NCBI RefSeq assembly: GCF_900110135.1
Contig: NZ_FOCO01000007.1
Coordinates: 85,859 to 149,858 of the forward strand
DNA from: Pseudorhodobacter antarcticus
GTDB lineage: Bacteria; Pseudomonadota; Alphaproteobacteria; Rhodobacterales; Rhodobacteraceae
Reading direction: 5' to 3'
Length of the DNA: 64,000 bases
Below the pieces are notes generated by a model, which was given only the letters and a program-made list of their open reading frames with translations, was not told the DNA's origin and ran no database searches. Made by a program: the position numbers and the translations under genes. Position 1 is the first letter of the stretch, and every line of letters begins with the position of its first letter. Of this stretch, positions 1 through 64,000 are shown piece after piece.

Positions 1-48
1 AACAAACAGCGCGAGGATAAGGGCAAAATGGCCGAGTTCGATGATCAT
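1..48 (-). CDS. ccmF: Heme lyase CcmF-like protein, N-terminal fragment
   Basis: Reading leftward from an ATG at 46-48, the first 16 codons give MIIELGHFALILALFV, which matches the conserved beginning of CcmF, the multi-spanning inner-membrane subunit that helps attach heme to apocytochromes c in System I maturation. An AGGAAA ribosome-binding site lies just upstream. The rest of the gene is outside the window. The call rests on a short segment, so it is likely but not certain; the related NrfE family starts similarly. Confidence 0.65.
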   Translation of the reverse strand, partial: MIIELGHFALILALFV

Positions 49-170
49 CGGGGCGTTTCCTGTTCTGGTTGTTATAAACCTAACCTGAATTGCGCCCGGG
101 GCCAATGGGGATGCGTTAAGCCGTCGCAGGTGCGGGTGACGTGCTGCACCGGGTTCGGTGTTGCGGGGCG

Positions 171-611
171 TTAAGTGTTGCGGCGCGGGCCTGCGCGGCG
201 GGTGGAGAGGAGCAGATTGGTTTCCGAGGTGACCACGCCATCAATCTCGCGCACGCGAAACATCACCTCATCCAAGTCTAAAAGCGAAGCGGTGCCAATT
301 TCCGCGATCAAATCCCACCGACCATTGGTGGAATGGACCGCTTGCACCGCGGGCAGGCCCGACAAGCGCGCCATCGTGCGTTCCGCCCCGCGCCCTTCAA
401 TCGCGATCATCATCAGCGCGCGCACGGGCGTGGCCGACACATCGCCGCGCGTGACGACCGTATAGCCCGCAATGTCGCCGGACGCCTGCAGTCGTTCCAT
501 CCGCGCGCGGATGGTGGCGCGGGCGATGTTCAAACGACCCGCGAGTTCGGACAGGCTGGCGCGGCCATCACGGCGCAATTCTGCGATTATGGCGTGATCG
601 GTATCGTCCAA
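171..611 (-). CDS. Lrp/AsnC family transcriptional regulator
   Basis: A 146-residue protein of the usual Lrp/AsnC size. Residues about 3-60 form an AsnC-type winged helix-turn-helix (DDTDHAIIAELRRDGR, then SELAGRLNIARATIRARMERL), and residues about 65-140 form the RAM ligand-sensing domain. The start is a TTG at 611; no in-frame ATG is available before an upstream stop, and AAAGG lies about eight bases ahead. It is transcribed away from arginase and ornithine cyclodeaminase, so it is probably the local regulator of arginine/ornithine use, sensing an amino acid. The effector is not known. Confidence 0.9.
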   Translation of the reverse strand: MDDTDHAIIAELRRDGRASLSELAGRLNIARATIRARMERLQASGDIAGYTVVTRGDVSATPVRALMMIAIEGRGAERTMARLSGLPAVQAVHSTNGRWDLIAEIGTASLLDLDEVMFRVREIDGVVTSETNLLLSTRRAGPRRNT

Positions 612-712
612 TTTGGCACCTTTGCTTTGCTATTTGGTCTAATCATTGGTCATATTGGCAAAATATTAGCTTCAATCTGCCGTTTTCATCAAGCAAAAAG
701 AGGGACGCAGTA
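612..712. promoter_or_regulatory. Divergent control region between Lrp-type regulator and arginase
   Basis: About 100 bases, AT-richer than the flanking genes, separate the two divergent starts. They contain three TTGG-type repeats (TTGGTC, TTGGTC, TTGGCA) within 637-661 and an AT-rich stretch around 655-670. Lrp/AsnC regulators usually bind degenerate AT-rich sites of this kind in divergent intergenic regions. The operator role is inferred from position and composition only. Confidence 0.35.
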
Positions 713-724
713 ATGGAGGGTCCG

Positions 725-1651
725 ATGGCCAAAACCTGTATTCTGATCGGTGCGCCCATTGATGCGGGGCAGCGCCGCCCCGGTTGCCTGATGGGGCCAG
801 CCGCCTACCGGGTGGCGGGGCTGGCGCAAACGCTGTGCGATTTGGGGCATGGCGTGCAAGATCGCGGCGATGTTGAGGTGACGCTGGCACTGGACGCCAC
901 CTGCGCCAACCCGGCCGTTCATTCGCTGCCAGAGGTGGTGGGCATGGCGAATGCACTGCGCGAGGCCACGGATGCGGCGCTGGAAACCGGGTTTCCGATC
1001 ATCATGGGCGGCGATCATTCGCTGGCACTAGGGTCGGTTGCGGGGGCGGCCAAACATGCGGCGGATAAGGGCAAGCCGTTGTTTTTGCTGTGGCTGGATG
1101 CCCATTCCGATTTTCACACGCCGCTGACCACCACAAGTGGCAACCTGCACGGCACCCCTGTTGCCTATATCATCGGGCGCGACGGGTTTGATGCGTTTGG
1201 CGCCTTCCCTGCCCCGGTGCCGCCCGAAAACATCTGCCTGTTTGGGATTAGGTCGGTTGATCCGGCGGAACATGCAGCCCTGTTGATCCATGATCTGGAA
1301 ATCAACGATATGCGGGTTTTGGACGAATATGGCATCGTCAAACCCCTGCGCGATTTTCTGGACAAGGTCGTGGCGGCGGGCGGCATGTTGCATGTGTCGC
1401 TGGACGTGGACTTTTTGGACCCGTCAGTGGCGCCTGCGGTGGGCACAACCGTTCCAGGCGGCACCACCATTCGCGAGGCGCATCTGGTCATGGAATTGCT
1501 GCACGAATCTGGGTTGGTGACATCGCTGGATTTGGTAGAACTGAACCCCTTTTTGGATGAACGTGGCCGCACAGCGCGGCTGATGGTGGACCTTGTGGCA
1601 TCGCTTATGGGGCGCAAAGTGTTTGACCGCCCGACCCGCAGCTTTGGTTGA
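725..1651 (+). CDS. rocF: Arginase
   Basis: Ureohydrolase that splits L-arginine into L-ornithine and urea in the cytoplasm, using a binuclear manganese centre. The 308-residue protein shows the family metal-binding motifs: GGDHS, DAHSDFHTP, and SLDVDFLDPSVAPAVGT near residue 230. The start at 725 is chosen because GGAGGG at 715-720 is well placed and MAKTCILIG fits the family; an upstream ATG at 713 is also possible. It is followed after about 12 bases by ornithine cyclodeaminase, so the two form an operon that turns arginine into proline, probably controlled by the divergent Lrp-type regulator. Confidence 0.93.
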   Translation: MAKTCILIGAPIDAGQRRPGCLMGPAAYRVAGLAQTLCDLGHGVQDRGDVEVTLALDATCANPAVHSLPEVVGMANALREATDAALETGFPIIMGGDHSLALGSVAGAAKHAADKGKPLFLLWLDAHSDFHTPLTTTSGNLHGTPVAYIIGRDGFDAFGAFPAPVPPENICLFGIRSVDPAEHAALLIHDLEINDMRVLDEYGIVKPLRDFLDKVVAAGGMLHVSLDVDFLDPSVAPAVGTTVPGGTTIREAHLVMELLHESGLVTSLDLVELNPFLDERGRTARLMVDLVASLMGRKVFDRPTRSFG

Positions 1652-1663
1652 TTTTTGGAGACT

Positions 1664-2710
1664 ATGATGACCGCCCCTTCAAAACAGGCATATGTGCCTT
1701 TTGTTAGCGTTGCCAATATGATGAAGCTAGTTCTTTATGTTGGATTGGAGCGCGTTTTGACCGATTTATGCGCCGAAATTGAGGATGATTTTCGCCGTTG
1801 GGGGGAGTTTGACAAAACCCCGCGCGTGGCCAGTCATTCCGACGTGGGTGTGATCGAACTGATGCCCACATCAGACGGGGAAACCTATGGGTTCAAATAT
1901 GTAAACGGGCATCCGGGCAACATGAAGAACGGACTGCAAACCGTTACAGCCTTTGGACTTTTGGCCGATGTGCAGACGGGTTATCCAATCTTGGTGTCAG
2001 AAATGACATTGCTGACAGCGTTGCGCACGGCGGCGACATCGGCGATGGCGGCAAAGTGGTTGGCCCCGAAAAATGCCCGCGTGATGGCGCTGATCGGCAA
2101 TGGCGCGCAGGCGGAGTTTCAAGCGCTGGCGTTCAAAGCGATCTGCGGGATTGAGGAGGTGCGGTTTTATGACATTGACCCCGCTGCCACCGCCAAATGT
2201 TTGGAAAATCTTAAGGGTTCGGGGATTAGGCTGATCGCGTGCGCAACAGCAGAGGCGGCAATTGAAGGGGCGCAGATCATCACAACGGTCACGGCGGACA
2301 AGCAATATGCGACGATATTAAGCGATAACATGGTTGGCACGGGCGTGCATATCAACGGGGTTGGCGGCGACTGCCCCGGCAAGACGGAGTTGCACCGTGA
2401 CATTTTGCTGCGGTCGTCGATCTTTGTCGAATATCCGCCCCAAACGCGGGTGGAGGGAGAAATACAAGCGTTGGACCCCGACCATCCGGTGACGGAGTTG
2501 TGGCAAGTGATTACAGGGGTGGCGGCAGGGCGCACTGCGGCGGCGGAGGTGACTTTGTTCGATTCTGTCGGCTTTGCGATCGAGGATTTTGCAGCCCTGC
2601 GCTATGTCCACGGCAAGGTGGCACAAACCGGGTTTTGTGAGCAGTTGGACATGATCGCGGACCCAGATGACCCAAGGGATTTGTTCGGGATGCTGCTTCG
2701 ATCGGCATAG
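1664..2710 (+). CDS. Ornithine cyclodeaminase
   Basis: NAD-dependent enzyme of the ornithine cyclodeaminase/mu-crystallin family that converts L-ornithine to L-proline with release of ammonia. The protein is about 348 residues, the normal family length. Visible features are the substrate-side segment SEMTLLTALRTAATSAMAAKWLA and the nucleotide-binding turn ALIGNGAQAEFQALAFK, followed by GTGVHINGVGGDCPGKTEL. A TTG at 1655 is in frame, but it lies inside the TTGGAG ribosome-binding site, so ATG at 1664 (or 1667) is preferred. It lies directly downstream of arginase in the same operon. Confidence 0.92.
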   Translation: MMTAPSKQAYVPFVSVANMMKLVLYVGLERVLTDLCAEIEDDFRRWGEFDKTPRVASHSDVGVIELMPTSDGETYGFKYVNGHPGNMKNGLQTVTAFGLLADVQTGYPILVSEMTLLTALRTAATSAMAAKWLAPKNARVMALIGNGAQAEFQALAFKAICGIEEVRFYDIDPAATAKCLENLKGSGIRLIACATAEAAIEGAQIITTVTADKQYATILSDNMVGTGVHINGVGGDCPGKTELHRDILLRSSIFVEYPPQTRVEGEIQALDPDHPVTELWQVITGVAAGRTAAAEVTLFDSVGFAIEDFAALRYVHGKVAQTGFCEQLDMIADPDDPRDLFGMLLRSA

Positions 2711-2713
2711 GCG

Positions 2714-2743
2714 TTGCACCGCATGTGGGGGATGGTCTATAGT
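2714..2743 (+). promoter_or_regulatory. Probable sigma-70 promoter of gyrA
   Basis: TTGCAC at 2714-2719 and TATAGT at 2738-2743 are separated by 18 bases and lie about 57 bases before the gyrA start. The boxes resemble the housekeeping consensus. This is a reading by eye and no transcript data are available. Confidence 0.45.
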
Positions 2744-2799
2744 CAGGGCAACTAGATATAGCCCCAAGGTACGGGGCAGAAACAGAAAGAGCGGCAGAC

Positions 2800-5568
2800 G
2801 TGACAGACCGTCCGGAAGACACTGATATCCCTGATGAAATGCCAGAGCGCGAAGGGCTGGAACGTATGGCCCATGCCGGCCCGCAGGTCAGCATCATTGA
2901 TGAGATGAAAACGGCCTATCTGGATTACGCGATGAGCGTGATTGTCAGCCGCGCGATTCCGGACCTGCGCGATGGGTTGAAACCGGTTCACCGCCGCATT
3001 TTGTATGCAATGAATGAGGTCGGCAACACGATTGACAAGCCGTATCGCAAATCGTCGCGCCCGGTGGCGGATACGATGGGCAAATACCACCCGCATGGCG
3101 ACAGCGCGATTTACGATGCGCTGGTGCGGATGGCGCAGGATTTTTCGATGTCCTTGGTGCTGCTGGACGGTCAGGGCAATTTCGGCTCGATGGACGGCGA
3201 TCGGGCGGCGGCGTTTCGCTATACCGAAGTGCGCATGGCGAAAACTGCGAACTTTTTGCTGGCGGATATCGACAAGGACACTGTTGATTTTCAAGACAAT
3301 TATGACGGTAAGGACCGTGAACCAACGGTATTGCCAGCCCGCTATCCCAACATGCTGGTCAATGGCGCGGGCGGCATTGCGGTGGGCATGGCGACCAACA
3401 TTCCGCCGCATAATTTGGGCGAGGTGATTGACGGCACGCTGGCGCTGATCGCCGACCCGGACCTGTCGACCGAAGGGTTGATGGAGATTATCCCTGCCCC
3501 AGATTTTCCAACGGGCGGTGTGATATTGGGCCGGTCCGGCGCGCGAAAAGCCTATCTAGAAGGGCGTGGGTCGGTTGTTATTCGTGCAAAAACCCGGGTG
3601 GAGGAGATTCGCAAAGACCGCTGGGCGATTATCATTGATGAAATCCCGTATCAGGTAAACAAATCGTCGATGATCGAGAAGATCGCCGAATTGGTCCGCG
3701 AAAAGCGGGTTGAGGGCATTGCGCATGTGCAAGACGAATCGGACCGGACCGGCGTGCGCGTGGTGATCGAATTGAAGCGCGATGCGACGGCGGATGTGGT
3801 GCTGAACCAGCTGTTCCGGTTCTCGCCCATGCAAATCCATTTTGGCTGCAATATGTTGGCGCTGAATGGCGGGCGGCCCGAACAGTTGACGCTGCGCGAT
3901 TTTCTGACCAACTTCATCACCTTCCGCGAGGAGGTGGTGGCCCGGCGCACCGCGTTTGAATTGCGCAAAGCGCGGGAACGCAGTCACATTTTGTGTGGTT
4001 TGGCCGTGGCCGTGTCGAATGTGGATGAGGTGGTCGCAACCATTAGATCATCCGCCGATGCGGGTGAGGCGCGCGAGCGGTTGATGACGCGGCGCTGGCC
4101 TGCGGGAGAAATTATCCCCTTTATTCAATTAATTGACGACCCGAGCCACAAAGTGAACGACGACGGCACCTATAATCTGTCGGAAATTCAGGCCCGCGCG
4201 ATTTTGGACCTGCGGTTGCAGCGTTTGACCGCCTTTGGCGTCGGCGAAATCACGGATGAGTTGGCGGAACTGGCGGGCAAGATCAAAGACTACCTTGAAA
4301 TTCTGGGCAGCCGTGAGCGTATCATGGCCATTATCGCCGCCGAATTGACCGAAGTGCGCGAGCTGTTCGCCGTGCCGCGCCGGACCGAAATCTCGGATTG
4401 GTCCGGCGATATGGAGGATGAGGACCTGATCGAGCGTGAGGATATGGTCGTGACCATCACCTCGGGCGGGTACATCAAGCGCACACCTTTGCATGAATTC
4501 CGGGCGCAACGCCGCGGTGGCAAGGGGTTGTCGTCGATGTCGACCAAAGAAGATGACGTGGTGACGACGCTATTTGTGGCCAACACGCATACGCAACTGC
4601 TGTTTTTCACAACCGATGGCATGGTTTACAAGCTGAAATGCTGGCGTTTGCCGCTGTCGGGGCGCAATGCGCGCGGCAAGGCGATGGTCAACATTCTGCC
4701 AATCGTGGCGGGCGTTTCGATCGCGGCGATTTTGCCGGTGGATGTGCCGGACACCGAATGGGATGATTTGCAGATTTTCTTTGCCACGTCAGATGGCGAT
4801 GTGCGGCAAAACGCACTTTCGGATTTCACCAATGTGATGCGCAATGGCAAAATCGCGATGCGTTTGCCTGAAGGGGTATCGCTGGTAAACGCCCGTATTT
4901 GCGATGAAAATGACGATATTATGCTGGTGACTTCGGGCGGGAGGGCCATCCGCTTTCCAACGACCGAGGTGCGGGTTTTCAAAAGCCGCGGGTCGACGGG
5001 GGTGCGCGGCATTAGGCTGGCAGAAGGCGACAGCGTGGTGTCCATGTCCGTGATCCGGCATTTTGACGCCACGCCAGACGAACGTGCCGCCTATTTGAAG
5101 ATGCGCCGCCAGCAAGAGGGCGTGATGGATGACGTGGACGCCGAGGAGGAGGACGTCGCGGTTGTGGGCGAATTGCCACCGGAACGGTTCGCCGAAATGC
5201 AGGCATATGAAGATCTGATTTTAACCATTACGCAAGGTGGGTCGGGCAAACTGTCGTCCAGTCATGATTATCCAGTGCGCGGACGTGGGGGCCAAGGGGT
5301 AAAGGCGATGGCGGGCCGCAATGGCGCGCTAGTCGCATGCTTCCCTGTGGATCGGACCGATCAGGTGATGCTTGCCACCTCTACCGGGCAGTCGATTCGG
5401 GTGCCGGTGGATCAGATTTCGTTCCGTTCGCGGGCGGCGGGTGGGGTCAAAGTGTTCAACACAGGGGCCGCGGAAGTGGTCGTTTCGGTTGCACGCGTGG
5501 CCGAACAAGCCGATGACGTGGTCGAGGCAGAGGTTTTGGACAGCGTTGACACAACCAGCGCCGAATGA
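2800..5568 (+). CDS. gyrA: DNA gyrase subunit A
   Basis: Type II topoisomerase subunit that breaks and rejoins DNA; with GyrB it introduces negative supercoils. The 922-residue protein starts at GTG. The catalytic tyrosine is Tyr141 in [10 protein letters not shown]. The quinolone-resistance region reads [17 protein letters not shown], with Ser102 and Asp106 at the E. coli Ser83 and Asp87 positions, so it looks quinolone-sensitive. The GyrA box QRRGGKG opens the C-terminal beta-pinwheel. An acidic insert around residues 765-800 ([16 protein letters not shown]) interrupts the pinwheel and accounts for the extra length over E. coli GyrA. The stop overlaps the next start by four bases. Confidence 0.98.
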
Positions 5569-5879
5569 TCGACGCTTTGGCGCGGGCATTAGAGGAATTG
5601 GCGCGACGGAGGGAGATTATTTCCTATGGCGCGCTGGCCCGGCAGCTGGAGATTGTTGGCCCTGCCAGCATTGCGAGACTGACCGCTGCGCTGGAGGCAA
5701 CGATGGCGCAAGATACAGCACAAGGGCGGCCGTTACGAGCCGCCCTTTGCTATGCGCGGGGCAGCGATTTGCCTGCAAAAGGGTTTTTCGAAACGGCGCG
5801 CCATTTGGGGGTGGATTTTGGGCCCGAACCAGCGGCCTTTGTCGCGGCGCAGCGCGAAAAGCTGTTCACGGCTTCGTAA
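5565..5879 (+). CDS. Conserved hypothetical protein coupled to gyrA
   Basis: A 104-residue protein whose ATG overlaps the gyrA stop codon (ATGA), so it is probably translationally coupled to gyrA. I do not recognise a characterised family. A segment [30 protein letters not shown] looks helical, and the first part loosely recalls the winged-helix end of alkyltransferase-like proteins, but the PCHR active-site motif is absent. The C-terminal half ([20 protein letters not shown]) has no recognisable catalytic motif. Function unknown. Confidence 0.75.
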
Positions 5880-5921
5880 CCCCTGCCTGCTAACCTGCCC
5901 CAAAGCAAACTGGGGGCCATA

Positions 5922-6272
5922 ATGAACCTGTATCACTGTATGATTGAGTTGAAAGACGGCGCACGCGCGCTGGCCTTTGCAGCGGTGGTGGAGGTGTGGA
6001 TGAATGGGCTGCAAGAAAAGGGCTTGATTGTGCGGTGGCGTTTAATGCGGCGCAAACTGGGCCTTGCCTCTGGCAGTCTGACGGATTTTCTGTTGGAGGT
6101 GGAGCTGGAAAGCCTGGGGCAGCTTGATACCTTCTTTGATACGTTGAGCAAACAAGACGCCGAAATGGCGCGGCGATACGAACAGATGCATCAAATGATC
6201 GCCCGGTCTGAGGTAGGGTTGTACCGCCCCTACCCCGATCAGCAACAACAAGAACGGATTGCATTGATCTAG
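5922..6272 (+). CDS. Conserved hypothetical protein (DUF6614-like)
   Basis: A 116-residue cytoplasmic protein beginning MNLYHCMIELKDGARALAFAA. It resembles a small family seen in Rhodobacteraceae, possibly DUF6614, with the core RWRLMRRKLGLASGSLTDFLLEVELESLGQLD and a C-terminal RSEVGLYRPYPDQ. The pattern suggests a ferredoxin-like dimeric alpha-beta barrel, but no activity is known. It lies 42 bases after the gyrA-linked gene and 27 bases before trmFO, in the same direction, so it may belong to a loose operon. Confidence 0.7.
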   Translation: MNLYHCMIELKDGARALAFAAVVEVWMNGLQEKGLIVRWRLMRRKLGLASGSLTDFLLEVELESLGQLDTFFDTLSKQDAEMARRYEQMHQMIARSEVGLYRPYPDQQQQERIALI

Positions 6273-6299
6273 GCGATAAGGCGGGCTACATGACCGCCT

Positions 6300-7628
6300 A
6301 TGGAACAGGTTTTAAACATCATCGGCGGCGGAATGGCCGGATCAGAGGCGGCTTGGCAAGCGGCCCAAGTGGGCGTGCGCGTGGTCATCCACGAAATGCG
6401 GCCAAAGGTTGGTACTTTTGCCCATCGTACGGGCAATTTGGCGGAAATGGTGTGTTCAAACTCTTTCCGGTCGGATGATGATGAGCAAAATGCCGTGGGC
6501 CTGTTGCATTGGGAAATGGGGGCAGCGGACGGTATAATTATGCAGACCGCGCGCGCGCACAGATTGCCTGCGGGTGGCGCGTTGGCGGTGGACCGCGATC
6601 CCTTTGCGGCGGCGGTTACGGAAAAACTGTTGGCGCACCCTTTGATTTCGGTGTCTTATGAGGAGGTTACAGAACTTCCCTCATCTGGTCATTGGATTAT
6701 CGCGACGGGCCCGCTGACATCTGGGGCGCTGGCAGAGAGTATTCGCGCAGCGACCGGGGCCGATGCATTGGCGTTTTTTGATGCCATCGCCCCTATCGTT
6801 TACGCCGAAAGCGTGGACATGTCGGTGGCCTGGATGCAGTCGCGCTATGACAAGGGCGAAACGGCCGAAGAACAAGTCGCCTATATGAACTGCCCGATGA
6901 CCAAAGAGCAGTATGAAGGGTTCATCGACGCCCTTTTGGCGGCTGAAAAAACCGAGTTTCATGAAGGTGAAACCGCAGGATATTTCGACGGATGCTTGCC
7001 GATTGAGGTGATGGCGGAGCGCGGCCGCGAAACGTTGCGGTTTGGCCCGATGAAGCCTGTGGGCCTGACCAATCCGCACAATCCAATGAAGCCCTATGCC
7101 GTAGTGCAGTTGCGCCGCGATAACAAGCTGGGGACGCTTTACAATATCGTCGGTTTTCAAACCAAGATGAAGTACGGCGCGCAAACCGCTGTTTTTAAAA
7201 TGATTCCCGGCTTGCAGGATGCAAGCTTTGCACGGCTTGGTGGTATTCACCGTAACACGTTTATCAATTCCCCCACCTTGCTGGACGATCAGATGCGCCT
7301 ACGCAGCCAGCCCAATATCCGCTTTGCTGGGCAGATCACGGGCGTCGAAGGGTATGTTGAAAGTGCTGCGATGGGCCTTATCGCCGGGCGTATGGCCGCG
7401 ACCGAGATTTTGGGCGGAACATTATCAGCCCCCCCGCCAGATACGGCGATGGGCGCGTTGATCACCCACATCACCGGCGGGGCCGAAGCGAAAACCTTTC
7501 AGCCGATGAACGTGAATTTTGGTCTTTTCCCGCCGATTGACGCAAAAGGTGGGCGACGCGGGCGCAAAGATCGGTACAAAGCCTATACGGACCGGGCCAA
7601 GCAGGCATTTACGGAATGGCTTTCCTAA
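6300..7628 (+). CDS. trmFO: Methylenetetrahydrofolate--tRNA-(uracil-5-)-methyltransferase TrmFO
   Basis: Folate- and FAD-dependent enzyme that makes 5-methyluridine at position 54 of the tRNA T-loop. The 442-residue protein opens with the FAD-binding turn [16 protein letters not shown] and carries the family segments [28 protein letters not shown] and [14 protein letters not shown]. The Cys residues in MVCSNS and NCPM fit the catalytic cysteines of the family. The C-terminus overlaps gluQRS by 13 bases, pairing two tRNA-modification genes in one transcript. Confidence 0.96.
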
Positions 7629-8455
7629 CGCGCTTTGCGCCCTCCCCGACTGGCCCTTTGCACTTGGGCCACGCGTATTCAGCGCTTTTGGCACAAGATA
7701 TGGCGCAGGCCGCGGGTGGCACAGTCTTGCTGCGGATTGAGGATATTGACCAAAGCCGCAGCAGGCCCAAATGGGAAACACAGATTTATGATGACCTTCA
7801 ATGGCTTGGCCTGAATTGGCCACGACCCGTGATGCGCCAATCGGATCGTTTGCCTGTATATCGCACAGCCCTTGATAGGCTTTTGGCGCGTGGCCTGATT
7901 TACATCTGCACCTGTTCGCGCCGCGATATCGACATGGCCCTAAGTGCGCCGCAAGAGGGCGTGACTGTGGGACCAGACGGGCCGATCTATCCCGGGACCT
8001 GTCGCGCGGCACAGCACCGCGATGGTAAAAATGGGGTTTTCCGCCTAAACATGGCGGCGGCGATGGATTTGGTGGCTGATGTTAACTTTATCGAAACGGG
8101 GCCATGTCATACTGGCACCATAATCCGGACACGGGCGGATTATTTGGATGGGATTGGCGATATCGTGCTGGCGCGGCGCGATATGGGCACCTCATATCAT
8201 TTATCTGTGGTTTTGGACGATGCAGCGCAGGGGGTCACACATGTGCTGCGTGGTGAGGATTTGTTTGAAGCGACCGCAATACATGTGGTTTTGCAACGAT
8301 TGTTGAACCTTGCCACGCCGATATATCACCACCACCCCCTGATCCGTGACGCGGCGGGCAAGCGGTTGGCAAAACGTGATGACGCCCGCGCAATAGCGAA
8401 ATATCGGGCAGAGGGCACCACCCCTGCCAATATTCGGCGCATGATCGGCCTATGA
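7616..8455 (+). CDS. gluQRS: Glutamyl-Q tRNA(Asp) synthetase
   Basis: Truncated paralogue of glutamyl-tRNA synthetase that attaches glutamate to the queuosine base of tRNA-Asp rather than to the 3' end. The 279-residue length lacks the anticodon-binding domain, as expected. The class I signature is [14 protein letters not shown] at residues 6-19, and the KMSKS-like loop is KRLAKRDDA near the C-terminus. Cysteines in CTCSRRD and YPGTCRA mark the zinc site of the family. The gene overlaps trmFO at its start, and its end overlaps the convergent hisI end by six bases. Confidence 0.95.
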
Positions 8456-8812
8456 TAACATCGGATCAGCGGTGATCACCTCATCCCCATCGCGGACCAC
8501 GGTGTAAAAACAAGACCGGCGCAACGTATGACAGGCCGGGCCCGCTTGATCGACCCGCAGCAACAGACAATCACGGTCACAATCGATGCGCAATTCCACC
8601 AATTTCTGTACATGGCCAGAGGTTTTGCCTTTTGCCCAAAACGCCTGCCGCGACCGCGACCAATAGGTGACCTGCCGCGTGGCAAGCGTTCGGGCGATCG
8701 CCTCGGTGTTCATCCACGCGAACATCAGCACCTCGCCACTGATATGATCCTGAGCAATCGCCGGAATCAGGCCTTGCGCATTGAACTTTAGCGTAGACGG
8801 GTCAAATGACAT
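8450..8812 (-). CDS. hisI: Phosphoribosyl-AMP cyclohydrolase
   Basis: Third step of histidine biosynthesis: opens the purine ring of phosphoribosyl-AMP. The 120-residue monofunctional form is seen, without the HisE pyrophosphatase domain. Conserved segments are VLMFAWMNTEAI, YWSRSRQAFWAKGKTSGH and the metal-binding DCDRDCLLLRVDQAGPACHTLRRSCFY with its cysteines. The start is ATG at 8812, since AAAGGAAAA lies at the right distance; an upstream in-frame codon at 8830 lacks such a site. It stands alone here, away from other his genes. Confidence 0.95.
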   Translation of the reverse strand: MSFDPSTLKFNAQGLIPAIAQDHISGEVLMFAWMNTEAIARTLATRQVTYWSRSRQAFWAKGKTSGHVQKLVELRIDCDRDCLLLRVDQAGPACHTLRRSCFYTVVRDGDEVITADPMLS

Positions 8813-8924
8813 CAGAGTTTTCCTTTGCAACAGCGCACACGCCCCCTATCTATGCGCAACGGCTGGATGATTGAAACGGGTTTTGACCCATCAACGACCG
8901 CAAACCGGCAAAAGGAGGGGTTCC

Positions 8925-9356
8925 ATGAGCGACGCCGAGATGATGAAGCTTTATTCTGGGCGCATTTTGGAACTTGCAGCACATATTCCGCATGTGGGCC
9001 GCCTGCCCGCCCCGCAAAGTACGTCGCGCAAACGGTCGCCATTGTGCGGTTCGGTTGTGACCGTGGACGTGGTGATGCAAAATGGCCGGGTGGTGGAATT
9101 TGCCCAAGATGTAAAGGCCTGCGCCTTGGGCCAGGCGGCAGCTGCCGTAGTGGGGTCTGCGGTGATCGGGCAAACAGCGGCGGGCCTTGCCATAGCACGC
9201 GACGCATTACGCGAGATGCTGGCGGCGGATGGCCCGGTGCCAAGCGCACCTTTTGATGGGTTTGCTGCGCTTGCGCCCGCACGAGACTTCAAGAACAGGC
9301 ACGCATCGATCCTTCTGGCGCTGGAAGCGGCGACAGAAGCCGCTGAAACTGCATAA
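8925..9356 (+). CDS. Iron-sulfur cluster assembly scaffold protein, NifU/IscU N-terminal type
   Basis: A 143-residue protein of the NifU-N/IscU/SufU fold, which holds nascent Fe-S clusters. Two cysteine positions are clear: PLCGSVVTVDV and VKACALGQAAAAV, the latter followed by the usual AlaGln helix. The third canonical cysteine near the C-terminus is not seen, so this is the variant form common in alphaproteobacteria, and its scaffold role is by family resemblance. The start at 8925 has an AAAGGAGG site nine bases upstream. It is divergent from hisI. Confidence 0.85.
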   Translation: MSDAEMMKLYSGRILELAAHIPHVGRLPAPQSTSRKRSPLCGSVVTVDVVMQNGRVVEFAQDVKACALGQAAAAVVGSAVIGQTAAGLAIARDALREMLAADGPVPSAPFDGFAALAPARDFKNRHASILLALEAATEAAETA

Positions 9357-9393
9357 AAAAACCGCCGCGCACCCCAAGGGTGGCGGCGGCAAG
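9357..9393 (-). terminator. Rho-independent terminator for the minus-strand small gene
   Basis: On the minus strand, CCGCCGCCACCC pairs with GGGTGCGCGGCGG across a short loop and is followed by a run of seven T residues. On the plus strand the run appears as A residues before the stem, so termination is for leftward transcription, downstream of the 40-residue membrane-peptide gene. It lies directly after the NifU-like stop. Confidence 0.7.
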
Positions 9394-9499
9394 GGGCGTA
9401 TCTGACGGGCGCAGCTGGGGAGGGACACCCCCATAAAATGCGTGGCACAGGTTTGGGACAGGTGCGCACGCCCGAGGCAACAGATCGCGGGCAGTAAAC

Positions 9500-9622
9500 T
9501 TAAATTAGGGACGGCAAGGACAGGCCTGCGACCAGCACGGCAAACAGCGACAACACCCCAAATGCATCCTCCCACAGGGTTGCGGACGAACGGGCGGCGA
9601 CGGCTTTGATTTCGGTGATCAT
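9500..9622 (-). CDS. SOS-controlled 40-residue membrane peptide
   Basis: A short gene read leftward from ATG at 9622 to TAA at 9500. It encodes 40 residues: MITEIKAVAARSSATLWEDA followed by a hydrophobic helix FGVLSLFAVLVAGLSLPSLI. The start is convincing, with AATAAGGAGG six bases upstream. The product should be a single-pass inner-membrane peptide with a short, partly charged N-terminus. Two perfect LexA-type boxes lie within 70 bases upstream and a Rho-independent terminator lies downstream, so it forms its own SOS-type transcription unit. Known small SOS membrane peptides include SidA (division inhibitor) and TisB (toxin), but no sequence identity to them is claimed. Confidence 0.8.
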   Translation of the reverse strand: MITEIKAVAARSSATLWEDAFGVLSLFAVLVAGLSLPSLI

Positions 9623-9638
9623 TGGAACCTCCTTATTT

Positions 9639-9653
9639 GTTCTTACATTGTTC
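9639..9653 (-). promoter_or_regulatory. LexA box 1, GTTC-N7-GTTC
   Basis: GTTC at 9639-9642 and GTTC at 9650-9653 are exactly seven bases apart, matching the SOS operator described for Rhodobacter and other alphaproteobacteria. A third partial half-site, CTTC, follows at 9661-9664 after another seven bases. The box lies 17-31 bases ahead of the small-peptide start, where a bound repressor would cover the promoter. Confidence 0.75.
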
Positions 9654-9676
9654 TCACATTCTTCACGGGCTGTAAA

Positions 9677-9691
9677 GAACTTTATGAGAAC
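9677..9691 (-). promoter_or_regulatory. LexA box 2, GAAC-N7-GAAC
   Basis: GAAC at 9677-9680 and GAAC at 9688-9691 are seven bases apart; on the minus strand this is GTTC-N7-GTTC. A further GAAC at 9698-9701 follows with spacing six. Together with box 1 this gives two perfect operators within 53 bases, upstream of the 40-residue peptide gene and just past the recG stop. Confidence 0.75.
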
Positions 9692-9709
9692 ATCTTAGAA
9701 CAAAAAGGG

Positions 9710-13947
<4,238 letters not shown>

Positions 13948-13981
13948 TTAGGGGCAGGTCACGCCCGCGTCCAGATGCCAG

Positions 13982-14695
13982 TCACGCACCAATGGCAAAA
14001 CGCGCTTCACCCTCGCCCTGCGCTGGGTCGCGCAACACATACCCACGGCCCCAGACCGTTTCGATATGGTTCACACCACCCGTCGCCTCCGCCAGTTTTT
14101 TGCGCAATTTGCAGATGAACACGTCGATAATTTTCAACTCAGGCTCATCCATGCCGCCATAAAGATGGTTCAAGAACATCTCCTTGGTCAGTGTGGTGCC
14201 TTTGCGCAACGACAAAAGTTCCAGCATTTGATACTCTTTGCCAGTCAAATGCACAGTCTTGCTGTCAACCTCAACCGTTTTTGCATCAAGGTTCACGCAG
14301 ACCTTTCCGGTCTTAATAATTGATTGCGAATGACCTTTGGAGCGTCGAATGATCGCATGGATCCGTGCCACCAATTCCTCGCGGTGAAACGGTTTGGTCA
14401 TATAGTCATCGGCCCCAAAGCCAAAGCCTTTCAGCTTACTTTCGGTATCATCGGCCCCCGACAGAATCAAAATAGGCGTGTCGATCCGTGCCAGCCGCAA
14501 TTGGCGCAGCACGTCATGCCCGCTCATATCCGGCAGATTGATATCCAACAAAATTAAATCGTAATCATACAGTTTTGCAAGATCGATCCCCTCCTCGCCC
14601 AAGTCCGTGCAAAACACGTTCAGGTTGGCATGGGTCAGCATCAATTCGATGCTGCGTGAGGTGGTGGGATCGTCTTCAACCAAAAGGATTCGCAT
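13982..14695 (-). CDS. ctrA: Cell-cycle response regulator CtrA
   Basis: OmpR-family response regulator that controls cell-cycle, motility or gene-transfer genes in alphaproteobacteria. Starting at MRILLVEDD the protein is 237 residues with phosphoacceptor Asp51 ([13 protein letters not shown]) and Lys in [11 protein letters not shown]. The C-terminal winged helix ([14 protein letters not shown] ... [14 protein letters not shown] ... [10 protein letters not shown]) is the CtrA type. A longer start at 14722 is in frame, but 14695 gives the family N-terminus. The gene lies 95 bases downstream of sciP, its known inhibitor. TTAACCAT, a CtrA half-site, lies about 50 bases upstream, suggesting autoregulation. 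Confidence 0.95.
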
Positions 14696-14725
14696 ATTCA
14701 GTAACTCCGCATCTAGCCGCATTCA

Positions 14726-14752
14726 TTAACCACTTTGCAGACGAATGGTTAA
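14726..14752. promoter_or_regulatory. Inverted TTAACCA repeat upstream of ctrA
   Basis: TTAACCA at 14726-14732 and TGGTTAA at 14746-14752 form a perfect 7-base inverted repeat with 13 bases between. The minus-strand copy reads TTAACCAT, the half-site reported for CtrA in Caulobacter. The element lies 31-57 bases before the ctrA start, so CtrA (and perhaps SciP) may act on it. It is not the classical TTAA-N7-TTAA arrangement. Confidence 0.45.
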
Positions 14753-14790
14753 CTGAGAGTTACTGTCACAAAGCCTATTGAAAAAACAAT

Positions 14791-15069
14791 CTAAAGTTGT
14801 CTGTATTTCTGAATTGCTGTCACTTTTAGGGCATTTTCGCCATGAACCTCCACCGCGGCGCGCCACAAAGCGAATTCCTCAGCCGACAGGGCATAGCGTT
14901 CCAACGCCTCTGATTCGGGGATAAGGCCATAGACCACCGCCTTGACAACAATCGCTTTTCGGCTGGCGACCCAGCGCCGCGTGTCCGCAGGCGGCAGATC
15001 AGCCCGGTTTAGGACCGTTCCATCTGGAAGCGTGACTTGCCGGGGACCATCAACTTTTTTCAAATACAT
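14791..15069 (-). CDS. sciP: CtrA inhibitor SciP (DUF1153 family)
   Basis: Small helix-turn-helix protein that in Caulobacter binds CtrA and blocks its activation of target promoters. The 92-residue protein matches the family closely: LPDGTVLNRADLPPADTRRW, then RKAIVVKAVVYGLIPESEALERYALSAEEFALWRAAVEVHGENALKVT broken across residues 30-85. TTG and GTG codons just upstream are in frame, but ATG at 15069 follows GTGAGG at a good distance. It is next to ctrA in the same direction, so regulator and inhibitor may share a transcript. Confidence 0.9.
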   Translation of the reverse strand: MYLKKVDGPRQVTLPDGTVLNRADLPPADTRRWVASRKAIVVKAVVYGLIPESEALERYALSAEEFALWRAAVEVHGENALKVTAIQKYRQL

Positions 15070-15133
15070 CACCAACCCTCACCTTTGGGGGTCAGATTGC
15101 CGGATTACCCTTAATCAAGCGTAAAACGTGGGG

Positions 15134-15162
15134 TTGGAGAGTGCGTTGCATTTTCCTATATT
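15134..15162 (+). promoter_or_regulatory. Probable sigma-70 promoter of mnmA
   Basis: TTGGAG at 15134-15139 and TATATT at 15157-15162 are separated by 17 bases and lie 28 bases ahead of the mnmA start. This fits a housekeeping promoter in the divergent region between sciP and mnmA. Confidence 0.45.
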
Positions 15163-15189
15163 ACAACACATCAGAATAGAGGTTTGAAA

Positions 15190-16326
15190 ATGTCGCTTGA
15201 TCACCCCCTTAACTCCCTTGGTTTTGCCAAGCCCCCTGCCGAGACGCGGGTCGTGGTCGCCATGTCCGGGGGTGTCGACAGCTCTGCCGTGGCGGCGCAA
15301 CTGGCATCAGAAGGGTATGATGTGGTCGGCGTGACCTTGCAGCTGTATGACCACGGGGCGGCCTTGGCGAAAAAAGGGGCCTGTTGTGCGGGGCGCGATA
15401 TCCATGATGCGCGGCGCGTGGCGGAGACCATGGGGTTCCCGCATTATGTTTTGGACTATGAAAACACGTTTCGCGCGGCGGTGATGGATGAGTTTGCCGA
15501 CGCCTATCTGGCGGGGGCGACGCCGGTGCCGTGCATTCGCTGCAACGAACGCGTGAAATTTAAGGACCTGTTGAACACCGCGCACGATTTAGATGCGGAT
15601 TGTATGGCGACGGGGCACTATATTCAACGCAAGGACGGCGTGGCGGGCCCGGAATTGCACATGGCGGCGGACCACGCGCGCGACCAAAGTTATTTCTTGT
15701 TTTCAACCACGGCGGAGCAGTTGGCCTATTTGCGATTTCCTTTGGGGCATCTGGAAAGCAAGGCCGAGACGCGGGCGTTGGCGGCGAAGTTTGGGTTGAC
15801 GGTGGCGGACAAACCCGACAGCCAGGATATTTGTTTTGTGCCGAACGGAAATTATGCGGCTGTCATTGAAAAACTGCGGCCCGGTGCGGCCGATCCGGGC
15901 GAGATTGTGGATATGGAGGGCCGGGTGTTGGGGGAGCATCGCGGGGTGATTCACTATACAATCGGGCAGCGGCGCGGCCTTGGGATTGGGGGGTTAGACG
16001 ATCCTTTGTATGTGGTAAAACTGGACGCGGAGTTGAAGCGGGTTGTGGTGGGGCCGAAGGAGGCGCTGTCGACCCGGATGGTGCCGCTGCGTGAGATCAA
16101 TTGGTTGGGGGACGCGCCCTTGGACAGCCGAGCGGAATGGCATGTGATGGTCAAGGTGCGGTCCACGCGCGCGCCGCGCAGGGCGATTTTGCGGCCCCTT
16201 TCAGCGACCACGGCGACGGTGGAATTGTTGAGCCCGGAGGAAGGCGTATCGCCTGGGCAGGCCTGCGTGTTTTATGAAGGTGAGGGCAGCCGGGTTTTGG
16301 GCGGCGGCTGGGTGTGGCGCGGGTAA
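15190..16326 (+). CDS. mnmA: tRNA-specific 2-thiouridylase MnmA
   Basis: Adds the 2-thio group to uridine-34 of tRNA-Lys, -Glu and -Gln using ATP and persulfide sulfur. The 378-residue protein has the PP-loop [16 protein letters not shown] near the N-terminus, the catalytic cysteine in [15 protein letters not shown], the partner cysteine in [13 protein letters not shown], and the [15 protein letters not shown] segment. A TTG at 15184 is in frame, but ATG at 15190 has AGAGG seven bases ahead. It is divergent from sciP and convergent with lpxB. Confidence 0.96.
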
Positions 16327-16434
16327 GGATCGCGCGCGATGCGATTGGTAGCGCGTTGATTTTATTTGAGTTTGGTTTTTTTGTTAAGAGAATTTTAAGA
16401 AATTGAACCGCGATTTCATGCGGTAAAATAGGTG

Positions 16435-16466
16435 CCTGCGGCGCAGGTATTTTTGCCAAGATGAAT
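16435..16466. repeat. Dispersed intergenic repeat copy 1, with small hairpin
   Basis: GGTATTTTTGCCAAGATG at 16446-16463 recurs with one change at 28804 and more loosely at 56406. Here it follows a short hairpin (CCTGC-GGC-GCAGG at 16435-16447) and ends directly at the lpxB stop. The hairpin followed by TATTTTT could act as a weak terminator for rightward transcription out of mnmA. Confidence 0.5.
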
Positions 16467-17588
16467 TTAGAAAGCGCGGTTTAGGGCCTTTAGGACCGAA
16501 TGGGCGGCGCGCAGGTTTGGCGGTTCGCCGCCTTGCCCCAAGCGTTGCATTGTGAGGTGCATGGCGGCATGTTGGGCGGCTGTGGCGGGGCCGTTTTGCA
16601 TCAAGGATAACAAGGCGGGCGCGAGGTTTTGCGCGGTGCAATCGGGGCCGAGAAATTCGGGGATTGTGCGCGTTTCAGACACCAGATTGACCAAGGTGAC
16701 AGTATCGACCAGCGCGGCGCGGCGCATCAGCCATAGAGTGATAGGGTTCATTTTATAAGCAATGACCATCGGGCAAGCGTTGGCGGCGAGTTCCAAGGAG
16801 ACAGTGCCGGAGGCGGCGATGGCGACAGTTGCGTTGGCGAAGGCTGCGCGTTTATGGGTCGCATCTTCAATAATATCGGGCTGTATGGGCCAATCGCGGG
16901 TGAGGTCGCGCACAAGAGGCGCCACGCCGCGCACGGTTGGCAAGGCCACGCGCGCTGTGGGGTGGTGGGCTTTTAGGAGGGCGAGGGTTTGGCCGATGAT
17001 GGGGGCGAGGAGGGACACTTCGCCACGCCGCGAGCCGGGGAGGGCAAGGATGAGAGGGCTGGTTTGTGGAGTTTTGAGCGCCAAGGGTTCGCTGACAACC
17101 GGGTGGCCAACGAAATCGCAGGTCATGCCTGCGGCCTGCATCAAAGGCGGTTCAAACGGCAAAAGCGCCAGAACATGGTCGATATAGGCGGCCATTTTGG
17201 CGGCGCGGCCGGGACGCCATGCCCAAACAGAAGGGGCGACGTAATGGATTGTTTTCATTGCGGGCCGGGCCGCTTTGACGATTTTGGCCACGCGCAGGCA
17301 AAAATCGGGGCTGTCGATGGTGATGAGGGCGTCCGCGTTTTCGGCCAAGGTCGCTGCGGCGCTTTGGGCGATGCGGCGTTTGAGGGCCCGGTATTTGGGC
17401 AGAATTTCGGCGATGCCCATCACCGAGAGTTCCTCCATCGGGAAAAGCGAGGCAAGCCCTTCGGCCTGCATCAAAGGTCCGCCAATACCGTGGAATTGAA
17501 GGTTTGGGACGAGGGTTTTGAGAGCCTGCATCAGCGCCGCACCGAGGCGGTCCCCCGAGGGTTCGCCCGCGATGAGCGTGAGTTTCAT
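16467..17588 (-). CDS. lpxB: Lipid-A-disaccharide synthase
   Basis: Glycosyltransferase family 19 enzyme that joins UDP-diacylglucosamine and lipid X to make the lipid A disaccharide at the inner membrane. The 373-residue protein begins MKLTLIAGEPSGDRLGAAL and has the conserved HGIGGPLM, DSPDFCLRVAK, HYVAPSVWAWRPGRAAK and LPGSRRGEV motifs; IAASGTVSLELA is also present. The start at 17588 overlaps the lpxI stop by four bases and is preferred over the longer in-frame start at 17615. It is the last gene of the envelope cluster. Confidence 0.96.
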   Translation of the reverse strand: MKLTLIAGEPSGDRLGAALMQALKTLVPNLQFHGIGGPLMQAEGLASLFPMEELSVMGIAEILPKYRALKRRIAQSAAATLAENADALITIDSPDFCLRVAKIVKAARPAMKTIHYVAPSVWAWRPGRAAKMAAYIDHVLALLPFEPPLMQAAGMTCDFVGHPVVSEPLALKTPQTSPLILALPGSRRGEVSLLAPIIGQTLALLKAHHPTARVALPTVRGVAPLVRDLTRDWPIQPDIIEDATHKRAAFANATVAIAASGTVSLELAANACPMVIAYKMNPITLWLMRRAALVDTVTLVNLVSETRTIPEFLGPDCTAQNLAPALLSLMQNGPATAAQHAAMHLTMQRLGQGGEPPNLRAAHSVLKALNRAF

Positions 17589-18403
17589 GGCTGTCCCTGA
17601 TCGTCGCGCGACCACAGGAACAGGCCGAGCGCATTGGCTTGGGTTATGAGCGCGGGTTGGTCGAGGAGGATGACGCCGCCCGTTTGAAACGCTATACCGC
17701 CAAGGCCAGCGCGCGCAACCATATCAAGGGTTTGCGGGCCGATGGTGGGTTGGTCAATGCGGATATCTTGGCCGGGTTTGGGGGTTTTGAAATAGAGGCC
17801 ACGGGTGGCGCGAGGGCGCAAATTGGCGGGGATTTGCATGACCCCTGCCAGCATCGCATCGGTGCCCGTCAGGGTTTCCACGGCAAGGCAAAGGCCCGCC
17901 TGCACCACTGCGCCCTGCCCCACATCCACGGCCCCCAAGGCGGCGGTGATGGTGGCGGCACGCATGGCATCGTTGCGATCCTGGTCGGTGATCTGGCCCG
18001 CAAGGAGGCCGGGACCGGGGGTAAGATGCGGGGCGATATCGGTCGCGCCGACGATTTTTAGATCAAATTCGGTGAAAATGTTAAGCACTTCGCGCAATGT
18101 GGCATCATCGCCCGATTGCATCGCCGCGATCAAGCGCGGGACCATTTGCGCGGTCAAAGGATCGAACAAGGACGGGTCGAGAACGGGGCGCTGCACGGCC
18201 CCTGCGAAACAGACGCGCGTTATTCCTTGATCTATCAAATGGTTGAGGAAAGGGACCAACCGTTCAATGCGGAAATGCAGATCGGGGGTGAGGCCCGTTG
18301 GCGTGAAACCGTCAAGCGCCGCGATGAGGGGTTTTTGCGGCATTTGGGCGGCGAGGATAGCGGGCAGTCCCCCTGCCCCGGCGATGATCGCGATATCGGT
18401 CAT
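17585..18403 (-). CDS. lpxI: UDP-2,3-diacylglucosamine pyrophosphatase LpxI
   Basis: Converts UDP-2,3-diacylglucosamine to lipid X in organisms that lack LpxH. The 272-residue protein starts [18 protein letters not shown] and has the LpxI (DUF1009) segments GFTPTGLTPDLHFRIE, VCFAGAVQRPVLDPSLFDP and the C-terminal RIDQPTIGPQTLDMVARAGLGG. It sits between lpxA and lpxB with four-base overlaps on both sides, the standard alphaproteobacterial order. Confidence 0.95.
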   Translation of the reverse strand: MTDIAIIAGAGGLPAILAAQMPQKPLIAALDGFTPTGLTPDLHFRIERLVPFLNHLIDQGITRVCFAGAVQRPVLDPSLFDPLTAQMVPRLIAAMQSGDDATLREVLNIFTEFDLKIVGATDIAPHLTPGPGLLAGQITDQDRNDAMRAATITAALGAVDVGQGAVVQAGLCLAVETLTGTDAMLAGVMQIPANLRPRATRGLYFKTPKPGQDIRIDQPTIGPQTLDMVARAGLGGIAFQTGGVILLDQPALITQANALGLFLWSRDDQGQP

Positions 18404-19185
18404 TTTGGCGTTAGGAACGAACGGTCGCTGGCGGACAGGATGAAATCGGTCATTTCGCGCACATGCGGGCTGTCTGATTCGTCGGCCAAACGGCGGGCGC
18501 GGTCAAGGAACGTACCATCACCTTGGGCCAGCATTTGGTATCCGGCGCGCAGGGCAGTGATTTCTGACCGTTCCACGCCGCGACGTTTGAGGCCGACGAG
18601 GTTCAACCCATCAAGTTCGCCGCGCGGCCCTTGCACCAAGCCATGCGGCAGAACGTCATTGGTGACCATTGTGACGGCGCCGATGATCGCGCCATGCCCC
18701 ACGCGCACCCATTGATGCACGCCCGACAACCCGCCTATGATCACATCATCGCCAATTTGGCAATGGCCCGCGACCGCTGCTTGGTTGGCAAGGATGACGC
18801 GGTTGCCCACTTGGGCGTCATGGCCGATATGCGAGCCGGTCATCAGCAAGCAATCATCGCCAACGCGGGTGATGCCGCCGCCACCCGAGGTGCCGGTGTT
18901 CAGCGTAGCACCTTCGCGGATGCGGCAGCGTGCGCCGACGATAAGGCGGGTGCGTTCGCCTTTGAATTTCAGGTCTTGCGGCACCTCGCCCACGCAGGCG
19001 AAAGGGAAAATGATGGTGCCAGTGCCAATGTCGGTCCAGCCCGTCACGACCGCATGGGATTTGAGGGTGACGTTTTCGGCAAGGGTGACTTCGGGCCCCA
19101 CGATGCAGAACGGGCCAATGGTGCAGCCTGCGCCGATGGTGGCGCCCGGTTCGACAATGGCTGTGGGGTGGATGGTGGCGGTCAT
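18400..19185 (-). CDS. lpxA: Acyl-ACP--UDP-N-acetylglucosamine O-acyltransferase
   Basis: First enzyme of lipid A synthesis: moves a 3-hydroxyacyl chain from ACP to UDP-GlcNAc. The 261-residue protein shows the hexapeptide repeats of a left-handed beta-helix ([22 protein letters not shown] and onward) with the catalytic histidine in [15 protein letters not shown]. The C-terminal helical domain contains [15 protein letters not shown]. Its start overlaps the fabZ stop. Confidence 0.97.
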
Positions 19186-19652
19186 GCTTTTGGCAGGTCC
19201 ATCATGGCGGTAAATTCAGCTTGGGCGCACAATTCTCCATCGACCAGAGCGCGGCCTTCAAATTTCCAGACCTTGCCGCCGCCGCGTTTGACAGTGACAT
19301 GCAGTTCCATCACATCGCCCGGCACGACCATGCGGCGGAATTTCACCGCGTCCAGCCCCATGAAATAGACCAGCAGGTTTTTATCGGCAAGGTTGAGCGA
19401 GACGCCGACGAGAACGCCCGAAGTTTGAGCCAGCGCCTCAATAATCTGGACGCCGGGGAACACGGGTTTGCCGGGGAAATGCCCTTGGAATTGCGGTTCG
19501 TTCATTGTGACGCATTTGATGCCGACGGCGGATTGGTTGGGGACGATATCGCGGACTTTATCAACCAAAAGAAAGGGGTAGCGGTGCGGCAGGATGCGCT
19601 GGATCAGGGCGATGTCGGCGGTGGTGGGGATGGGGGGTGCGGCATCGATCAT
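19182..19652 (-). CDS. fabZ: 3-hydroxyacyl-ACP dehydratase FabZ
   Basis: Hot-dog fold dehydratase of fatty acid synthesis. The 156-residue protein has [15 protein letters not shown] and the active-site stretch [23 protein letters not shown] with catalytic His and Glu. It lies in the lipid A cluster, sharing the 3-hydroxyacyl-ACP pool with LpxA. In many proteobacteria lpxD precedes this gene; here skp precedes it directly with a 73-base gap. Confidence 0.97.
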
Positions 19653-19725
19653 CGGGGTACTCCATCATAACAAACTGCGCGGGGCGGTAGGGTTTGGCTA
19701 TCAAAGCGGGCCTGCGGGCGCAAGG

Positions 19726-20295
19726 TTAGGGGGTGGCTGGCGGGGTTAGGCGGGCGTCGATGCGGTCGATGGCGGCCTGGGTGATGTCGGCGCGGTCAAG
19801 GCTGAGGATGATGGTGGAGCGGTCGACCAGCATCACAGCCCCCATTTCTTGCATCATTTCGGCAAGGATGGGCACGGCTTCGTCAAAAAACCTTTGTTGG
19901 TCAAGGTCGCGTTGGCGTTTCAGGTCGCGGTCTTTGATGCCCCAAGCGGCACGGATCCCTTCGACCTTGTCGTCAAAGGCGCTGGCGAGAGGGGCGAATT
20001 CGGCGGGGGGCAAAGTGGCGCGGCGTTCGGTGAGCAGGCGTTCCTCAATCTCGAGGTCCGATTCGATTTGGCGAATTTCGGATTGCAGCGCGCGCGAGGC
20101 GGCTTCGAGGGCGGTGAGGGATGCCTTGCCAAAAGCGCTGTCGGTGAACAGGCGTTGCTGGTCGATGGCGACAATCGGGGATTGGAAGGGGGCGGTTAGG
20201 GCGGGTGCGGGTGCAGGTGCAGGCGCGGTCTGGGCATAAGCCAAGGGCGGTGCGCATAGCACCGCCCCCAGCAAAAGGACCAAGACCCGCCGCAT
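19726..20295 (-). CDS. OmpH/Skp family periplasmic chaperone
   Basis: Periplasmic chaperone that keeps unfolded outer-membrane proteins soluble for the BAM complex. The 189-residue protein has a signal peptide (MRRVLVLLLGAVLCAPPLAYA, cleavage after AYA), an Ala-Pro rich linker, the Skp-type segment SPIVAIDQQRLFTDSAFGKAS and a long coiled-coil arm with SEIRQIESDLEIEERLLTERRATL. It directly follows bamA, sharing one base at the stop/start junction. Confidence 0.9.
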   Translation of the reverse strand: MRRVLVLLLGAVLCAPPLAYAQTAPAPAPAPALTAPFQSPIVAIDQQRLFTDSAFGKASLTALEAASRALQSEIRQIESDLEIEERLLTERRATLPPAEFAPLASAFDDKVEGIRAAWGIKDRDLKRQRDLDQQRFFDEAVPILAEMMQEMGAVMLVDRSTIILSLDRADITQAAIDRIDARLTPPATP

Positions 20296-22652
20296 CAGAA
20301 CGATGACGAAATGGTCAAATCGAACTTACGTTCTTTGTCGTAGCTTTCTTTCTTGATCGCGCGAGCAATGTTGAAGCGCAACGGGCCGATAGGCGTGTCC
20401 CAAAACAGCGACACACCGATGCTGGCGCGCAGGTTTGCGCTGTCATCCACGGCACCGATTGGGCCCCCCACGGGGCCGCCGTTCACGTTATCAAGGCTCC
20501 ACACCGTGCCAACATCTGCGAACACGCCGCCTTTGATGTTGTATTCATCGGGCAGACCGATTGGAAACTCTGCATCAAACCGGGCAACGGCGTACATATT
20601 GCCGCCCAATGCGTCTTGGTTTACGGCGTTCAGATCGCGCGGGCCGATGCCGTTGCTTTCAAACCCACGAATTTTCGAGTTCAAAAAGAACCGTTCCGTC
20701 ACACGGGAGTTGTTCTTGCTGGTGTTCAGCATCCCGCCTTCAAAAACCGCGCGCAGCGTTAGATCATCGTTCAGCACCCGGCGTTCCGCCAAGGCGAGCG
20801 CGTTGGTGTTGATAAATTGCAAATCCCCACCCAAGCCAGCGAAATCCTGGCTAAAGCGCAACAAGATGCCGCCGTTTGGATCAAGCCCCGTGGTGCGCGT
20901 ATCATAGGCAAAGGCGTAGCCGATGGAGGAGGAGAATTGCCCCCCCACCGCCTCCTCGGCATGCAAAATGACGGAGGAATTTGGTCCAACGTCCGAAATG
21001 CGGCTTTCGGATAGTTTATAGTTCAGCTGAAGCGTGCTGTTTTCACCGACAGGGAACCCGATGCCAAAGCCGATATTGGCGTCGCGGGTGTTGTAAAACG
21101 CATTCGCATTGTCGGTTTCGGTATAGCCCGCAAAGACCGAAAAATTCAAATCCCGGCCCAAAAACGCTGGTTCAGAGAAGTTGAAAGCCGCGGTTTTATT
21201 ATCCGTTCCAGTCCCAAGCGAGAGGCCGATGGTTTGGCCACGGCCAAGGAAGTTGGTTTCTTGAAACGCGGCGTTCAGGCCAACACCCGAATCCGCGCCA
21301 TAGGTCACGCCAAAGGACAGCGAGCCTGTGGGCTGCTCTTCGACATCGACATTGACGATGACTTGGTCAGGCGCGCTGCCTTGTTCGGCATCCACCTTGG
21401 CATCTTTGAAAAAGCCAAGCGCGCGGATGCGTTCCGCGGCGCGGCGCACTTCGCGCGGGTTGAAGGGGTCCCCCTCGGCGGCCCGAAATTCACGGCGGAT
21501 CACGGAATCGAGGGTTGTGGTGTTGCCTTCGATATCAATGCGTTCCACGAAAACGCGATCACCTTTGGAGATCACAAATTCCACATCCAACGTCAAACCG
21601 CGTGGGTTGCGGGTGATGCGCGGTTCAAACTTGACGAAATTCAAGCCTTTGCGCAGCGCAAGGTTTTCCATACGGGTGATGTTGTTTTCGATCACGGTGG
21701 GGGTGTAGGTCACGCCCGAGCGCAGTTTTTGCACCGCTTCAAATTCGGCGGCGTCAATTTCGGGGATTTCCGAAATGGTAGACACCCGGCCCACTTTGAA
21801 ACTTTGGCCTTCGCGCACGTTGAACGTGACGAAAAAGCCATCACGTTCACGGGTCACTTCGCCAACAGCATCCAGCACTTGGAAATCGGCATACCCGCGC
21901 GCGGCGTAGAAATCGCGCAGCAATTGTTTGTCAAATTCGATGCGGTCGGCGATGAATGTGTCGGATTGGATGATGCTGCGGAAAAGCCCTGCCTGTTTGG
22001 TGGCCAGCACTTGGCGCAAACGGCGGTCGGAAAACGCGCGGTTGCCGACGAAAGACAAACGCTCCACCTCGACCACTTTGCCTTCTTTGATGTCGAACAC
22101 CAGATCGACGCGGTTGCCGGACCGGCGGATGATGCGCGGATCAACGGTGACGGCGAACCGCCCCCCCTCTTGATACGCTTTGGTGATTTCGGCGGCGTCC
22201 GCCTCGGCTTGCGCGGGGGAAAACACGCGGCGCGATTGGGATTTGATGATGCCAGCCAGCATTTCATCTTTCAAACGGCGGTTGCCTTCGAAATTGATGA
22301 CGCTGATGGTGGGAAATTCTTTGACCGCGATCACAAGGGTGCCACCTTGGGGCGTGATTTGCACGCTTTCAAACAGACCTGCGGCGGAAATACGCTGGAA
22401 TGCGTCGTTCAATTCGCCCGCGCTGACCGTTTGGCCCTGCCCGATTCCGGCGTAAGATAGAATGGTGGCTGCGTCGACGCGTTCATTCCCTTCCACCTTT
22501 ACGGTGGAAAAGCTGTAAGATTGCGCCGCTGCAGGCGTGCCCATCCCCAGCGAAGTGATTGAGAGAATTGCGAAAACCGAAAGGGCGGCGCTGTGCCGAC
22601 CAAATTGGCGCAAGATGTTGCGGGAGACTGGACCCCGTTCCGCAATATACAT
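20295..22652 (-). CDS. bamA: Outer membrane protein assembly factor BamA
   Basis: Central pore of the BAM complex that folds beta-barrels into the outer membrane. The 785-residue protein has a signal peptide ending GTPAAAQ, five POTRA repeats (from SFSTVKVEGNERVDAATIL to about residue 430) and a 16-strand barrel with the VRGF-type motif KIRGFESNGIGPRD. The last residue is Phe (ISSSF), as the barrel signal requires. ATG at 22652 has GGGGCAG ahead and gives a proper signal peptide; the frame is open to a TTG at 22712. Confidence 0.96.
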   Translation of the reverse strand: MYIAERGPVSRNILRQFGRHSAALSVFAILSITSLGMGTPAAAQSYSFSTVKVEGNERVDAATILSYAGIGQGQTVSAGELNDAFQRISAAGLFESVQITPQGGTLVIAVKEFPTISVINFEGNRRLKDEMLAGIIKSQSRRVFSPAQAEADAAEITKAYQEGGRFAVTVDPRIIRRSGNRVDLVFDIKEGKVVEVERLSFVGNRAFSDRRLRQVLATKQAGLFRSIIQSDTFIADRIEFDKQLLRDFYAARGYADFQVLDAVGEVTRERDGFFVTFNVREGQSFKVGRVSTISEIPEIDAAEFEAVQKLRSGVTYTPTVIENNITRMENLALRKGLNFVKFEPRITRNPRGLTLDVEFVISKGDRVFVERIDIEGNTTTLDSVIRREFRAAEGDPFNPREVRRAAERIRALGFFKDAKVDAEQGSAPDQVIVNVDVEEQPTGSLSFGVTYGADSGVGLNAAFQETNFLGRGQTIGLSLGTGTDNKTAAFNFSEPAFLGRDLNFSVFAGYTETDNANAFYNTRDANIGFGIGFPVGENSTLQLNYKLSESRISDVGPNSSVILHAEEAVGGQFSSSIGYAFAYDTRTTGLDPNGGILLRFSQDFAGLGGDLQFINTNALALAERRVLNDDLTLRAVFEGGMLNTSKNNSRVTERFFLNSKIRGFESNGIGPRDLNAVNQDALGGNMYAVARFDAEFPIGLPDEYNIKGGVFADVGTVWSLDNVNGGPVGGPIGAVDDSANLRASIGVSLFWDTPIGPLRFNIARAIKKESYDKERKFDLTISSSF

Positions 22653-22785
22653 TGTTCTGCCCCATTTTGTTACTATTTCCCCCTGATTAGCGGGAATGTA
22701 ACGGCTTGTCAAAAGGGCAGAGTGGCTTATTGTTTCAATATCTTGCAGTAATGTCGAATTGCTGCGCCAGATTAGGTGTTCAAGA

Positions 22786-22923
22786 TCAGGGATTAACGAT
22801 CATATTGCCAAAAATGGCGCCTGCCATCAGGCCGACCAGAACGGTGCCCACGCTGAAGAAGCGGTCCCAGTTCAACCCGATCAAAAGGGAAACCCCACGA
22901 TAGCCCATTTTTACAGTTTGCAT
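22786..22923 (-). CDS. Conserved 45-residue membrane peptide between rseP and bamA
   Basis: Read leftward from ATG at 22923 to TGA at 22786. The peptide begins MQTVKMGYRGVSLLIGLNWD and ends in a hydrophobic helix RFFSVGTVLVGLMAGAIFGN, then MIVNP. AAAGGGGCG lies six bases ahead of the start. I recall similar short proteins in other Rhodobacteraceae, but none is characterised. It lies between rseP and bamA on the same strand, so it may belong to the envelope operon. Function unknown; a small membrane adaptor is a guess. Confidence 0.7.
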   Translation of the reverse strand: MQTVKMGYRGVSLLIGLNWDRFFSVGTVLVGLMAGAIFGNMIVNP

Positions 22924-23080
22924 CACACGCCCCTTTCGTTGCTGGGTATCCGACCTTAATAGCGGGCGATTATGGCGTGATTTGGGCAATCGCGATGGAT
23001 TGGCGCGATTGCCCCGTGTTTTTTGGTGGGATGATTAGGCCCCAGCTCGGAGGCCCCAGTTCGGAGCCCCCAGTGGTCGG

Positions 23081-24430
23081 TTATGGGCAAAACAGATCAT
23101 TGCCCAAGGCAAACACCATCAGCGACATCAAAAGGCCAAGCCCGACCATCATCATCACGCGCAAAACGCGATCAGATGGGGGTTTGCCTGTAATCGCCTC
23201 ATACGCGTGAAACACAAGGTGGCCGCCATCAAGCACGGGGATGGGAAACAGGTTCATCAAGCCCACGGCGGTGGAAAGTGCCGCAATCAGCATAATGAAG
23301 GTGGAAATACCTTGGGTTGCAGCAGCCGAGGAGGATTGCGCGATGCCGATGGGGCCGCGCAAGTTGCAGGTGGAAATGGCCCCGGTGATGATGTGGGTCA
23401 GCCCCGAGAATGTGGTGGTGACCAGCCCCCAAGTGCGTTCGGCGCTGATGGTGACCACCTCAATTGGGCCTGGGGTATAGACGGCGGGACGAAACATCAG
23501 CCCCTCGCCCAGACCGATCAGATAGCGTTCTTCAAATCCGCCTTCGGGCAAGGGATTGGTGGTGAGGCGCGGGGTCAGGGTGGTGTCAAAGATGGTGCCA
23601 TCCGCGCCATTGTCGCGCCAGATTTTCAACGATAGCGGTGCGTCTTTGCTTTCCTTTACATAGGCCACAAGGTCGGTAAAGGCGGTGACGGGTTGGCCGT
23701 CAATGGCCATGATTACGTCACCTTCGGCCAGCCCTGCGTCCATTGCCGCCGATTCCAGCGCGATGGAACCAACAAGCGCGGGGAACGGAAACGGCCCGGT
23801 GATGGTCACGTCCGACCCGCCCCGCGCCACGGTATAATCGACGGTGGCGGCGGTTGGCAGGGCGCGGGCGGTGGTGACGAAGCTTTGCAAATCGGGGGTC
23901 ACGGTGCCGTTTACGGCCAAAATCTCATCCCCGGGGCGCAGGGTTTGCGCGGCATTGGGCAAGGGTTTGACATCGGTGATCAAGGCGCGGTCGCCTGCGA
24001 CGCCAAAATGCAGGATGACGCCCATATAGATGACCATCGTCAGGATGAAGTTGAACAAGGGGCCCGCGAACACGGTGGCAGAGCGGGCCCACAGGGGCGC
24101 GCCGTGCATGGTGTGGCGGCGTTCGGCGGCGGTCATGGTGCTGATGGTGGTGCCGTCTTTGCCCGATGCAGCGTCGGCGTCGCCCAGGAATTTGACGTAG
24201 CCGCCAAAGGGAATGGCCGCAAACTGCCAGCGGGTGCCGCGTTTATCGACGCGAGAGAGGAGGACGGGGCCAAAGCCAAGCGAGAACACTTCGGCGTGGA
24301 TACCGGTCCAGCGGCCGACGATGTAATGGCCATATTCATGGACAGCGACGATGATGGACAAAGCGACGACGAAGGCCGCAAGCGTCCATGCGAGATTGCC
24401 AAAGGACGGGATCAGGTTGACGATTTCCAC
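23081..24430 (-). CDS. rseP: RIP metalloprotease RseP
   Basis: Site-2 intramembrane zinc protease that cleaves membrane anti-sigma factors and leftover signal peptides. The 449-residue protein has the zinc motif HEYGHY at residues 31-36 in the first membrane helix, two PDZ-like regions (around GDEILAVNGTVTP and LAEGDVIMAIDGQPV), and the second active-site motif NLFPIPVLDGG near the C-terminus. It follows dxr by 35 bases in the envelope cluster. Confidence 0.96.
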   Translation of the reverse strand: MEIVNLIPSFGNLAWTLAAFVVALSIIVAVHEYGHYIVGRWTGIHAEVFSLGFGPVLLSRVDKRGTRWQFAAIPFGGYVKFLGDADAASGKDGTTISTMTAAERRHTMHGAPLWARSATVFAGPLFNFILTMVIYMGVILHFGVAGDRALITDVKPLPNAAQTLRPGDEILAVNGTVTPDLQSFVTTARALPTAATVDYTVARGGSDVTITGPFPFPALVGSIALESAAMDAGLAEGDVIMAIDGQPVTAFTDLVAYVKESKDAPLSLKIWRDNGADGTIFDTTLTPRLTTNPLPEGGFEERYLIGLGEGLMFRPAVYTPGPIEVVTISAERTWGLVTTTFSGLTHIITGAISTCNLRGPIGIAQSSSAAATQGISTFIMLIAALSTAVGLMNLFPIPVLDGGHLVFHAYEAITGKPPSDRVLRVMMMVGLGLLMSLMVFALGNDLFCP

Positions 24431-24465
24431 GGGTGTTATGTTCCTTACTGCAACGATTTGGCCTG

Positions 24466-25650
24466 CTAAGTTTTAGCCTGCCACGATTTGACCGCTTCCG
24501 CGGCGGTCTTTCTTGCGAGATGGTCCATCGCCAGCACATCCTCAAGGGCGGTCGCGGCAATTTGAAGGCTATTTTGCCGCGAAAGTTGGGAAAGTGTGGT
24601 TTCCACCACCTGCGCCATGCCCAGAAACGGCAATTGGCCCGCGATAAAGCCGTCCAGCGCGATTTCTTTGGCGGCGTTAAAGGCGGCCCCCGACAGGCCA
24701 CGGGTTTCCATCACATCGCGCGCAAGGCGTAGGGCGGGAAAGCGGGCGGGATCGGGGGCTTCAAAATTCAGGGTGGCGAGTTTGGCGAGGTTGAGGCGTT
24801 CGACGGGCACATGGCCCCGCTGCGGCCAGTGCAGCGCGTAGCCGATGGCGTGGCGCATATCGGCGGGGCCAAGGTGGGCCATGATACCACCATCGGTAAA
24901 GCCGACCAGCGCGTGGATGATGGATTGGGGGTGAACGATCACTTCGATCTGGTCAGGGGTAAAGCCGAAAAATTCACGGGTTTCAATGAGTTCCAAGGCT
25001 TTGTTAAACATGGACGCACTGTCGATAGAGATGCGCTGACCCATGGACCAATTGGGGTGCGCGACCGCTTGGGCAGGCGTGATGGCGTGCATTTGGTCCA
25101 TCGTAAAGCTGCGGAACGGCCCGCCTGAGGCTGTGATGATGACGCGTTCGACCGCTTCTTTATCCTCTCCCACTAAAGCTTGGAACACGGCGGAATGTTC
25201 GCTGTCGACGGGCAGCAAGGTGGCACCGAATTTGGCGGCGGTGGCCATCAGTAAAGGCCCGGCCGTGACCAGACTTTCCTTATTGGCCAATGCCAGCGTG
25301 CCGCCGTGGCGCAGGGCGCGCAGACCCGGCACCAAACCTGCCGCCCCCACGATGCCCGACATCACCCAATCGGCGGGGCGATCGGCGGCATCGGCAATGG
25401 CGGCAGCGCCTGCGGCACAGTCGATGCCCGTGCCTGCAAGGGCGTCGCGCAACGCGTCCAGCAGATCATCATGCGCGGTCACCGCAATTTCGGCCTGCAG
25501 CGCGCGGGCCATTTCGGCCAGACGGGGAATGTTGCGCGCGCCTGTCAGGGCCACGGTGCGGTAGGCGGCAGGGCCACCGCCGCGCATAATCAGATCAAAC
25601 GTGCTTTCGCCAATCGAGCCCGTCGCGCCAAAAATAGAGATGGAGCGCAC
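24466..25650 (-). CDS. dxr: 1-deoxy-D-xylulose-5-phosphate reductoisomerase
   Basis: Second step of the MEP isoprenoid pathway, NADPH-dependent. The 394-residue protein shows the NADPH turn FGATGSIGESTFDLI, ALANKESLVTAG, PVDSEHSAVFQAL, ITASGGPFR and the C-terminal domain. The path continues through UppS and feeds undecaprenyl carrier lipid. It follows cdsA by three bases. Confidence 0.97.
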   Translation of the reverse strand: MRSISIFGATGSIGESTFDLIMRGGGPAAYRTVALTGARNIPRLAEMARALQAEIAVTAHDDLLDALRDALAGTGIDCAAGAAAIADAADRPADWVMSGIVGAAGLVPGLRALRHGGTLALANKESLVTAGPLLMATAAKFGATLLPVDSEHSAVFQALVGEDKEAVERVIITASGGPFRSFTMDQMHAITPAQAVAHPNWSMGQRISIDSASMFNKALELIETREFFGFTPDQIEVIVHPQSIIHALVGFTDGGIMAHLGPADMRHAIGYALHWPQRGHVPVERLNLAKLATLNFEAPDPARFPALRLARDVMETRGLSGAAFNAAKEIALDGFIAGQLPFLGMAQVVETTLSQLSRQNSLQIAATALEDVLAMDHLARKTAAEAVKSWQAKT

Positions 25651-25653
25651 GGA

Positions 25654-26487
25654 TTAGCCCCCCATGGGAAGCGGGAGGGGGACGAACAGCGACAGCAGCA
25701 TCACCAGCACCACGGCCCCGGTCATCGCATCAAACCGATCAAGGAACCCACCGTGGCCGGGGATAAGGCCAGAACTGTCTTTGACCCCAGTGCGCCGTTT
25801 TATCCAGCTTTCGGCAATATCGCCCATTTGCCCTGCAAAGGATACGAGCGCGGACAGCACGATAATGCCCGCAGGCGCATAGCCCAAATACCAAAACGCA
25901 GCGCCCACGACCCCTGCCCCCATCCAGCCCGCAACCGTGCCGGACCATGTTTTCTTCGGGCTGATCGCAGGCCAGAATTTTGGGCCGCCAAGGATACGCC
26001 CGGCGAAATAGCCCATCACATCACTGACCACCACCACCATAACCAACCAAACAATGGCAGGCGTGCCTGCATCATTGCGCAGCGCAATCAGGCCAAAACC
26101 TGCGACCATCACAGCGGCGGCCCAAAGCGTGGCCAACCTGCGGTCGCGCCGCCCGGTTAGCGCAAAAGCAATTGCGGGCACCAGCAGCAGAGCGGAGGCA
26201 TATTCACGCGGGGAAATCAGCGTGAGGGCCAAGCAAACTGCGCCAAGCACACCCAGACTGGCCGACACCCGGCCCGGCGGGCGGCGGCGCGGGCGGTCAT
26301 CGCGCGGGGCTGCTTGCGGCCGGGTCATGGCGCCAAGTTCCCACAGCATAAAGCCTGTGAGGAAGACGATGAGGATGGAAAAGGTTGGCCCGCCCGCCCA
26401 GATTTCCAGCGCCGCGATGGAGGCCATCACAAGGGCCGACAACATGCGCGGGCGAAGATCGGACCAGCGGTTGGGGTTGGCGGTCAT
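25654..26487 (-). CDS. cdsA: Phosphatidate cytidylyltransferase
   Basis: Integral membrane enzyme making CDP-diacylglycerol, the precursor of all phospholipids. The 277-residue protein has several hydrophobic helices and the family signature SAGQMGDIAESWIKRRTGVKDSS-like stretch at the C-terminal side (residues about 220-250), plus DVMGYFAGRILGGPK. The start at 26487 overlaps the uppS stop by four bases; the longer in-frame start at 26571 lies inside uppS and is disfavoured. Confidence 0.95.
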   Translation of the reverse strand: MTANPNRWSDLRPRMLSALVMASIAALEIWAGGPTFSILIVFLTGFMLWELGAMTRPQAAPRDDRPRRRPPGRVSASLGVLGAVCLALTLISPREYASALLLVPAIAFALTGRRDRRLATLWAAAVMVAGFGLIALRNDAGTPAIVWLVMVVVVSDVMGYFAGRILGGPKFWPAISPKKTWSGTVAGWMGAGVVGAAFWYLGYAPAGIIVLSALVSFAGQMGDIAESWIKRRTGVKDSSGLIPGHGGFLDRFDAMTGAVVLVMLLSLFVPLPLPMGG

Positions 26488-27209
26488 GCAGGCACCCCGC
26501 CAAAACGGCGTTCGCGGTTGCCAAAGCGGGCAAGAATGGTGGCGAGTTCTTCGGGCGAAAAATCGGGCCACAAGGTGGGGGTAAATTCATATTCGGCATA
26601 GGCCGATTGCCAGACCAGAAAATTGGAGGTGCGGGTTTCACCCGAAGTGCGAATGACCAGATCGGGGTCGGGGATGTCACGGGTGTCCATCCGGTCGGCC
26701 AGTGCGGCCTCGGTGATATCGCAAGGCTCCAGCCGCCCTTCGGCGACCTCAATCGCCAAAGCGCGGGTGGCGCGCAACAACTCGTCGCGCCCGCCGTAGT
26801 TGATGGCGACCGTCAGGTTGAGGCGGGAAAAGCCAGCGGTGCGTGCCTCTATCCCCGCCATGAGACGTTGCAATTTGGGGTCGAGTTTGGAGCGGTCGCC
26901 AATAAAGCGCATCCGCACCCCTTCGCGCGACATACGTTCCGCCTCGCGTTGGATATAGCGGGCGAAAATCGCCATGAGGCCAAGCACTTCCTCGGTCGAG
27001 CGTTTCCAGTTTTCGGTGGAAAACGCATAAATGGTCAGCCATTTGATGCCCAAATCGGGTGCCGCCGCGACGATTTGTTTGACCCGTTCCGCACCTTTGC
27101 GGTGACCCACAAGGCGGGGCCAGCCGCGATTGGTTGCCCAGCGGCCATTGCCGTCCATGATAATGGCGACATGTTCGACAGGATGGGATTTAAGATCTGA
27201 TGCGGACAA
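26484..27209 (-). CDS. uppS: Isoprenyl transferase (undecaprenyl diphosphate synthase)
   Basis: Cis-prenyltransferase that builds the C55 lipid carrier for peptidoglycan and O-antigen. The 241-residue protein has AIIMDGNGRWA with the catalytic Asp, HRKGAERVK, AFSTENWKR, and the C-terminal DLVIRTSGETRTSNFLVWQSAYAE. It is coupled to cdsA by overlap and lies 32 bases after frr. Confidence 0.97.
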   Translation of the reverse strand: MSASDLKSHPVEHVAIIMDGNGRWATNRGWPRLVGHRKGAERVKQIVAAAPDLGIKWLTIYAFSTENWKRSTEEVLGLMAIFARYIQREAERMSREGVRMRFIGDRSKLDPKLQRLMAGIEARTAGFSRLNLTVAINYGGRDELLRATRALAIEVAEGRLEPCDITEAALADRMDTRDIPDPDLVIRTSGETRTSNFLVWQSAYAEYEFTPTLWPDFSPEELATILARFGNRERRFGGVPA

Positions 27210-27241
27210 GGGAGCGGCCCTTTGCTGGTTAAAAGGACCGT

Positions 27242-27805
27242 TTAGACCTGCATAATCTCTTGCTGTTTGACCTCAAGCGCTTTGTCGATGGCGGTGATGG
27301 CTTTGTCGGTCAACTCTTGTACAGCGCCTTCCCAGAATTTCTGATCATCTTCAGAAATCCCATCGTTTTTGGCCTTTTTGATTTGGTCCATCCCATCGCG
27401 GCGGATGTTGCGGATGGAAACCTTGGCGCTTTCGGCATATTGGCCCGCGACCTTGGTCAAGCTGCGGCGGCGTTCCTCGTTCAACTCGGGGATGGGCAGC
27501 ATGATGATGGTGCCGTTCAGTTGCGGGTTGATGCCAAGGCCGGATTCGCGGATCGCCTTTTCCACTTTGCCAACCAGCCCTTTGTCCCAGACGTTGATGG
27601 TGACCATGCGCGGTTCGGGGACGTTGACGGTGGCGACTTGGTTCAAAGGCGTCATGGCGCCGTACGCATCGACCATGATCGGGTCGACCATAGAGGCAGA
27701 GCCGCGCCCGGTGCGCAGCGTGCCAAATTCCACGCGCAAGGAGGCGTGGGCCCCATCCATCCGGCGTTCCAGATCATCGGTATCCAGCATGAAATCATCG
27801 GCCAT
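27242..27805 (-). CDS. frr: Ribosome recycling factor
   Basis: Splits post-termination ribosomes together with EF-G. The 187-residue protein shows the family core [35 protein letters not shown], and the C-terminal long helix region [32 protein letters not shown]. It follows pyrH by 69 bases, the common pyrH-frr order. Confidence 0.97.
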
Positions 27806-27874
27806 TGGTCAATTCCTTATCGTAAACTGCAGGTTATATAGCGCGGGGCGTGGGGTCTGTATAGGGAGGGCGGG

Positions 27875-28612
27875 TTAGCCATGCACCTTGGTATAGGTTC
27901 CACGGCCCGCAAGGATGCCGCGAAAGCCGCCCGGTTCATCAAGCGAAAACACGATGATGGGCAGGTTGTTGTCACGGGCAAGGGCGATGGCCGAGGCATC
28001 CATAACGCCGAGGTGTTTTTGCAGCACTTCGTCGTAGGTGACAGTGTCATAGCGTTTGGCATCGGGGTATTTTTTGGGGTCTTTGTCGTAAACGCCGTCC
28101 ACCTTGGTGCCTTTATAGATCGCCTCACAGGCCATTTCATTGGCGCGCAGGGTGGCTGCCGTATCGGTGGTGAAATAGGGGTTGCCGGTGCCTGCGGCGA
28201 AAATGCAGACGCGTTTCTTTTCAAGGTGACGCACAGCGCGGCGGCGGATGTAGGGTTCGCAGACTTGGTCCATCGGAATGGCGGAAATCACGCGGGTGTG
28301 GATTTTAAGGTCCTCAAGCGCTGCTTGCATGGCCAGCGCGTTCATCACGGTGGCAAGCATGCCCATATAATCGGCGGTGGTGCGTTCCATCCCTTGCGCT
28401 GACCCTTGGAGGCCGCGAAAGATGTTGCCGCCGCCGATGACCATGCAGATTTCAACGCCCAGATCGTGGACGGATTTCACCTCTTGGGCGATGCGGGCCA
28501 CGGTGGGCGGGTGGAGGCCATAGCCTTGGTCGCCCATCAACGCCTCACCCGAGATTTTCAGCATGACGCGGCCGTGGGTGGTCATGGAGGTATCGGCGAG
28601 GTTGATCGGCAT
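27875..28612 (-). CDS. pyrH: UMP kinase
   Basis: Hexameric bacterial UMP kinase of the amino-acid kinase fold, making UDP. The 245-residue protein has [36 protein letters not shown] and [12 protein letters not shown]. It is the first gene of the long minus-strand cluster, so the main promoter is expected in 28613-28800. ATG at 28612 has AGGA ten bases ahead. Confidence 0.97.
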
Positions 28613-28775
28613 GCTGGTGTCCTGACTGCTGGGTGGCCTTTCGCGCGATAAGTGTGGGCGTGCGGGCCTTGCGGGGGTTTATCTGGCGGTTAAAATGTCG
28701 CAAAACGGCGGCGGGTTCAACCAAGGAAGCGGCGGTTTTGGCGCAAAAGGGTAGCGGGAGGCTGTTTGCCCCCTC

Positions 28776-28823
28776 TTGGCCTTGCGGCCAATTCCCCCCC
28801 AAAGGTATTTTTACCAAGATGAA
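28776..28823. repeat. Dispersed intergenic repeat copy 2, hairpin plus core overlapping miaA start
   Basis: A hairpin TTGGCC-TTGC-GGCCAA (28776-28791) is followed by a C tract and by GGTATTTTTACCAAGATG (28804-28821), which differs by one base from the copy at 16446. The ATG at its end is the likely miaA start codon. The segment may have been inserted or may be a conserved processing or termination signal. Confidence 0.55.
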
Positions 28824-29706
28824 TGACGGATTTGAGATTGGGTCCATCCCCGCCGCCCGGCCCGTGTTGATTGCGGGGCCGACGGCGAGTGGCAAGTCGG
28901 CGCTGGCGGCTGCGATTGTGGCGCAAGGCGGCGGGGTGATTGTGAACGCGGATGCGTTGCAAGTGTACGGCTGTTGGCGGGTTTTGACGGCGCGACCGTC
29001 GATTGCGGAGGCGCGCGCCCTGCCCCATGCGCTGTATGGGCATGTGGGGGCTGGCGACGATTATTCCGTGGGGCATTGGTTACGCGAGGTGCAAGGCGAG
29101 ATTGCGCAAGGGCTGCGCCCAGTGATTGTCGGCGGGACGGGTTTATATTTCAGCGCCTTGACCGATGGGTTGGCCCAAATACCCGCGACACCTGCGGCGG
29201 TGCGGGCGGTGGCGGATGCGCGCATGGCCGCAGAAGGGGTCGCGGGCCTGTTGGCCGAGCTGGATGCCGCCACAACGGCGCGCATTGATATCCAAAACCC
29301 GGCGCGGGTGCAGCGGGCGTGGGAGGTGTTGACAGCCACGGGGCGCGGGTTGGCGGCGTGGCAAGACCAGACCGGGCCTGCAGTTTTACCATTGGATGCG
29401 GTGACAGCGATTGTTTTGCGCCCGCAGGTGGATTGGCTGAACGCACGCATCGACCAGCGGTTTGACACGATGATGGCGGAAGGCGCGTTGGAGGAGGCGC
29501 GCGCGAATTTGGCCGATTGGGTGCCAACCCGTGCATCATCACGCGCGATTGGCGCGCCGGAGTTGATTGCGCATTTGCGCGGTGACTTGGATTTGGACGC
29601 GGCGGTGGCACAGGCGAAACTGGCATCACGACAATATGCCAAACGCCAGCGCACTTGGCTGCGCAACCGAATGAAAGGCTGGATCCCGCTGGATCCGGGG
29701 GTATAG
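28819..29706 (+). CDS. miaA: tRNA dimethylallyltransferase MiaA
   Basis: Adds the isoprenoid group to adenosine-37 of tRNAs that read codons starting with U. The 295-residue protein has the P-loop IAGPTASGKSALAAAI, the DALQVYGCW segment, the GGTGLYFSAL motif, and the C-terminal RQYAKRQRTWLRNR. The frame is open far upstream, but homology starts with MNDGFEIGS, so ATG at 28819 is chosen. This ATG lies within a dispersed repeat and has no strong ribosome-binding site. Confidence 0.93.
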   Translation: MNDGFEIGSIPAARPVLIAGPTASGKSALAAAIVAQGGGVIVNADALQVYGCWRVLTARPSIAEARALPHALYGHVGAGDDYSVGHWLREVQGEIAQGLRPVIVGGTGLYFSALTDGLAQIPATPAAVRAVADARMAAEGVAGLLAELDAATTARIDIQNPARVQRAWEVLTATGRGLAAWQDQTGPAVLPLDAVTAIVLRPQVDWLNARIDQRFDTMMAEGALEEARANLADWVPTRASSRAIGAPELIAHLRGDLDLDAAVAQAKLASRQYAKRQRTWLRNRMKGWIPLDPGV

Positions 29707-29727
29707 CCGCGCGATTTATTGCCAAAG

Positions 29728-29751
29728 CTGTGGATAGGTCTGTGGACGGGT
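29728..29751. repeat. Tandem 12-base repeat upstream of the AraC-type gene
   Basis: CTGTGGATAGGT (29728-29739) is followed directly by CTGTGGACGGGT (29740-29751), two mismatches apart. The pair lies 75 bases ahead of the AraC-type start, where direct repeats often serve as regulator sites. The TGTGGATAG part also resembles a DnaA box. Either role is only inferred. Confidence 0.35.
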
Positions 29752-29825
29752 TCGATTTGGGCAAGTTTGTGCTTGGGTAAGGGCGCGGGCGCAGCATACC
29801 ATTTGGACAACCTTAGGATATATTC

Positions 29826-30623
29826 ATGCTTGACCCGGCCCCCCCATCAAACCTACGCTTGATCGCCATTCCCCGGCTGGCCGCCAATGGCCGCTGGCGG
29901 GTGGAGGCGATGCGCGCGCTATCCGAACCGATGCTGCTTTGGGTCACCAAAGGCCAAGGGCGGATTACGATTGCCGGATCGACGCGGGGCTATACCGCCA
30001 ACAATGCGGTGTTCATTCCGGCAGGGGTGATGCATGGGTTTGAGGTGGGGCCGCAAGTGTTTGGCACCGCCGTTTTTTTTGGCAAATCCTGCGATGTGAT
30101 CTTGCCCCGCGTGCCGCATCATTTGCGCATCCGCGAAACCCATGCGCAACAAGAGTTGAACATAACGCTGGATGCGATTTTGCGCGAAATGAACAGCACC
30201 ACGCCTGCGCATGACCGCGCAACGCGGCATTATCTGGGGCTGCTAGGGGTGTGGTTGGAGCGTCAAGTGGACAAGGCGGGCGATGAGGTAAAGCGCCCGG
30301 ACGCCGCCCACCGATTGGTCGCGCGCTATTCCAGCCTGTTGGAACGCAATTTTCGGTCCGGCATGGGGGTTGGGGATTTTGCAGGGGCGCTGGGTGTGAC
30401 GCCCACGCATTTGACACGCTGCTGCAAGCTGGCCTGCGGCAAGCCTGCATCGGCATTGTTGCAAGATCGCTTGATCTTTGAAGCGCGAACCTTGCTGTCG
30501 GAAACACGGATTCCGGTGGGGCAAATTGCGGGTGCGCTTGGCTTTGCCTCGCCCGCGTATTTCACCCGTGCGTTTCAGCAAAAAACCGGCAAGTCCCCGT
30601 CGGCGTTCAGAAAAGAGCCTTGA
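29826..30623 (+). CDS. AraC family transcriptional regulator
   Basis: A 265-residue regulator. Residues about 10-100 form a cupin-like sensor (TKGQGRITIAGSTRGYTANN, then FIPAGVMHGFEVGP), and residues about 160-260 form the double helix-turn-helix of AraC/XylS proteins (GVGDFAGALGVTPTHLTRCCK; GQIAGALGFASPAYFTRAFQQKTGKSPSAFR). It lies 240 bases ahead of the ABC importer operon in the same direction, so it probably controls uptake. The ligand is unknown. Confidence 0.9.
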   Translation: MLDPAPPSNLRLIAIPRLAANGRWRVEAMRALSEPMLLWVTKGQGRITIAGSTRGYTANNAVFIPAGVMHGFEVGPQVFGTAVFFGKSCDVILPRVPHHLRIRETHAQQELNITLDAILREMNSTTPAHDRATRHYLGLLGVWLERQVDKAGDEVKRPDAAHRLVARYSSLLERNFRSGMGVGDFAGALGVTPTHLTRCCKLACGKPASALLQDRLIFEARTLLSETRIPVGQIAGALGFASPAYFTRAFQQKTGKSPSAFRKEP

Positions 30624-30645
30624 TCGGTTGCATCGCGCAGCTTCG

Positions 30646-30679
30646 CGGTCTAAAAACGACACATGTCGTTTTTAGACCG
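30646..30679. repeat. Perfect 34-base inverted repeat after the AraC-type gene
   Basis: Arms CGGTCTAAAAACGAC (30646-30660) and GTCGTTTTTAGACCG (30665-30679) match perfectly over 15 bases with a 4-base loop ACAT. It lies 23 bases past the AraC-type stop and 184 bases before the importer operon. It could be a terminator separating the two units, though it lacks a long T run, or a regulator site. Confidence 0.7.
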
Positions 30680-30862
30680 TTTCCTGCGGCCATGTCGGTT
30701 TCAACAGCCCAAGCGGCGAAACCAACCGTTGACCACCGGGCAAATCCGTGCGGAAATGACGCGGCACGAGGACAATTCACGAGCCTTGCCAAATTATAAA
30801 AACGATTCTCCTCTTGGGCCGGTCGGTTCAAAGAGGGAGACACACAGTTCAGGGAGAAGCTT

Positions 30863-32518
30863 ATGACCCATACGACCGTTACCGCCAAAGGCGTTCATCC
30901 GGCGGCCATCGCCTATGCCGCCGAAGTTGAGGCTGGCACATTGAGCCGCCGTGAATTTTTGACCCGCGCCTGTGCGCTGGGTGTGGCGGCCCCCGCCGCG
31001 TATGGCCTGCTTGGGCTTGCAGCCCCCGTAGAGGCGCAGACAGCGACCCCCGTCATGGGTGGCACGCTGCGCATGGAAATGAGCACGCGCGGTTTGAAAG
31101 ACCCCCGCACGGCGGATTGGAGCGAGATTGCTTGCTTTACCCGCGGTTGGTTGGAATATCTGGTGGAATACAACAGCGATGGATCCTTGCGCGGGATGCT
31201 GCTGGAAAGCTGGTCCACCAATGACGATGCGACCGAATACACATTGAAAGTGCGTCAGGGCGTGAAATGGTCGAATGGCGATGATTTCACCGCCGAAGAT
31301 GTGGCCAATAACATCACCCGCTGGTGCGATGGCAATGTTGAAGGCAACTCGATGGCCGGGCGTATGGCCGTTATGGTTAACCCAGACACCAAGACCGCCA
31401 ATGAAGGCGCGATCACGGTTGTGGATGCCAGCACTGTGCTGCTGAAACTGACCGCGCCAGATATTGCGATGATTGTTAGCATGGCGGATTATCCGGCAGG
31501 CGTGGTCCATGCGACCTATGACAACGGCGATCCATCGGTGAACCCAATTGGCACTGGCCCCTATATGCCAGAAACCAATGAGGTTGGCCTGCGCCAGACC
31601 TTGGTGCGCAATGCAGATCACACATGGTGGGGCACAGCCGTCTATGGCGGGCCGTATTTGGACAAGATTGATTATCTCGACCTTGGCACCGATCCATCGG
31701 CAACCGTGGCCGCAGCAGGTTCGGGCGAGATTGATTCGACTTATCAGACCACCGGCGATTTCGTCGATATTCTGGACGGGCTTGGCTGGACGAAAAGCGA
31801 AGTTGTCACATCCTCTACCTTGACCGTGCGGTTCAACCAAGACGCCGAGGAATATAAGGATGTGAACGTGCGCCGCGCCTTGATTATGGCGGTGGACAAC
31901 AATGTTATTCTGGAGCTGGGCTATAACGGCCTGGGGACCACGGCAGAAAACCACCATGTTTGCCCGATCCACCCAGAATACGCTGAATTGCCACCCGTTG
32001 TGACCGACCCGGCCGCAGCGCTGGCGATGTTGACTGAAGCGGGCAAGGCCGATTTCGAGTTTGAATTGAAATCGGTGGATGATGCCTGGCAAGCGGCCAC
32101 CTGTGACGCCGTTGCGGCGCAGATGCGCGATGCGGGGATCAAGATCAAGCGGACAGTGTTGCCCGGTTCGACCTTTTGGAACGACTGGACCAAATACCCG
32201 TTTTCTGCGACCGAATGGAACATGCGCCCGTTGGGTGTGCAGATTTTGTCGCTGGCCTACCGCACGGGCGAAGCATGGAACGAATCCGCGTTTTCTAACG
32301 CAGAATTTGACACGCTTTTGGCCGAAGCAAACTCCATCGCGGATGCGGACAAGCGCCGCGTGGTGATGAAGCGGATCCAAGAGATCATGCAAGAGCAAGG
32401 CGTGTTGATCCAGCCATACTGGCGTTCGTTGTACCGTCACTATGACCCAAAGGTGAAGGGCGCAGAAATGCACCCAACGTTTGAGCATCACCACTATAAG
32501 TGGTGGATCGCCGCGTAA
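30863..32518 (+). CDS. ABC transporter substrate-binding protein, peptide/opine family 5
   Basis: Periplasmic binding protein of the oligopeptide (SBP_bac_5) family, 551 residues. A twin-arginine signal is visible ([20 protein letters not shown] at residues 28-47, cleaved near VEAQ), so it is likely exported folded. Conserved segments include [23 protein letters not shown] and PIGTGPYMP. The start follows GGGAGAAGC. It is the first gene of the importer operon. The ligand cannot be told from sequence; this family binds peptides, opines, nickel and glycosides. Confidence 0.93.
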
Positions 32519-32529
32519 TCGAACTGGCA

Positions 32530-32550
32530 GGGGCGGCCATGCGCCGCCCC
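32530..32550 (+). promoter_or_regulatory. Intra-operon hairpin after the binding-protein gene
   Basis: GGGGCGGC (32530-32537) pairs with GCCGCCCC (32543-32550) over a 5-base loop CATGC, 12 bases past the stop. Such hairpins after binding-protein genes often stabilise the upstream part of the mRNA and lower permease expression. No T run follows, so full termination is unlikely. Confidence 0.5.
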
Positions 32551-32648
32551 ATTGCCGTCACGATGTGCCACCGCCGCTGCGCGCCCACCGCCCGCATTCC
32601 CCGTTTTTGTCCCGCCACTCTTGCCGCTGTGCAAGGGAAGGATAAACT

Positions 32649-33731
32649 ATGCTGATGTTTTTGCTGCGTCGTTTTGGGATCATGGTGCTGACCGCATTGT
32701 GCCTGACGTTTATCGTGTTTTTCTTGACCAACCTGACCCCCAACCTTGAAAAACTGGCCCGGTCCGAAGGGTCGGTGCGCATGAGCGATGAACAGGTCAC
32801 AAGCTGGCTGGCGCAGAACGGCTATGCGCAGCCTTTGGTCGTGCGCTATGGCGAATGGCTGGGCGTGATGCCGGGCTGGACGGTTAGCGGCGCTGAGGGC
32901 GTGACTGGACGCTGCATCGACAGCGCCACCCCGGCCGAGGCTGCACCGCGGTTTTGTGGCATTATACAAGGGGATTGGGGCCAATCATCGGTGTTCAAAC
33001 GCCCCGTATCCGAGATTTTGGGCCGCGCCTTGGGGGCGACGGGCTGGTTGATGCTGTGGGTGATGATCGTCATGGTGCCGTCTGCGCTGGCGCTGGGCGT
33101 GTTGGCGGGGATGCGCGAAGGGTCACGCACCGACCGTGTGTTGTCGACCGTGGCCATCGCGACCACTGCCACACCGGAATATGTGTCTGGCGTGATCTTT
33201 ATCGTGATATTCGCAAGTGCGACCGCAGGCGTGTCACCGATGCTGGCAGAAATGGGCTGGATTGAAGGGCGCACCTTGTTCCAAGGCACCGCGACCAGTG
33301 CGATGGACAACATCACATTTTGGAATTTTGGCCTGCCTGTGATCACTGTCGCACTTTATGGCATGGGCTATATCGCGCGCATGACCCGCGCCTCCATGAC
33401 CGAGGTGATGACCGCGCAATATATCCGCACCGCCCGTTTAAAAGGCGTCCGTTTCCGTGACGTGGTGATCCGCCACGCCCTGCGCAACGCGCTGATCGCG
33501 CCTTTCACCGTCATCATGCTGCAGTTTCCTTGGCTGCTGAACGGTGTGGTGATCGTCGAAACCCTGTTCAATTACAAAGGCTTTGGCTGGACGCTGGTGC
33601 AAGGGGCGGGCAACAACGATATCGAATTGCTGCTGGCCTGCTCCGTTGTTGCTGTGATTGTCGTTCTGGTCACCCAGCTGATTTCTGACATCGGCTATGC
33701 GCTGCTTAACCCCCGTATCCGGATTTCCTGA
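32649..33731 (+). CDS. ABC transporter permease (DppB/OppB type)
   Basis: Inner-membrane permease of the oligopeptide importer family, 360 residues with about six membrane helices. The EAA-type loop is TAQYIRTARLKGVRFRDVVIRHALRNALI around residues 265-290, which contacts the ATPase. The periplasmic loop after helix 1 is long (residues about 35-115) and contains two cysteines (RCIDSATPAEAAPRFCGI) that may form a disulfide. It follows the hairpin by about 100 bases. Confidence 0.93.
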   Translation: MLMFLLRRFGIMVLTALCLTFIVFFLTNLTPNLEKLARSEGSVRMSDEQVTSWLAQNGYAQPLVVRYGEWLGVMPGWTVSGAEGVTGRCIDSATPAEAAPRFCGIIQGDWGQSSVFKRPVSEILGRALGATGWLMLWVMIVMVPSALALGVLAGMREGSRTDRVLSTVAIATTATPEYVSGVIFIVIFASATAGVSPMLAEMGWIEGRTLFQGTATSAMDNITFWNFGLPVITVALYGMGYIARMTRASMTEVMTAQYIRTARLKGVRFRDVVIRHALRNALIAPFTVIMLQFPWLLNGVVIVETLFNYKGFGWTLVQGAGNNDIELLLACSVVAVIVVLVTQLISDIGYALLNPRIRIS

Positions 33732-33744
33732 GGAGGACCCCCAC

Positions 33745-34902
33745 ATGGAACCGATTGGCTGGGGCGGCATATTCGCCCGAATGATCATCCAGTTCTGGCC
33801 CGTTTGGGCCGCCCTTATCATCACCTTTGCTGTGTCGATCCATTACCGCCGCCGCCTTGGTCTTTATGGCAAGCTGTTTGACAGCACCGTGGGGATGATC
33901 GGCTTTGGCATCGTAATGTTCTGGGTCTATACCGCGTTTTTCGCCGATATCATCATCACCCATGACCCGCTGGGCCAATTGTCCAGCATGAAAAACAAAC
34001 CACCGGGCACGGCCGCCCCCGATGGCAGCACCTATGCCTATTACCTTTTGGGCGGTGATAACCTTGCGCGCGATGTGTTCAGCCGCATGGTGATGGGCGC
34101 GCGCCGCGTGCTGGCAATCGCCCCTGCAGCGACGATGTTTGCCTTTATGGTCGGTATCACGCTTGGCCTGCCTGCGGGCTATTTTGCGGGCAAGCTGGAC
34201 ACGGGCCTGTCGTTTCTGGCCAACCTCGTGCTGGCGTTTCCCGTCATCTTGCTGTTCTACCTGCTGGTCACTCCGGAAATCCGCGACACCGGCATCCCAA
34301 CCATCCTTGCCGCTGTGCTGTTCATCTTTCCGATCATCTTTCTGGTCACGCTGTTCAACAGCCGCTATTTCACCAATCCAAACCGGCGCAACCTTTATGT
34401 CGGGGTCACGCTGGTGCTGGGCCTTTGGGCCTATTCCGGCCTTGCCTTCAACGCCGACCCGTTGGGCGTTTGGTCGATGGACCCCAACCTGCTGAATGTT
34501 TTTGTCGCGGTGGTGTTTGTCAACGCACCCACAGTGTTCCGCATCGTGCGCGGCATTGTTTTGGACCTGAGATCACGCGACTATGTGGCGGCAGGCCAAA
34601 CGCGGGGCGAAGGCGCGTGGTATATCATGCTGTGGGAAATTCTGCCCAACGCCCGCGGCCCGCTGATCGTCGATTTCTGCCTGCGCATCGGCTACACCAC
34701 AATCCTTCTCGGCACACTCGGCTTTTTCGGCCTTGGCGTTAGCCCTGAAAGCCCGGATTGGGGCTCCACCATCAACGATGGCCGCCGCTTGCTGTCCATC
34801 TTCCCTGCCCCCGCCGTGGTGCCGGCAATTGCATTGATGAGTCTGGTCCTCGGCCTCAACCTGCTCGCCGACGGCCTGCGCGAAGAAAGCATGAAAGACT
34901 GA
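33745..34902 (+). CDS. ABC transporter permease (DppC/OppC type)
   Basis: Second permease of the importer, 385 residues. Visible are GGDNLARDVFSRMVMGARRV, multiple membrane helices and the EAA-type loop SRDYVAAGQTRGEGAWYIMLWEILPNARGPLI. The segment between about residues 150 and 260 is longer than usual, adding extra helices. The start at 33745 is given by GAGGAGG just ahead; the frame opens earlier, inside the previous gene. Confidence 0.92.
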   Translation: MEPIGWGGIFARMIIQFWPVWAALIITFAVSIHYRRRLGLYGKLFDSTVGMIGFGIVMFWVYTAFFADIIITHDPLGQLSSMKNKPPGTAAPDGSTYAYYLLGGDNLARDVFSRMVMGARRVLAIAPAATMFAFMVGITLGLPAGYFAGKLDTGLSFLANLVLAFPVILLFYLLVTPEIRDTGIPTILAAVLFIFPIIFLVTLFNSRYFTNPNRRNLYVGVTLVLGLWAYSGLAFNADPLGVWSMDPNLLNVFVAVVFVNAPTVFRIVRGIVLDLRSRDYVAAGQTRGEGAWYIMLWEILPNARGPLIVDFCLRIGYTTILLGTLGFFGLGVSPESPDWGSTINDGRRLLSIFPAPAVVPAIALMSLVLGLNLLADGLREESMKD

Positions 34903-34906
34903 TGCC

Positions 34907-34956
34907 TTTTTCTGTTTGAAAATATCCTCGGGGGTCCGGGGGCAGATAGCCCCCGG
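34907..34956. repeat. Intergenic element with strong hairpin between permease and ATPase genes
   Basis: CCGGGGGC (34936-34943) and GCCCCCGG (34949-34956) form a perfect 8-base stem with loop AGATA. Just before it, GAAAATATCCTCGGGGG is, in reverse orientation, similar to the GGATATTT part of the dispersed repeat. The element fills most of the 93-base gap between two genes of the operon. Confidence 0.5.
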
Positions 34957-34995
34957 CGCTTGTCGCATGGACCTGCACCGACATGGGAGAGTGAG

Positions 34996-37086
34996 ATGAC
35001 AACCAACACCGAATGGGACCCGTCCCAACCGATCCTCGAAATCACAAACCTGTCGATTTCCTTTTTTACACGGCTGCGCGAAATCCCGGCGGTGATGGAT
35101 TTTTCCTGCACCGTGATGGCGGGGGAGGCGATGGGGCTGGTGGGCGAATCTGGCTGCGGCAAATCCACCGTGGCGCTGGCCGTGATGCGCGATCTGGGCA
35201 AAAATGGCCGCATCGTTGCTGGCTCCATCAAGTTCAAAGGCCGCGATTTGACCCATATGGGCGAGGAGGAGCTGCGCAAAATTCGCGGGTCCGAAATCGC
35301 GATGATTTACCAAGAACCCATGGCCAGCTTGAACCCCGCCATGACCGTGGGCGCGCAATTGGCCGAAGTGCCGATGATCCATGAAGGCATGTCGAAATCG
35401 GACGCGTGGAAGCTGGCCCGCCAGATCGTCGCCGATGTGCGCCTGCCCGACCCCGACCGCATCGTGGACGCTTATCCGCACCAACTGTCTGGCGGCCAGC
35501 AGCAACGCATCGTGATTGCGATGGCGTTGATGTCCAAGCCCGCGCTTTTGATTTTGGATGAACCCACCACCGCATTGGATGTGACCGTGGAGGCGGGGAT
35601 TGTCGATCTGGTCAAAGAATTGGGCAAGAAATACGGCACGTCGATGCTGTTTATCAGCCACAACCTTGGGCTGGTTTTGGATGTCTGCAACCGGTTGTGC
35701 GTGATGTATTCCGGCGAGGCGGTGGAAACGGGCAATGTGGGCGAGGTGTTTGATAAAATGCGCCATCCCTATACCCAAGCGCTGTTCCGCTCTATCCCCT
35801 TGCCCACCGCCGATAAAAACTCACGGCCCCTGGTCGCAATCCCCGGCAACTTTCCCCTGCCCCATGAACGCCCGAACGGGTGCAATTTTGGCCCGCGTTG
35901 CGATTATTTTGAGGCGGGGCGCTGCGATGCAGGCGAAGTGCGGATGGGCGACACAGGCGGCGATCGCCACGCCTCGCGTTGCGTGAAGTTCGCAGAAATC
36001 GACTGGGACGCGCCTTTGGTGGCTGTGAAAAAGCAGGAAAAAACGCCGGTTGGCGATGTCGTGCTGAAGATGGAAGATTTGCGCAAATACTATGAAGTGT
36101 CAGGCAGTTCGCTGTTTGGCGGCGGCGCGCAAAAGGTGGTGAAAGCAAACGAAACCCTGTCGTTTGAAGCGCGCGAAGGCGAAACGCTGGCAATTGTGGG
36201 CGAAAGCGGTTGTGGAAAATCCACTTTTGCCAAGGTCTTGATGGGTTTGGAAACGGCCACCAGCGGCAAGATTTTTCTATACAATCAAGACATTCAAGAC
36301 ACCCCGATTGAAAAGCGCGCGGTTGATACCGTGTCATCCGTGCAGATGGTGTTTCAAAACCCGTTTGACACGCTGAACCCGTCGATGACCGTGGGCCGCC
36401 AAGTGATCCGCGCGCTGGAAATCTTTGGCGAGGGCGCAGATGACGCGGCGCGCCATGCCCGGATGCTGGAGTTGTTGGACCTTGTGAAACTGCCGCGCGA
36501 ATTTGCCGACCGGATGCCGCGCCAACTTTCGGGCGGGCAAAAGCAGCGCGTGGGCATTGCGCGTGCCTTTGCGGGCGATGCTAAAATCGTGGTGGCGGAT
36601 GAACCGGTATCGGCGCTTGATGTGTCGGTGCAGGCCGCCGTGACCGATTTGCTGATGGAAATTCAGCGCAAAAACCGCACGACCTTGCTGTTTATCAGCC
36701 ATGATCTGTCCATCGTGCGCTATTTGTCGGACCGGGTGATGGTGATGTATCTGGGCCATGTGGTTGAACTTGGCACCACAGACCAAGTGTTTTCGCCTCC
36801 CTATCACCCCTATACCGAGGCGCTGCTGTCTGCCGTGCCCATCGCCGACACAAAGGTAATAAAAAAGCGGATTGTGCTGGACGGCGATATTCCGTCCGCA
36901 ATGAACCCGCCGCCCGGTTGCCCGTTCCAAACGCGTTGCCGCTGGAAATCACAAGTGCCAGATGGGTTGTGCGAACGCGAGGTGCCCCCCGTGCGGCATT
37001 TGGCGACCGGACACCAGATAAAGTGCCATTTGTCGGATGCGGTGCTGGCAGAGATGGAGCCGGTGATTACGATGAAAGAGACGTAA
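34996..37086 (+). CDS. Fused dipeptide ABC transporter ATPase (DppD-DppF type)
   Basis: A 696-residue protein with two complete nucleotide-binding domains in tandem. Domain 1 has Walker A GESGCGKSTVALAV, signature LSGGQQQRIVIAMAL and Walker B LLILDEPTTALD. Domain 2 repeats them as GESGCGKSTFAKVLMG, LSGGQKQRVGIARAF and KIVVADEPVSALD. Each is followed by the oligopeptide-type C-terminal extension with conserved cysteines (CNFGPRCDYFEAGRCD; CPFQTRCRWKSQVPDGLC), reported to hold an iron-sulfur cluster in related ATPases. The start at 34996 follows GGGAGAGTGAG. One polypeptide therefore powers the importer. Confidence 0.93.
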   Translation: MTTNTEWDPSQPILEITNLSISFFTRLREIPAVMDFSCTVMAGEAMGLVGESGCGKSTVALAVMRDLGKNGRIVAGSIKFKGRDLTHMGEEELRKIRGSEIAMIYQEPMASLNPAMTVGAQLAEVPMIHEGMSKSDAWKLARQIVADVRLPDPDRIVDAYPHQLSGGQQQRIVIAMALMSKPALLILDEPTTALDVTVEAGIVDLVKELGKKYGTSMLFISHNLGLVLDVCNRLCVMYSGEAVETGNVGEVFDKMRHPYTQALFRSIPLPTADKNSRPLVAIPGNFPLPHERPNGCNFGPRCDYFEAGRCDAGEVRMGDTGGDRHASRCVKFAEIDWDAPLVAVKKQEKTPVGDVVLKMEDLRKYYEVSGSSLFGGGAQKVVKANETLSFEAREGETLAIVGESGCGKSTFAKVLMGLETATSGKIFLYNQDIQDTPIEKRAVDTVSSVQMVFQNPFDTLNPSMTVGRQVIRALEIFGEGADDAARHARMLELLDLVKLPREFADRMPRQLSGGQKQRVGIARAFAGDAKIVVADEPVSALDVSVQAAVTDLLMEIQRKNRTTLLFISHDLSIVRYLSDRVMVMYLGHVVELGTTDQVFSPPYHPYTEALLSAVPIADTKVIKKRIVLDGDIPSAMNPPPGCPFQTRCRWKSQVPDGLCEREVPPVRHLATGHQIKCHLSDAVLAEMEPVITMKET

Positions 37087-37111
37087 GGGGCGTTTGTACA
37101 GGAAGACCCAA

Positions 37112-37552
37112 ATGAAAATTCGCGCGCTGGAACCGACTGACCGCGCGATCTGGCAGCAGTTCATGGATGACTATGCCACGTTTTACAAAACGGCGGTTCC
37201 CGACGGGGGGCATGACCGGGTTTGGGCTTGGATTTTCGACCCCAACAATGACTTTTGGTGTGATCTTATCTTTGATGACGACGGAAATTCGTTTGGCTTT
37301 ATGCAATATCAGCTGATGCACAGATCGCTTGGCGGCACGATGGTGTGCTATCTTAGCGATCTATACGTTAGGCCCGATGTGCGCGGCACAGGTGCGGGGC
37401 GCGCGATGATCGACCATGTGATTGCCTTTGCAAAAGGGCGCGGGTTGACCAATGTGCGTTGGCTGACCCAAGAGTATAATGACACCGGCAGGCGGCTGTA
37501 CGACACTTACGCGCCCAAATCGGATTTCATCCTGTACAGCCTGCCGGTCTAA
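37112..37552 (+). CDS. GNAT family N-acetyltransferase
   Basis: A 146-residue acetyltransferase of the GNAT fold. The acetyl-CoA binding signature is YLSDLYVRPDVRGTGAGRAMIDHVIAFA, and the C-terminal tyrosine region reads EYNDTGRRLYDTYAPKSDF. ATG at 37112 with AGGAAGA ahead is preferred over an upstream TTG. It lies 25 bases after the importer ATPase gene in the same direction, so it may acetylate the imported compound or a product of it. The substrate is unknown. Confidence 0.88.
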   Translation: MKIRALEPTDRAIWQQFMDDYATFYKTAVPDGGHDRVWAWIFDPNNDFWCDLIFDDDGNSFGFMQYQLMHRSLGGTMVCYLSDLYVRPDVRGTGAGRAMIDHVIAFAKGRGLTNVRWLTQEYNDTGRRLYDTYAPKSDFILYSLPV

Positions 37553-37562
37553 GGCCCCCCAA

Positions 37563-39041
37563 TCAGAACCGCTGATCGGGGTCTTTGGACGCCTTGTGTT
37601 TACGCAGGCGGCTTGGCGTGTGGAACTTCTTATCTTTGAACGGGTTTTTGTCACCTTGGCCCCGCAGCATGATGCGGATGGGAGTGCCCGGCATGTCGAA
37701 ATGGTCGCGCAAGCCGTTGACCAGATAGCGTTTATAGCTTTCCTGCATCAAATCGGGGTGGCTGCACATCACCACAAAGCCCGGGGGCCGCGTTTTGACT
37801 TGGGTCATATAGCGCAGCTTGATGCGGCGACCACCGGGGGCTGGTGGCGGGTGCGCCTCGGTCATAGCGCCCAGCCACGTGTTCAGGCGGTTGGTGGGGA
37901 TGCGGCGGTTCCAGATGTCATGCGCGCGGATGATGGCATCGTGCAGACGGTCAAGGCCGCGGCCGGTTTTGGCGGAAACGGTGACCAAAGGCGCGCCGCG
38001 CAGCTGGGGCAGCAAACGTTCGAAACTTTCGCGCAGCTGCGCCAGTTTGTCCTGCTTTTCATCCTCTAGGTCCCATTTGTTCACGGCGATCACCACCGCG
38101 CGACCTTCGGTTTCGGCGTAATCTGCGATGCGCAAATCCTGTTGTTCAAACGGGATTTCCACGTCCAGCAGGACCACAATCACCTCGGCAAAGCGCACGG
38201 CGCGCAAGCCATCAGACACCGACATTTTTTCCAGCTTGTCCGAAATACGAGCCTTTTTGCGCATGCCTGCGGTGTCAAAAATCCGGGTGGGGGTGCCGTA
38301 CCAATCAGATTTCACCGAAATCGCGTCACGGGTGATGCCTGCCTCCGGCCCGGTCAGCAAGCGATCTTCACCGATGATTTTGTTGATCAAGGTGGATTTG
38401 CCCGCATTGGGTCGGCCGATGACAGCAATTTGCAGTGGCTTTTCATGCGTGGGCTTGTGCCATTCTGGATCGGCCTCTTCGTCCGCCTCATCCTCGGGGA
38501 TGTCGATATCGACCAAGGGGGCATCCGCCTCGGCGCGTTCGGTAAATTCGTCGCCGATGGGGCGCAGGATGTAATAAAGATCGTCGATGCCTTCGCCGTG
38601 TTCTGCAGACAGCCGCAGGGGTTCGCCAAGGCCAAGGGCCCACGCCTCCACAGCGCCACCATCGGCGGCTTTGCCTTCGGCCTTGTTCACGCCCAAGATC
38701 ACCCGCGCGCCTTTTTTGCGCAGGATGTCGGCGAACACCTCATCGGTCGCCGTGACGCCCACGCGCCCGTCGATCAAGAACAGGCACACGTCGGCCATAT
38801 CAACCGCGCGTTCGGTCAAGCGCCGCATCCGGCCTTGCAGGCTGTCGTCGGTCACGTCCTCTAGGCCCGCCGTGTCGATCACGGTAAAGCGGAGATCAAA
38901 AATCTTTGCATCACCTTCGCGCAGGTCGCGGGTAACACCGGGTTGGTCATCAACCAACGCCAATTTGCGCCCGACAAGGCGGTTGAACAGGGTGGATTTG
39001 CCCACATTGGGGCGGCCGACTATGGCGAGAGTAAAGCTCAT
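37563..39041 (-). CDS. der: Ribosome biogenesis GTPase Der
   Basis: Essential GTPase with two tandem G domains and a KH-like C-terminus, acting in 50S assembly. The 492-residue protein has G1 motifs [12 protein letters not shown] and [13 protein letters not shown]3 motifs DTAGLED and [13 protein letters not shown]4 motifs VNKAEG and VNKWD. The stretch between the G domains is acidic ([13 protein letters not shown]). It is convergent with the GNAT gene and downstream of the bamB-like gene. Confidence 0.97.
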
Positions 39042-39101
39042 CTTGGCCCCTCCGGGGGCTTATATCAGATCATCAAGCCGTTGCCATACACGGATGGGCG
39101 G

Positions 39102-40469
39102 TCAACGGAAAGCGTGAAGTTGCCCATTGCCCGAAACCACATACAGAACGCCGCCTGCAAGGGCGGGGGCTGCCGCCGCACCGCCTGGCAGTTGGGTGGT
39201 GGCTGTCAGCGCGCCATCGGCGGGGTTGAACATGCGGATCAATCCATCGCCCGACACGACGACCAACCGCCCACCCGCCAGCACAGGGCCATAATGGGCG
39301 GTGATTGCCTTGCGTTTTTTTGGCTTGTCGGTGTCGAAATAAGGCATGTCAACGGACCAGATCGCGGCCCCGGTGGCGGCATCAAGGCGCACCAGTTTGG
39401 CCTGATCGGAAATCAGGAAAACTGAGCCGCCAACCGGCAACACCGCGCCATAAGCCGCCTCGCGGGCGGACCATTTGACCGTGCCCGACGTGGTTTCCAG
39501 CGCCGAGATGCGCCCGCTTTGATTGCCGATATAGGTGGTATCACCCGCAATCACGGGGTCGCCCGCAATGTCTGTTACGCTGGTATAGCCGCGCCCCAAC
39601 CGTGCGCCCGCGATATTTGCGGACCACAGTTGCACGCCGCCGATTTTCAGCGCCGCAATCACTTGGCCCGACCCATTGGGGAACAAAACAGCCCGCGCCC
39701 CAACCGCCGGAGAGGCGGAGGCGATGATGCCCGTGCGCGATGGAGCCCCTGTAACTTGCCATTGCACCTTGCCGGTTTTTGCGTCCAGCGCCCAGCCCGT
39801 GCCATCGCGCGCCCCAACATAAACCACGCCATCCGCCACTGTTGGCGTGCCCGCCGCAACCGCGCCAAGGTCTTGACGCCAGATCACCCCACCTGTGGCA
39901 GGGTCCATTGCCACCACCTCGGCATAGCCAGTGGTCGCGAACAAACGCCCCCCGCCATAGGCGATGCCACCGCCCGATACGGGGTTGCCGCGCGCGCCTG
40001 CGGGCATCACGTTGGCGGTCCACAGTTTCGCGCCTGCGGTGGACACGGCGGAAATATCATTGCTGGCATCCATCGCAAACACCCGACCATCGGCCACGAT
40101 GGGGGATGCGGTGATGCGGTATTTGCGGCTGTTGCCACTGCCAATATCAGCCGACCAAAGCCGCGCGGGGGCCGCAGACAAGGCGGCGTGCGGCATCAGA
40201 TGTTCGGCGTTACCTGACCGATGTGTCCAATCGGCATTGGCGCGGGCGGCGGGCAGGCTGATGGGCAAGGATTGGTTTTCGATTTGGCCAAAGGTGTCGG
40301 TCGGTGCCGCCTCCCCCTCCACCGCGAGGGATTGGGCCAAGGGGGTGCGCGCGTCAAACCGTTCCCCTTGCAAAATAACCTCTTTTTCGCAGCCTGCAAG
40401 CAGCATCAGCCCCACCATCACGCCCAAAGTTTTGCCCAATGGGGTTCGCGTGTCAAAGAAAGAGGTCAT
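39102..40469 (-). CDS. bamB: BamB-like outer-membrane lipoprotein, PQQ-type beta-propeller
   Basis: A 455-residue lipoprotein with lipobox LLAG-C (Cys27) and repeated blades of the PQQ-like beta-propeller (for example DPATGGVIWRQDLGA, DAKTGKVQWQV, ETTSGTVKWSA, DAATGAAIWSVD). The family subunit BamB helps the BAM complex fold outer-membrane proteins. The order yfgM-like, bamB, der is conserved in proteobacteria and supports the call. The start at 40469 places the signal peptide correctly; the frame opens earlier, at 40562. Confidence 0.87.
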   Translation of the reverse strand: MTSFFDTRTPLGKTLGVMVGLMLLAGCEKEVILQGERFDARTPLAQSLAVEGEAAPTDTFGQIENQSLPISLPAARANADWTHRSGNAEHLMPHAALSAAPARLWSADIGSGNSRKYRITASPIVADGRVFAMDASNDISAVSTAGAKLWTANVMPAGARGNPVSGGGIAYGGGRLFATTGYAEVVAMDPATGGVIWRQDLGAVAAGTPTVADGVVYVGARDGTGWALDAKTGKVQWQVTGAPSRTGIIASASPAVGARAVLFPNGSGQVIAALKIGGVQLWSANIAGARLGRGYTSVTDIAGDPVIAGDTTYIGNQSGRISALETTSGTVKWSAREAAYGAVLPVGGSVFLISDQAKLVRLDAATGAAIWSVDMPYFDTDKPKKRKAITAHYGPVLAGGRLVVVSGDGLIRMFNPADGALTATTQLPGGAAAAPALAGGVLYVVSGNGQLHAFR

Positions 40470-40572
40470 ATGCTGTCTGCCTTTGTCCTGCGCCGGTTGC
40501 GCGGTATGTTCCATCGCCCGCGCGGTGAAAGCAAGCCTGTTTGGCCACCCCATCCCGCGCATGGCGTCTGTT

Positions 40573-41232
40573 TCAGCCTTCGGCGGTTTGTCCGCCCAAG
40601 GCAGTGATCATTTGGCCGGCACGCCCGCGCAAGCCTGTGGGCGCCTCTTGGTCGGCTGAAAGCGCGCGCAATTGGGTGATCGCGGCGTCGATATCGCCCG
40701 CCTCGACCAGCAAATACGCGAGTTGTTCCAGTGCGAGGGTGCGGAACGGGCGGCCCGGAATGGTCAAGGGTTCCAGCGCCGCGCGCCGGGTGGCCACGTC
40801 TTGGTCCGCGCCCGCCACGATCACACCGCGCAGCACCGCCAAATCGCGGTAGTTTTGGTCGATGGTCGTGTCGGCTGCCACGGCGGCAAGGGCTGCCAAT
40901 GTGGCCGCTTTGTCACCCGCAGGATCGGACGCCACCAGCATTTTTTGCAAAGCCAATTTGCTAGGCACGCCATTGGCGGCACTTTCGGCCGCCGCAAGGG
41001 CTGTGCGGCGTTCGGCGGGGGTGGGTTGGTCCAGCGCCGTCAGCAGCGTGTCGCCAAATGCCTTGGCCGCGGTGGCGCGGTTGGCCTTTTGCCATTCGCT
41101 GTAGGCCGCACCGCCCACGATCACCACCACCAGCAGTAGTGCGATCCATCCGTATTTACGAAACAGCATGAACAAGCGGTCGCGGCGGACCTCTTCGGTG
41201 ACCTCGTCGATAAAGCTGTCTGGATTGCTCAC
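40573..41232 (-). CDS. Tetratricopeptide-like membrane protein, YfgM type
   Basis: A 219-residue inner-membrane protein with a short cytoplasmic N-terminus (SNPDSFIDEVTEEVRRDRLFML), one helix (YGWIALLLVVVIVGGAAY) and a periplasmic helical domain with TPR-like repeats. It matches the YfgM/DUF2133-like proteins that work near the Sec translocon in the bamB-der locus. The start is a GTG at 41232 with GGGAGA upstream. The frame is open to 41418 but the extension looks noncoding. Confidence 0.82.
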   Translation of the reverse strand: MSNPDSFIDEVTEEVRRDRLFMLFRKYGWIALLLVVVIVGGAAYSEWQKANRATAAKAFGDTLLTALDQPTPAERRTALAAAESAANGVPSKLALQKMLVASDPAGDKAATLAALAAVAADTTIDQNYRDLAVLRGVIVAGADQDVATRRAALEPLTIPGRPFRTLALEQLAYLLVEAGDIDAAITQLRALSADQEAPTGLRGRAGQMITALGGQTAEG

Positions 41233-41554
41233 GCTTGTCTCCCTAATCTTTGCACCCGTCTTACACGCAAGCCTGTGGCCTTGCCAAGCCCTGCCCCTGT
41301 GCTTGGCGGGCCTGCGCCCTTGGTTGGGCCAATTTTTTCGCCTCTTTGGCGCAGATTTGACTGCGCATTTGCGGTTGTGCTGTGATACCCCGACCAAAAC
41401 CACCGTATATTGCGGCATGGGGCCAGAAAGTTTAATCTAAACCACATGGTCTAGCGTAAAAATAATAAGCGTAAACATGATGCGCACCCCCTGCCCCACC
41501 CGGCATTTGCCCGGTCAGTGGAGATTTCAACCGATCCTAAGGACACGACAAACA

Positions 41555-42790
41555 ATGCGCATCGTTCCCATTATTACCGCCGTTCTGGTCACGCTGGCCC
41601 TGTTTTTCCTTGTGTTTCAACGTGACCGGCTGATCGCCTTTGCCACCGGGGAGCAGACTGCCCCCGCCACCGATGCAGCCGACAACGCCCCCCCCGCAGC
41701 AGAGGCAGCACCCGAGCGCCATGTCTCAGTCTTGGTGCAGCGCAGCGCGGCCCAGTCAGTGGATAACATCATTTTGGCACGCGGCCGGACGGAAGCCGCG
41801 CGCCAAGTGGAGGTGAAATCAGAAACATCCGCGCTTGTGGTGTCCGAACCGTTGCGGCGCGGGGCCTATGTGACGGCGGGCCAGCCGTTGTGCGTGCTGG
41901 ACACCGGCACCCGTGCCGCGCAATTAAAAGAGTTTGAACAGCGCTTGTTGGAGGCGAAAAGTCGGTTGCCCGAGGCCGAAGCGCGGGCCGTTGAAGCGGC
42001 GGCACGTTTGACCGAGGCCGAAATCAACGGCGCAGCAGCGGTGCAACTGGCCAAAGGTGGGTTTGCATCCGACACGCGGGTGGCCGCGACCACAGCGGCG
42101 GTGGAAAGTGCCCGCGCAGGCGTCAATTCCGCGCAATCGGGCGTCAGTGCGGCGGCGTCTGGCGTTTTGGCGGCAGAGGCGGCGGTGGAAATGGCCGCGC
42201 GCGAAATTGGCCGTTTGACCCTGACCGCGCCATTCGACGGTTTGTTGGAAACCGACACGGCGGAACTGGGCGCATTGTTGCAACCCGGTGCGCCCTGCGC
42301 GACCGTGATCCAATTGGACCCGATCAAGCTGGTGGGGTTTTTGGCCGAAACGGATGTGGACAAGGCCAGCGTGGGCGCAATGGCGCGCGCGCGCCTTGCA
42401 TCGGGGGCAGAAACGGCGGGACGGGTAACGTTCCTGTCGCGGTCTGCGGACCCCGCGACCCGCACCTTTCGGGTGGAGGTGACTGTCGCGAATGAGGCGT
42501 TGACCATTCGGGACGGGCAAACCGCCGAATTGATGATCGCGGTGGAAGGTAAGCCTGCGCATTTGCTGCCCGGATCGGCGTTGACGTTGAACGACGACGG
42601 TCGGTTGGGCCTGCGCGTGGTGGACGCAGACAGCCGCGCGGTGTTCGTGCCCGTGACTTTGTTGCGCGATACGGTGGACGGGGTTTGGGTGACAGGGCTT
42701 GATGACAGCGTCGATGTCATTGTGGTGGGCCAGGAATTTGTCACCGACGGCGTCGCCGTGGATGTGACCTTTAAGGAGCCGACACCATGA
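41555..42790 (+). CDS. RND efflux periplasmic adaptor subunit
   Basis: Membrane fusion protein of a resistance-nodulation-division pump, 411 residues. It has an N-terminal anchor (IITAVLVTLALFFLVF), the lipoyl-type halves around VKSETSALVVSEPLRRGAYVTAG and LTAPFDGLLETDTAELG, an alanine-rich coiled-coil hairpin (about 115-220) and a beta-barrel domain. Its stop overlaps the start of the pump gene. ATG at 41555 is preferred since it gives the membrane anchor. The substrate is unknown. Confidence 0.92.
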   Translation: MRIVPIITAVLVTLALFFLVFQRDRLIAFATGEQTAPATDAADNAPPAAEAAPERHVSVLVQRSAAQSVDNIILARGRTEAARQVEVKSETSALVVSEPLRRGAYVTAGQPLCVLDTGTRAAQLKEFEQRLLEAKSRLPEAEARAVEAAARLTEAEINGAAAVQLAKGGFASDTRVAATTAAVESARAGVNSAQSGVSAAASGVLAAEAAVEMAAREIGRLTLTAPFDGLLETDTAELGALLQPGAPCATVIQLDPIKLVGFLAETDVDKASVGAMARARLASGAETAGRVTFLSRSADPATRTFRVEVTVANEALTIRDGQTAELMIAVEGKPAHLLPGSALTLNDDGRLGLRVVDADSRAVFVPVTLLRDTVDGVWVTGLDDSVDVIVVGQEFVTDGVAVDVTFKEPTP

Positions 42791-45700
42791 TCGGGATTAT
42801 TGATTGGGCCGCAAACCGGGCCCGCATGGTGGTTGCCTTTGTGATCTTGTCCGTGCTGGTCGGCGCGTTCGCCTATACCACCCTGCCCAAAGAGGGCGAG
42901 CCGGATATTGAAATTCCTGCGCTGTTCGTATCGGTCCCCTTCCCCGGCATTTCGGCGGCAGACAGTGAGACTTTGTTGGTCAAAGTGATGGAGACGGAGC
43001 TGTCGGGCCTTGATGGATTGAAATCCATGAATGGCACCGCATCGGAAAACTATAGCGGGATCGCGCTGGAATTTGAATTTGGCTGGGACAAGACCAAAGT
43101 TATCGCCGATGTGCGCGACAAGATGAACACCGCCGAGGCGAAGTTTCCCGCCGGGGCCGATAAATATTCGATCAACGAAATCAACTTTTCCGAATTTCCC
43201 ATCATTATCGTGGCGCTGACGGGTAATGTGCCCGAACGCACGCTGCTGCGCGCGGCCACCGCGATGCAGGACCGGATTGAAGGCATGGACGCGGTGTTGA
43301 AGGCCGAATTGGCCGGCCACCGCGATGAGATGTTGGAGGTGGAAATCGACCCCCTACGGCTGGAGGCGTATAACGTCACTGCCGCAGACCTGATTTCGGT
43401 GGTGCGCAACAATAACCAATTGATCGCGGCGGGTGAGGTGGAAACCCCCAACAGCGCCTATGCTGTGAAAATTCCATCGTCGTTCAACACACCCGCGCAG
43501 GTTTATGCGCTGCCCGTCAAGGTGAACGGCGACCGCGTGGTGACGCTGGGCGATCTGGCCGATATTCGCTTGACGTTTGAGGACCGGATGGGCACCGCCC
43601 GCTTTAACGGCGAAACGACGGTGGCCATTCAAGTGGTTAAGCGCAAAGGGTTCAACCTGATCGACACCGCCGCTGAGGTCCGCCGGCAAGTGGAGTTGGA
43701 GCGCACAAGCTGGCCGCAGGAGATGCAAGAGGCCGTGCAAGTGCGCGCCTCATTGGACCAGTCAAGCCAAGTGGAAAGCATGGTTGGGCAATTGGAAGGG
43801 TCGGTTTTGACCGCGATTGCGCTGGTGATGATTGTGGTATTGGCCTCGCTTGGCACACGGTCGGCGTTGCTGGTGGGGTTTGCGATTCCCACATCATTTT
43901 TGCTGTGTTTCGTGTTGCTGGCGGTGATGGGGATCACCGTGTCCAACATTGTGATGTTCGGCCTGATTTTGGCCGTGGGTATGTTGGTGGACGGTGCCAT
44001 TGTGGTGGTGGAATATGCCGACACCCGCATCGCCGAAGGTGCAGGGCCGATGGCCGCCTATACCGAGGCCGCAAAACGGATGTTTTGGCCGGTGGTATCG
44101 TCGACCGCAACCACGCTTTGCGCGTTCTTGCCGATGCTGTTTTGGCCCGGCGTTCCGGGTGAATTTATGGGCATGTTGCCCGTCACGCTGATCTTTGTTC
44201 TGTCAGCTAGTTTGATCGTGGCGCTGGTGTATTTGCCCGTGCTGGGCGGCGTGTCGGGGCGCATCAGCCGCCGGTTTGACGGTGCCGCAGCAATGCTGTT
44301 GCCCCTGCCCTATTGGGTGCGCGCGGCACTGGTGGTGCCTGCGATGTACATGATATTTTTGGGGGCGATGCAGGCATTGAACCCGGCCTATTTGTTGGGC
44401 GCGGCGGCCCCGACCGGGGCGCTTGCGGTGCTGCCCGGCGCTTTGTTGTTCATTCTGGGGGCGGTTGTATCGTCGATCACTTTGACAGCGGCGCAGCGCC
44501 CGGCGAAACCGCGCAAGATTGTTGGCAGCTATCGGCGCACGCCGTTTGGCTATTTCACCAAGGTGATTGCGGGCAATCCAGTGATGCCGGTCGTGTCGAT
44601 TGTTGCGGTTTTGATGTTCGTTGGTTTCACCTTTTCCTATTTCGGAACCCATTCCAAAGGGGTGGAGTTTTTCGTGGAATCCGAAACTGAGCAGGCGATT
44701 GTGTACGTCCGTGCGCGTGGAAATCTGTCACTGACGGAAAAGGACGATTTGCTGCGGCAGGTGGAGGCAGTGATTTTACGTACCAAAGGCGTGGACAGCG
44801 TGTTCGCCTTTGCGGGCGCTGGGGGCCTGAATTCCAACAACGGTGGGGCCACGGCACCACTGGACACAGTGGGTCAGGTGCAGGTGGAGATGATCCCATG
44901 GGCCGACCGCGCCGACCAACCCGAATTGGACGGCGATGTGGTGTTGGCAAAAATACTGGCGGAATTGGCAACCATTCCCGGCATCCAAACCGAGGCGTTA
45001 AGCCAAAGTCGCGGGCCTGCGGGTGGCAAGCCGATCCATCTGCGCCTGAAGGGCGATGATTTCACCCAGATCGCCGAAGGCATCAAGCTGGTGCGCACCA
45101 AGATGGAAACGATGCCCGCGATTTTCGGGATGGAGGATACGCTGCCCCTGCCCGGCATTGACTGGCAAATTGATGTTGATGTGGAAAAGGCCGGGAGGTT
45201 TGGCGCGGATGTGGCGACTGTGGGCGGCATGGTGCAGCTGGTCACGCGCGGGATTTTGCTGGACACGATGCGGGTGGACAGTTCGGACGAGGAAATTGAA
45301 ATCCGCGTGCGCTTGCCCGAAGAATACCGCGTGTTGTCCACGCTGGACACGCTGAAACTGCGCACGCGCGATGGGTTGGTGCCTTTGTCTAACTTCATCA
45401 CCCGCACGCCCGTGCAAAAGCTGGGGCGCATCGACCGCGTCGATCAAACCCGCTATTTTGACATCAAGGCCGATGTGACGCCGGGTTTTGTTGCTTTGAA
45501 AGAAACCGCAGATGGGCCGATCATTGGCACCGCCAGTGCGCGCGCGGCGGATGCCACGGGAACCGCCTTTCTGGAGGGGGGCGATTTTGGCTATGATCTG
45601 GTCAGCATGACCAAACCGCTGGCCGGTGTGGCAAAAGACGACCTGATTATTGAGCCGATCAATGCCAATGAACGCATCGCCGTGCTGACGAAATGGTTGA

Positions 45701-46518
45701 CCGAGGCGAAACCTTTGCCCACAGGTGTGGAATGGGAATGGACCGGCGACCAAGAGGAACAGGCCGAAAGCGGCGCGTTTTTGGCAAAAGCCTTTGCAGG
45801 CGCGCTGGGGTTGATGTTCATCATTCTGCTGGCGCAATTTAACAGCTTTTACAACGCGTTCTTGGTGCTGATCGCGGTGGTGTTGTCCACCACAGGCGTG
45901 TTGATCGGGATGTTGGTGATGGACCAAACATTCAGCATCATCATGACCGGTACAGGAATTGTCGCGCTGGCGGGGATTGTGGTGAACAACAACATTGTGT
46001 TGATCGACACCTATCAAGATTTCAGCCGCTATATGCCCAAGATTGAGGCGATCATTCGCACCGCCGAACAGCGCATCCGCCCGGTTTTGCTGACAACGAT
46101 CACCACCATGGCGGGGCTTGCGCCGATGATGTTCGGGTTAAGCCTTGATTTCATTGGCGGCGGCTATTCCATCGACAGTCCAACCGCGATGTGGTGGAAA
46201 CAGCTGGCAACGGCGGTGGTGTTTGGCCTTGGCATCGCGACCGTACTGACGCTGATCTTTACCCCTGCGCTGTTGGCGCTGCGGGTGTGGTTCAGCATTG
46301 GCGCATATCGCAGTGTGGCCGCGATTTCGGCCCTGTCACGCGGCACAAGCAGTGAAGCGGCGCGCGATATCGCGTTGAACCGCGCGGCACGCAAACTGCG
46401 GTCGGTGTTGCTGGTCTGGGATGACGAACCGCCTGCCGTACCGCCTGCAACTGATGCAGACGCAAATACGGGCCGGGTGCCAACGCAAGGCATGCCGCCC
46501 TTGCGCGCGGCGGAATAA
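42787..46518 (+). CDS. RND efflux permease subunit
   Basis: Inner-membrane proton-driven pump, 1243 residues, longer than the usual 1020-1050. The family parts are clear: an N-terminal helix, porter segments (PFPGISAADSETLLVKVMETEL), and helix 4 motif GLILAVGMLVDGAIVVVEYAD. An extra hydrophobic stretch between helices 6 and 7 (residues about 500-570) and a disordered C-terminal tail account for the length. It forms a two-gene unit with the adaptor; no outer-membrane TolC-like gene is next to it. Confidence 0.94.
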   Translation: MIGIIDWAANRARMVVAFVILSVLVGAFAYTTLPKEGEPDIEIPALFVSVPFPGISAADSETLLVKVMETELSGLDGLKSMNGTASENYSGIALEFEFGWDKTKVIADVRDKMNTAEAKFPAGADKYSINEINFSEFPIIIVALTGNVPERTLLRAATAMQDRIEGMDAVLKAELAGHRDEMLEVEIDPLRLEAYNVTAADLISVVRNNNQLIAAGEVETPNSAYAVKIPSSFNTPAQVYALPVKVNGDRVVTLGDLADIRLTFEDRMGTARFNGETTVAIQVVKRKGFNLIDTAAEVRRQVELERTSWPQEMQEAVQVRASLDQSSQVESMVGQLEGSVLTAIALVMIVVLASLGTRSALLVGFAIPTSFLLCFVLLAVMGITVSNIVMFGLILAVGMLVDGAIVVVEYADTRIAEGAGPMAAYTEAAKRMFWPVVSSTATTLCAFLPMLFWPGVPGEFMGMLPVTLIFVLSASLIVALVYLPVLGGVSGRISRRFDGAAAMLLPLPYWVRAALVVPAMYMIFLGAMQALNPAYLLGAAAPTGALAVLPGALLFILGAVVSSITLTAAQRPAKPRKIVGSYRRTPFGYFTKVIAGNPVMPVVSIVAVLMFVGFTFSYFGTHSKGVEFFVESETEQAIVYVRARGNLSLTEKDDLLRQVEAVILRTKGVDSVFAFAGAGGLNSNNGGATAPLDTVGQVQVEMIPWADRADQPELDGDVVLAKILAELATIPGIQTEALSQSRGPAGGKPIHLRLKGDDFTQIAEGIKLVRTKMETMPAIFGMEDTLPLPGIDWQIDVDVEKAGRFGADVATVGGMVQLVTRGILLDTMRVDSSDEEIEIRVRLPEEYRVLSTLDTLKLRTRDGLVPLSNFITRTPVQKLGRIDRVDQTRYFDIKADVTPGFVALKETADGPIIGTASARAADATGTAFLEGGDFGYDLVSMTKPLAGVAKDDLIIEPINANERIAVLTKWLTEAKPLPTGVEWEWTGDQEEQAESGAFLAKAFAGALGLMFIILLAQFNSFYNAFLVLIAVVLSTTGVLIGMLVMDQTFSIIMTGTGIVALAGIVVNNNIVLIDTYQDFSRYMPKIEAIIRTAEQRIRPVLLTTITTMAGLAPMMFGLSLDFIGGGYSIDSPTAMWWKQLATAVVFGLGIATVLTLIFTPALLALRVWFSIGAYRSVAAISALSRGTSSEAARDIALNRAARKLRSVLLVWDDEPPAVPPATDADANTGRVPTQGMPPLRAAE

Positions 46519-46538
46519 CGCGGGCGCAGGGAAACATC

Positions 46539-46568
46539 AGGGGCGCGTGGATAATCCCGCGCGCCCCA
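46539..46568 (+). terminator. GC-rich hairpin after the RND pump gene
   Basis: GGGGCGCG (46541-46548) pairs with CGCGCCCC (46559-46566, with small offset) around the loop region TGGATAATCCCG, shortly after the RND stop. No T run follows, so it is at best a weak or Rho-assisted terminator separating the pump from the RTX gene. Confidence 0.4.
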
Positions 46569-46663
46569 TCCCAAAACTGCCGCAGATGTGCCAAAATTAA
46601 ATCAAGATTGAACGACATCTGGAAACAATCGCCGCCCCCCTTTTGGAAAAAGGTTATTGTTTC

Positions 46664-47491
46664 ATGGATCCTGTTCTCGCCCCGTTTATGCTGCTGTTTT
46701 TGGGCACACTTAGCCTTGATTTGGGTCTTTTTAACAACAATGACGACACGCCCGAAGATGCAGTGCCCGCAGCCGACCCGGCAGGCGCGTCAGACACAGC
46801 ACCAATTACAGACGCAGCAACACCCCCAAGTGGTGTCGCCGATCCAGATGAATTTGACGCCACACTTTATACCGAGGTGGTGAATGGCACCGATGGCGCG
46901 AATGATCTGTCAGCCGAAGGTCGCAGCGCCTTGGCGTGGTTTTTGGTCGATGGGGACGACTCATTGGACGGCAGCCTTGGCAATGACTACGTCGAAGGCG
47001 GTGCTGGCGATGACAGCATGAACCTGCGCGATGGTCGTGATCTGGCCTACGGGGGCGCGGGCGATGACAGCATCGACGCGGGCATTGGGTTTGACACGGT
47101 GTTTGGCGGCGATGGCACCGACACGCTGATTGGCAATGGCGGCAACGATGTGTAGCACGGCGATGCGGGCAATGATAATCTGCGCGGCGGCACGGGGGCG
47201 GACATGCTGTTTGGCGGCGCGGGCGATGATACGTTTGTGGTCGATTACGCCCGCCCCGATATCACCGCCCCGTCACAGATCAATGATTACACCCCCGGCG
47301 ATACGCTGGAGGTGCAATATGCCCCCCAGTTTGACGCCAGCGGGGGTGAGGTGTTGCCACTCATCACCCTGTCGCTGAACGCCGCAAACACGGGCAGCAT
47401 TATCATGTTTAACGGGGCGACCATTGCCGATGTGATCGGGGGCCAAGCGCTGACGCCGGGACAAATCATTCTGGCCCCTTTGCCGCGCTAA
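46664..47491 (+). pseudogene. RTX-type calcium-binding repeat protein, interrupted by in-frame TAG
   Basis: The frame from ATG 46664 encodes a hydrophobic N-terminus (DPVLAPFMLLFLGTLSLDLGLF), a Pro/Ala/Asp linker and RTX nonapeptide repeats (GGAGDDSMN, GGAGDDSID, GGDGTDTLIG). A TAG at 47153-47155 stops translation at GNGGNDV. The same frame then continues without a break: HGDAGNDNLRGGTGADMLFGGAGDDTFVVDY and a C-terminal domain to TAA at 47491. One base change (for example TAT or TAC to TAG) explains the break. Full length would be about 275 residues. It may still make a truncated 163-residue product. Confidence 0.8.
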
Positions 47492-47505
47492 GCGGTTTTG
47501 GCCGG

Positions 47506-49347
47506 TTACGCGGATTTGGCCTGCGCCTCTTCCTCGGACGATTGGCGCGCCCACATCGCACTGTATCGGCCGTTATTGGCCAACAATTCGTCATGCGTGC
47601 CTTGTTCCACTATCTGCCCCGCCTCCAGCACGATGATTTGGTCGGCGTCGGCGATGGTGGACAGGCGGTGCGCGATGGTGATCACGCTGCGCCCCTCGCC
47701 CATTGCCAAAAGGCTGTCTTGGATGTCACGTTCGGTCTGGGTGTCCAGCGCCGATGTCGCCTCATCCAACAGCAGGATCGGGGGGTTTTTCAGCAAGGTG
47801 CGCGCAATGCCCACGCGCTGCTTTTCGCCGCCCGACAGTTTCAGGCCCCGTTCGCCCACGGTTGTCGCGTAACCATCCGGCATCGACATGATAAAATCGT
47901 GGATTTTGGCAGCGCGGGCGGCGGCAATCACCTCCGCCTCAGTCGCATCGGGGCGGCCGTAGGCGATGTTATAGCGCACGGTGTCGTTGAACAGCACCGT
48001 GTCTTGCGGCACCACGCCGATTTGGGCGTGCAGGCTGTCTTGGGTGATGTCGCGCAAATCCTGCCCATCAATCCGCACAGCGCCGCCCAGCACATCATAA
48101 AACCGGAACAACAAACGCCCCACGGTGGATTTGCCCGACCCCGACGGGCCGACAAGCGCCACACGTTGGCCGGGTTTCACCGTAAACGAAATCCCTTTCA
48201 GGATGGGGCGCGGCGCGTCATAGGAAAACTGGACATTGTCAAAAACCACCTCACCGCCTGCCACTTTCAACGCGGGCGCACCGGGTTTGTCCTTCACCTC
48301 GGTCGGTTGGCCCAGCAGGCCAAACATTTCGCCCATATCGACCAAAGCTTGGCGAATTTCGCGGTAAACCGTGCCCAAAAAGTTCAACGGCATGGTGATT
48401 TGGATCATATAGGCATTGACCATAACGAAATCGCCCACGGTCAGTATATCCGCCTGCACGCCCATCGCCGCCATGACCATGACCACGATCAACCCCGTTG
48501 TGATGATCAGCGATTGCCCAAAGTTCAGGAAGGATAGGCTTTGCCCGGTTTTCACCGCTGCCACTTCGTACTGGCGCATGGCACCGTCATAGCGGTCTGC
48601 CTCGCGCAGTTCGGCCCCGAAGTATTTGACGGTTTCAAAGTTCAAAAGGCTGTCGATGGCCTTTTGGTTGGCATCGGTGTCTTGGTCGTTCATCTGGCGG
48701 CGGATGCGCACGCGCCATTCTGTGACCTTGAAGGTAAAGCTGACGTAAAGCGTGATCGTGATCACCACCGCCGCCATATATTGCCACCCAAACAGCACGG
48801 CAAAAATCACCGACACCATCGACAGTTCCAAGATCAACGGCCCGATGGAAAACAACATGAAGCGCAGCAGGAAATCGACGCCTTTGACACCGCGTTCAAT
48901 AATCCGGCTTAACCCCCCGGTTTTGCGCGCGATGTGATAGCGCATCGACAGGCGGTGGATGTGGGTGAAGGTTTCAAGGGCCAGCTTGCGCAAGGCGCGC
49001 TGCCCGACCCGCACAAACACAGCATCGCGCAACTCGCCAAATGCAACCGAACTGAGGCGGGCAATACCATAAGCAATCGTCAGCCCCACCGCGCCAAACA
49101 TCAACAAAGCGCTTTCGCTCGGCGCCTCGCCTGCCAACGCATCCACCGCCGCCTTGTAGAAAAACGGGGTGGAGACGGAGATGATTTTCGACATGATCAG
49201 CATGCTCAGCGCAATCACCACGCGGCGGCGCACCCAAGGCGCGTCCGTGGGCCAAAGATAGGGCAACACACGGCGGATGGTTTGCATCGCGGGCGCCTCG
49301 GTATTGCGGGCATCGGCGCTGGTCACAGTGGTGGTTGTCTTGCGCAT
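47506..49347 (-). CDS. Atm1-type ABC exporter (ABCB family)
   Basis: Half-transporter of 613 residues with an N-terminal membrane domain (about 30-330) and a C-terminal ATPase: Walker A VGPSGSGKSTVGRL, signature LSGGEKQRVGIARTL, Walker B ILLLDEATSALD, and the H-loop histidine in TIAHRLSTI. The Atm1/HMT1-type segments FTHIHRLSMRYHIARKTGG and NFETVKYFGAE are present. Relatives export glutathione-linked sulfur or metal compounds for Fe-S balance and metal defence. ATG at 49347 has GAGGGA ahead. It is convergent with the RTX gene. Confidence 0.92.
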   Translation of the reverse strand: MRKTTTTVTSADARNTEAPAMQTIRRVLPYLWPTDAPWVRRRVVIALSMLIMSKIISVSTPFFYKAAVDALAGEAPSESALLMFGAVGLTIAYGIARLSSVAFGELRDAVFVRVGQRALRKLALETFTHIHRLSMRYHIARKTGGLSRIIERGVKGVDFLLRFMLFSIGPLILELSMVSVIFAVLFGWQYMAAVVITITLYVSFTFKVTEWRVRIRRQMNDQDTDANQKAIDSLLNFETVKYFGAELREADRYDGAMRQYEVAAVKTGQSLSFLNFGQSLIITTGLIVVMVMAAMGVQADILTVGDFVMVNAYMIQITMPLNFLGTVYREIRQALVDMGEMFGLLGQPTEVKDKPGAPALKVAGGEVVFDNVQFSYDAPRPILKGISFTVKPGQRVALVGPSGSGKSTVGRLLFRFYDVLGGAVRIDGQDLRDITQDSLHAQIGVVPQDTVLFNDTVRYNIAYGRPDATEAEVIAAARAAKIHDFIMSMPDGYATTVGERGLKLSGGEKQRVGIARTLLKNPPILLLDEATSALDTQTERDIQDSLLAMGEGRSVITIAHRLSTIADADQIIVLEAGQIVEQGTHDELLANNGRYSAMWARQSSEEEAQAKSA

Positions 49348-49416
49348 AACGTCCCTCAATTGCCCATCATCACCTCCTAGCGCGGGCCACACGGAATGGC
49401 CAGAGGGGGGACAGAT

Positions 49417-50673
49417 TTACGGGGTCGGCAGCGTGAAAACTTGGCCCGGATAGATCAGATCGGGGTCGCGGATACGGTCTTTGTTCGCCTCAAACACTTG
49501 GACATACAGCACGCCATCGCCGAATTGCTCGCGCGCTATGGCCCACAGCGTTAGGCCGGGCTGCACGGTGACGGTGATAGGGGCGGTTTGGGCTGGGGGC
49601 AGTTCGGCGGGTTGTTCGGCGGGTTGCTGGGGCAAGGGGCTGGGGGGGGCGATTGACGGTGCATCTGCGGCAGCATCTGCGGCTGTATATGCTGCTGCGG
49701 CGGGTGTCACCGCAGCAAGGGCCGCCAAGGTTTCACGCTGAAACGGGGTTTCAAACCGGGCAGTGACGCGGGCTTGCGCATCCAATTGGTCGGCGCGCAG
49801 GGTGTAAATGCCCGGATCAATGCCCAGCAGCACCCCGCCCCAACTGCCATCGGGGCCAACCGCAAAGCCGCCCAAAAGCCGCGTGTCCAGATAAATCTGC
49901 ACCACGGCCCCCGCCATGCCGCGCCCGCCCAAACTGACAGCCCCCGCGGCGGTATAGGAAATCGCATCAATCACAACGGGCGCAACCGGCCCCAAATCTG
50001 CGGCCCCTGCCCCAATCCCAAAAGCCATGTCCGAAGGCGGTGAGGGTTGCAAAACGCGCGGGCCTTCTGGCCCCAAAAGCAGGGCTGCCATTTGCGCAGG
50101 CGCAGAGGAAACCACTGGCACAGTCGGCGCAGTCGCCCCGCTGGCTGTGGGGCCCGCCGCCAAGGCGGACAGATCGGGCACCACGACTGGCGCAATATCA
50201 GTGGCGGCCAGCACGACCTGTTCGACCGACGCAATATCTTGCCCATCCGCCAGCCGCATTTTCAGGGTCAACAGCCGGGGCTGGTCGCTGGGGGGCACCG
50301 AAAACAAAGCGGCAAACCCGCCCGCACCATCGGCGATCACCGCCGAAACCTCGGTACCGTCCAGCAAGACCGACACCCCCACATTGGGGGCCGCGCGTCC
50401 GGCGATCAGGGCCGATCCGTCCCGCTCCACCCGCACCACGTCAAAACGCGGGGGGGCCATTGTGGCTGGCACCGCTGTGGCAGGCGCCGCTGTTGCAGGC
50501 ACGGGTTTTGGTGCGGCGGGGACAGCGCTTGCCACTGGGGCGGGCGCTGCAGCCTCCGGCACGATCAGTGTCGGCCGCAAAAACAGCGCCAGCGCCAAAG
50601 CTGCGGCCAGCCCCCCCACCACAAGCGCGGCAGCCCCGATGCCCATTTTGCCTGCCACCCCTTTGCCGACCAT
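49417..50673 (-). CDS. LysM domain protein with Ig-like repeats
   Basis: A 418-residue protein with an N-terminal membrane helix ([21 protein letters not shown]), a long Ala/Pro-rich linker, bacterial Ig-like segments ([47 protein letters not shown]), and a C-terminal LysM domain ([28 protein letters not shown] split across about residues 365-400). LysM binds peptidoglycan, so the protein likely spans from inner membrane to cell wall. ATG at 50673 has GGGGG ahead; a GTG at 50718 is also in frame. Confidence 0.85.
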
Positions 50674-50791
50674 AAATACCCCCGACCATATGGCCCAGAT
50701 ATAGGCCTTTGTCAGCACCTCATCCCTATATCGCGGTCAAAGCAAGGGTTTTTGTAGGGTTTTCGCGATCAAACGCTGGCCCGTTGCCCGG

Positions 50792-51742
50792 TTACAGCGC
50801 GGCGGGGGGCACGGGCATGGTCATGCGCGCCGCCCGGCGGGTAGACCGCTCTCGCCACGCCGCCTCGGCGGAATACACCAAAAGGGCGGCCCAAATCAGG
50901 CCAAAGGCGATTTTATGCCAAAAGGTAAACGGCTCTGAAAAGACCAGAACCGCGCAAAAAAACTGCAACGTCGGGTTCAAGTATTGGATCAGCCCCACTG
51001 TGGTCATCGACACCCGCTGCGTGGCATAGGAAAACAAAATCAACGGTGTGGCCGTCATCAGCCCCGACAAAACCAGTAACACACTGGTTCGGGTATCATG
51101 GCCAAACGCCCCCGTACTTTGTGGCGCGTGGCCCGCATGGGTCAACGCGAGCCACATCAGCCCAAAGGGCAAAACCATCACCACCTCTGCCGCGACCGAC
51201 ACCACCGGGCCCGCAGTGCCAAAGCGTTTTGCCGCACCGTATCCCGCCAAAGTCACCGCCAAAACAATCGCAATCCACGGCGTCACCCCCAGCCCCAGCG
51301 CAAGCGTGATCACCGCCACAGTCGCCAAACCGATTGCAAAAAATTGTACCCGGCGCAGCCGTTCGCCAAAGGCCAAAACACCGACCGCCACCGCAACAAG
51401 CGGAAAGATGTAAAAGCCCAAACTCGCCTCGACCGTGTGACCGTTCTGGACGGAAAAGATGAAGAAAAACCAATTCAGCGACATCATCAACGCCGCAAAC
51501 GCAGTCACCAAACCCGCCCTGCCCCAAACCAGCGGGCGCAGATGCGACAGGCGGCCTTGGACCGCCAAAAGCACGGTGAAAAACACGACAGACCACAGGG
51601 TGCGATGGCTCAACACCTCCAGCGCGGGGACGTGGGACAGCAGTTTATAATACAGCGGCGACAGGCCCCAAACCACGCAGGCCCCGATCATCGCCGCAGC
51701 GCCTTTTTGCCCCTCCGTCACCCGTGCCCCCTGTTCGCGCAT
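50792..51742 (-). CDS. rarD: RarD-type EamA family permease
   Basis: A 316-residue protein with ten membrane helices of the drug/metabolite transporter superfamily. RarD-specific stretches include WGLSPLYYKLL, EVLSHRTLWSVVF, NGHTVEASLGFYIFPL and VGLIQYLNPTLQFF. The exported substrate is not established. It is downstream of sodB, separated from it by a terminator. Confidence 0.92.
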   Translation of the reverse strand: MREQGARVTEGQKGAAAMIGACVVWGLSPLYYKLLSHVPALEVLSHRTLWSVVFFTVLLAVQGRLSHLRPLVWGRAGLVTAFAALMMSLNWFFFIFSVQNGHTVEASLGFYIFPLVAVAVGVLAFGERLRRVQFFAIGLATVAVITLALGLGVTPWIAIVLAVTLAGYGAAKRFGTAGPVVSVAAEVVMVLPFGLMWLALTHAGHAPQSTGAFGHDTRTSVLLVLSGLMTATPLILFSYATQRVSMTTVGLIQYLNPTLQFFCAVLVFSEPFTFWHKIAFGLIWAALLVYSAEAAWRERSTRRAARMTMPVPPAAL

Positions 51743-51743
51743 A

Positions 51744-51784
51744 AAAAAGGCCCGCCAAAGGGTTCACCCCCAGCAGGCCTTTAG
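51744..51784 (-). terminator. Rho-independent terminator of sodB
   Basis: On the minus strand, AAAGGCCTGC and GCGGGCCTTT pair across a loop containing TGGGGGTGAACCC, followed by TTTTTT at the rarD start. It lies 17 bases past the sodB stop. The rarD ATG follows within it, so rarD expression may depend on readthrough or its own promoter. Confidence 0.75.
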
Positions 51785-51800
51785 TCATTATATCATAGGA

Positions 51801-52403
51801 TTAGCCCAGGCGGGCAGCCACGTTTTCCCAATTGACCAGCTTGTCCAGAAAGTTGGTCAAATAGGCCGGACGCTTGTTGCGGAAATCGATGTAATAAGAA
51901 TGTTCCCAGACATCGCAACCCAGCAAAGCAGTTTGGCCAAAGCACAAGGGGTTTACGCCGTTTTCGGTCTTGGTGACCTTCAGGCTGCCGTCTTTGTCCT
52001 TGACCAGCCACGCCCAGCCAGACCCGAACTGGCCCGCGCCCGCTGCCGAAAAGTCATCTTTGAACTTTTGAACGCTGCCAAAGGCTTCGGTGATCGCTTT
52101 TTCCAGATTGCCCGGCATTGCCTTGCCGCCCGGCCCCATCATTTCCCAAAACTGGGCGTGGTTCCAATGCTGGCTGGCGTTGTTGAAAATGCCGTTTTGC
52201 GCGACCGACCCGGCCTGATAGGTGCCAACCACAATCTCTTCGACCGATTTGCCTTCCCATTCGGTGCCCGCAATCAGCTTGTTGCCATTGTCCACATAGG
52301 CCTTGTGGTGCAGGTCGTGGTGATATTCCAGCGTTTCGCGCGACATGCCATGGGCGGCCAGCGCATCATGGGCATAGGGCAGATCTGCAAGAGTAAAAGC
52401 CAT
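51801..52403 (-). CDS. sodB: Superoxide dismutase, Fe type
   Basis: Cytoplasmic superoxide dismutase, 200 residues. Metal ligands are visible: His28 in LEYHHDLHHKAY, His in SQHWNHAQFWEMM, and Asp/His in DVWEHSYYIDF. The Gln before HWNH fits the iron or cambialistic type. ATG at 52403 has AAAGGAAAA seven bases ahead. It is downstream of the sarcosine oxidase operon, whose enzyme makes hydrogen peroxide, but a hairpin separates the two units. Confidence 0.96.
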   Translation of the reverse strand: MAFTLADLPYAHDALAAHGMSRETLEYHHDLHHKAYVDNGNKLIAGTEWEGKSVEEIVVGTYQAGSVAQNGIFNNASQHWNHAQFWEMMGPGGKAMPGNLEKAITEAFGSVQKFKDDFSAAGAGQFGSGWAWLVKDKDGSLKVTKTENGVNPLCFGQTALLGCDVWEHSYYIDFRNKRPAYLTNFLDKLVNWENVAARLG

Positions 52404-52449
52404 TGGTTTTCCTTTCAAGAAAGTCGATGGTTTGTGAGTTCATTGGTTA

Positions 52450-52473
52450 AACCCGAATAAGAGGCTTCGGGTT
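52450..52473 (-). terminator. Hairpin between soxG and sodB
   Basis: AACCCGAA (52450-52457) and TTCGGGTT (52466-52473) form a perfect 8-base inverted repeat with 8 bases between. On the minus strand it is followed by TTTAACC, a short T run. It likely ends the soxBDAG transcript before sodB. Confidence 0.55.
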
Positions 52474-52515
52474 CCAAAGGTCAAGGGCTGGGCGGCAGAT
52501 TTGGGCTGTCGCGCC

Positions 52516-53061
52516 CTAAATCTCGGACCCCGGCTGCGCGGAATGGGTCAAAAGCCCCATCACATAGCCCGCAACCGACCGAAAGCTTACAAGGGTGAAG
52601 CCATCCCCATCCGCCCAAAACGCCGCCGCCACTTGGGCAGCACGGGTGCGGCGCAATTCGCCGGGGGCGAGGGCGGCCAAATCCACCGGGCAAAGTTTGG
52701 CAAGGATTTGATCGGCCTTGTCGCCTTCAACCCGAAAAGCCGCGCGGGCATCGGACACATCAACTGCCAAAAAATGCATCTTTGCCAATGCATTGCGCAA
52801 AGTTTCTAATGTGGATTGCACATCTGCATAGGGTACAATGACCAACAGTTCATCATGCGACATCCAGCCCACTGACAGCGCGCCCGCCTGCACGATGCGG
52901 CGCGGCGCGGGCACCGACAGGCCCATTTTTTTCAACACCGCCGCCAAAGGTTTTTCGCCCAAATCGCAGCGCAGGCTGATCATGCCCAAGGGGCCAATTT
53001 CGGTAATTTTGGCAAAGCCGTCAAAGCTTTGCCCGTTCAACGCGCTGATGGGATCATGCAT
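52516..53061 (-). CDS. soxG: Sarcosine oxidase subunit gamma
   Basis: Smallest-but-one subunit of the heterotetrameric sarcosine oxidase, 181 residues. Family features are MISLRCDLGEKPLAAVLKKMGL, WMSHDELLVIVP and the C-terminal DGFTLVSFRSVAGYVMGLL. ATG at 53061 overlaps the soxA stop by eight bases. It is the last gene of the sox operon. Confidence 0.93.
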   Translation of the reverse strand: MHDPISALNGQSFDGFAKITEIGPLGMISLRCDLGEKPLAAVLKKMGLSVPAPRRIVQAGALSVGWMSHDELLVIVPYADVQSTLETLRNALAKMHFLAVDVSDARAAFRVEGDKADQILAKLCPVDLAALAPGELRRTRAAQVAAAFWADGDGFTLVSFRSVAGYVMGLLTHSAQPGSEI

Positions 53062-55993
53062 TGCCCTTCTCCCCTGCTTTGTCGAAAAACACTTGGTCGA
53101 CGATTTTGGCGGCAACGGTGCTGCCATCAATTTTGTGGAACGTCACGGTTTGGCCCATGCGTTGTGGCCCGTGTTTGATCAATCCCATCGCAATCCCACG
53201 CTTTAAGGTCGGGCTGTAATAGGTTGATGTTACACGACCTTCGGTGTTACGCTGGCCATTGTCATTGCGCCCATCAGCCACGGCATAGGCCCCATCCGGG
53301 ATGACCGATCCATCCAAAGTTTCCAACCCAACCAATTGCCAACGGTCAGGGTTGGCCAAATAGGTCCGTTCCATGCCGCGCTTGCCCAGAAAATCTTCTT
53401 TCTTTTTGGACACGGCCCAAGACAGGCCCAAATCCAACGGCGTCACCGTGCCGTCAGTTTCATCGCCGATCATGATGAACCCTTTTTCGGCACGCAAAAC
53501 ATGCAGACATTCTGTGCCATAAGGCATCGCGCCAAATTCGGCCCCGGCTGTGTTCAGCATCGCCCAGAACGCAGCACCTTGGCTGGCCGGAATGGCAATT
53601 TCATAGGAAAGTTCACCCGAAAAGCTGATGCGGTACACGCGCACCGGGAAGCCGCCCAACGTGCCATCGGCCCATTGCATGAACGGCAGCGCGTCTTTCG
53701 ACACGTCCATCCCGCCGATTTTTTCCAGCAATTTGCGTGCGTTGGGGCCAACAACCGCCACTTGGGCGTATTGTTCGGTAACATTGGCGGTGTAAACCTT
53801 CCAATCCCACCACTCGCATTGCAGCCAATCTTCCATCCAGCCGTGGATGCGGTCTGCGCCGCCCGATGTGGTGTGGCACAGCCATGTATCCGCATCAATC
53901 CGCGCGACCACGCCATCGTCGGACAAAAATCCCTGCTCGTTGCACATCAAGCCGTAACGGCATTTGCCGATGGGCAGCGTGGACATCACGCCTGTGTAAA
54001 GCAGATCCAAAAACCGCCCGGCATCCGGCCCTTTGACAATGATCTTGCCAAGGGTCGAGGCGTCCAGCAACCCAAGGTTTTCGCGGGTGTTGTTCACTTC
54101 GCGTTGCACCGCTTGCTCGTGGGTTTCACCATTGCGGGTGTAGCAATAGGCGCGGCGCCAATGGCCCACAGGTTCCCAATACGCGCCGTTTTTGTCGTGC
54201 CAATCATGCATTGGCGTGCGACGCAGCGGTTGGAAAATATCGCCGCGCGCCTCCCCCGCCAGCGCGCCGATGGTCACGGGCGTATAGGGCGGGCGGAAGG
54301 TGGTTGTACCAACTTGCGGAATTTCCGCGCCCAACGCTTGCGACAATACGCCAAGACCGTTGATATTGCTCAACTTGCCCTGATCGGTTGCCATACCCAA
54401 CGTGGTATACCGTTTGGTGTGTTCAACAGATTCGTAGCCTTCTTGCGCCGCGAGTTGAACGTCTGATACCTTCACGTCATTCTGATAATCCAACCACATT
54501 TTGCTGCGTAACTGGATTGGCGCGCCTTGCGGCATCACCCAGATCGGCGGCACTTTGGGGCCATCGCCCGCAGTCCCCGCAATAATATCGGCCGCGCGGT
54601 AGATGCCATTGGCGGCCCCAACCACAGTGACCATCGCAGACCCGTCATGGTTCAAAGGGGGGCGCGCCGCATCTGGCACAAAGGCCGACAGATGGTCCGA
54701 CCATGTCAGCTTGCCGCCGCAATGGGACCACAGATGCACCACAGGCGACCAACCGCCCGACATGGCGACCGCGTCACAAGCAATCTCCTCCATCACGGCC
54801 CCTTCGCCGGCTTGCAGACAGACCTGTACCCCGGTCACGCGCTTGCCCCCTTTGACGGAGGCAATGGCGCGCCCCGCCTCCACCCGGATGCCAAGCGCAC
54901 GGGCGCGGGCGGGCAAATCGCCCGTTACATCGGGCCGTGCATCAAGGATCACGGGCACAGACAGGCCCGCCTGCACCAGCGCAATCGCCGTGCGATACGC
55001 ATCATCATTATTGGTGACAACAACCGTGCGATCACCGGGGGAAACCGCGTAATTCACCACATAATCGCGCACCGATGCCGCCAGCATAACGCCCGGTATG
55101 TCATTGCCCGCAAAGGACAAAGGCCGTTCAATCGCCCCTGTTGCCGTAATGATATGCCCAGCCCGAATACGCCACAGCCGCTGCTTTGGTCGCCCATCGC
55201 CCGGCGTGTGATCGGCCACCCGTTCATTCGCCAAAACATAGCCGTGATCATAAACCCCGGCCCCCATGCAGCGGTTGCGCAAGGTGACGTTCTTCATGGT
55301 TTTCAGCGCATCAAGGGCGGATTTCACCCAATCTTCAGCACTTTCACCCTCAACCTCATCCCCGTCGACCACCGCGCGGCCACCCCAATGCGGGGTCTGT
55401 TCCAACAGAATCACGCGCTGCCCCGATTGGCCCGCTGTCAAAGCCGCTTGCAGCCCCGCAATACCGCCACCAATGATCAAAACATCGCAAAAGCCATAGA
55501 TATGTTCATACCGATCGGCATCCATTTCCGTCGGCGCACGGCCAAGGCCCGCCGATTTGCGGATGATCGGTTCAAAGAAATGCAACCAAGCGGCGCGGGG
55601 ATGGATGAAGGTTTTGTAATAAAACCCCGCAGGCAAAAACCGCGAAATGTAGTTGTTCACCACGCCCACATCATATTCCAAGCTGGGCCAATGGTTCTGG
55701 CTGGAGGAGATGAGGCCCGCAAACAGCTCCGTCGTCGTGGCGCGCTGGTTCGGTTCAAACCGGTCGCCTTGTCCCATATGCAGCAGCGCGTTCGGCTCCT
55801 CCGGTCCCGCGGCCACAATCCCGCGCGGGCGGTGGTATTTGAACGACCGGCCCACCAGCATTTGGTCATTTGCCAAAAGGGCCGATGCCAGCGTATCGCC
55901 GCTGTGCCCCGACAAACGCTTGCCGTTAAACATGAATTCCGCGCGGGTGGAACGGTCGATCAAGCGACCCCCAGATTGCAGACGGGTGCTCAT
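53054..55993 (-). CDS. soxA: Sarcosine oxidase subunit alpha
   Basis: Large subunit, 979 residues, that binds NAD and carries the folate site where the released one-carbon unit is passed to tetrahydrofolate. Seen are an N-terminal 2Fe-2S-like domain (EFMFNGKRLSGHSGDTLASALL), the dinucleotide fold DVLIIGGGIAGLQAALTAGQSG, and the C-terminal aminomethyltransferase-like domain (VKGPDAGRFLDLLYTGV; FSGELSYEIAIPA). The start overlaps the soxD stop by four bases. Confidence 0.95.
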   Translation of the reverse strand: MSTRLQSGGRLIDRSTRAEFMFNGKRLSGHSGDTLASALLANDQMLVGRSFKYHRPRGIVAAGPEEPNALLHMGQGDRFEPNQRATTTELFAGLISSSQNHWPSLEYDVGVVNNYISRFLPAGFYYKTFIHPRAAWLHFFEPIIRKSAGLGRAPTEMDADRYEHIYGFCDVLIIGGGIAGLQAALTAGQSGQRVILLEQTPHWGGRAVVDGDEVEGESAEDWVKSALDALKTMKNVTLRNRCMGAGVYDHGYVLANERVADHTPGDGRPKQRLWRIRAGHIITATGAIERPLSFAGNDIPGVMLAASVRDYVVNYAVSPGDRTVVVTNNDDAYRTAIALVQAGLSVPVILDARPDVTGDLPARARALGIRVEAGRAIASVKGGKRVTGVQVCLQAGEGAVMEEIACDAVAMSGGWSPVVHLWSHCGGKLTWSDHLSAFVPDAARPPLNHDGSAMVTVVGAANGIYRAADIIAGTAGDGPKVPPIWVMPQGAPIQLRSKMWLDYQNDVKVSDVQLAAQEGYESVEHTKRYTTLGMATDQGKLSNINGLGVLSQALGAEIPQVGTTTFRPPYTPVTIGALAGEARGDIFQPLRRTPMHDWHDKNGAYWEPVGHWRRAYCYTRNGETHEQAVQREVNNTRENLGLLDASTLGKIIVKGPDAGRFLDLLYTGVMSTLPIGKCRYGLMCNEQGFLSDDGVVARIDADTWLCHTTSGGADRIHGWMEDWLQCEWWDWKVYTANVTEQYAQVAVVGPNARKLLEKIGGMDVSKDALPFMQWADGTLGGFPVRVYRISFSGELSYEIAIPASQGAAFWAMLNTAGAEFGAMPYGTECLHVLRAEKGFIMIGDETDGTVTPLDLGLSWAVSKKKEDFLGKRGMERTYLANPDRWQLVGLETLDGSVIPDGAYAVADGRNDNGQRNTEGRVTSTYYSPTLKRGIAMGLIKHGPQRMGQTVTFHKIDGSTVAAKIVDQVFFDKAGEKGNA

Positions 55994-56313
55994 TTGTAAC
56001 CCTCCCATTCCGGGCGTTTCAGTTTGATTTTGGCGACCAGATCGGCGGGCGGTGCCGATGATTGGGCGGGATAGGTGCCAAACACCTCCAGCGTGTTGGT
56101 GTCGCGCGCGGCGAGGAACCATTTGCCGCAGCCATAGGCATGGCGCCAGCGTTCAAAATGCACGCCTTTGGGGTTTTTGCGGGCGAACATGTAGGATTCG
56201 AATTCCTCGGGTGATGAACCGGGGCCATAGCGTTTCAGGTGCGCTTCGTATCCTGGGGCGAGTTCCGTCTCATCGGCTTGCACGCCGCAATAGGGGCATT
56301 GAAGGGTTAGCAT
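55990..56313 (-). CDS. soxD: Sarcosine oxidase subunit delta
   Basis: Zinc-binding small subunit, 107 residues. It starts MLTLQCPYCGVQADETELA and has RHAYGCGKWFLAARDT; the cysteines and histidine form the zinc site known in the family. ATG at 56313 is chosen by homology; the frame is open further upstream. The 118-base gap to soxB holds a dispersed-repeat copy. Confidence 0.94.
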   Translation of the reverse strand: MLTLQCPYCGVQADETELAPGYEAHLKRYGPGSSPEEFESYMFARKNPKGVHFERWRHAYGCGKWFLAARDTNTLEVFGTYPAQSSAPPADLVAKIKLKRPEWEGYK

Positions 56314-56398
56314 GATGTGGCCTCGTGTGTGTTCAACCGCCGGGGGCGCTGCCCCGCATGTCCATTGTTCTTGAACCAATGGCGAACGAACGAACGCG

Positions 56399-56428
56399 CC
56401 CTCGGGATATTTATGACCAGATGAAGAA
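56399..56428. repeat. Dispersed intergenic repeat copy 3, inside the sox operon
   Basis: CCTCGGGATATTTATGACC at 56399-56417 continues with AGATGAAGAAG. Aligned with the copy at 16446, 16 of 20 core bases match. It lies in the gap between soxB and soxD, ending about four bases from the soxB stop. Confidence 0.45.
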
Positions 56429-56431
56429 GCA

Positions 56432-57679
56432 TCAATGCGCCACCCCCGCCGCAACGCTCTCATCAATAAACCGACCTTCCTTAAATCGGTCGATGGAAAA
56501 CGCCGCCGCCAGTGGCCCCGGCTCGCCTTTGGCCATCAATTCCGCCATGGCCCAGCCGGAACCGGGGATTGCCTTGAACCCGCCCGTGCCCCAGCCGCAG
56601 TTGATAAAGCAATTGCCAAGGGGGGTTTTGGAGATCAACGGCGAGCGGTCGCCTGTCATATCCACAATCCCGCCCCATTGGCGCAGCATTTTCAGCCGCG
56701 AAATCATCGGGAAGGTTTCGACCAATGCCCGCAGCGTCTCCTCAATATGGTGAAAGCTGCCGCGCTGGGTGTAGTTGTTGAACCCATCCGTGCCGCCACC
56801 GATCACCATTTCACCCTTGTCCGATTGCGACATATAGCCGTGCACGGTGTTGGCCATCACGACCACATCCATGCAAGGCTTGATCGGCTCTGACACCAAC
56901 GCTTGCAACGCCACCGCCTCTACCGGCAGGCGAAACCCGGCCATATCCGCGACTTGTCCCGAATGGCCCGCCACCACGATGCCCAGCTTCTTGGTCCCGA
57001 TATAGCCTTTGGTGGTGTCCACCCCCACAACGCGGCCGCCCTCAGATCGCACGCCCGTCACTTCGCACTGCTGGATGATGTCCATCCCCATGTCCGAACA
57101 GGCGCGGGCATAGCCCCAGGCCACCGCATCATGGCGCGCGGTGCCGCCGCGGGGCTGGTACAACCCGCCCAGAACCGGATAGCGTGGGCCATCAATATTG
57201 ATGATCGGCACCAATTCCTTGACGCGGGCGGCGTTGATATATTGCGTTTCCACCCCTTGCAGCGCGTTGGCATGTGCCGTGCGCAGATAGCCGCGCACCT
57301 CATGATGGGTTTGGGCCAGCATGATCACGCCACGCGGGCTGAACATGATGTTGTAATTCAAATCCTGGCTCATCGTTTCATACAGCGAGCGGGCTTTTTC
57401 ATAAATCGCAGCTGATGGGTCTTGCAGATAGTTGGATCGAATGATCGTAGTGTTGCGCCCGGTGTTACCGCCGCCCAGCCAGCCTTTTTCGATCACCGCG
57501 ACATTGGTGATGCCGTAATTTTTGCCCAGATAATACGCGGTGGCCAGCCCATGCCCACCCGCCCCGATGATGATCGCATCATAAGACGCCTTGGGGGTGG
57601 GGGATCGCCACGCCCTGTCCCAACCCGAGTGATAGCGCAGCGCCTCGCGTGCGATTGCGAAAACTGAATACCGTCTCAT
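56432..57679 (-). CDS. soxB: Sarcosine oxidase subunit beta
   Basis: Catalytic FAD/FMN subunit that oxidises sarcosine (N-methylglycine) to glycine, giving hydrogen peroxide and a methylene unit. The 415-residue protein has the FAD turn AIIIGAGGHGLATAYYLGKN, EKGWLGGGNTGRNTTIIRSNY, and the C-terminal GWGTGGFKAIPGSG. AGGGAG lies ahead of the ATG. It is the first gene of soxBDAG. No glyA, folD or purU is next to it, so folate handling must be elsewhere. Confidence 0.96.
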   Translation of the reverse strand: MRRYSVFAIAREALRYHSGWDRAWRSPTPKASYDAIIIGAGGHGLATAYYLGKNYGITNVAVIEKGWLGGGNTGRNTTIIRSNYLQDPSAAIYEKARSLYETMSQDLNYNIMFSPRGVIMLAQTHHEVRGYLRTAHANALQGVETQYINAARVKELVPIINIDGPRYPVLGGLYQPRGGTARHDAVAWGYARACSDMGMDIIQQCEVTGVRSEGGRVVGVDTTKGYIGTKKLGIVVAGHSGQVADMAGFRLPVEAVALQALVSEPIKPCMDVVVMANTVHGYMSQSDKGEMVIGGGTDGFNNYTQRGSFHHIEETLRALVETFPMISRLKMLRQWGGIVDMTGDRSPLISKTPLGNCFINCGWGTGGFKAIPGSGWAMAELMAKGEPGPLAAAFSIDRFKEGRFIDESVAAGVAH

Positions 57680-57890
57680 GCGCTACACTCCCTGTGATCG
57701 GGTTTCTTGGGTTCGTTCTGGTATGGACAGCAGATATATCCGCAACCACCAGCGGCACAATGGGGATATTTGCGACATTCCCCCCAACCCCCTGCGGCCT
57801 CAGGTCACGACCCACGCACCGATTAAGCCTTTTGCCAGCCGCCCAGAGGCATTACATGACACCCAAGTGGATATAAGAGGCGGGCGGCAC

Positions 57891-59111
57891 ATGGCGAATA
57901 TTATCTTTTGGGTGGCAGCAGGCGCGATTGCTTTGATCGTGGCGATGACCTTGATCCGGGCCTTGCGCAAAACCGGCGCGATTGATTTGCAAGCCGCACA
58001 TTTTGACCGCCAAGTGTACCGCGACCAATTGGCCGAAATCGAACGCGATCTGGCGCGCGGTATCATCGCGGGGGATGAGGTGGTGCGCTTGAGGTCCGAG
58101 GTGGGGCGGCGGTTACTGACCGCTGACCGGATGGATGCCACAACCGACATGGCGCAGGGCGGGCCTGCCTCAGTCATTGTTATGGCGGGGCTTGCGCTGT
58201 TGGTGGCGGCGGGGTTTGGCGGCTACGCGTATCTGGGCCAACCCGGTTACACCGACCTTCCACTGGCCGCCCGCATTGTGCTGGCCGAAGAACGCCGCGC
58301 TGATCGCGCCTCCCAATCCGCCATGGAAGCGGCCTTGCCCCCCCGCCCCCCGTTGCAAACGCCCGACCCCGAATTTACCGCCTTGGTCAAACAGCTGCGC
58401 GCCGCCGTGACGGGCCGCCCCGACGATTTGCAAGGCCAACAGCTTTTGGCCCGCAATGAGGCGAATTTGGGCAATCTGACCGCCGCCTACACCGCCCAAG
58501 CCCGCGTGATCGCGTTGAAGGGCGCGGTGGTGACCGAAGGCGATTTGCTGACCCAAGCGACCTTGATGATCCAAGCCGCCGATGGCCAAGTGTCACCCGA
58601 GGCCGATGTTTTGCTGCAAAAAGTGCTGACGCGTGCGCCCAAAAACGATACCGCGCTGTTTTTCACAGGCATCTCGCAGATGCAGGTCGGCCGTTATGAC
58701 CTTGCTTTTCGCTATTGGAAAGAGGTGATGGACACCGCGCCCAATGACAGCCCGTGGCGCACAGAGGTGCGGGGCCGGATTGAAAGTCTGGCCGAGTTGG
58801 CAGGCGTGCGCTACGCCTTGCCCGAAGCGTTCGTGGGCCCCGATGCCGCAGCCGTCGCCGCCGCCGAGGAGATGTCGCCCGAGGACCGCCAAGCCATGAT
58901 CCGCACGATGGTCGAAGGGTTGAACGACCGCTTGGCAACCGAAGGGGGCACCGCCCAAGAATGGGCGCGCTTGATCGCCGCCCTGTCCAATCTTGGCGAA
59001 ACCGAACGCGCCCGCGCCATCTGGGGCGAGGCGTTACGCAATTTCGCAGGCCGCACCGCCGAATTGGGATTCATCAACCAAGAAGCCGTCAACGCAGGCC
59101 TAACCCGGTGA
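57891..59111 (+). CDS. ccmI: c-type cytochrome biogenesis protein CcmI
   Basis: Membrane protein that holds apocytochrome c for heme attachment by CcmF/CcmH. The 406-residue protein has an N-terminal helix ([19 protein letters not shown]), a cytoplasmic loop with coiled-coil character ([21 protein letters not shown]), a second helix ([21 protein letters not shown]) and a periplasmic TPR domain. The ATG at 57891 gives the family N-terminus. Its stop overlaps ruvX. Confidence 0.93.
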
Positions 59112-59596
59112 GCCAGCATGAGGTGATGGAGGGACTAGCGCCCCTGCTGCCCCCGATGGGCGCGCTGGCGGGTCTTGATTTTGGCGAAAAAACCATCGGC
59201 GTGGCGATTTCAGATCGTTTGCGCGGCGTGGCAACCCCGGTGCTGACCATCCGCCGCGTCAAATTCACCGTGGATGCCGCCGCGCTGCTAAAACTGCTGG
59301 CAGACCGCGAGGTGGTGGGCATGGTCCTTGGTCTGCCTCGCAATATGGACGGGTCCGAAGGGCCGCGCGCTCAAGCCACCCGCGCCTTTGCCCGCAACTT
59401 GTCGCGCCTGTCGCCGCTGCCGCTGGCCTATTGGGATGAACGTCTGTCCACGGTCGCTGCGACCCGCGCGTTGATTGAGGCGGATACGTCTCGGAAACGT
59501 CGGTCCGAGGTGATTGACCACGTTGCCGCCAGCTATATCTTACAAGGTGCGCTGGACCGATTGGCGCATATCAAACGGGGGGCCAACGGTGGATGA
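59108..59596 (+). CDS. ruvX: Holliday junction resolvase-like protein RuvX/YqgF
   Basis: RNase H-fold nuclease implicated in 16S rRNA maturation and formerly in junction resolution. The 162-residue protein has [43 protein letters not shown] and [12 protein letters not shown] with the acidic active-site residues. The start is GTG at 59108, overlapping the ccmI stop (GTGA); an ATG at 59126 is the alternative. Confidence 0.93.
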
Positions 59597-59813
59597 CATC
59601 TGGAAGCGAGACGAAGTCGAAAGCCCCTGCGTGAAACTTTGCGTTATTCACCCCGAGGCAAGGCTGTGCGTGGGCTGTTTCCGGTCCATCGACGAAATCG
59701 GCGCATGGTCGCGCATGTCGATTGAGACGCGGCGCGCGGTGATGGCCGAACTGCCCACACGCGCCAAAACCTTGACCAAACGGCGCGGCGGCCGCATGGG
59801 CCGCAAACCCTAA
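59589..59813 (+). CDS. DUF1289 family protein
   Basis: A 74-residue protein with the DUF1289 cysteine pattern: [22 protein letters not shown] (four cysteines, likely binding a metal or Fe-S cluster), then [21 protein letters not shown]. The GTG at 59589 overlaps the ruvX stop by eight bases and has a GGGGGG run ahead. Function of the family is unknown. Confidence 0.88.
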
Positions 59814-60635
59814 TCAGCCAAAAATCACCTTGCGCAGCATGTTCAGCGCGACCAGCGTGATAAACAGCGCAAAAATGCGTTTCAACGGGGCCGGGTCCAT
59901 GCGGTGCGCCAGCTTGACCCCCAAAGGGGCGGTCAGCAGCGTCATCGCGATCACAATGAAAAACGCTGGCAAGTTGACCGCGCCCAAAGTGTAGGGCGGC
60001 GCAGTGTCGATGGTCACAAACAAAAACCCGATCACCGATGGCACCGCAATGATCATGCCAAACCCCGCAGCCGTCGCCACCGCACGGTGAATGGCGATGT
60101 TATAAAGGCTCATCACCGGGACGCCGAACGACCCGCCGCCTATCCCCATAAGGACCGAGAAAAACCCAACACACGCGCCAATACCCGCCCGTTTTGGGCC
60201 CAAAGGCATCACTTGGCCCAACCGCCAATGCGACTTGCCAAACGCCATGTACAGCCCCGCACCCAGCGCCAAAACGCCAAAGATGATCTGCAACGTGGTG
60301 GACCGCAGCGACGATGCCACCAGCATCCCCACCACCGCGCCCGCCCCAATATAGGGCCACCAACTGCGCAAAATGTCCCACTCCACAGCGCCTTTTTTGT
60401 TATGCGCCATGACCGACCGCGCCGAGGTGACAATGATCGTGGCCAGCGATGTCGCAAGGCACACTTGCATCAACTGGTCGCTGTAAAACCCCAAATGGCT
60501 GAACACATAGAAAAACGCCGGCACCAAAACGATGCCACCCCCCACCCCCAGCAACCCCGCAATCACCCCCGCAAAGGCCCCAATCGCCATCAATATCGCG
60601 ATCATGGGCAAGAGTGTGGCCATATCATATGTCAT
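59814..60635 (-). CDS. TauE/SafE family permease
   Basis: Membrane protein of 273 residues with about eight helices from the sulfite/anion exporter family. The family glycine-rich repeats are seen: AGVIAGLLGVGGGIVLVPAFF and SVLMGIGGGSFGVPVMSLY. The transported anion is unknown. It is convergent with the DUF1289 gene, with no gap. Confidence 0.92.
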   Translation of the reverse strand: MTYDMATLLPMIAILMAIGAFAGVIAGLLGVGGGIVLVPAFFYVFSHLGFYSDQLMQVCLATSLATIIVTSARSVMAHNKKGAVEWDILRSWWPYIGAGAVVGMLVASSLRSTTLQIIFGVLALGAGLYMAFGKSHWRLGQVMPLGPKRAGIGACVGFFSVLMGIGGGSFGVPVMSLYNIAIHRAVATAAGFGMIIAVPSVIGFLFVTIDTAPPYTLGAVNLPAFFIVIAMTLLTAPLGVKLAHRMDPAPLKRIFALFITLVALNMLRKVIFG

Positions 60636-60700
60636 GCGGGCAGCCTTTCGGTTGGTCTGTTGGTGTGTGGTCTGCGAAAAGTAAGATATGGCTTGGCACA

Positions 60701-60764
60701 GCCCCCCCGCACGCGCAAGGCCCCCGCACGCGCAAGGCCCCCGCCCACGCGCAAGCCCCGCACG
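60701..60764. repeat. Tandem GC-rich repeat between tauE and dusA
   Basis: About 3.5 copies of GCCCCCGCACGCGCAAG, 17-19 bases each, lie between 60701 and 60764, directly against the dusA stop. The copies differ by one or two C residues, as expected of slippage. No palindrome or promoter was seen within it. Confidence 0.75.
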
Positions 60765-61778
60765 CTACAACCCGTCCGCGTCAGGGGCACGCACTTGCGC
60801 CAACGCCTCCTCCACCACCTCCAGCCCCGCCCCATCGCAGCTGGCCCCAGTGGACAATACCCGCCGCCACGCCCGCGCGCCGGGCCGCGCATGAAACAGC
60901 CCCAGCATGTGCCGCGTGATCTGGTGCAACCGCCCGCCCGCCGCCAGATGGTCCGCGATATAGGGGCGCATATTGGCCACCACATCAAACGCATCGCGCC
61001 CCACCTCGTCCCCCCACAGCGCGTCAGCGCCCATCAACACCGCAGCCGGATCATGATAGGCTGCGCGCCCAATCATCACCCCGTCCACGCCTTGATCCAG
61101 CAAATCGCGCGCGTGGTCCAGCGCTGCAACCCCCCCATTGATGCAAATGGTCAGTTGCGGAAATTGCCGCTTCATCCGCAGCACCAAATCGTAATCCAAA
61201 GGCGGAATTTCGCGGTTTTCCTTGGGCGACAGCCCCTTCAGCCACGCTTTGCGGGCATGGATGATGAAATGCGTCACCCCTGCCCCCGCCACCGTTTCAA
61301 TAAATTCCGGCAACACGATCTCAGGGTCTTGGTCATCCACCCCAATCCGACATTTCACCGTCACAGGCGCGTCCGTTTCCGCCTGCATCGCCGCCACACA
61401 TTGCGCGACCAAACCGGGCCGTTCCATCAACACCGCACCAAAACACCCCGATTGCACCCGGTCCGATGGACAGCCCACGTTCAGGTTCACCTCATCATAC
61501 CCAAACGGCTGCGCCAGCTGCACCGCTTGCGCCAAGTCCGCTGGCTCCGACCCGCCAAGCTGCAAGGCGATGGGATGTTCGGCCTGCCCATATGCCAGCA
61601 ACCTATCGCGCGGCCCGTGAATTACCGCCGCCGCCGTGACCATTTCCGTGTAAAGCATCGCCCGCCCCGTCATCAGGCGGTGAAAATGGCGACAATGCCG
61701 GTCCGTCCAATCCATCATCGGCGCAACACTCAGGCGATGTGCGCCGTAAACCCCTTTTTTTATCGATAAATCAGTCAT
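60765..61778 (-). CDS. dusA: tRNA-dihydrouridine synthase A
   Basis: FMN enzyme that reduces uridines 20 and 20a in the tRNA D-loop. The 337-residue protein has APMMDWTDRHCRHF, LQLGGSEPADLA, VNLNVGCPSDRVQSGCFGA (catalytic cysteine), IHARKAWLKGLSPKENREIPPLDY and the FMN-phosphate turn near GVMIGRAAYHDP. DusA's 5' end is a known integration site for a family of tyrosine integrases; such a gene lies just upstream here, so this end may carry an attachment site, with the coding sequence kept intact. Confidence 0.96.
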   Translation of the reverse strand: MTDLSIKKGVYGAHRLSVAPMMDWTDRHCRHFHRLMTGRAMLYTEMVTAAAVIHGPRDRLLAYGQAEHPIALQLGGSEPADLAQAVQLAQPFGYDEVNLNVGCPSDRVQSGCFGAVLMERPGLVAQCVAAMQAETDAPVTVKCRIGVDDQDPEIVLPEFIETVAGAGVTHFIIHARKAWLKGLSPKENREIPPLDYDLVLRMKRQFPQLTICINGGVAALDHARDLLDQGVDGVMIGRAAYHDPAAVLMGADALWGDEVGRDAFDVVANMRPYIADHLAAGGRLHQITRHMLGLFHARPGARAWRRVLSTGASCDGAGLEVVEEALAQVRAPDADGL

Positions 61779-61846
61779 ATATAGAAGATCTCACTTGGTC
61801 ACATTTGGTGCCATTTTGGCATATTTGCACGGGTACATCCCTACCG

Positions 61847-61890
61847 GTAGTCCTCAGGACTACTAAAATCTTGTCGAGGACTACTGAAAT
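61847..61890 (+). promoter_or_regulatory. AGGACTAC repeat cluster ahead of the integrase
   Basis: Three copies of AGGACTAC occur: one inverted (GTAGTCCT, 61847-61854) and two direct (61856-61863 and 61877-61884). The two direct copies extend to 14 bases with one mismatch and are 21 bases apart, two helical turns. The inverted and first direct copy form an 8-base palindrome with one central base. The last overlaps the integrase start. The layout fits integrase arm-type sites or an operator. Confidence 0.5.
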
Positions 61891-62966
61891 GTGCTCAATC
61901 CTCGAACGAAAACGCAAAGATGGCACGGTCAGCTATCGCGCACAGATCCTTATAAAGTCGAAGGGCCGGATCGTCCATCAATTGCGTCGAGCTTTGATCG
62001 ACTGACCACAGCGAAGGCGTGGCGACCCGCCGCGGCAAAGAGCTTGAAGCTCCTGGCGGCCTCGACGCTGCACGACGGAAGACAGGCTCGGTTGGCAATG
62101 TCATCGATGACTATCTCAAATCCACTGGTGGCGACATCGGTCGCACCAAAGCCCAAGTGCTGCGTAAAATCCGCGAGGAGGTTGCCATCAGCGATATCCC
62201 ATGTGATGAACTTCGGCCCCGTGACATCACCGACTTCGCCCGGACCCTGTCAAAGGGTAGATCCCCGTCGACCGCTCAGAACTATCTAAGCCATCTCAGC
62301 GCCGTTCTGTCGATCGCGCGAACAGCATGGGATTACGACATGAACCGCGATGTGGCACTGGACGGGATCACTGCTGCGCGCCACCTTAAGCTTGCAGGAA
62401 AATCTAAGTCCCGCACCCGGCGCCCGAGCCTTGACGAGATTGACCGCCTCTTGGCGCATTTCATTGAGACCCACACCCGAGACAAGCGCAGTCTGCCCAT
62501 GCATATCGTAATGACCGATCCTTTGTTTTCATCACGTCGCCAAGAGGAAATCACGCGGCTCACTTGGGAAGATTTCCACGAGGCCGACATGACCCAGCTA
62601 GTGCGCGATATGAAGCATCGAGGGTAGAAGAAAGGCAACGATGTCAGATGCGAAACACCCCCGGAAGCCCTGCGCGCAATGCGGCTGCAACCTCACCGTA
62701 AGGGCAAAATATTTCCCTACAACTCAGACACTGTCAGCCGCAGGTTTACCTTCGCCTGCAAGTTCCTCGATATCGATGATCTGCACTTTCACGATCTTCG
62801 CCATGAGGCAGTGTCAAGGCTGTTCGAGATGGGGAAAACAATCCCGCAGGCCGCTGCTGTTTCGGGACATCGTAGCTGGCAATCCTTGCAGCGATACACC
62901 CATCTTCGGAAAACGGGCGACAAGTATGATGACTGGGCTGGATGGGAGTGTTTGGAGAAACACTAG
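61889..62966 (+). pseudogene. Tyrosine integrase pseudogene next to dusA
   Basis: Three reading frames join into one integrase. It starts MCSILERKRKDGTVSYRAQ in one frame; a one-base loss near 61982 shifts to SSFDRLTTAKAW; a second loss near 62022 shifts to TRRGKELEAPGGLDAARRKTG. The core-binding domain follows (DITDFARTLSKGRSPSTAQNY) and then the catalytic Arg in SSRRQEEITRLTWEDF. TAG at 62625-62627 breaks the frame, where relatives have Gln or Glu. The same frame resumes with the HxLR box HFHDLRHEAVSRLFE, the GH box SGHRSWQSLQRYTHL and the catalytic Tyr. It is inactive as it stands. It is divergent from dusA. Confidence 0.85.
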
Positions 62967-63425
62967 ATGGCTTTACCGCTACGTGGCGGCTAAATTAGTG
63001 TTGGTTGCGGGAGGGGGATTTGACCTGAACCGAACAAGCGCACATTTTCAGAGCTTGTCAACAAAAACGAGTTGACTTTTAAAGTCTACAACATTCAGGT
63101 TACGAGCCTATAATACAACAATTTCAGTTATTTAGGAAAATCAGCCTCTTAGCCACTAAGCCTTTGGTTTCACCAATTTTTCGACCCCGCATTCGCCGAC
63201 ATGTGCCCGCATTCGGCTGCAAACAAAGCGCGAAACGTGCATTCGCGGGTTGATGTGCCGTTGATGTGGACAAAATCACAGCTCTGCTGGATCATGATCG
63301 CAAACGGCCCAGTGCTGACATTGAGTCAGTTCCAACTGCTGCAATGCAGCACGCCTAAACCTGCCGATCAACCAAATCGGATGTATACGGTTGTCGGCTT
63401 CGAAACTACAGTCCATCCTGAAACC
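62967..63425. other. Gene-poor segment inside the mobile region
   Basis: About 460 bases without a convincing gene. It is AT-richer than the chromosome and holds a palindrome GACTTT-T-AAAGTC (63074-63086), a TATAAT at 63112-63117 and three GCATTCG words (63189-63247). It may contain the promoter of the following truncated gene, or be decayed mobile DNA. Confidence 0.4.
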
Positions 63426-63674
63426 ATGAATAGAGAGATCTACGCCAGAATTCGGGACATGTTCGATGTCCCGCAAATGCAAAATAACCTAAGAGGTCTT
63501 TGGGTTGAGGCGATGGTTTGCGAAATCTTGGGGAGCGGCTGGAAGCACACCGGCAGTGACTGGGCAGCTTGGGACCTCGAACGGGAAGATGGGCTGCGAG
63601 TCGAGGTCAAGCAATCTGCTAAGCAACAATCTTGGGGCACATCTACCGGTCCACCTCGTTTTGGTATTGCGGCG
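63426..63674 (+). pseudogene. Truncated PD-(D/E)XK-like nuclease gene, cut by an IS element
   Basis: From ATG 63426 about 83 codons are readable: MNREIYARIRDMFDVPQMQ, NNLRGLWVEAMVCEILG, SDWAAWDLEREDGLRVEVKQSAKQQSW, then GIAAG at the IS edge. The conserved Glu, the Asp in WDLE and the VEVKQ (Glu-x-Lys) set fit a PD-(D/E)XK nuclease fold. Similar uncharacterised proteins occur in islands. A natural C-terminus is missing because the IS5-type end begins at 63675. An in-frame start further upstream is possible. Confidence 0.65.
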
Positions 63675-64000
63675 GGCTCTGTTGCACAAATCTCATGAGG
63701 GATTCATCTTGTGAATCCAGCATGGTAGCTGTGTGGTATGAGTAAACCGACACCCCTCGCCTACAAGACCAGGAACTGGTCCGCCTATAACGAAGCGCTC
63801 AAGCGTCGTGGCTCGCTGACGATTTGGTTCGATCCCACCATGACCTGGGAGGCTGCGCCGACCGGAAAACGTGGCCGACAGCCCGACTACAGTGACGCTG
63901 CGATCCAGACATGTCTGACGATGAAAGTACTGTTCGGCATGGCGCTGCGGCAGACGACGGGGTTTGTCGAGAGCCTCCTGCACCTGATCGACTTGGATTG
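63675..64000 (+). mobile_element. IS5-family insertion sequence, left part
   Basis: The element appears to begin at 63675 with GGCTCTGTTGCACAAATC, typical of IS5-family terminal inverted repeats. A hairpin GGATTCA-TCTTG-TGAATCC lies at 63700-63718. The transposase gene follows. The right end lies outside the window, so the inverted repeat pair and target duplication cannot be checked. Confidence 0.8.
63738..64000 (+). CDS. IS5-family transposase, N-terminal part
   Basis: Open from ATG 63738 to the window end: MSKPTPLAYKTRNWSAYNEA, then LKRRGSLTIWFDPTMTWEA, GKRGRQPDYSDAAIQTCLTMK and FGMALRQTTGFVESLLHLIDLDW. This is the DUF4096/IS5 transposase N-terminus typical of alphaproteobacterial IS5 elements. 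The DDE catalytic part lies past the window. No frameshift is seen in the visible portion. Confidence 0.9.
   Translation, partial: MSKPTPLAYKTRNWSAYNEALKRRGSLTIWFDPTMTWEAAPTGKRGRQPDYSDAAIQTCLTMKVLFGMALRQTTGFVESLLHLIDLD

Follow-up and report, generated by a model that had tools for sequence, protein, structure and literature searches.

A 40-residue peptide gene and the structured RNA that lies behind it appear to form a previously undescribed unit carried by most Rhodobacteraceae genomes. This is our best reading of the locus, and within it the assignment to the SOS response is well supported by sequence. The original prediction for this DNA proposed an SOS-controlled small membrane peptide of Rhodobacteraceae; the co-conservation of peptide and promoter and a promoter box like that of lexA and recA support that proposal. 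The gene is located in a 64-kb stretch of DNA, the whole of which we refer to as the window and in which NCBIfam names ligA, ctrA and recG. The features of the locus are listed below. Unselected loci are 30 loci of relatives chosen by their peptide alone, and pooled loci (n = 107) are these 30 together with 77 loci chosen by their promoter.

9500..9622, minus strand: peptide gene, 40 aa, stop included; ATG start, one predicted C-terminal membrane helix
9628..9634, minus strand: Shine-Dalgarno sequence AAGGAGG, by reading of the sequence
9639..9653, plus strand: LexA-type box 2, GTTC-N7-GTTC, equal to GAAC-N7-GAAC on the gene strand; overlies the predicted -10 and start
9647..9652, minus strand: predicted -10 hexamer AACAAT, from a consensus promoter scan
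9671..9676, minus strand: predicted -35 hexamer TTTACA, from the consensus scan; TTTAC in 27 of 30 unselected relatives
9677..9691, minus strand: LexA-type box 1, GTTC-N7-GTTC; abuts the -35, present in 30 of 30 unselected relatives
9698..9701, minus strand: third GTTC half-site, 6 bases upstream of box 1; in 23 of 30 unselected and 86 of 107 pooled loci
9391..9494, minus strand: conserved structured RNA element in the 3′ UTR, from covariation, an arm-swap test and fold z; YUGYCY motifs mostly single-stranded
9354..9390, minus strand: intrinsic terminator (GCCGCCGCC stem, U run), from the fold and reading of the sequence
9710..11797, minus strand: recG, the usual upstream neighbour (NF008164, 1101 bits against a cut-off of 785)

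On the gene strand, the recG stop is followed by the GTTC half-site (9701–9698), box 1 (9691–9677), TTTACA (9676–9671), 18 nt, AACAAT (9652–9647) with box 2 over the -10, the Shine-Dalgarno sequence and the ATG. TTTACA-18-AACAAT is the sole promoter-like match between 9300 and 9800 in the consensus scan, a method that misses other promoters. The open reading frame, ATG and strong ribosome-binding site claimed for this gene are all present, as are the two exact GTTC-N7-GTTC elements in opposite orientation, and one of the claimed extra half-sites was confirmed, at a 10-bp step (9698–9701). A terminator behind the gene, claimed as well, is also present but is not adjacent, being separated from the gene by a conserved structured RNA of about 104 nt; it is absent from the output of a consensus terminator scan and is visible in the fold and by eye. 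On the far side, a convergent gene (8925–9356) resembles a SufU-type Fe-S scaffold, with 47.9 bits, below the curated cut-off of 92.5. The end of recG is overlapped by a weak hairpin (9708–9729) that resembles a terminator and has a T run, and some recG transcription may read through into the peptide gene.

A single-sequence search found the peptide in 36 of 101 relatives. Loci were available for 30 of these 36 matches and were read, and in every one the frame runs for exactly 40 aa from its ATG, ungapped, with M1, D19, G22, L30 and L34 invariant. The median dN/dS among the 30 peptides is 0.33 (348 calculable of 435 pairs), and it lies between 0.06 and 0.29 in 20 of 21 pairs from seven same-genus peptide sequences. 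By this measure, the peptide gene is under purifying selection. The original prediction had called for a search for conservation, with a lack of it counting against the proposal; a profile built from the 30 peptides finds the gene in 341 of the 394 genomes drawn from the Rhodobacteraceae, which represent 340 of the 393 genera, and the other 53 genomes have no match in this profile search. The gene is nearly always single-copy, with two copies in genomes G390 and G431. Four family genomes (G031, G104, G141 and G149) have the promoter pattern described below and no peptide match; their peptide may have diverged beyond the profile. In a class-wide draw, the profile matched 3 of 240 genomes, all 3 of them Rhodobacteraceae, and none of our searches, this draw included, gave a match outside the family that was confirmed as a peptide gene.

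The protein database holds 787 relatives of the peptide, and among the 120 of these listed, wherever a source name is given it reads hypothetical or uncharacterized protein. One of these relatives is SPO1682 of Ruegeria pomeroyi DSS-3, which the main text of no paper covered by a literature search names. The same search returned no paper evidently about the peptide gene, at a level at which passing mentions would not show. The gene is not named in excerpted text of a paper on LexA sites in D. shibae (PMC6473078), and the main texts of sRNA papers on R. pomeroyi (PMC4809877) and Paracoccus (PMC5107571) contain neither recG nor LexA. Pfam, NCBIfam and PADLOC gave zero family matches, Pfam also for all 30 members, and PHROGs gave two marginal matches (E 0.04, one member each).

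The genomic position is also kept. A recG-like tail precedes the promoter in 105 of the 107 pooled loci: 99 were recognised by pattern, five more by reading and L144 separately, with L121 too short and L126 ambiguous. A mobile origin was considered and rejected, the promoter being found in no viral contig, the window peptide in no phage record and a relative of it in no plasmid record. Some variants were seen behind the same promoter: peptides of about 31 aa in two Paracoccus records and in L211, whose peptide is similar but has lost the conserved G (loci L128, L184 and L211), and peptides with a different N terminus in the Planktomarina records L135, L139 and L168.

The promoter is kept along with the peptide. 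In all 30 peptide-chosen loci, box 1 is followed by TT and GAACAA stands at the -10; box 1 and GAACAA are separated by 21 nt in 29 loci and by 20 nt in one, whereas the distance to the ATG ranges from 31 to 69 nt in the same loci. Of the 'two perfect LexA boxes' described in the original prediction, box 1 is thus constant in relatives, whereas box 2 is perfect in only 6 of the 30 unselected loci. In the pooled loci, the second half of box 2 reads CAAC in 93 cases, GAAC in 8 and otherwise in 5 (106 of 107 being long enough), which places the window among the few loci with two perfect boxes. The 77 added loci were chosen by their promoter letters, and their peptides by D/E-x2-G and a length of about 40; neither the letters nor the lengths used for this choice were taken as evidence of conservation, and only letters outside the pattern are informative in the pooled 107. 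The third GTTC stands 10 bp above box 1, an N6 spacing and not the N7 of LexA, and some loci have a fourth GTTC; the upstream core is A-rich and helically phased.

The promoter also leads back to the peptide. A promoter-only scan of genome contigs yielded at least 118 loci and, among the matches listed, 114 of 118 have the peptide downstream (95 by a strict motif and 19 by reading frames). Of the other four listed, two end at the edge of the locus (L146 and L229) and two have no peptide (L170 and L192). The latter two, titled Thermolongibacillus and Acidimicrobiaceae, respectively, carry the promoter pattern outside the family and are probably chance matches. A looser promoter pattern occurs in 307 of 394 family genomes and is missing from 87; the reversed control gave 2 matches.

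The first reading of the locus had passed over the region between the stop codon and the terminator. On the evidence of its motifs, folding and covariation, this 3′ region is a conserved structured RNA. The terminator was recognised by pattern in 85 of the 107 loci, 73 of which gave an RNA within the set anchors and lengths, and 64 RNAs were left after removal of near-duplicates. Between the peptide stop and the terminator, CTGTCC occurs in 67 of 85 loci (6.8 expected), and the same 3′ region contains TGTCCC in 73 (9.1 expected) and CTGCCT in 68 (8.9 expected). The general form of these motifs, YUGYCY (YTGYCY in DNA), occurs 3.60 times per RNA (range 1–7) against 0.84 times in shuffled sequences, and its complement is almost absent inside the RNA (0.02). 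Predicted unpairedness is 0.70 for CTGTCC and 0.76 for CTGCC, compared with 0.44 overall.

Several tests address the fold. The arms of the outer stem pair better with their own partners (-21.5 kcal/mol) than with foreign ones (-14.7 kcal/mol), a difference reached in 0 of 10,000 permutations over the 64 non-redundant RNAs, relatedness not being modelled; a control stretch shows no gain (own -12.2, foreign -12.8). The own 3′ arm ranks first in 14 of 64 RNAs and within the best tenth in 39. All 64 RNAs fold better than their shuffles (mean z -2.66, with z ≤ -2 in 43), and the stretch 9354–9500 of the window, terminator included, has a fold z of -2.72. RNAalifold found no consensus pairs when 34 RNAs were aligned by MAFFT, and the structure emerged only from small subgroups and a covariance model: of five subgroups, two show clear structure and three weak structure or none. 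Covariation was seen in 8 of 27 pairs in a MAFFT alignment of 7 RNAs and in 6 of 25 pairs in one of 9.

A covariance model built from 9 RNAs gave 57 matches in 100 loci (635 kb), all directly behind the peptide and on its strand. These loci had been chosen for the peptide, and the 57 comprise the 9 training sequences, 30 others with E < 0.01 and 18 with E between 0.012 and 0.62; in the other 43 loci, this first model gave no match with an E of 1 or less. The window's own RNA is among the 18, as a weak match (E 0.18) to this model, which was built independently of it. In the 57-RNA alignment (A5), which is fitted to the structure by construction, two-sided changes are seen in 24 of 25 pairs, the share of cells that pair is 89.9% compared with 71.5% after shuffling, and 198 cells are two-sided compared with 48. 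With a second model, in which the window's RNA is included, a single credible copy is found in the genome (E 1.4e-6, a value that is not independent), and 2 of 142 genomes from across the class give a match, both of them Rhodobacteraceae. Two further genome matches were set aside as noise, one (24 bits, E 0.24) lying within a long coding frame that by eye resembles a gamma-glutamyltransferase and the other having an E of 4.4. Rfam gave 0 matches in the window between 8800 and 10000, and at four relatives' loci its best score was 24 bits, where the gathering score is 196.

Two features by which dual-function RNAs are recognised are thus found together here: an open reading frame under protein selection and a conserved structure outside it. 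Whether the RNA has a separate regulatory function is, in our estimate, evenly balanced. The locus could also encode an SOS peptide alone, with LexA likely in control and the folded 3′ region protecting the mRNA or setting its lifetime, a reading to which we give substantial weight, if less than even. It is in line with the strong selection on the peptide and for the finding of the RNA only with the peptide, directly behind it in 57 of 57 matches (in loci chosen for the peptide). However, protection of an mRNA needs a stem and not a repeated single-stranded motif, and it leaves aside a YUGYCY motif that is about fourfold enriched over shuffles with its complement all but absent.

The peptide itself is very probably a single-pass membrane peptide. 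The best 17-residue hydropathy mean is at least 1.96 in all 107 pooled peptides; a charged residue occurs among the last 20 in 1 of 107, and the best hydropathy segment contains a charge in 7 of 107. In the window, the C-terminal half of the peptide is hydrophobic, in agreement with the C-terminal membrane helix originally claimed. The mean net charge is +0.12 before the segment and 0.00 after it, and because these flanking charges hardly favour either side, an N-in/C-out orientation is a guess.

A single helix, about 40 residues, a LexA-type promoter and a structured RNA in the transcript are also what a TisB-like membrane toxin would present. Such a toxin would lower the membrane potential and lead to dormancy, and its antitoxin might be an antisense transcript or another RNA. 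We consider this unlikely. The helices of pore-forming small toxins are usually charged or amphipathic, whereas the helix here is nearly uncharged, with the single exception in 107 noted above for the last 20 residues. The region has one promoter-like site, on the sense strand, in a consensus scan that misses others. Finally, most toxin-antitoxin loci are not widespread and single-copy, whereas this gene is widespread and nearly always single-copy in the family.

The identity of the boxes was assessed against chance and against known LexA targets of the family. Only one other exact GTTC-N7-GTTC occurs in the window, where 1.79 (s.d. 1.42) are expected per 64 kb, and two exact boxes within 53 bases are, as the original prediction held, not expected by chance. 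Across the window's genome (G000), exact boxes number 71 compared with 157 in the reversed control; eight fixed bases alone therefore say little, and the case rests on conservation. Chance boxes are rejected by the conservation of the promoter in relatives. The lexA promoters of the family contain GAAC-N7-GAAC in 23 of 23 used (24 lexA loci were among 30 fetched, and L074 was left out as unreadable), and the same box is found in 13 of 17 recA promoters, several of which have, by eye, a TGAGAACAA block at the position of the -10 box.

A LexA matrix trained on 44 lexA and recA boxes, with the eight GAAC letters fixed by construction, ranks the two boxes of the peptide promoter first (9639–9653, 22.6 bits) and second (9677–9691, 16.6 bits) over both strands of the 64 kb, where the 99.99th percentile is 3.4 bits. 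The other exact box of the window (56373–56387) scores 5.9 bits, which indicates that the flanks carry weight in the matrix, and was taken as noise. The third matrix match (30143–30165, 13.9 bits), inside an open reading frame that is AraC-like by eye, was likewise set aside as noise. In relatives, box 1 has a median score of 15.9 and the -10 box one of 14.1, both below the training-set median of 23.9 (range 10.3–30.6). Triple arrays of GAAC half-sites are seen by eye in 9 of 23 lexA promoters (L062–L065, L067, L070, L072, L086 and L088), and L070 has the same N7/N6 steps as the peptide promoter. In Caulobacter, the LexA consensus is GTTCN7GTTC and about 97% of SOS promoters have a single box (excerpted text of PMC12700426). 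Given the box shared with family lexA and recA promoters, the matrix ranking, the Caulobacter consensus and the triple arrays in lexA promoters, LexA is highly likely to control the peptide gene.

It is correspondingly improbable that the repeats serve another regulator, or are phased A-tracts forming a curved or UP-like element. The core GTTC-n-CAAAT-GTTC-TCAAAAA-GTTC-TTTACA is indeed A-rich with 10- and 11-bp steps, the N6 step is no LexA spacing and the -10 box is mostly imperfect; but the same box stands in the lexA and recA promoters of the family, similar triple arrays occur in those 9 of 23 lexA promoters, one of them (L070) with N7/N6 spacing, and the -10 block is like that of several recA promoters. 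Least probable is that the locus exists for a regulatory RNA, with the frame being incidental, as, well kept though structure and motif are, the 40-codon frame is ungapped in 30 of 30 loci with dN/dS well below 1 and D19, G22, L30 and L34 invariant.

On balance, we lean towards an SOS unit in which peptide and structured RNA share one transcript, predicted to be induced by damage, and together likely delay division. LexA would sit on box 1 at the -35 and on the often partial box at the -10, and repress. Upon DNA damage, cleavage of LexA would allow a transcript of about 290 nt to be made, and this single short transcript would supply both the peptide and the conserved folded 3′ RNA. The peptide would insert in the inner membrane as one helix and hold the late divisome (FtsW/FtsI/FtsN) inactive, as SidA does in Caulobacter, and the three to four loop-exposed YUGYCY motifs of the 3′ RNA would pair with or titrate a trans partner. 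Division arrest as the main action of the peptide is put forward tentatively. It is favoured because SidA, the closest alphaproteobacterial analogue, acts in this way, and because a helix with hardly any charge is better suited to a membrane partner than to a pore. More speculatively, a damage checkpoint of the whole family could reside in one core LexA-controlled dual-function transcript that joins a divisome-stopping 40-residue peptide to a multi-loop RNA, with exposed YUGYCY motifs that regulate RNAs or sequester a protein in trans.

A few lineages are known to have short membrane peptides induced by the SOS response, each with its own sequence. If our reading is correct, the gene described here would provide such a peptide for the Rhodobacteraceae, present in most of the 393 genera sampled and yet unnamed, and the structured RNA would link post-transcriptional control to the SOS response. 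The question of a division halt after DNA damage in this family becomes directly testable, for example with SPO1682 of Ruegeria pomeroyi and in further laboratory strains. From a search that was not exhaustive, we know of no alphaproteobacterial precedent for an SOS peptide transcript with a structured RNA of repeated motifs.

Several known systems resemble parts of this unit. TisB/IstR of Escherichia coli combines an SOS-induced single-helix peptide with a regulatory RNA at the locus, and an SOS-type single-helix peptide and an RNA are predicted at one locus here too. It differs in that the helix here is almost uncharged, no antisense promoter is seen by the consensus scan, and the gene is a widespread core gene, usually behind recG. 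The dual-function RNAs SgrS/SgrT and Pos19, a Rhodobacter small coding RNA, likewise place a peptide and a structured RNA on one short transcript; they belong to other regulons, and the RNA here has no Rfam match near a gathering score. In the dicBF locus of a cryptic E. coli prophage, the small protein DicB and the sRNA DicF are encoded at one locus and regulate cell division (excerpted text of PMC10448788). The coupling of a small protein and an RNA is shared, but dicBF is a prophage operon, whereas here a chromosomal gene has a LexA-type promoter and the mRNA itself supplies the RNA as its 3′ part. The nearest likeness is to SidA of Caulobacter crescentus, which has 29 aa and acts on FtsW (excerpted text of PMC4211646). 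Both are alphaproteobacterial and very short inner-membrane peptides (here by hydropathy), SidA being SOS-induced and the present gene having an SOS-type promoter. The likeness is one of description, and the peptide here has 40 aa. Box 1 is accompanied here by a second, often partial, box, in contrast to the single box in about 97% of the SOS promoters of Caulobacter (excerpted text of PMC12700426), and the structured 3′ RNA belongs to the Rhodobacteraceae locus.
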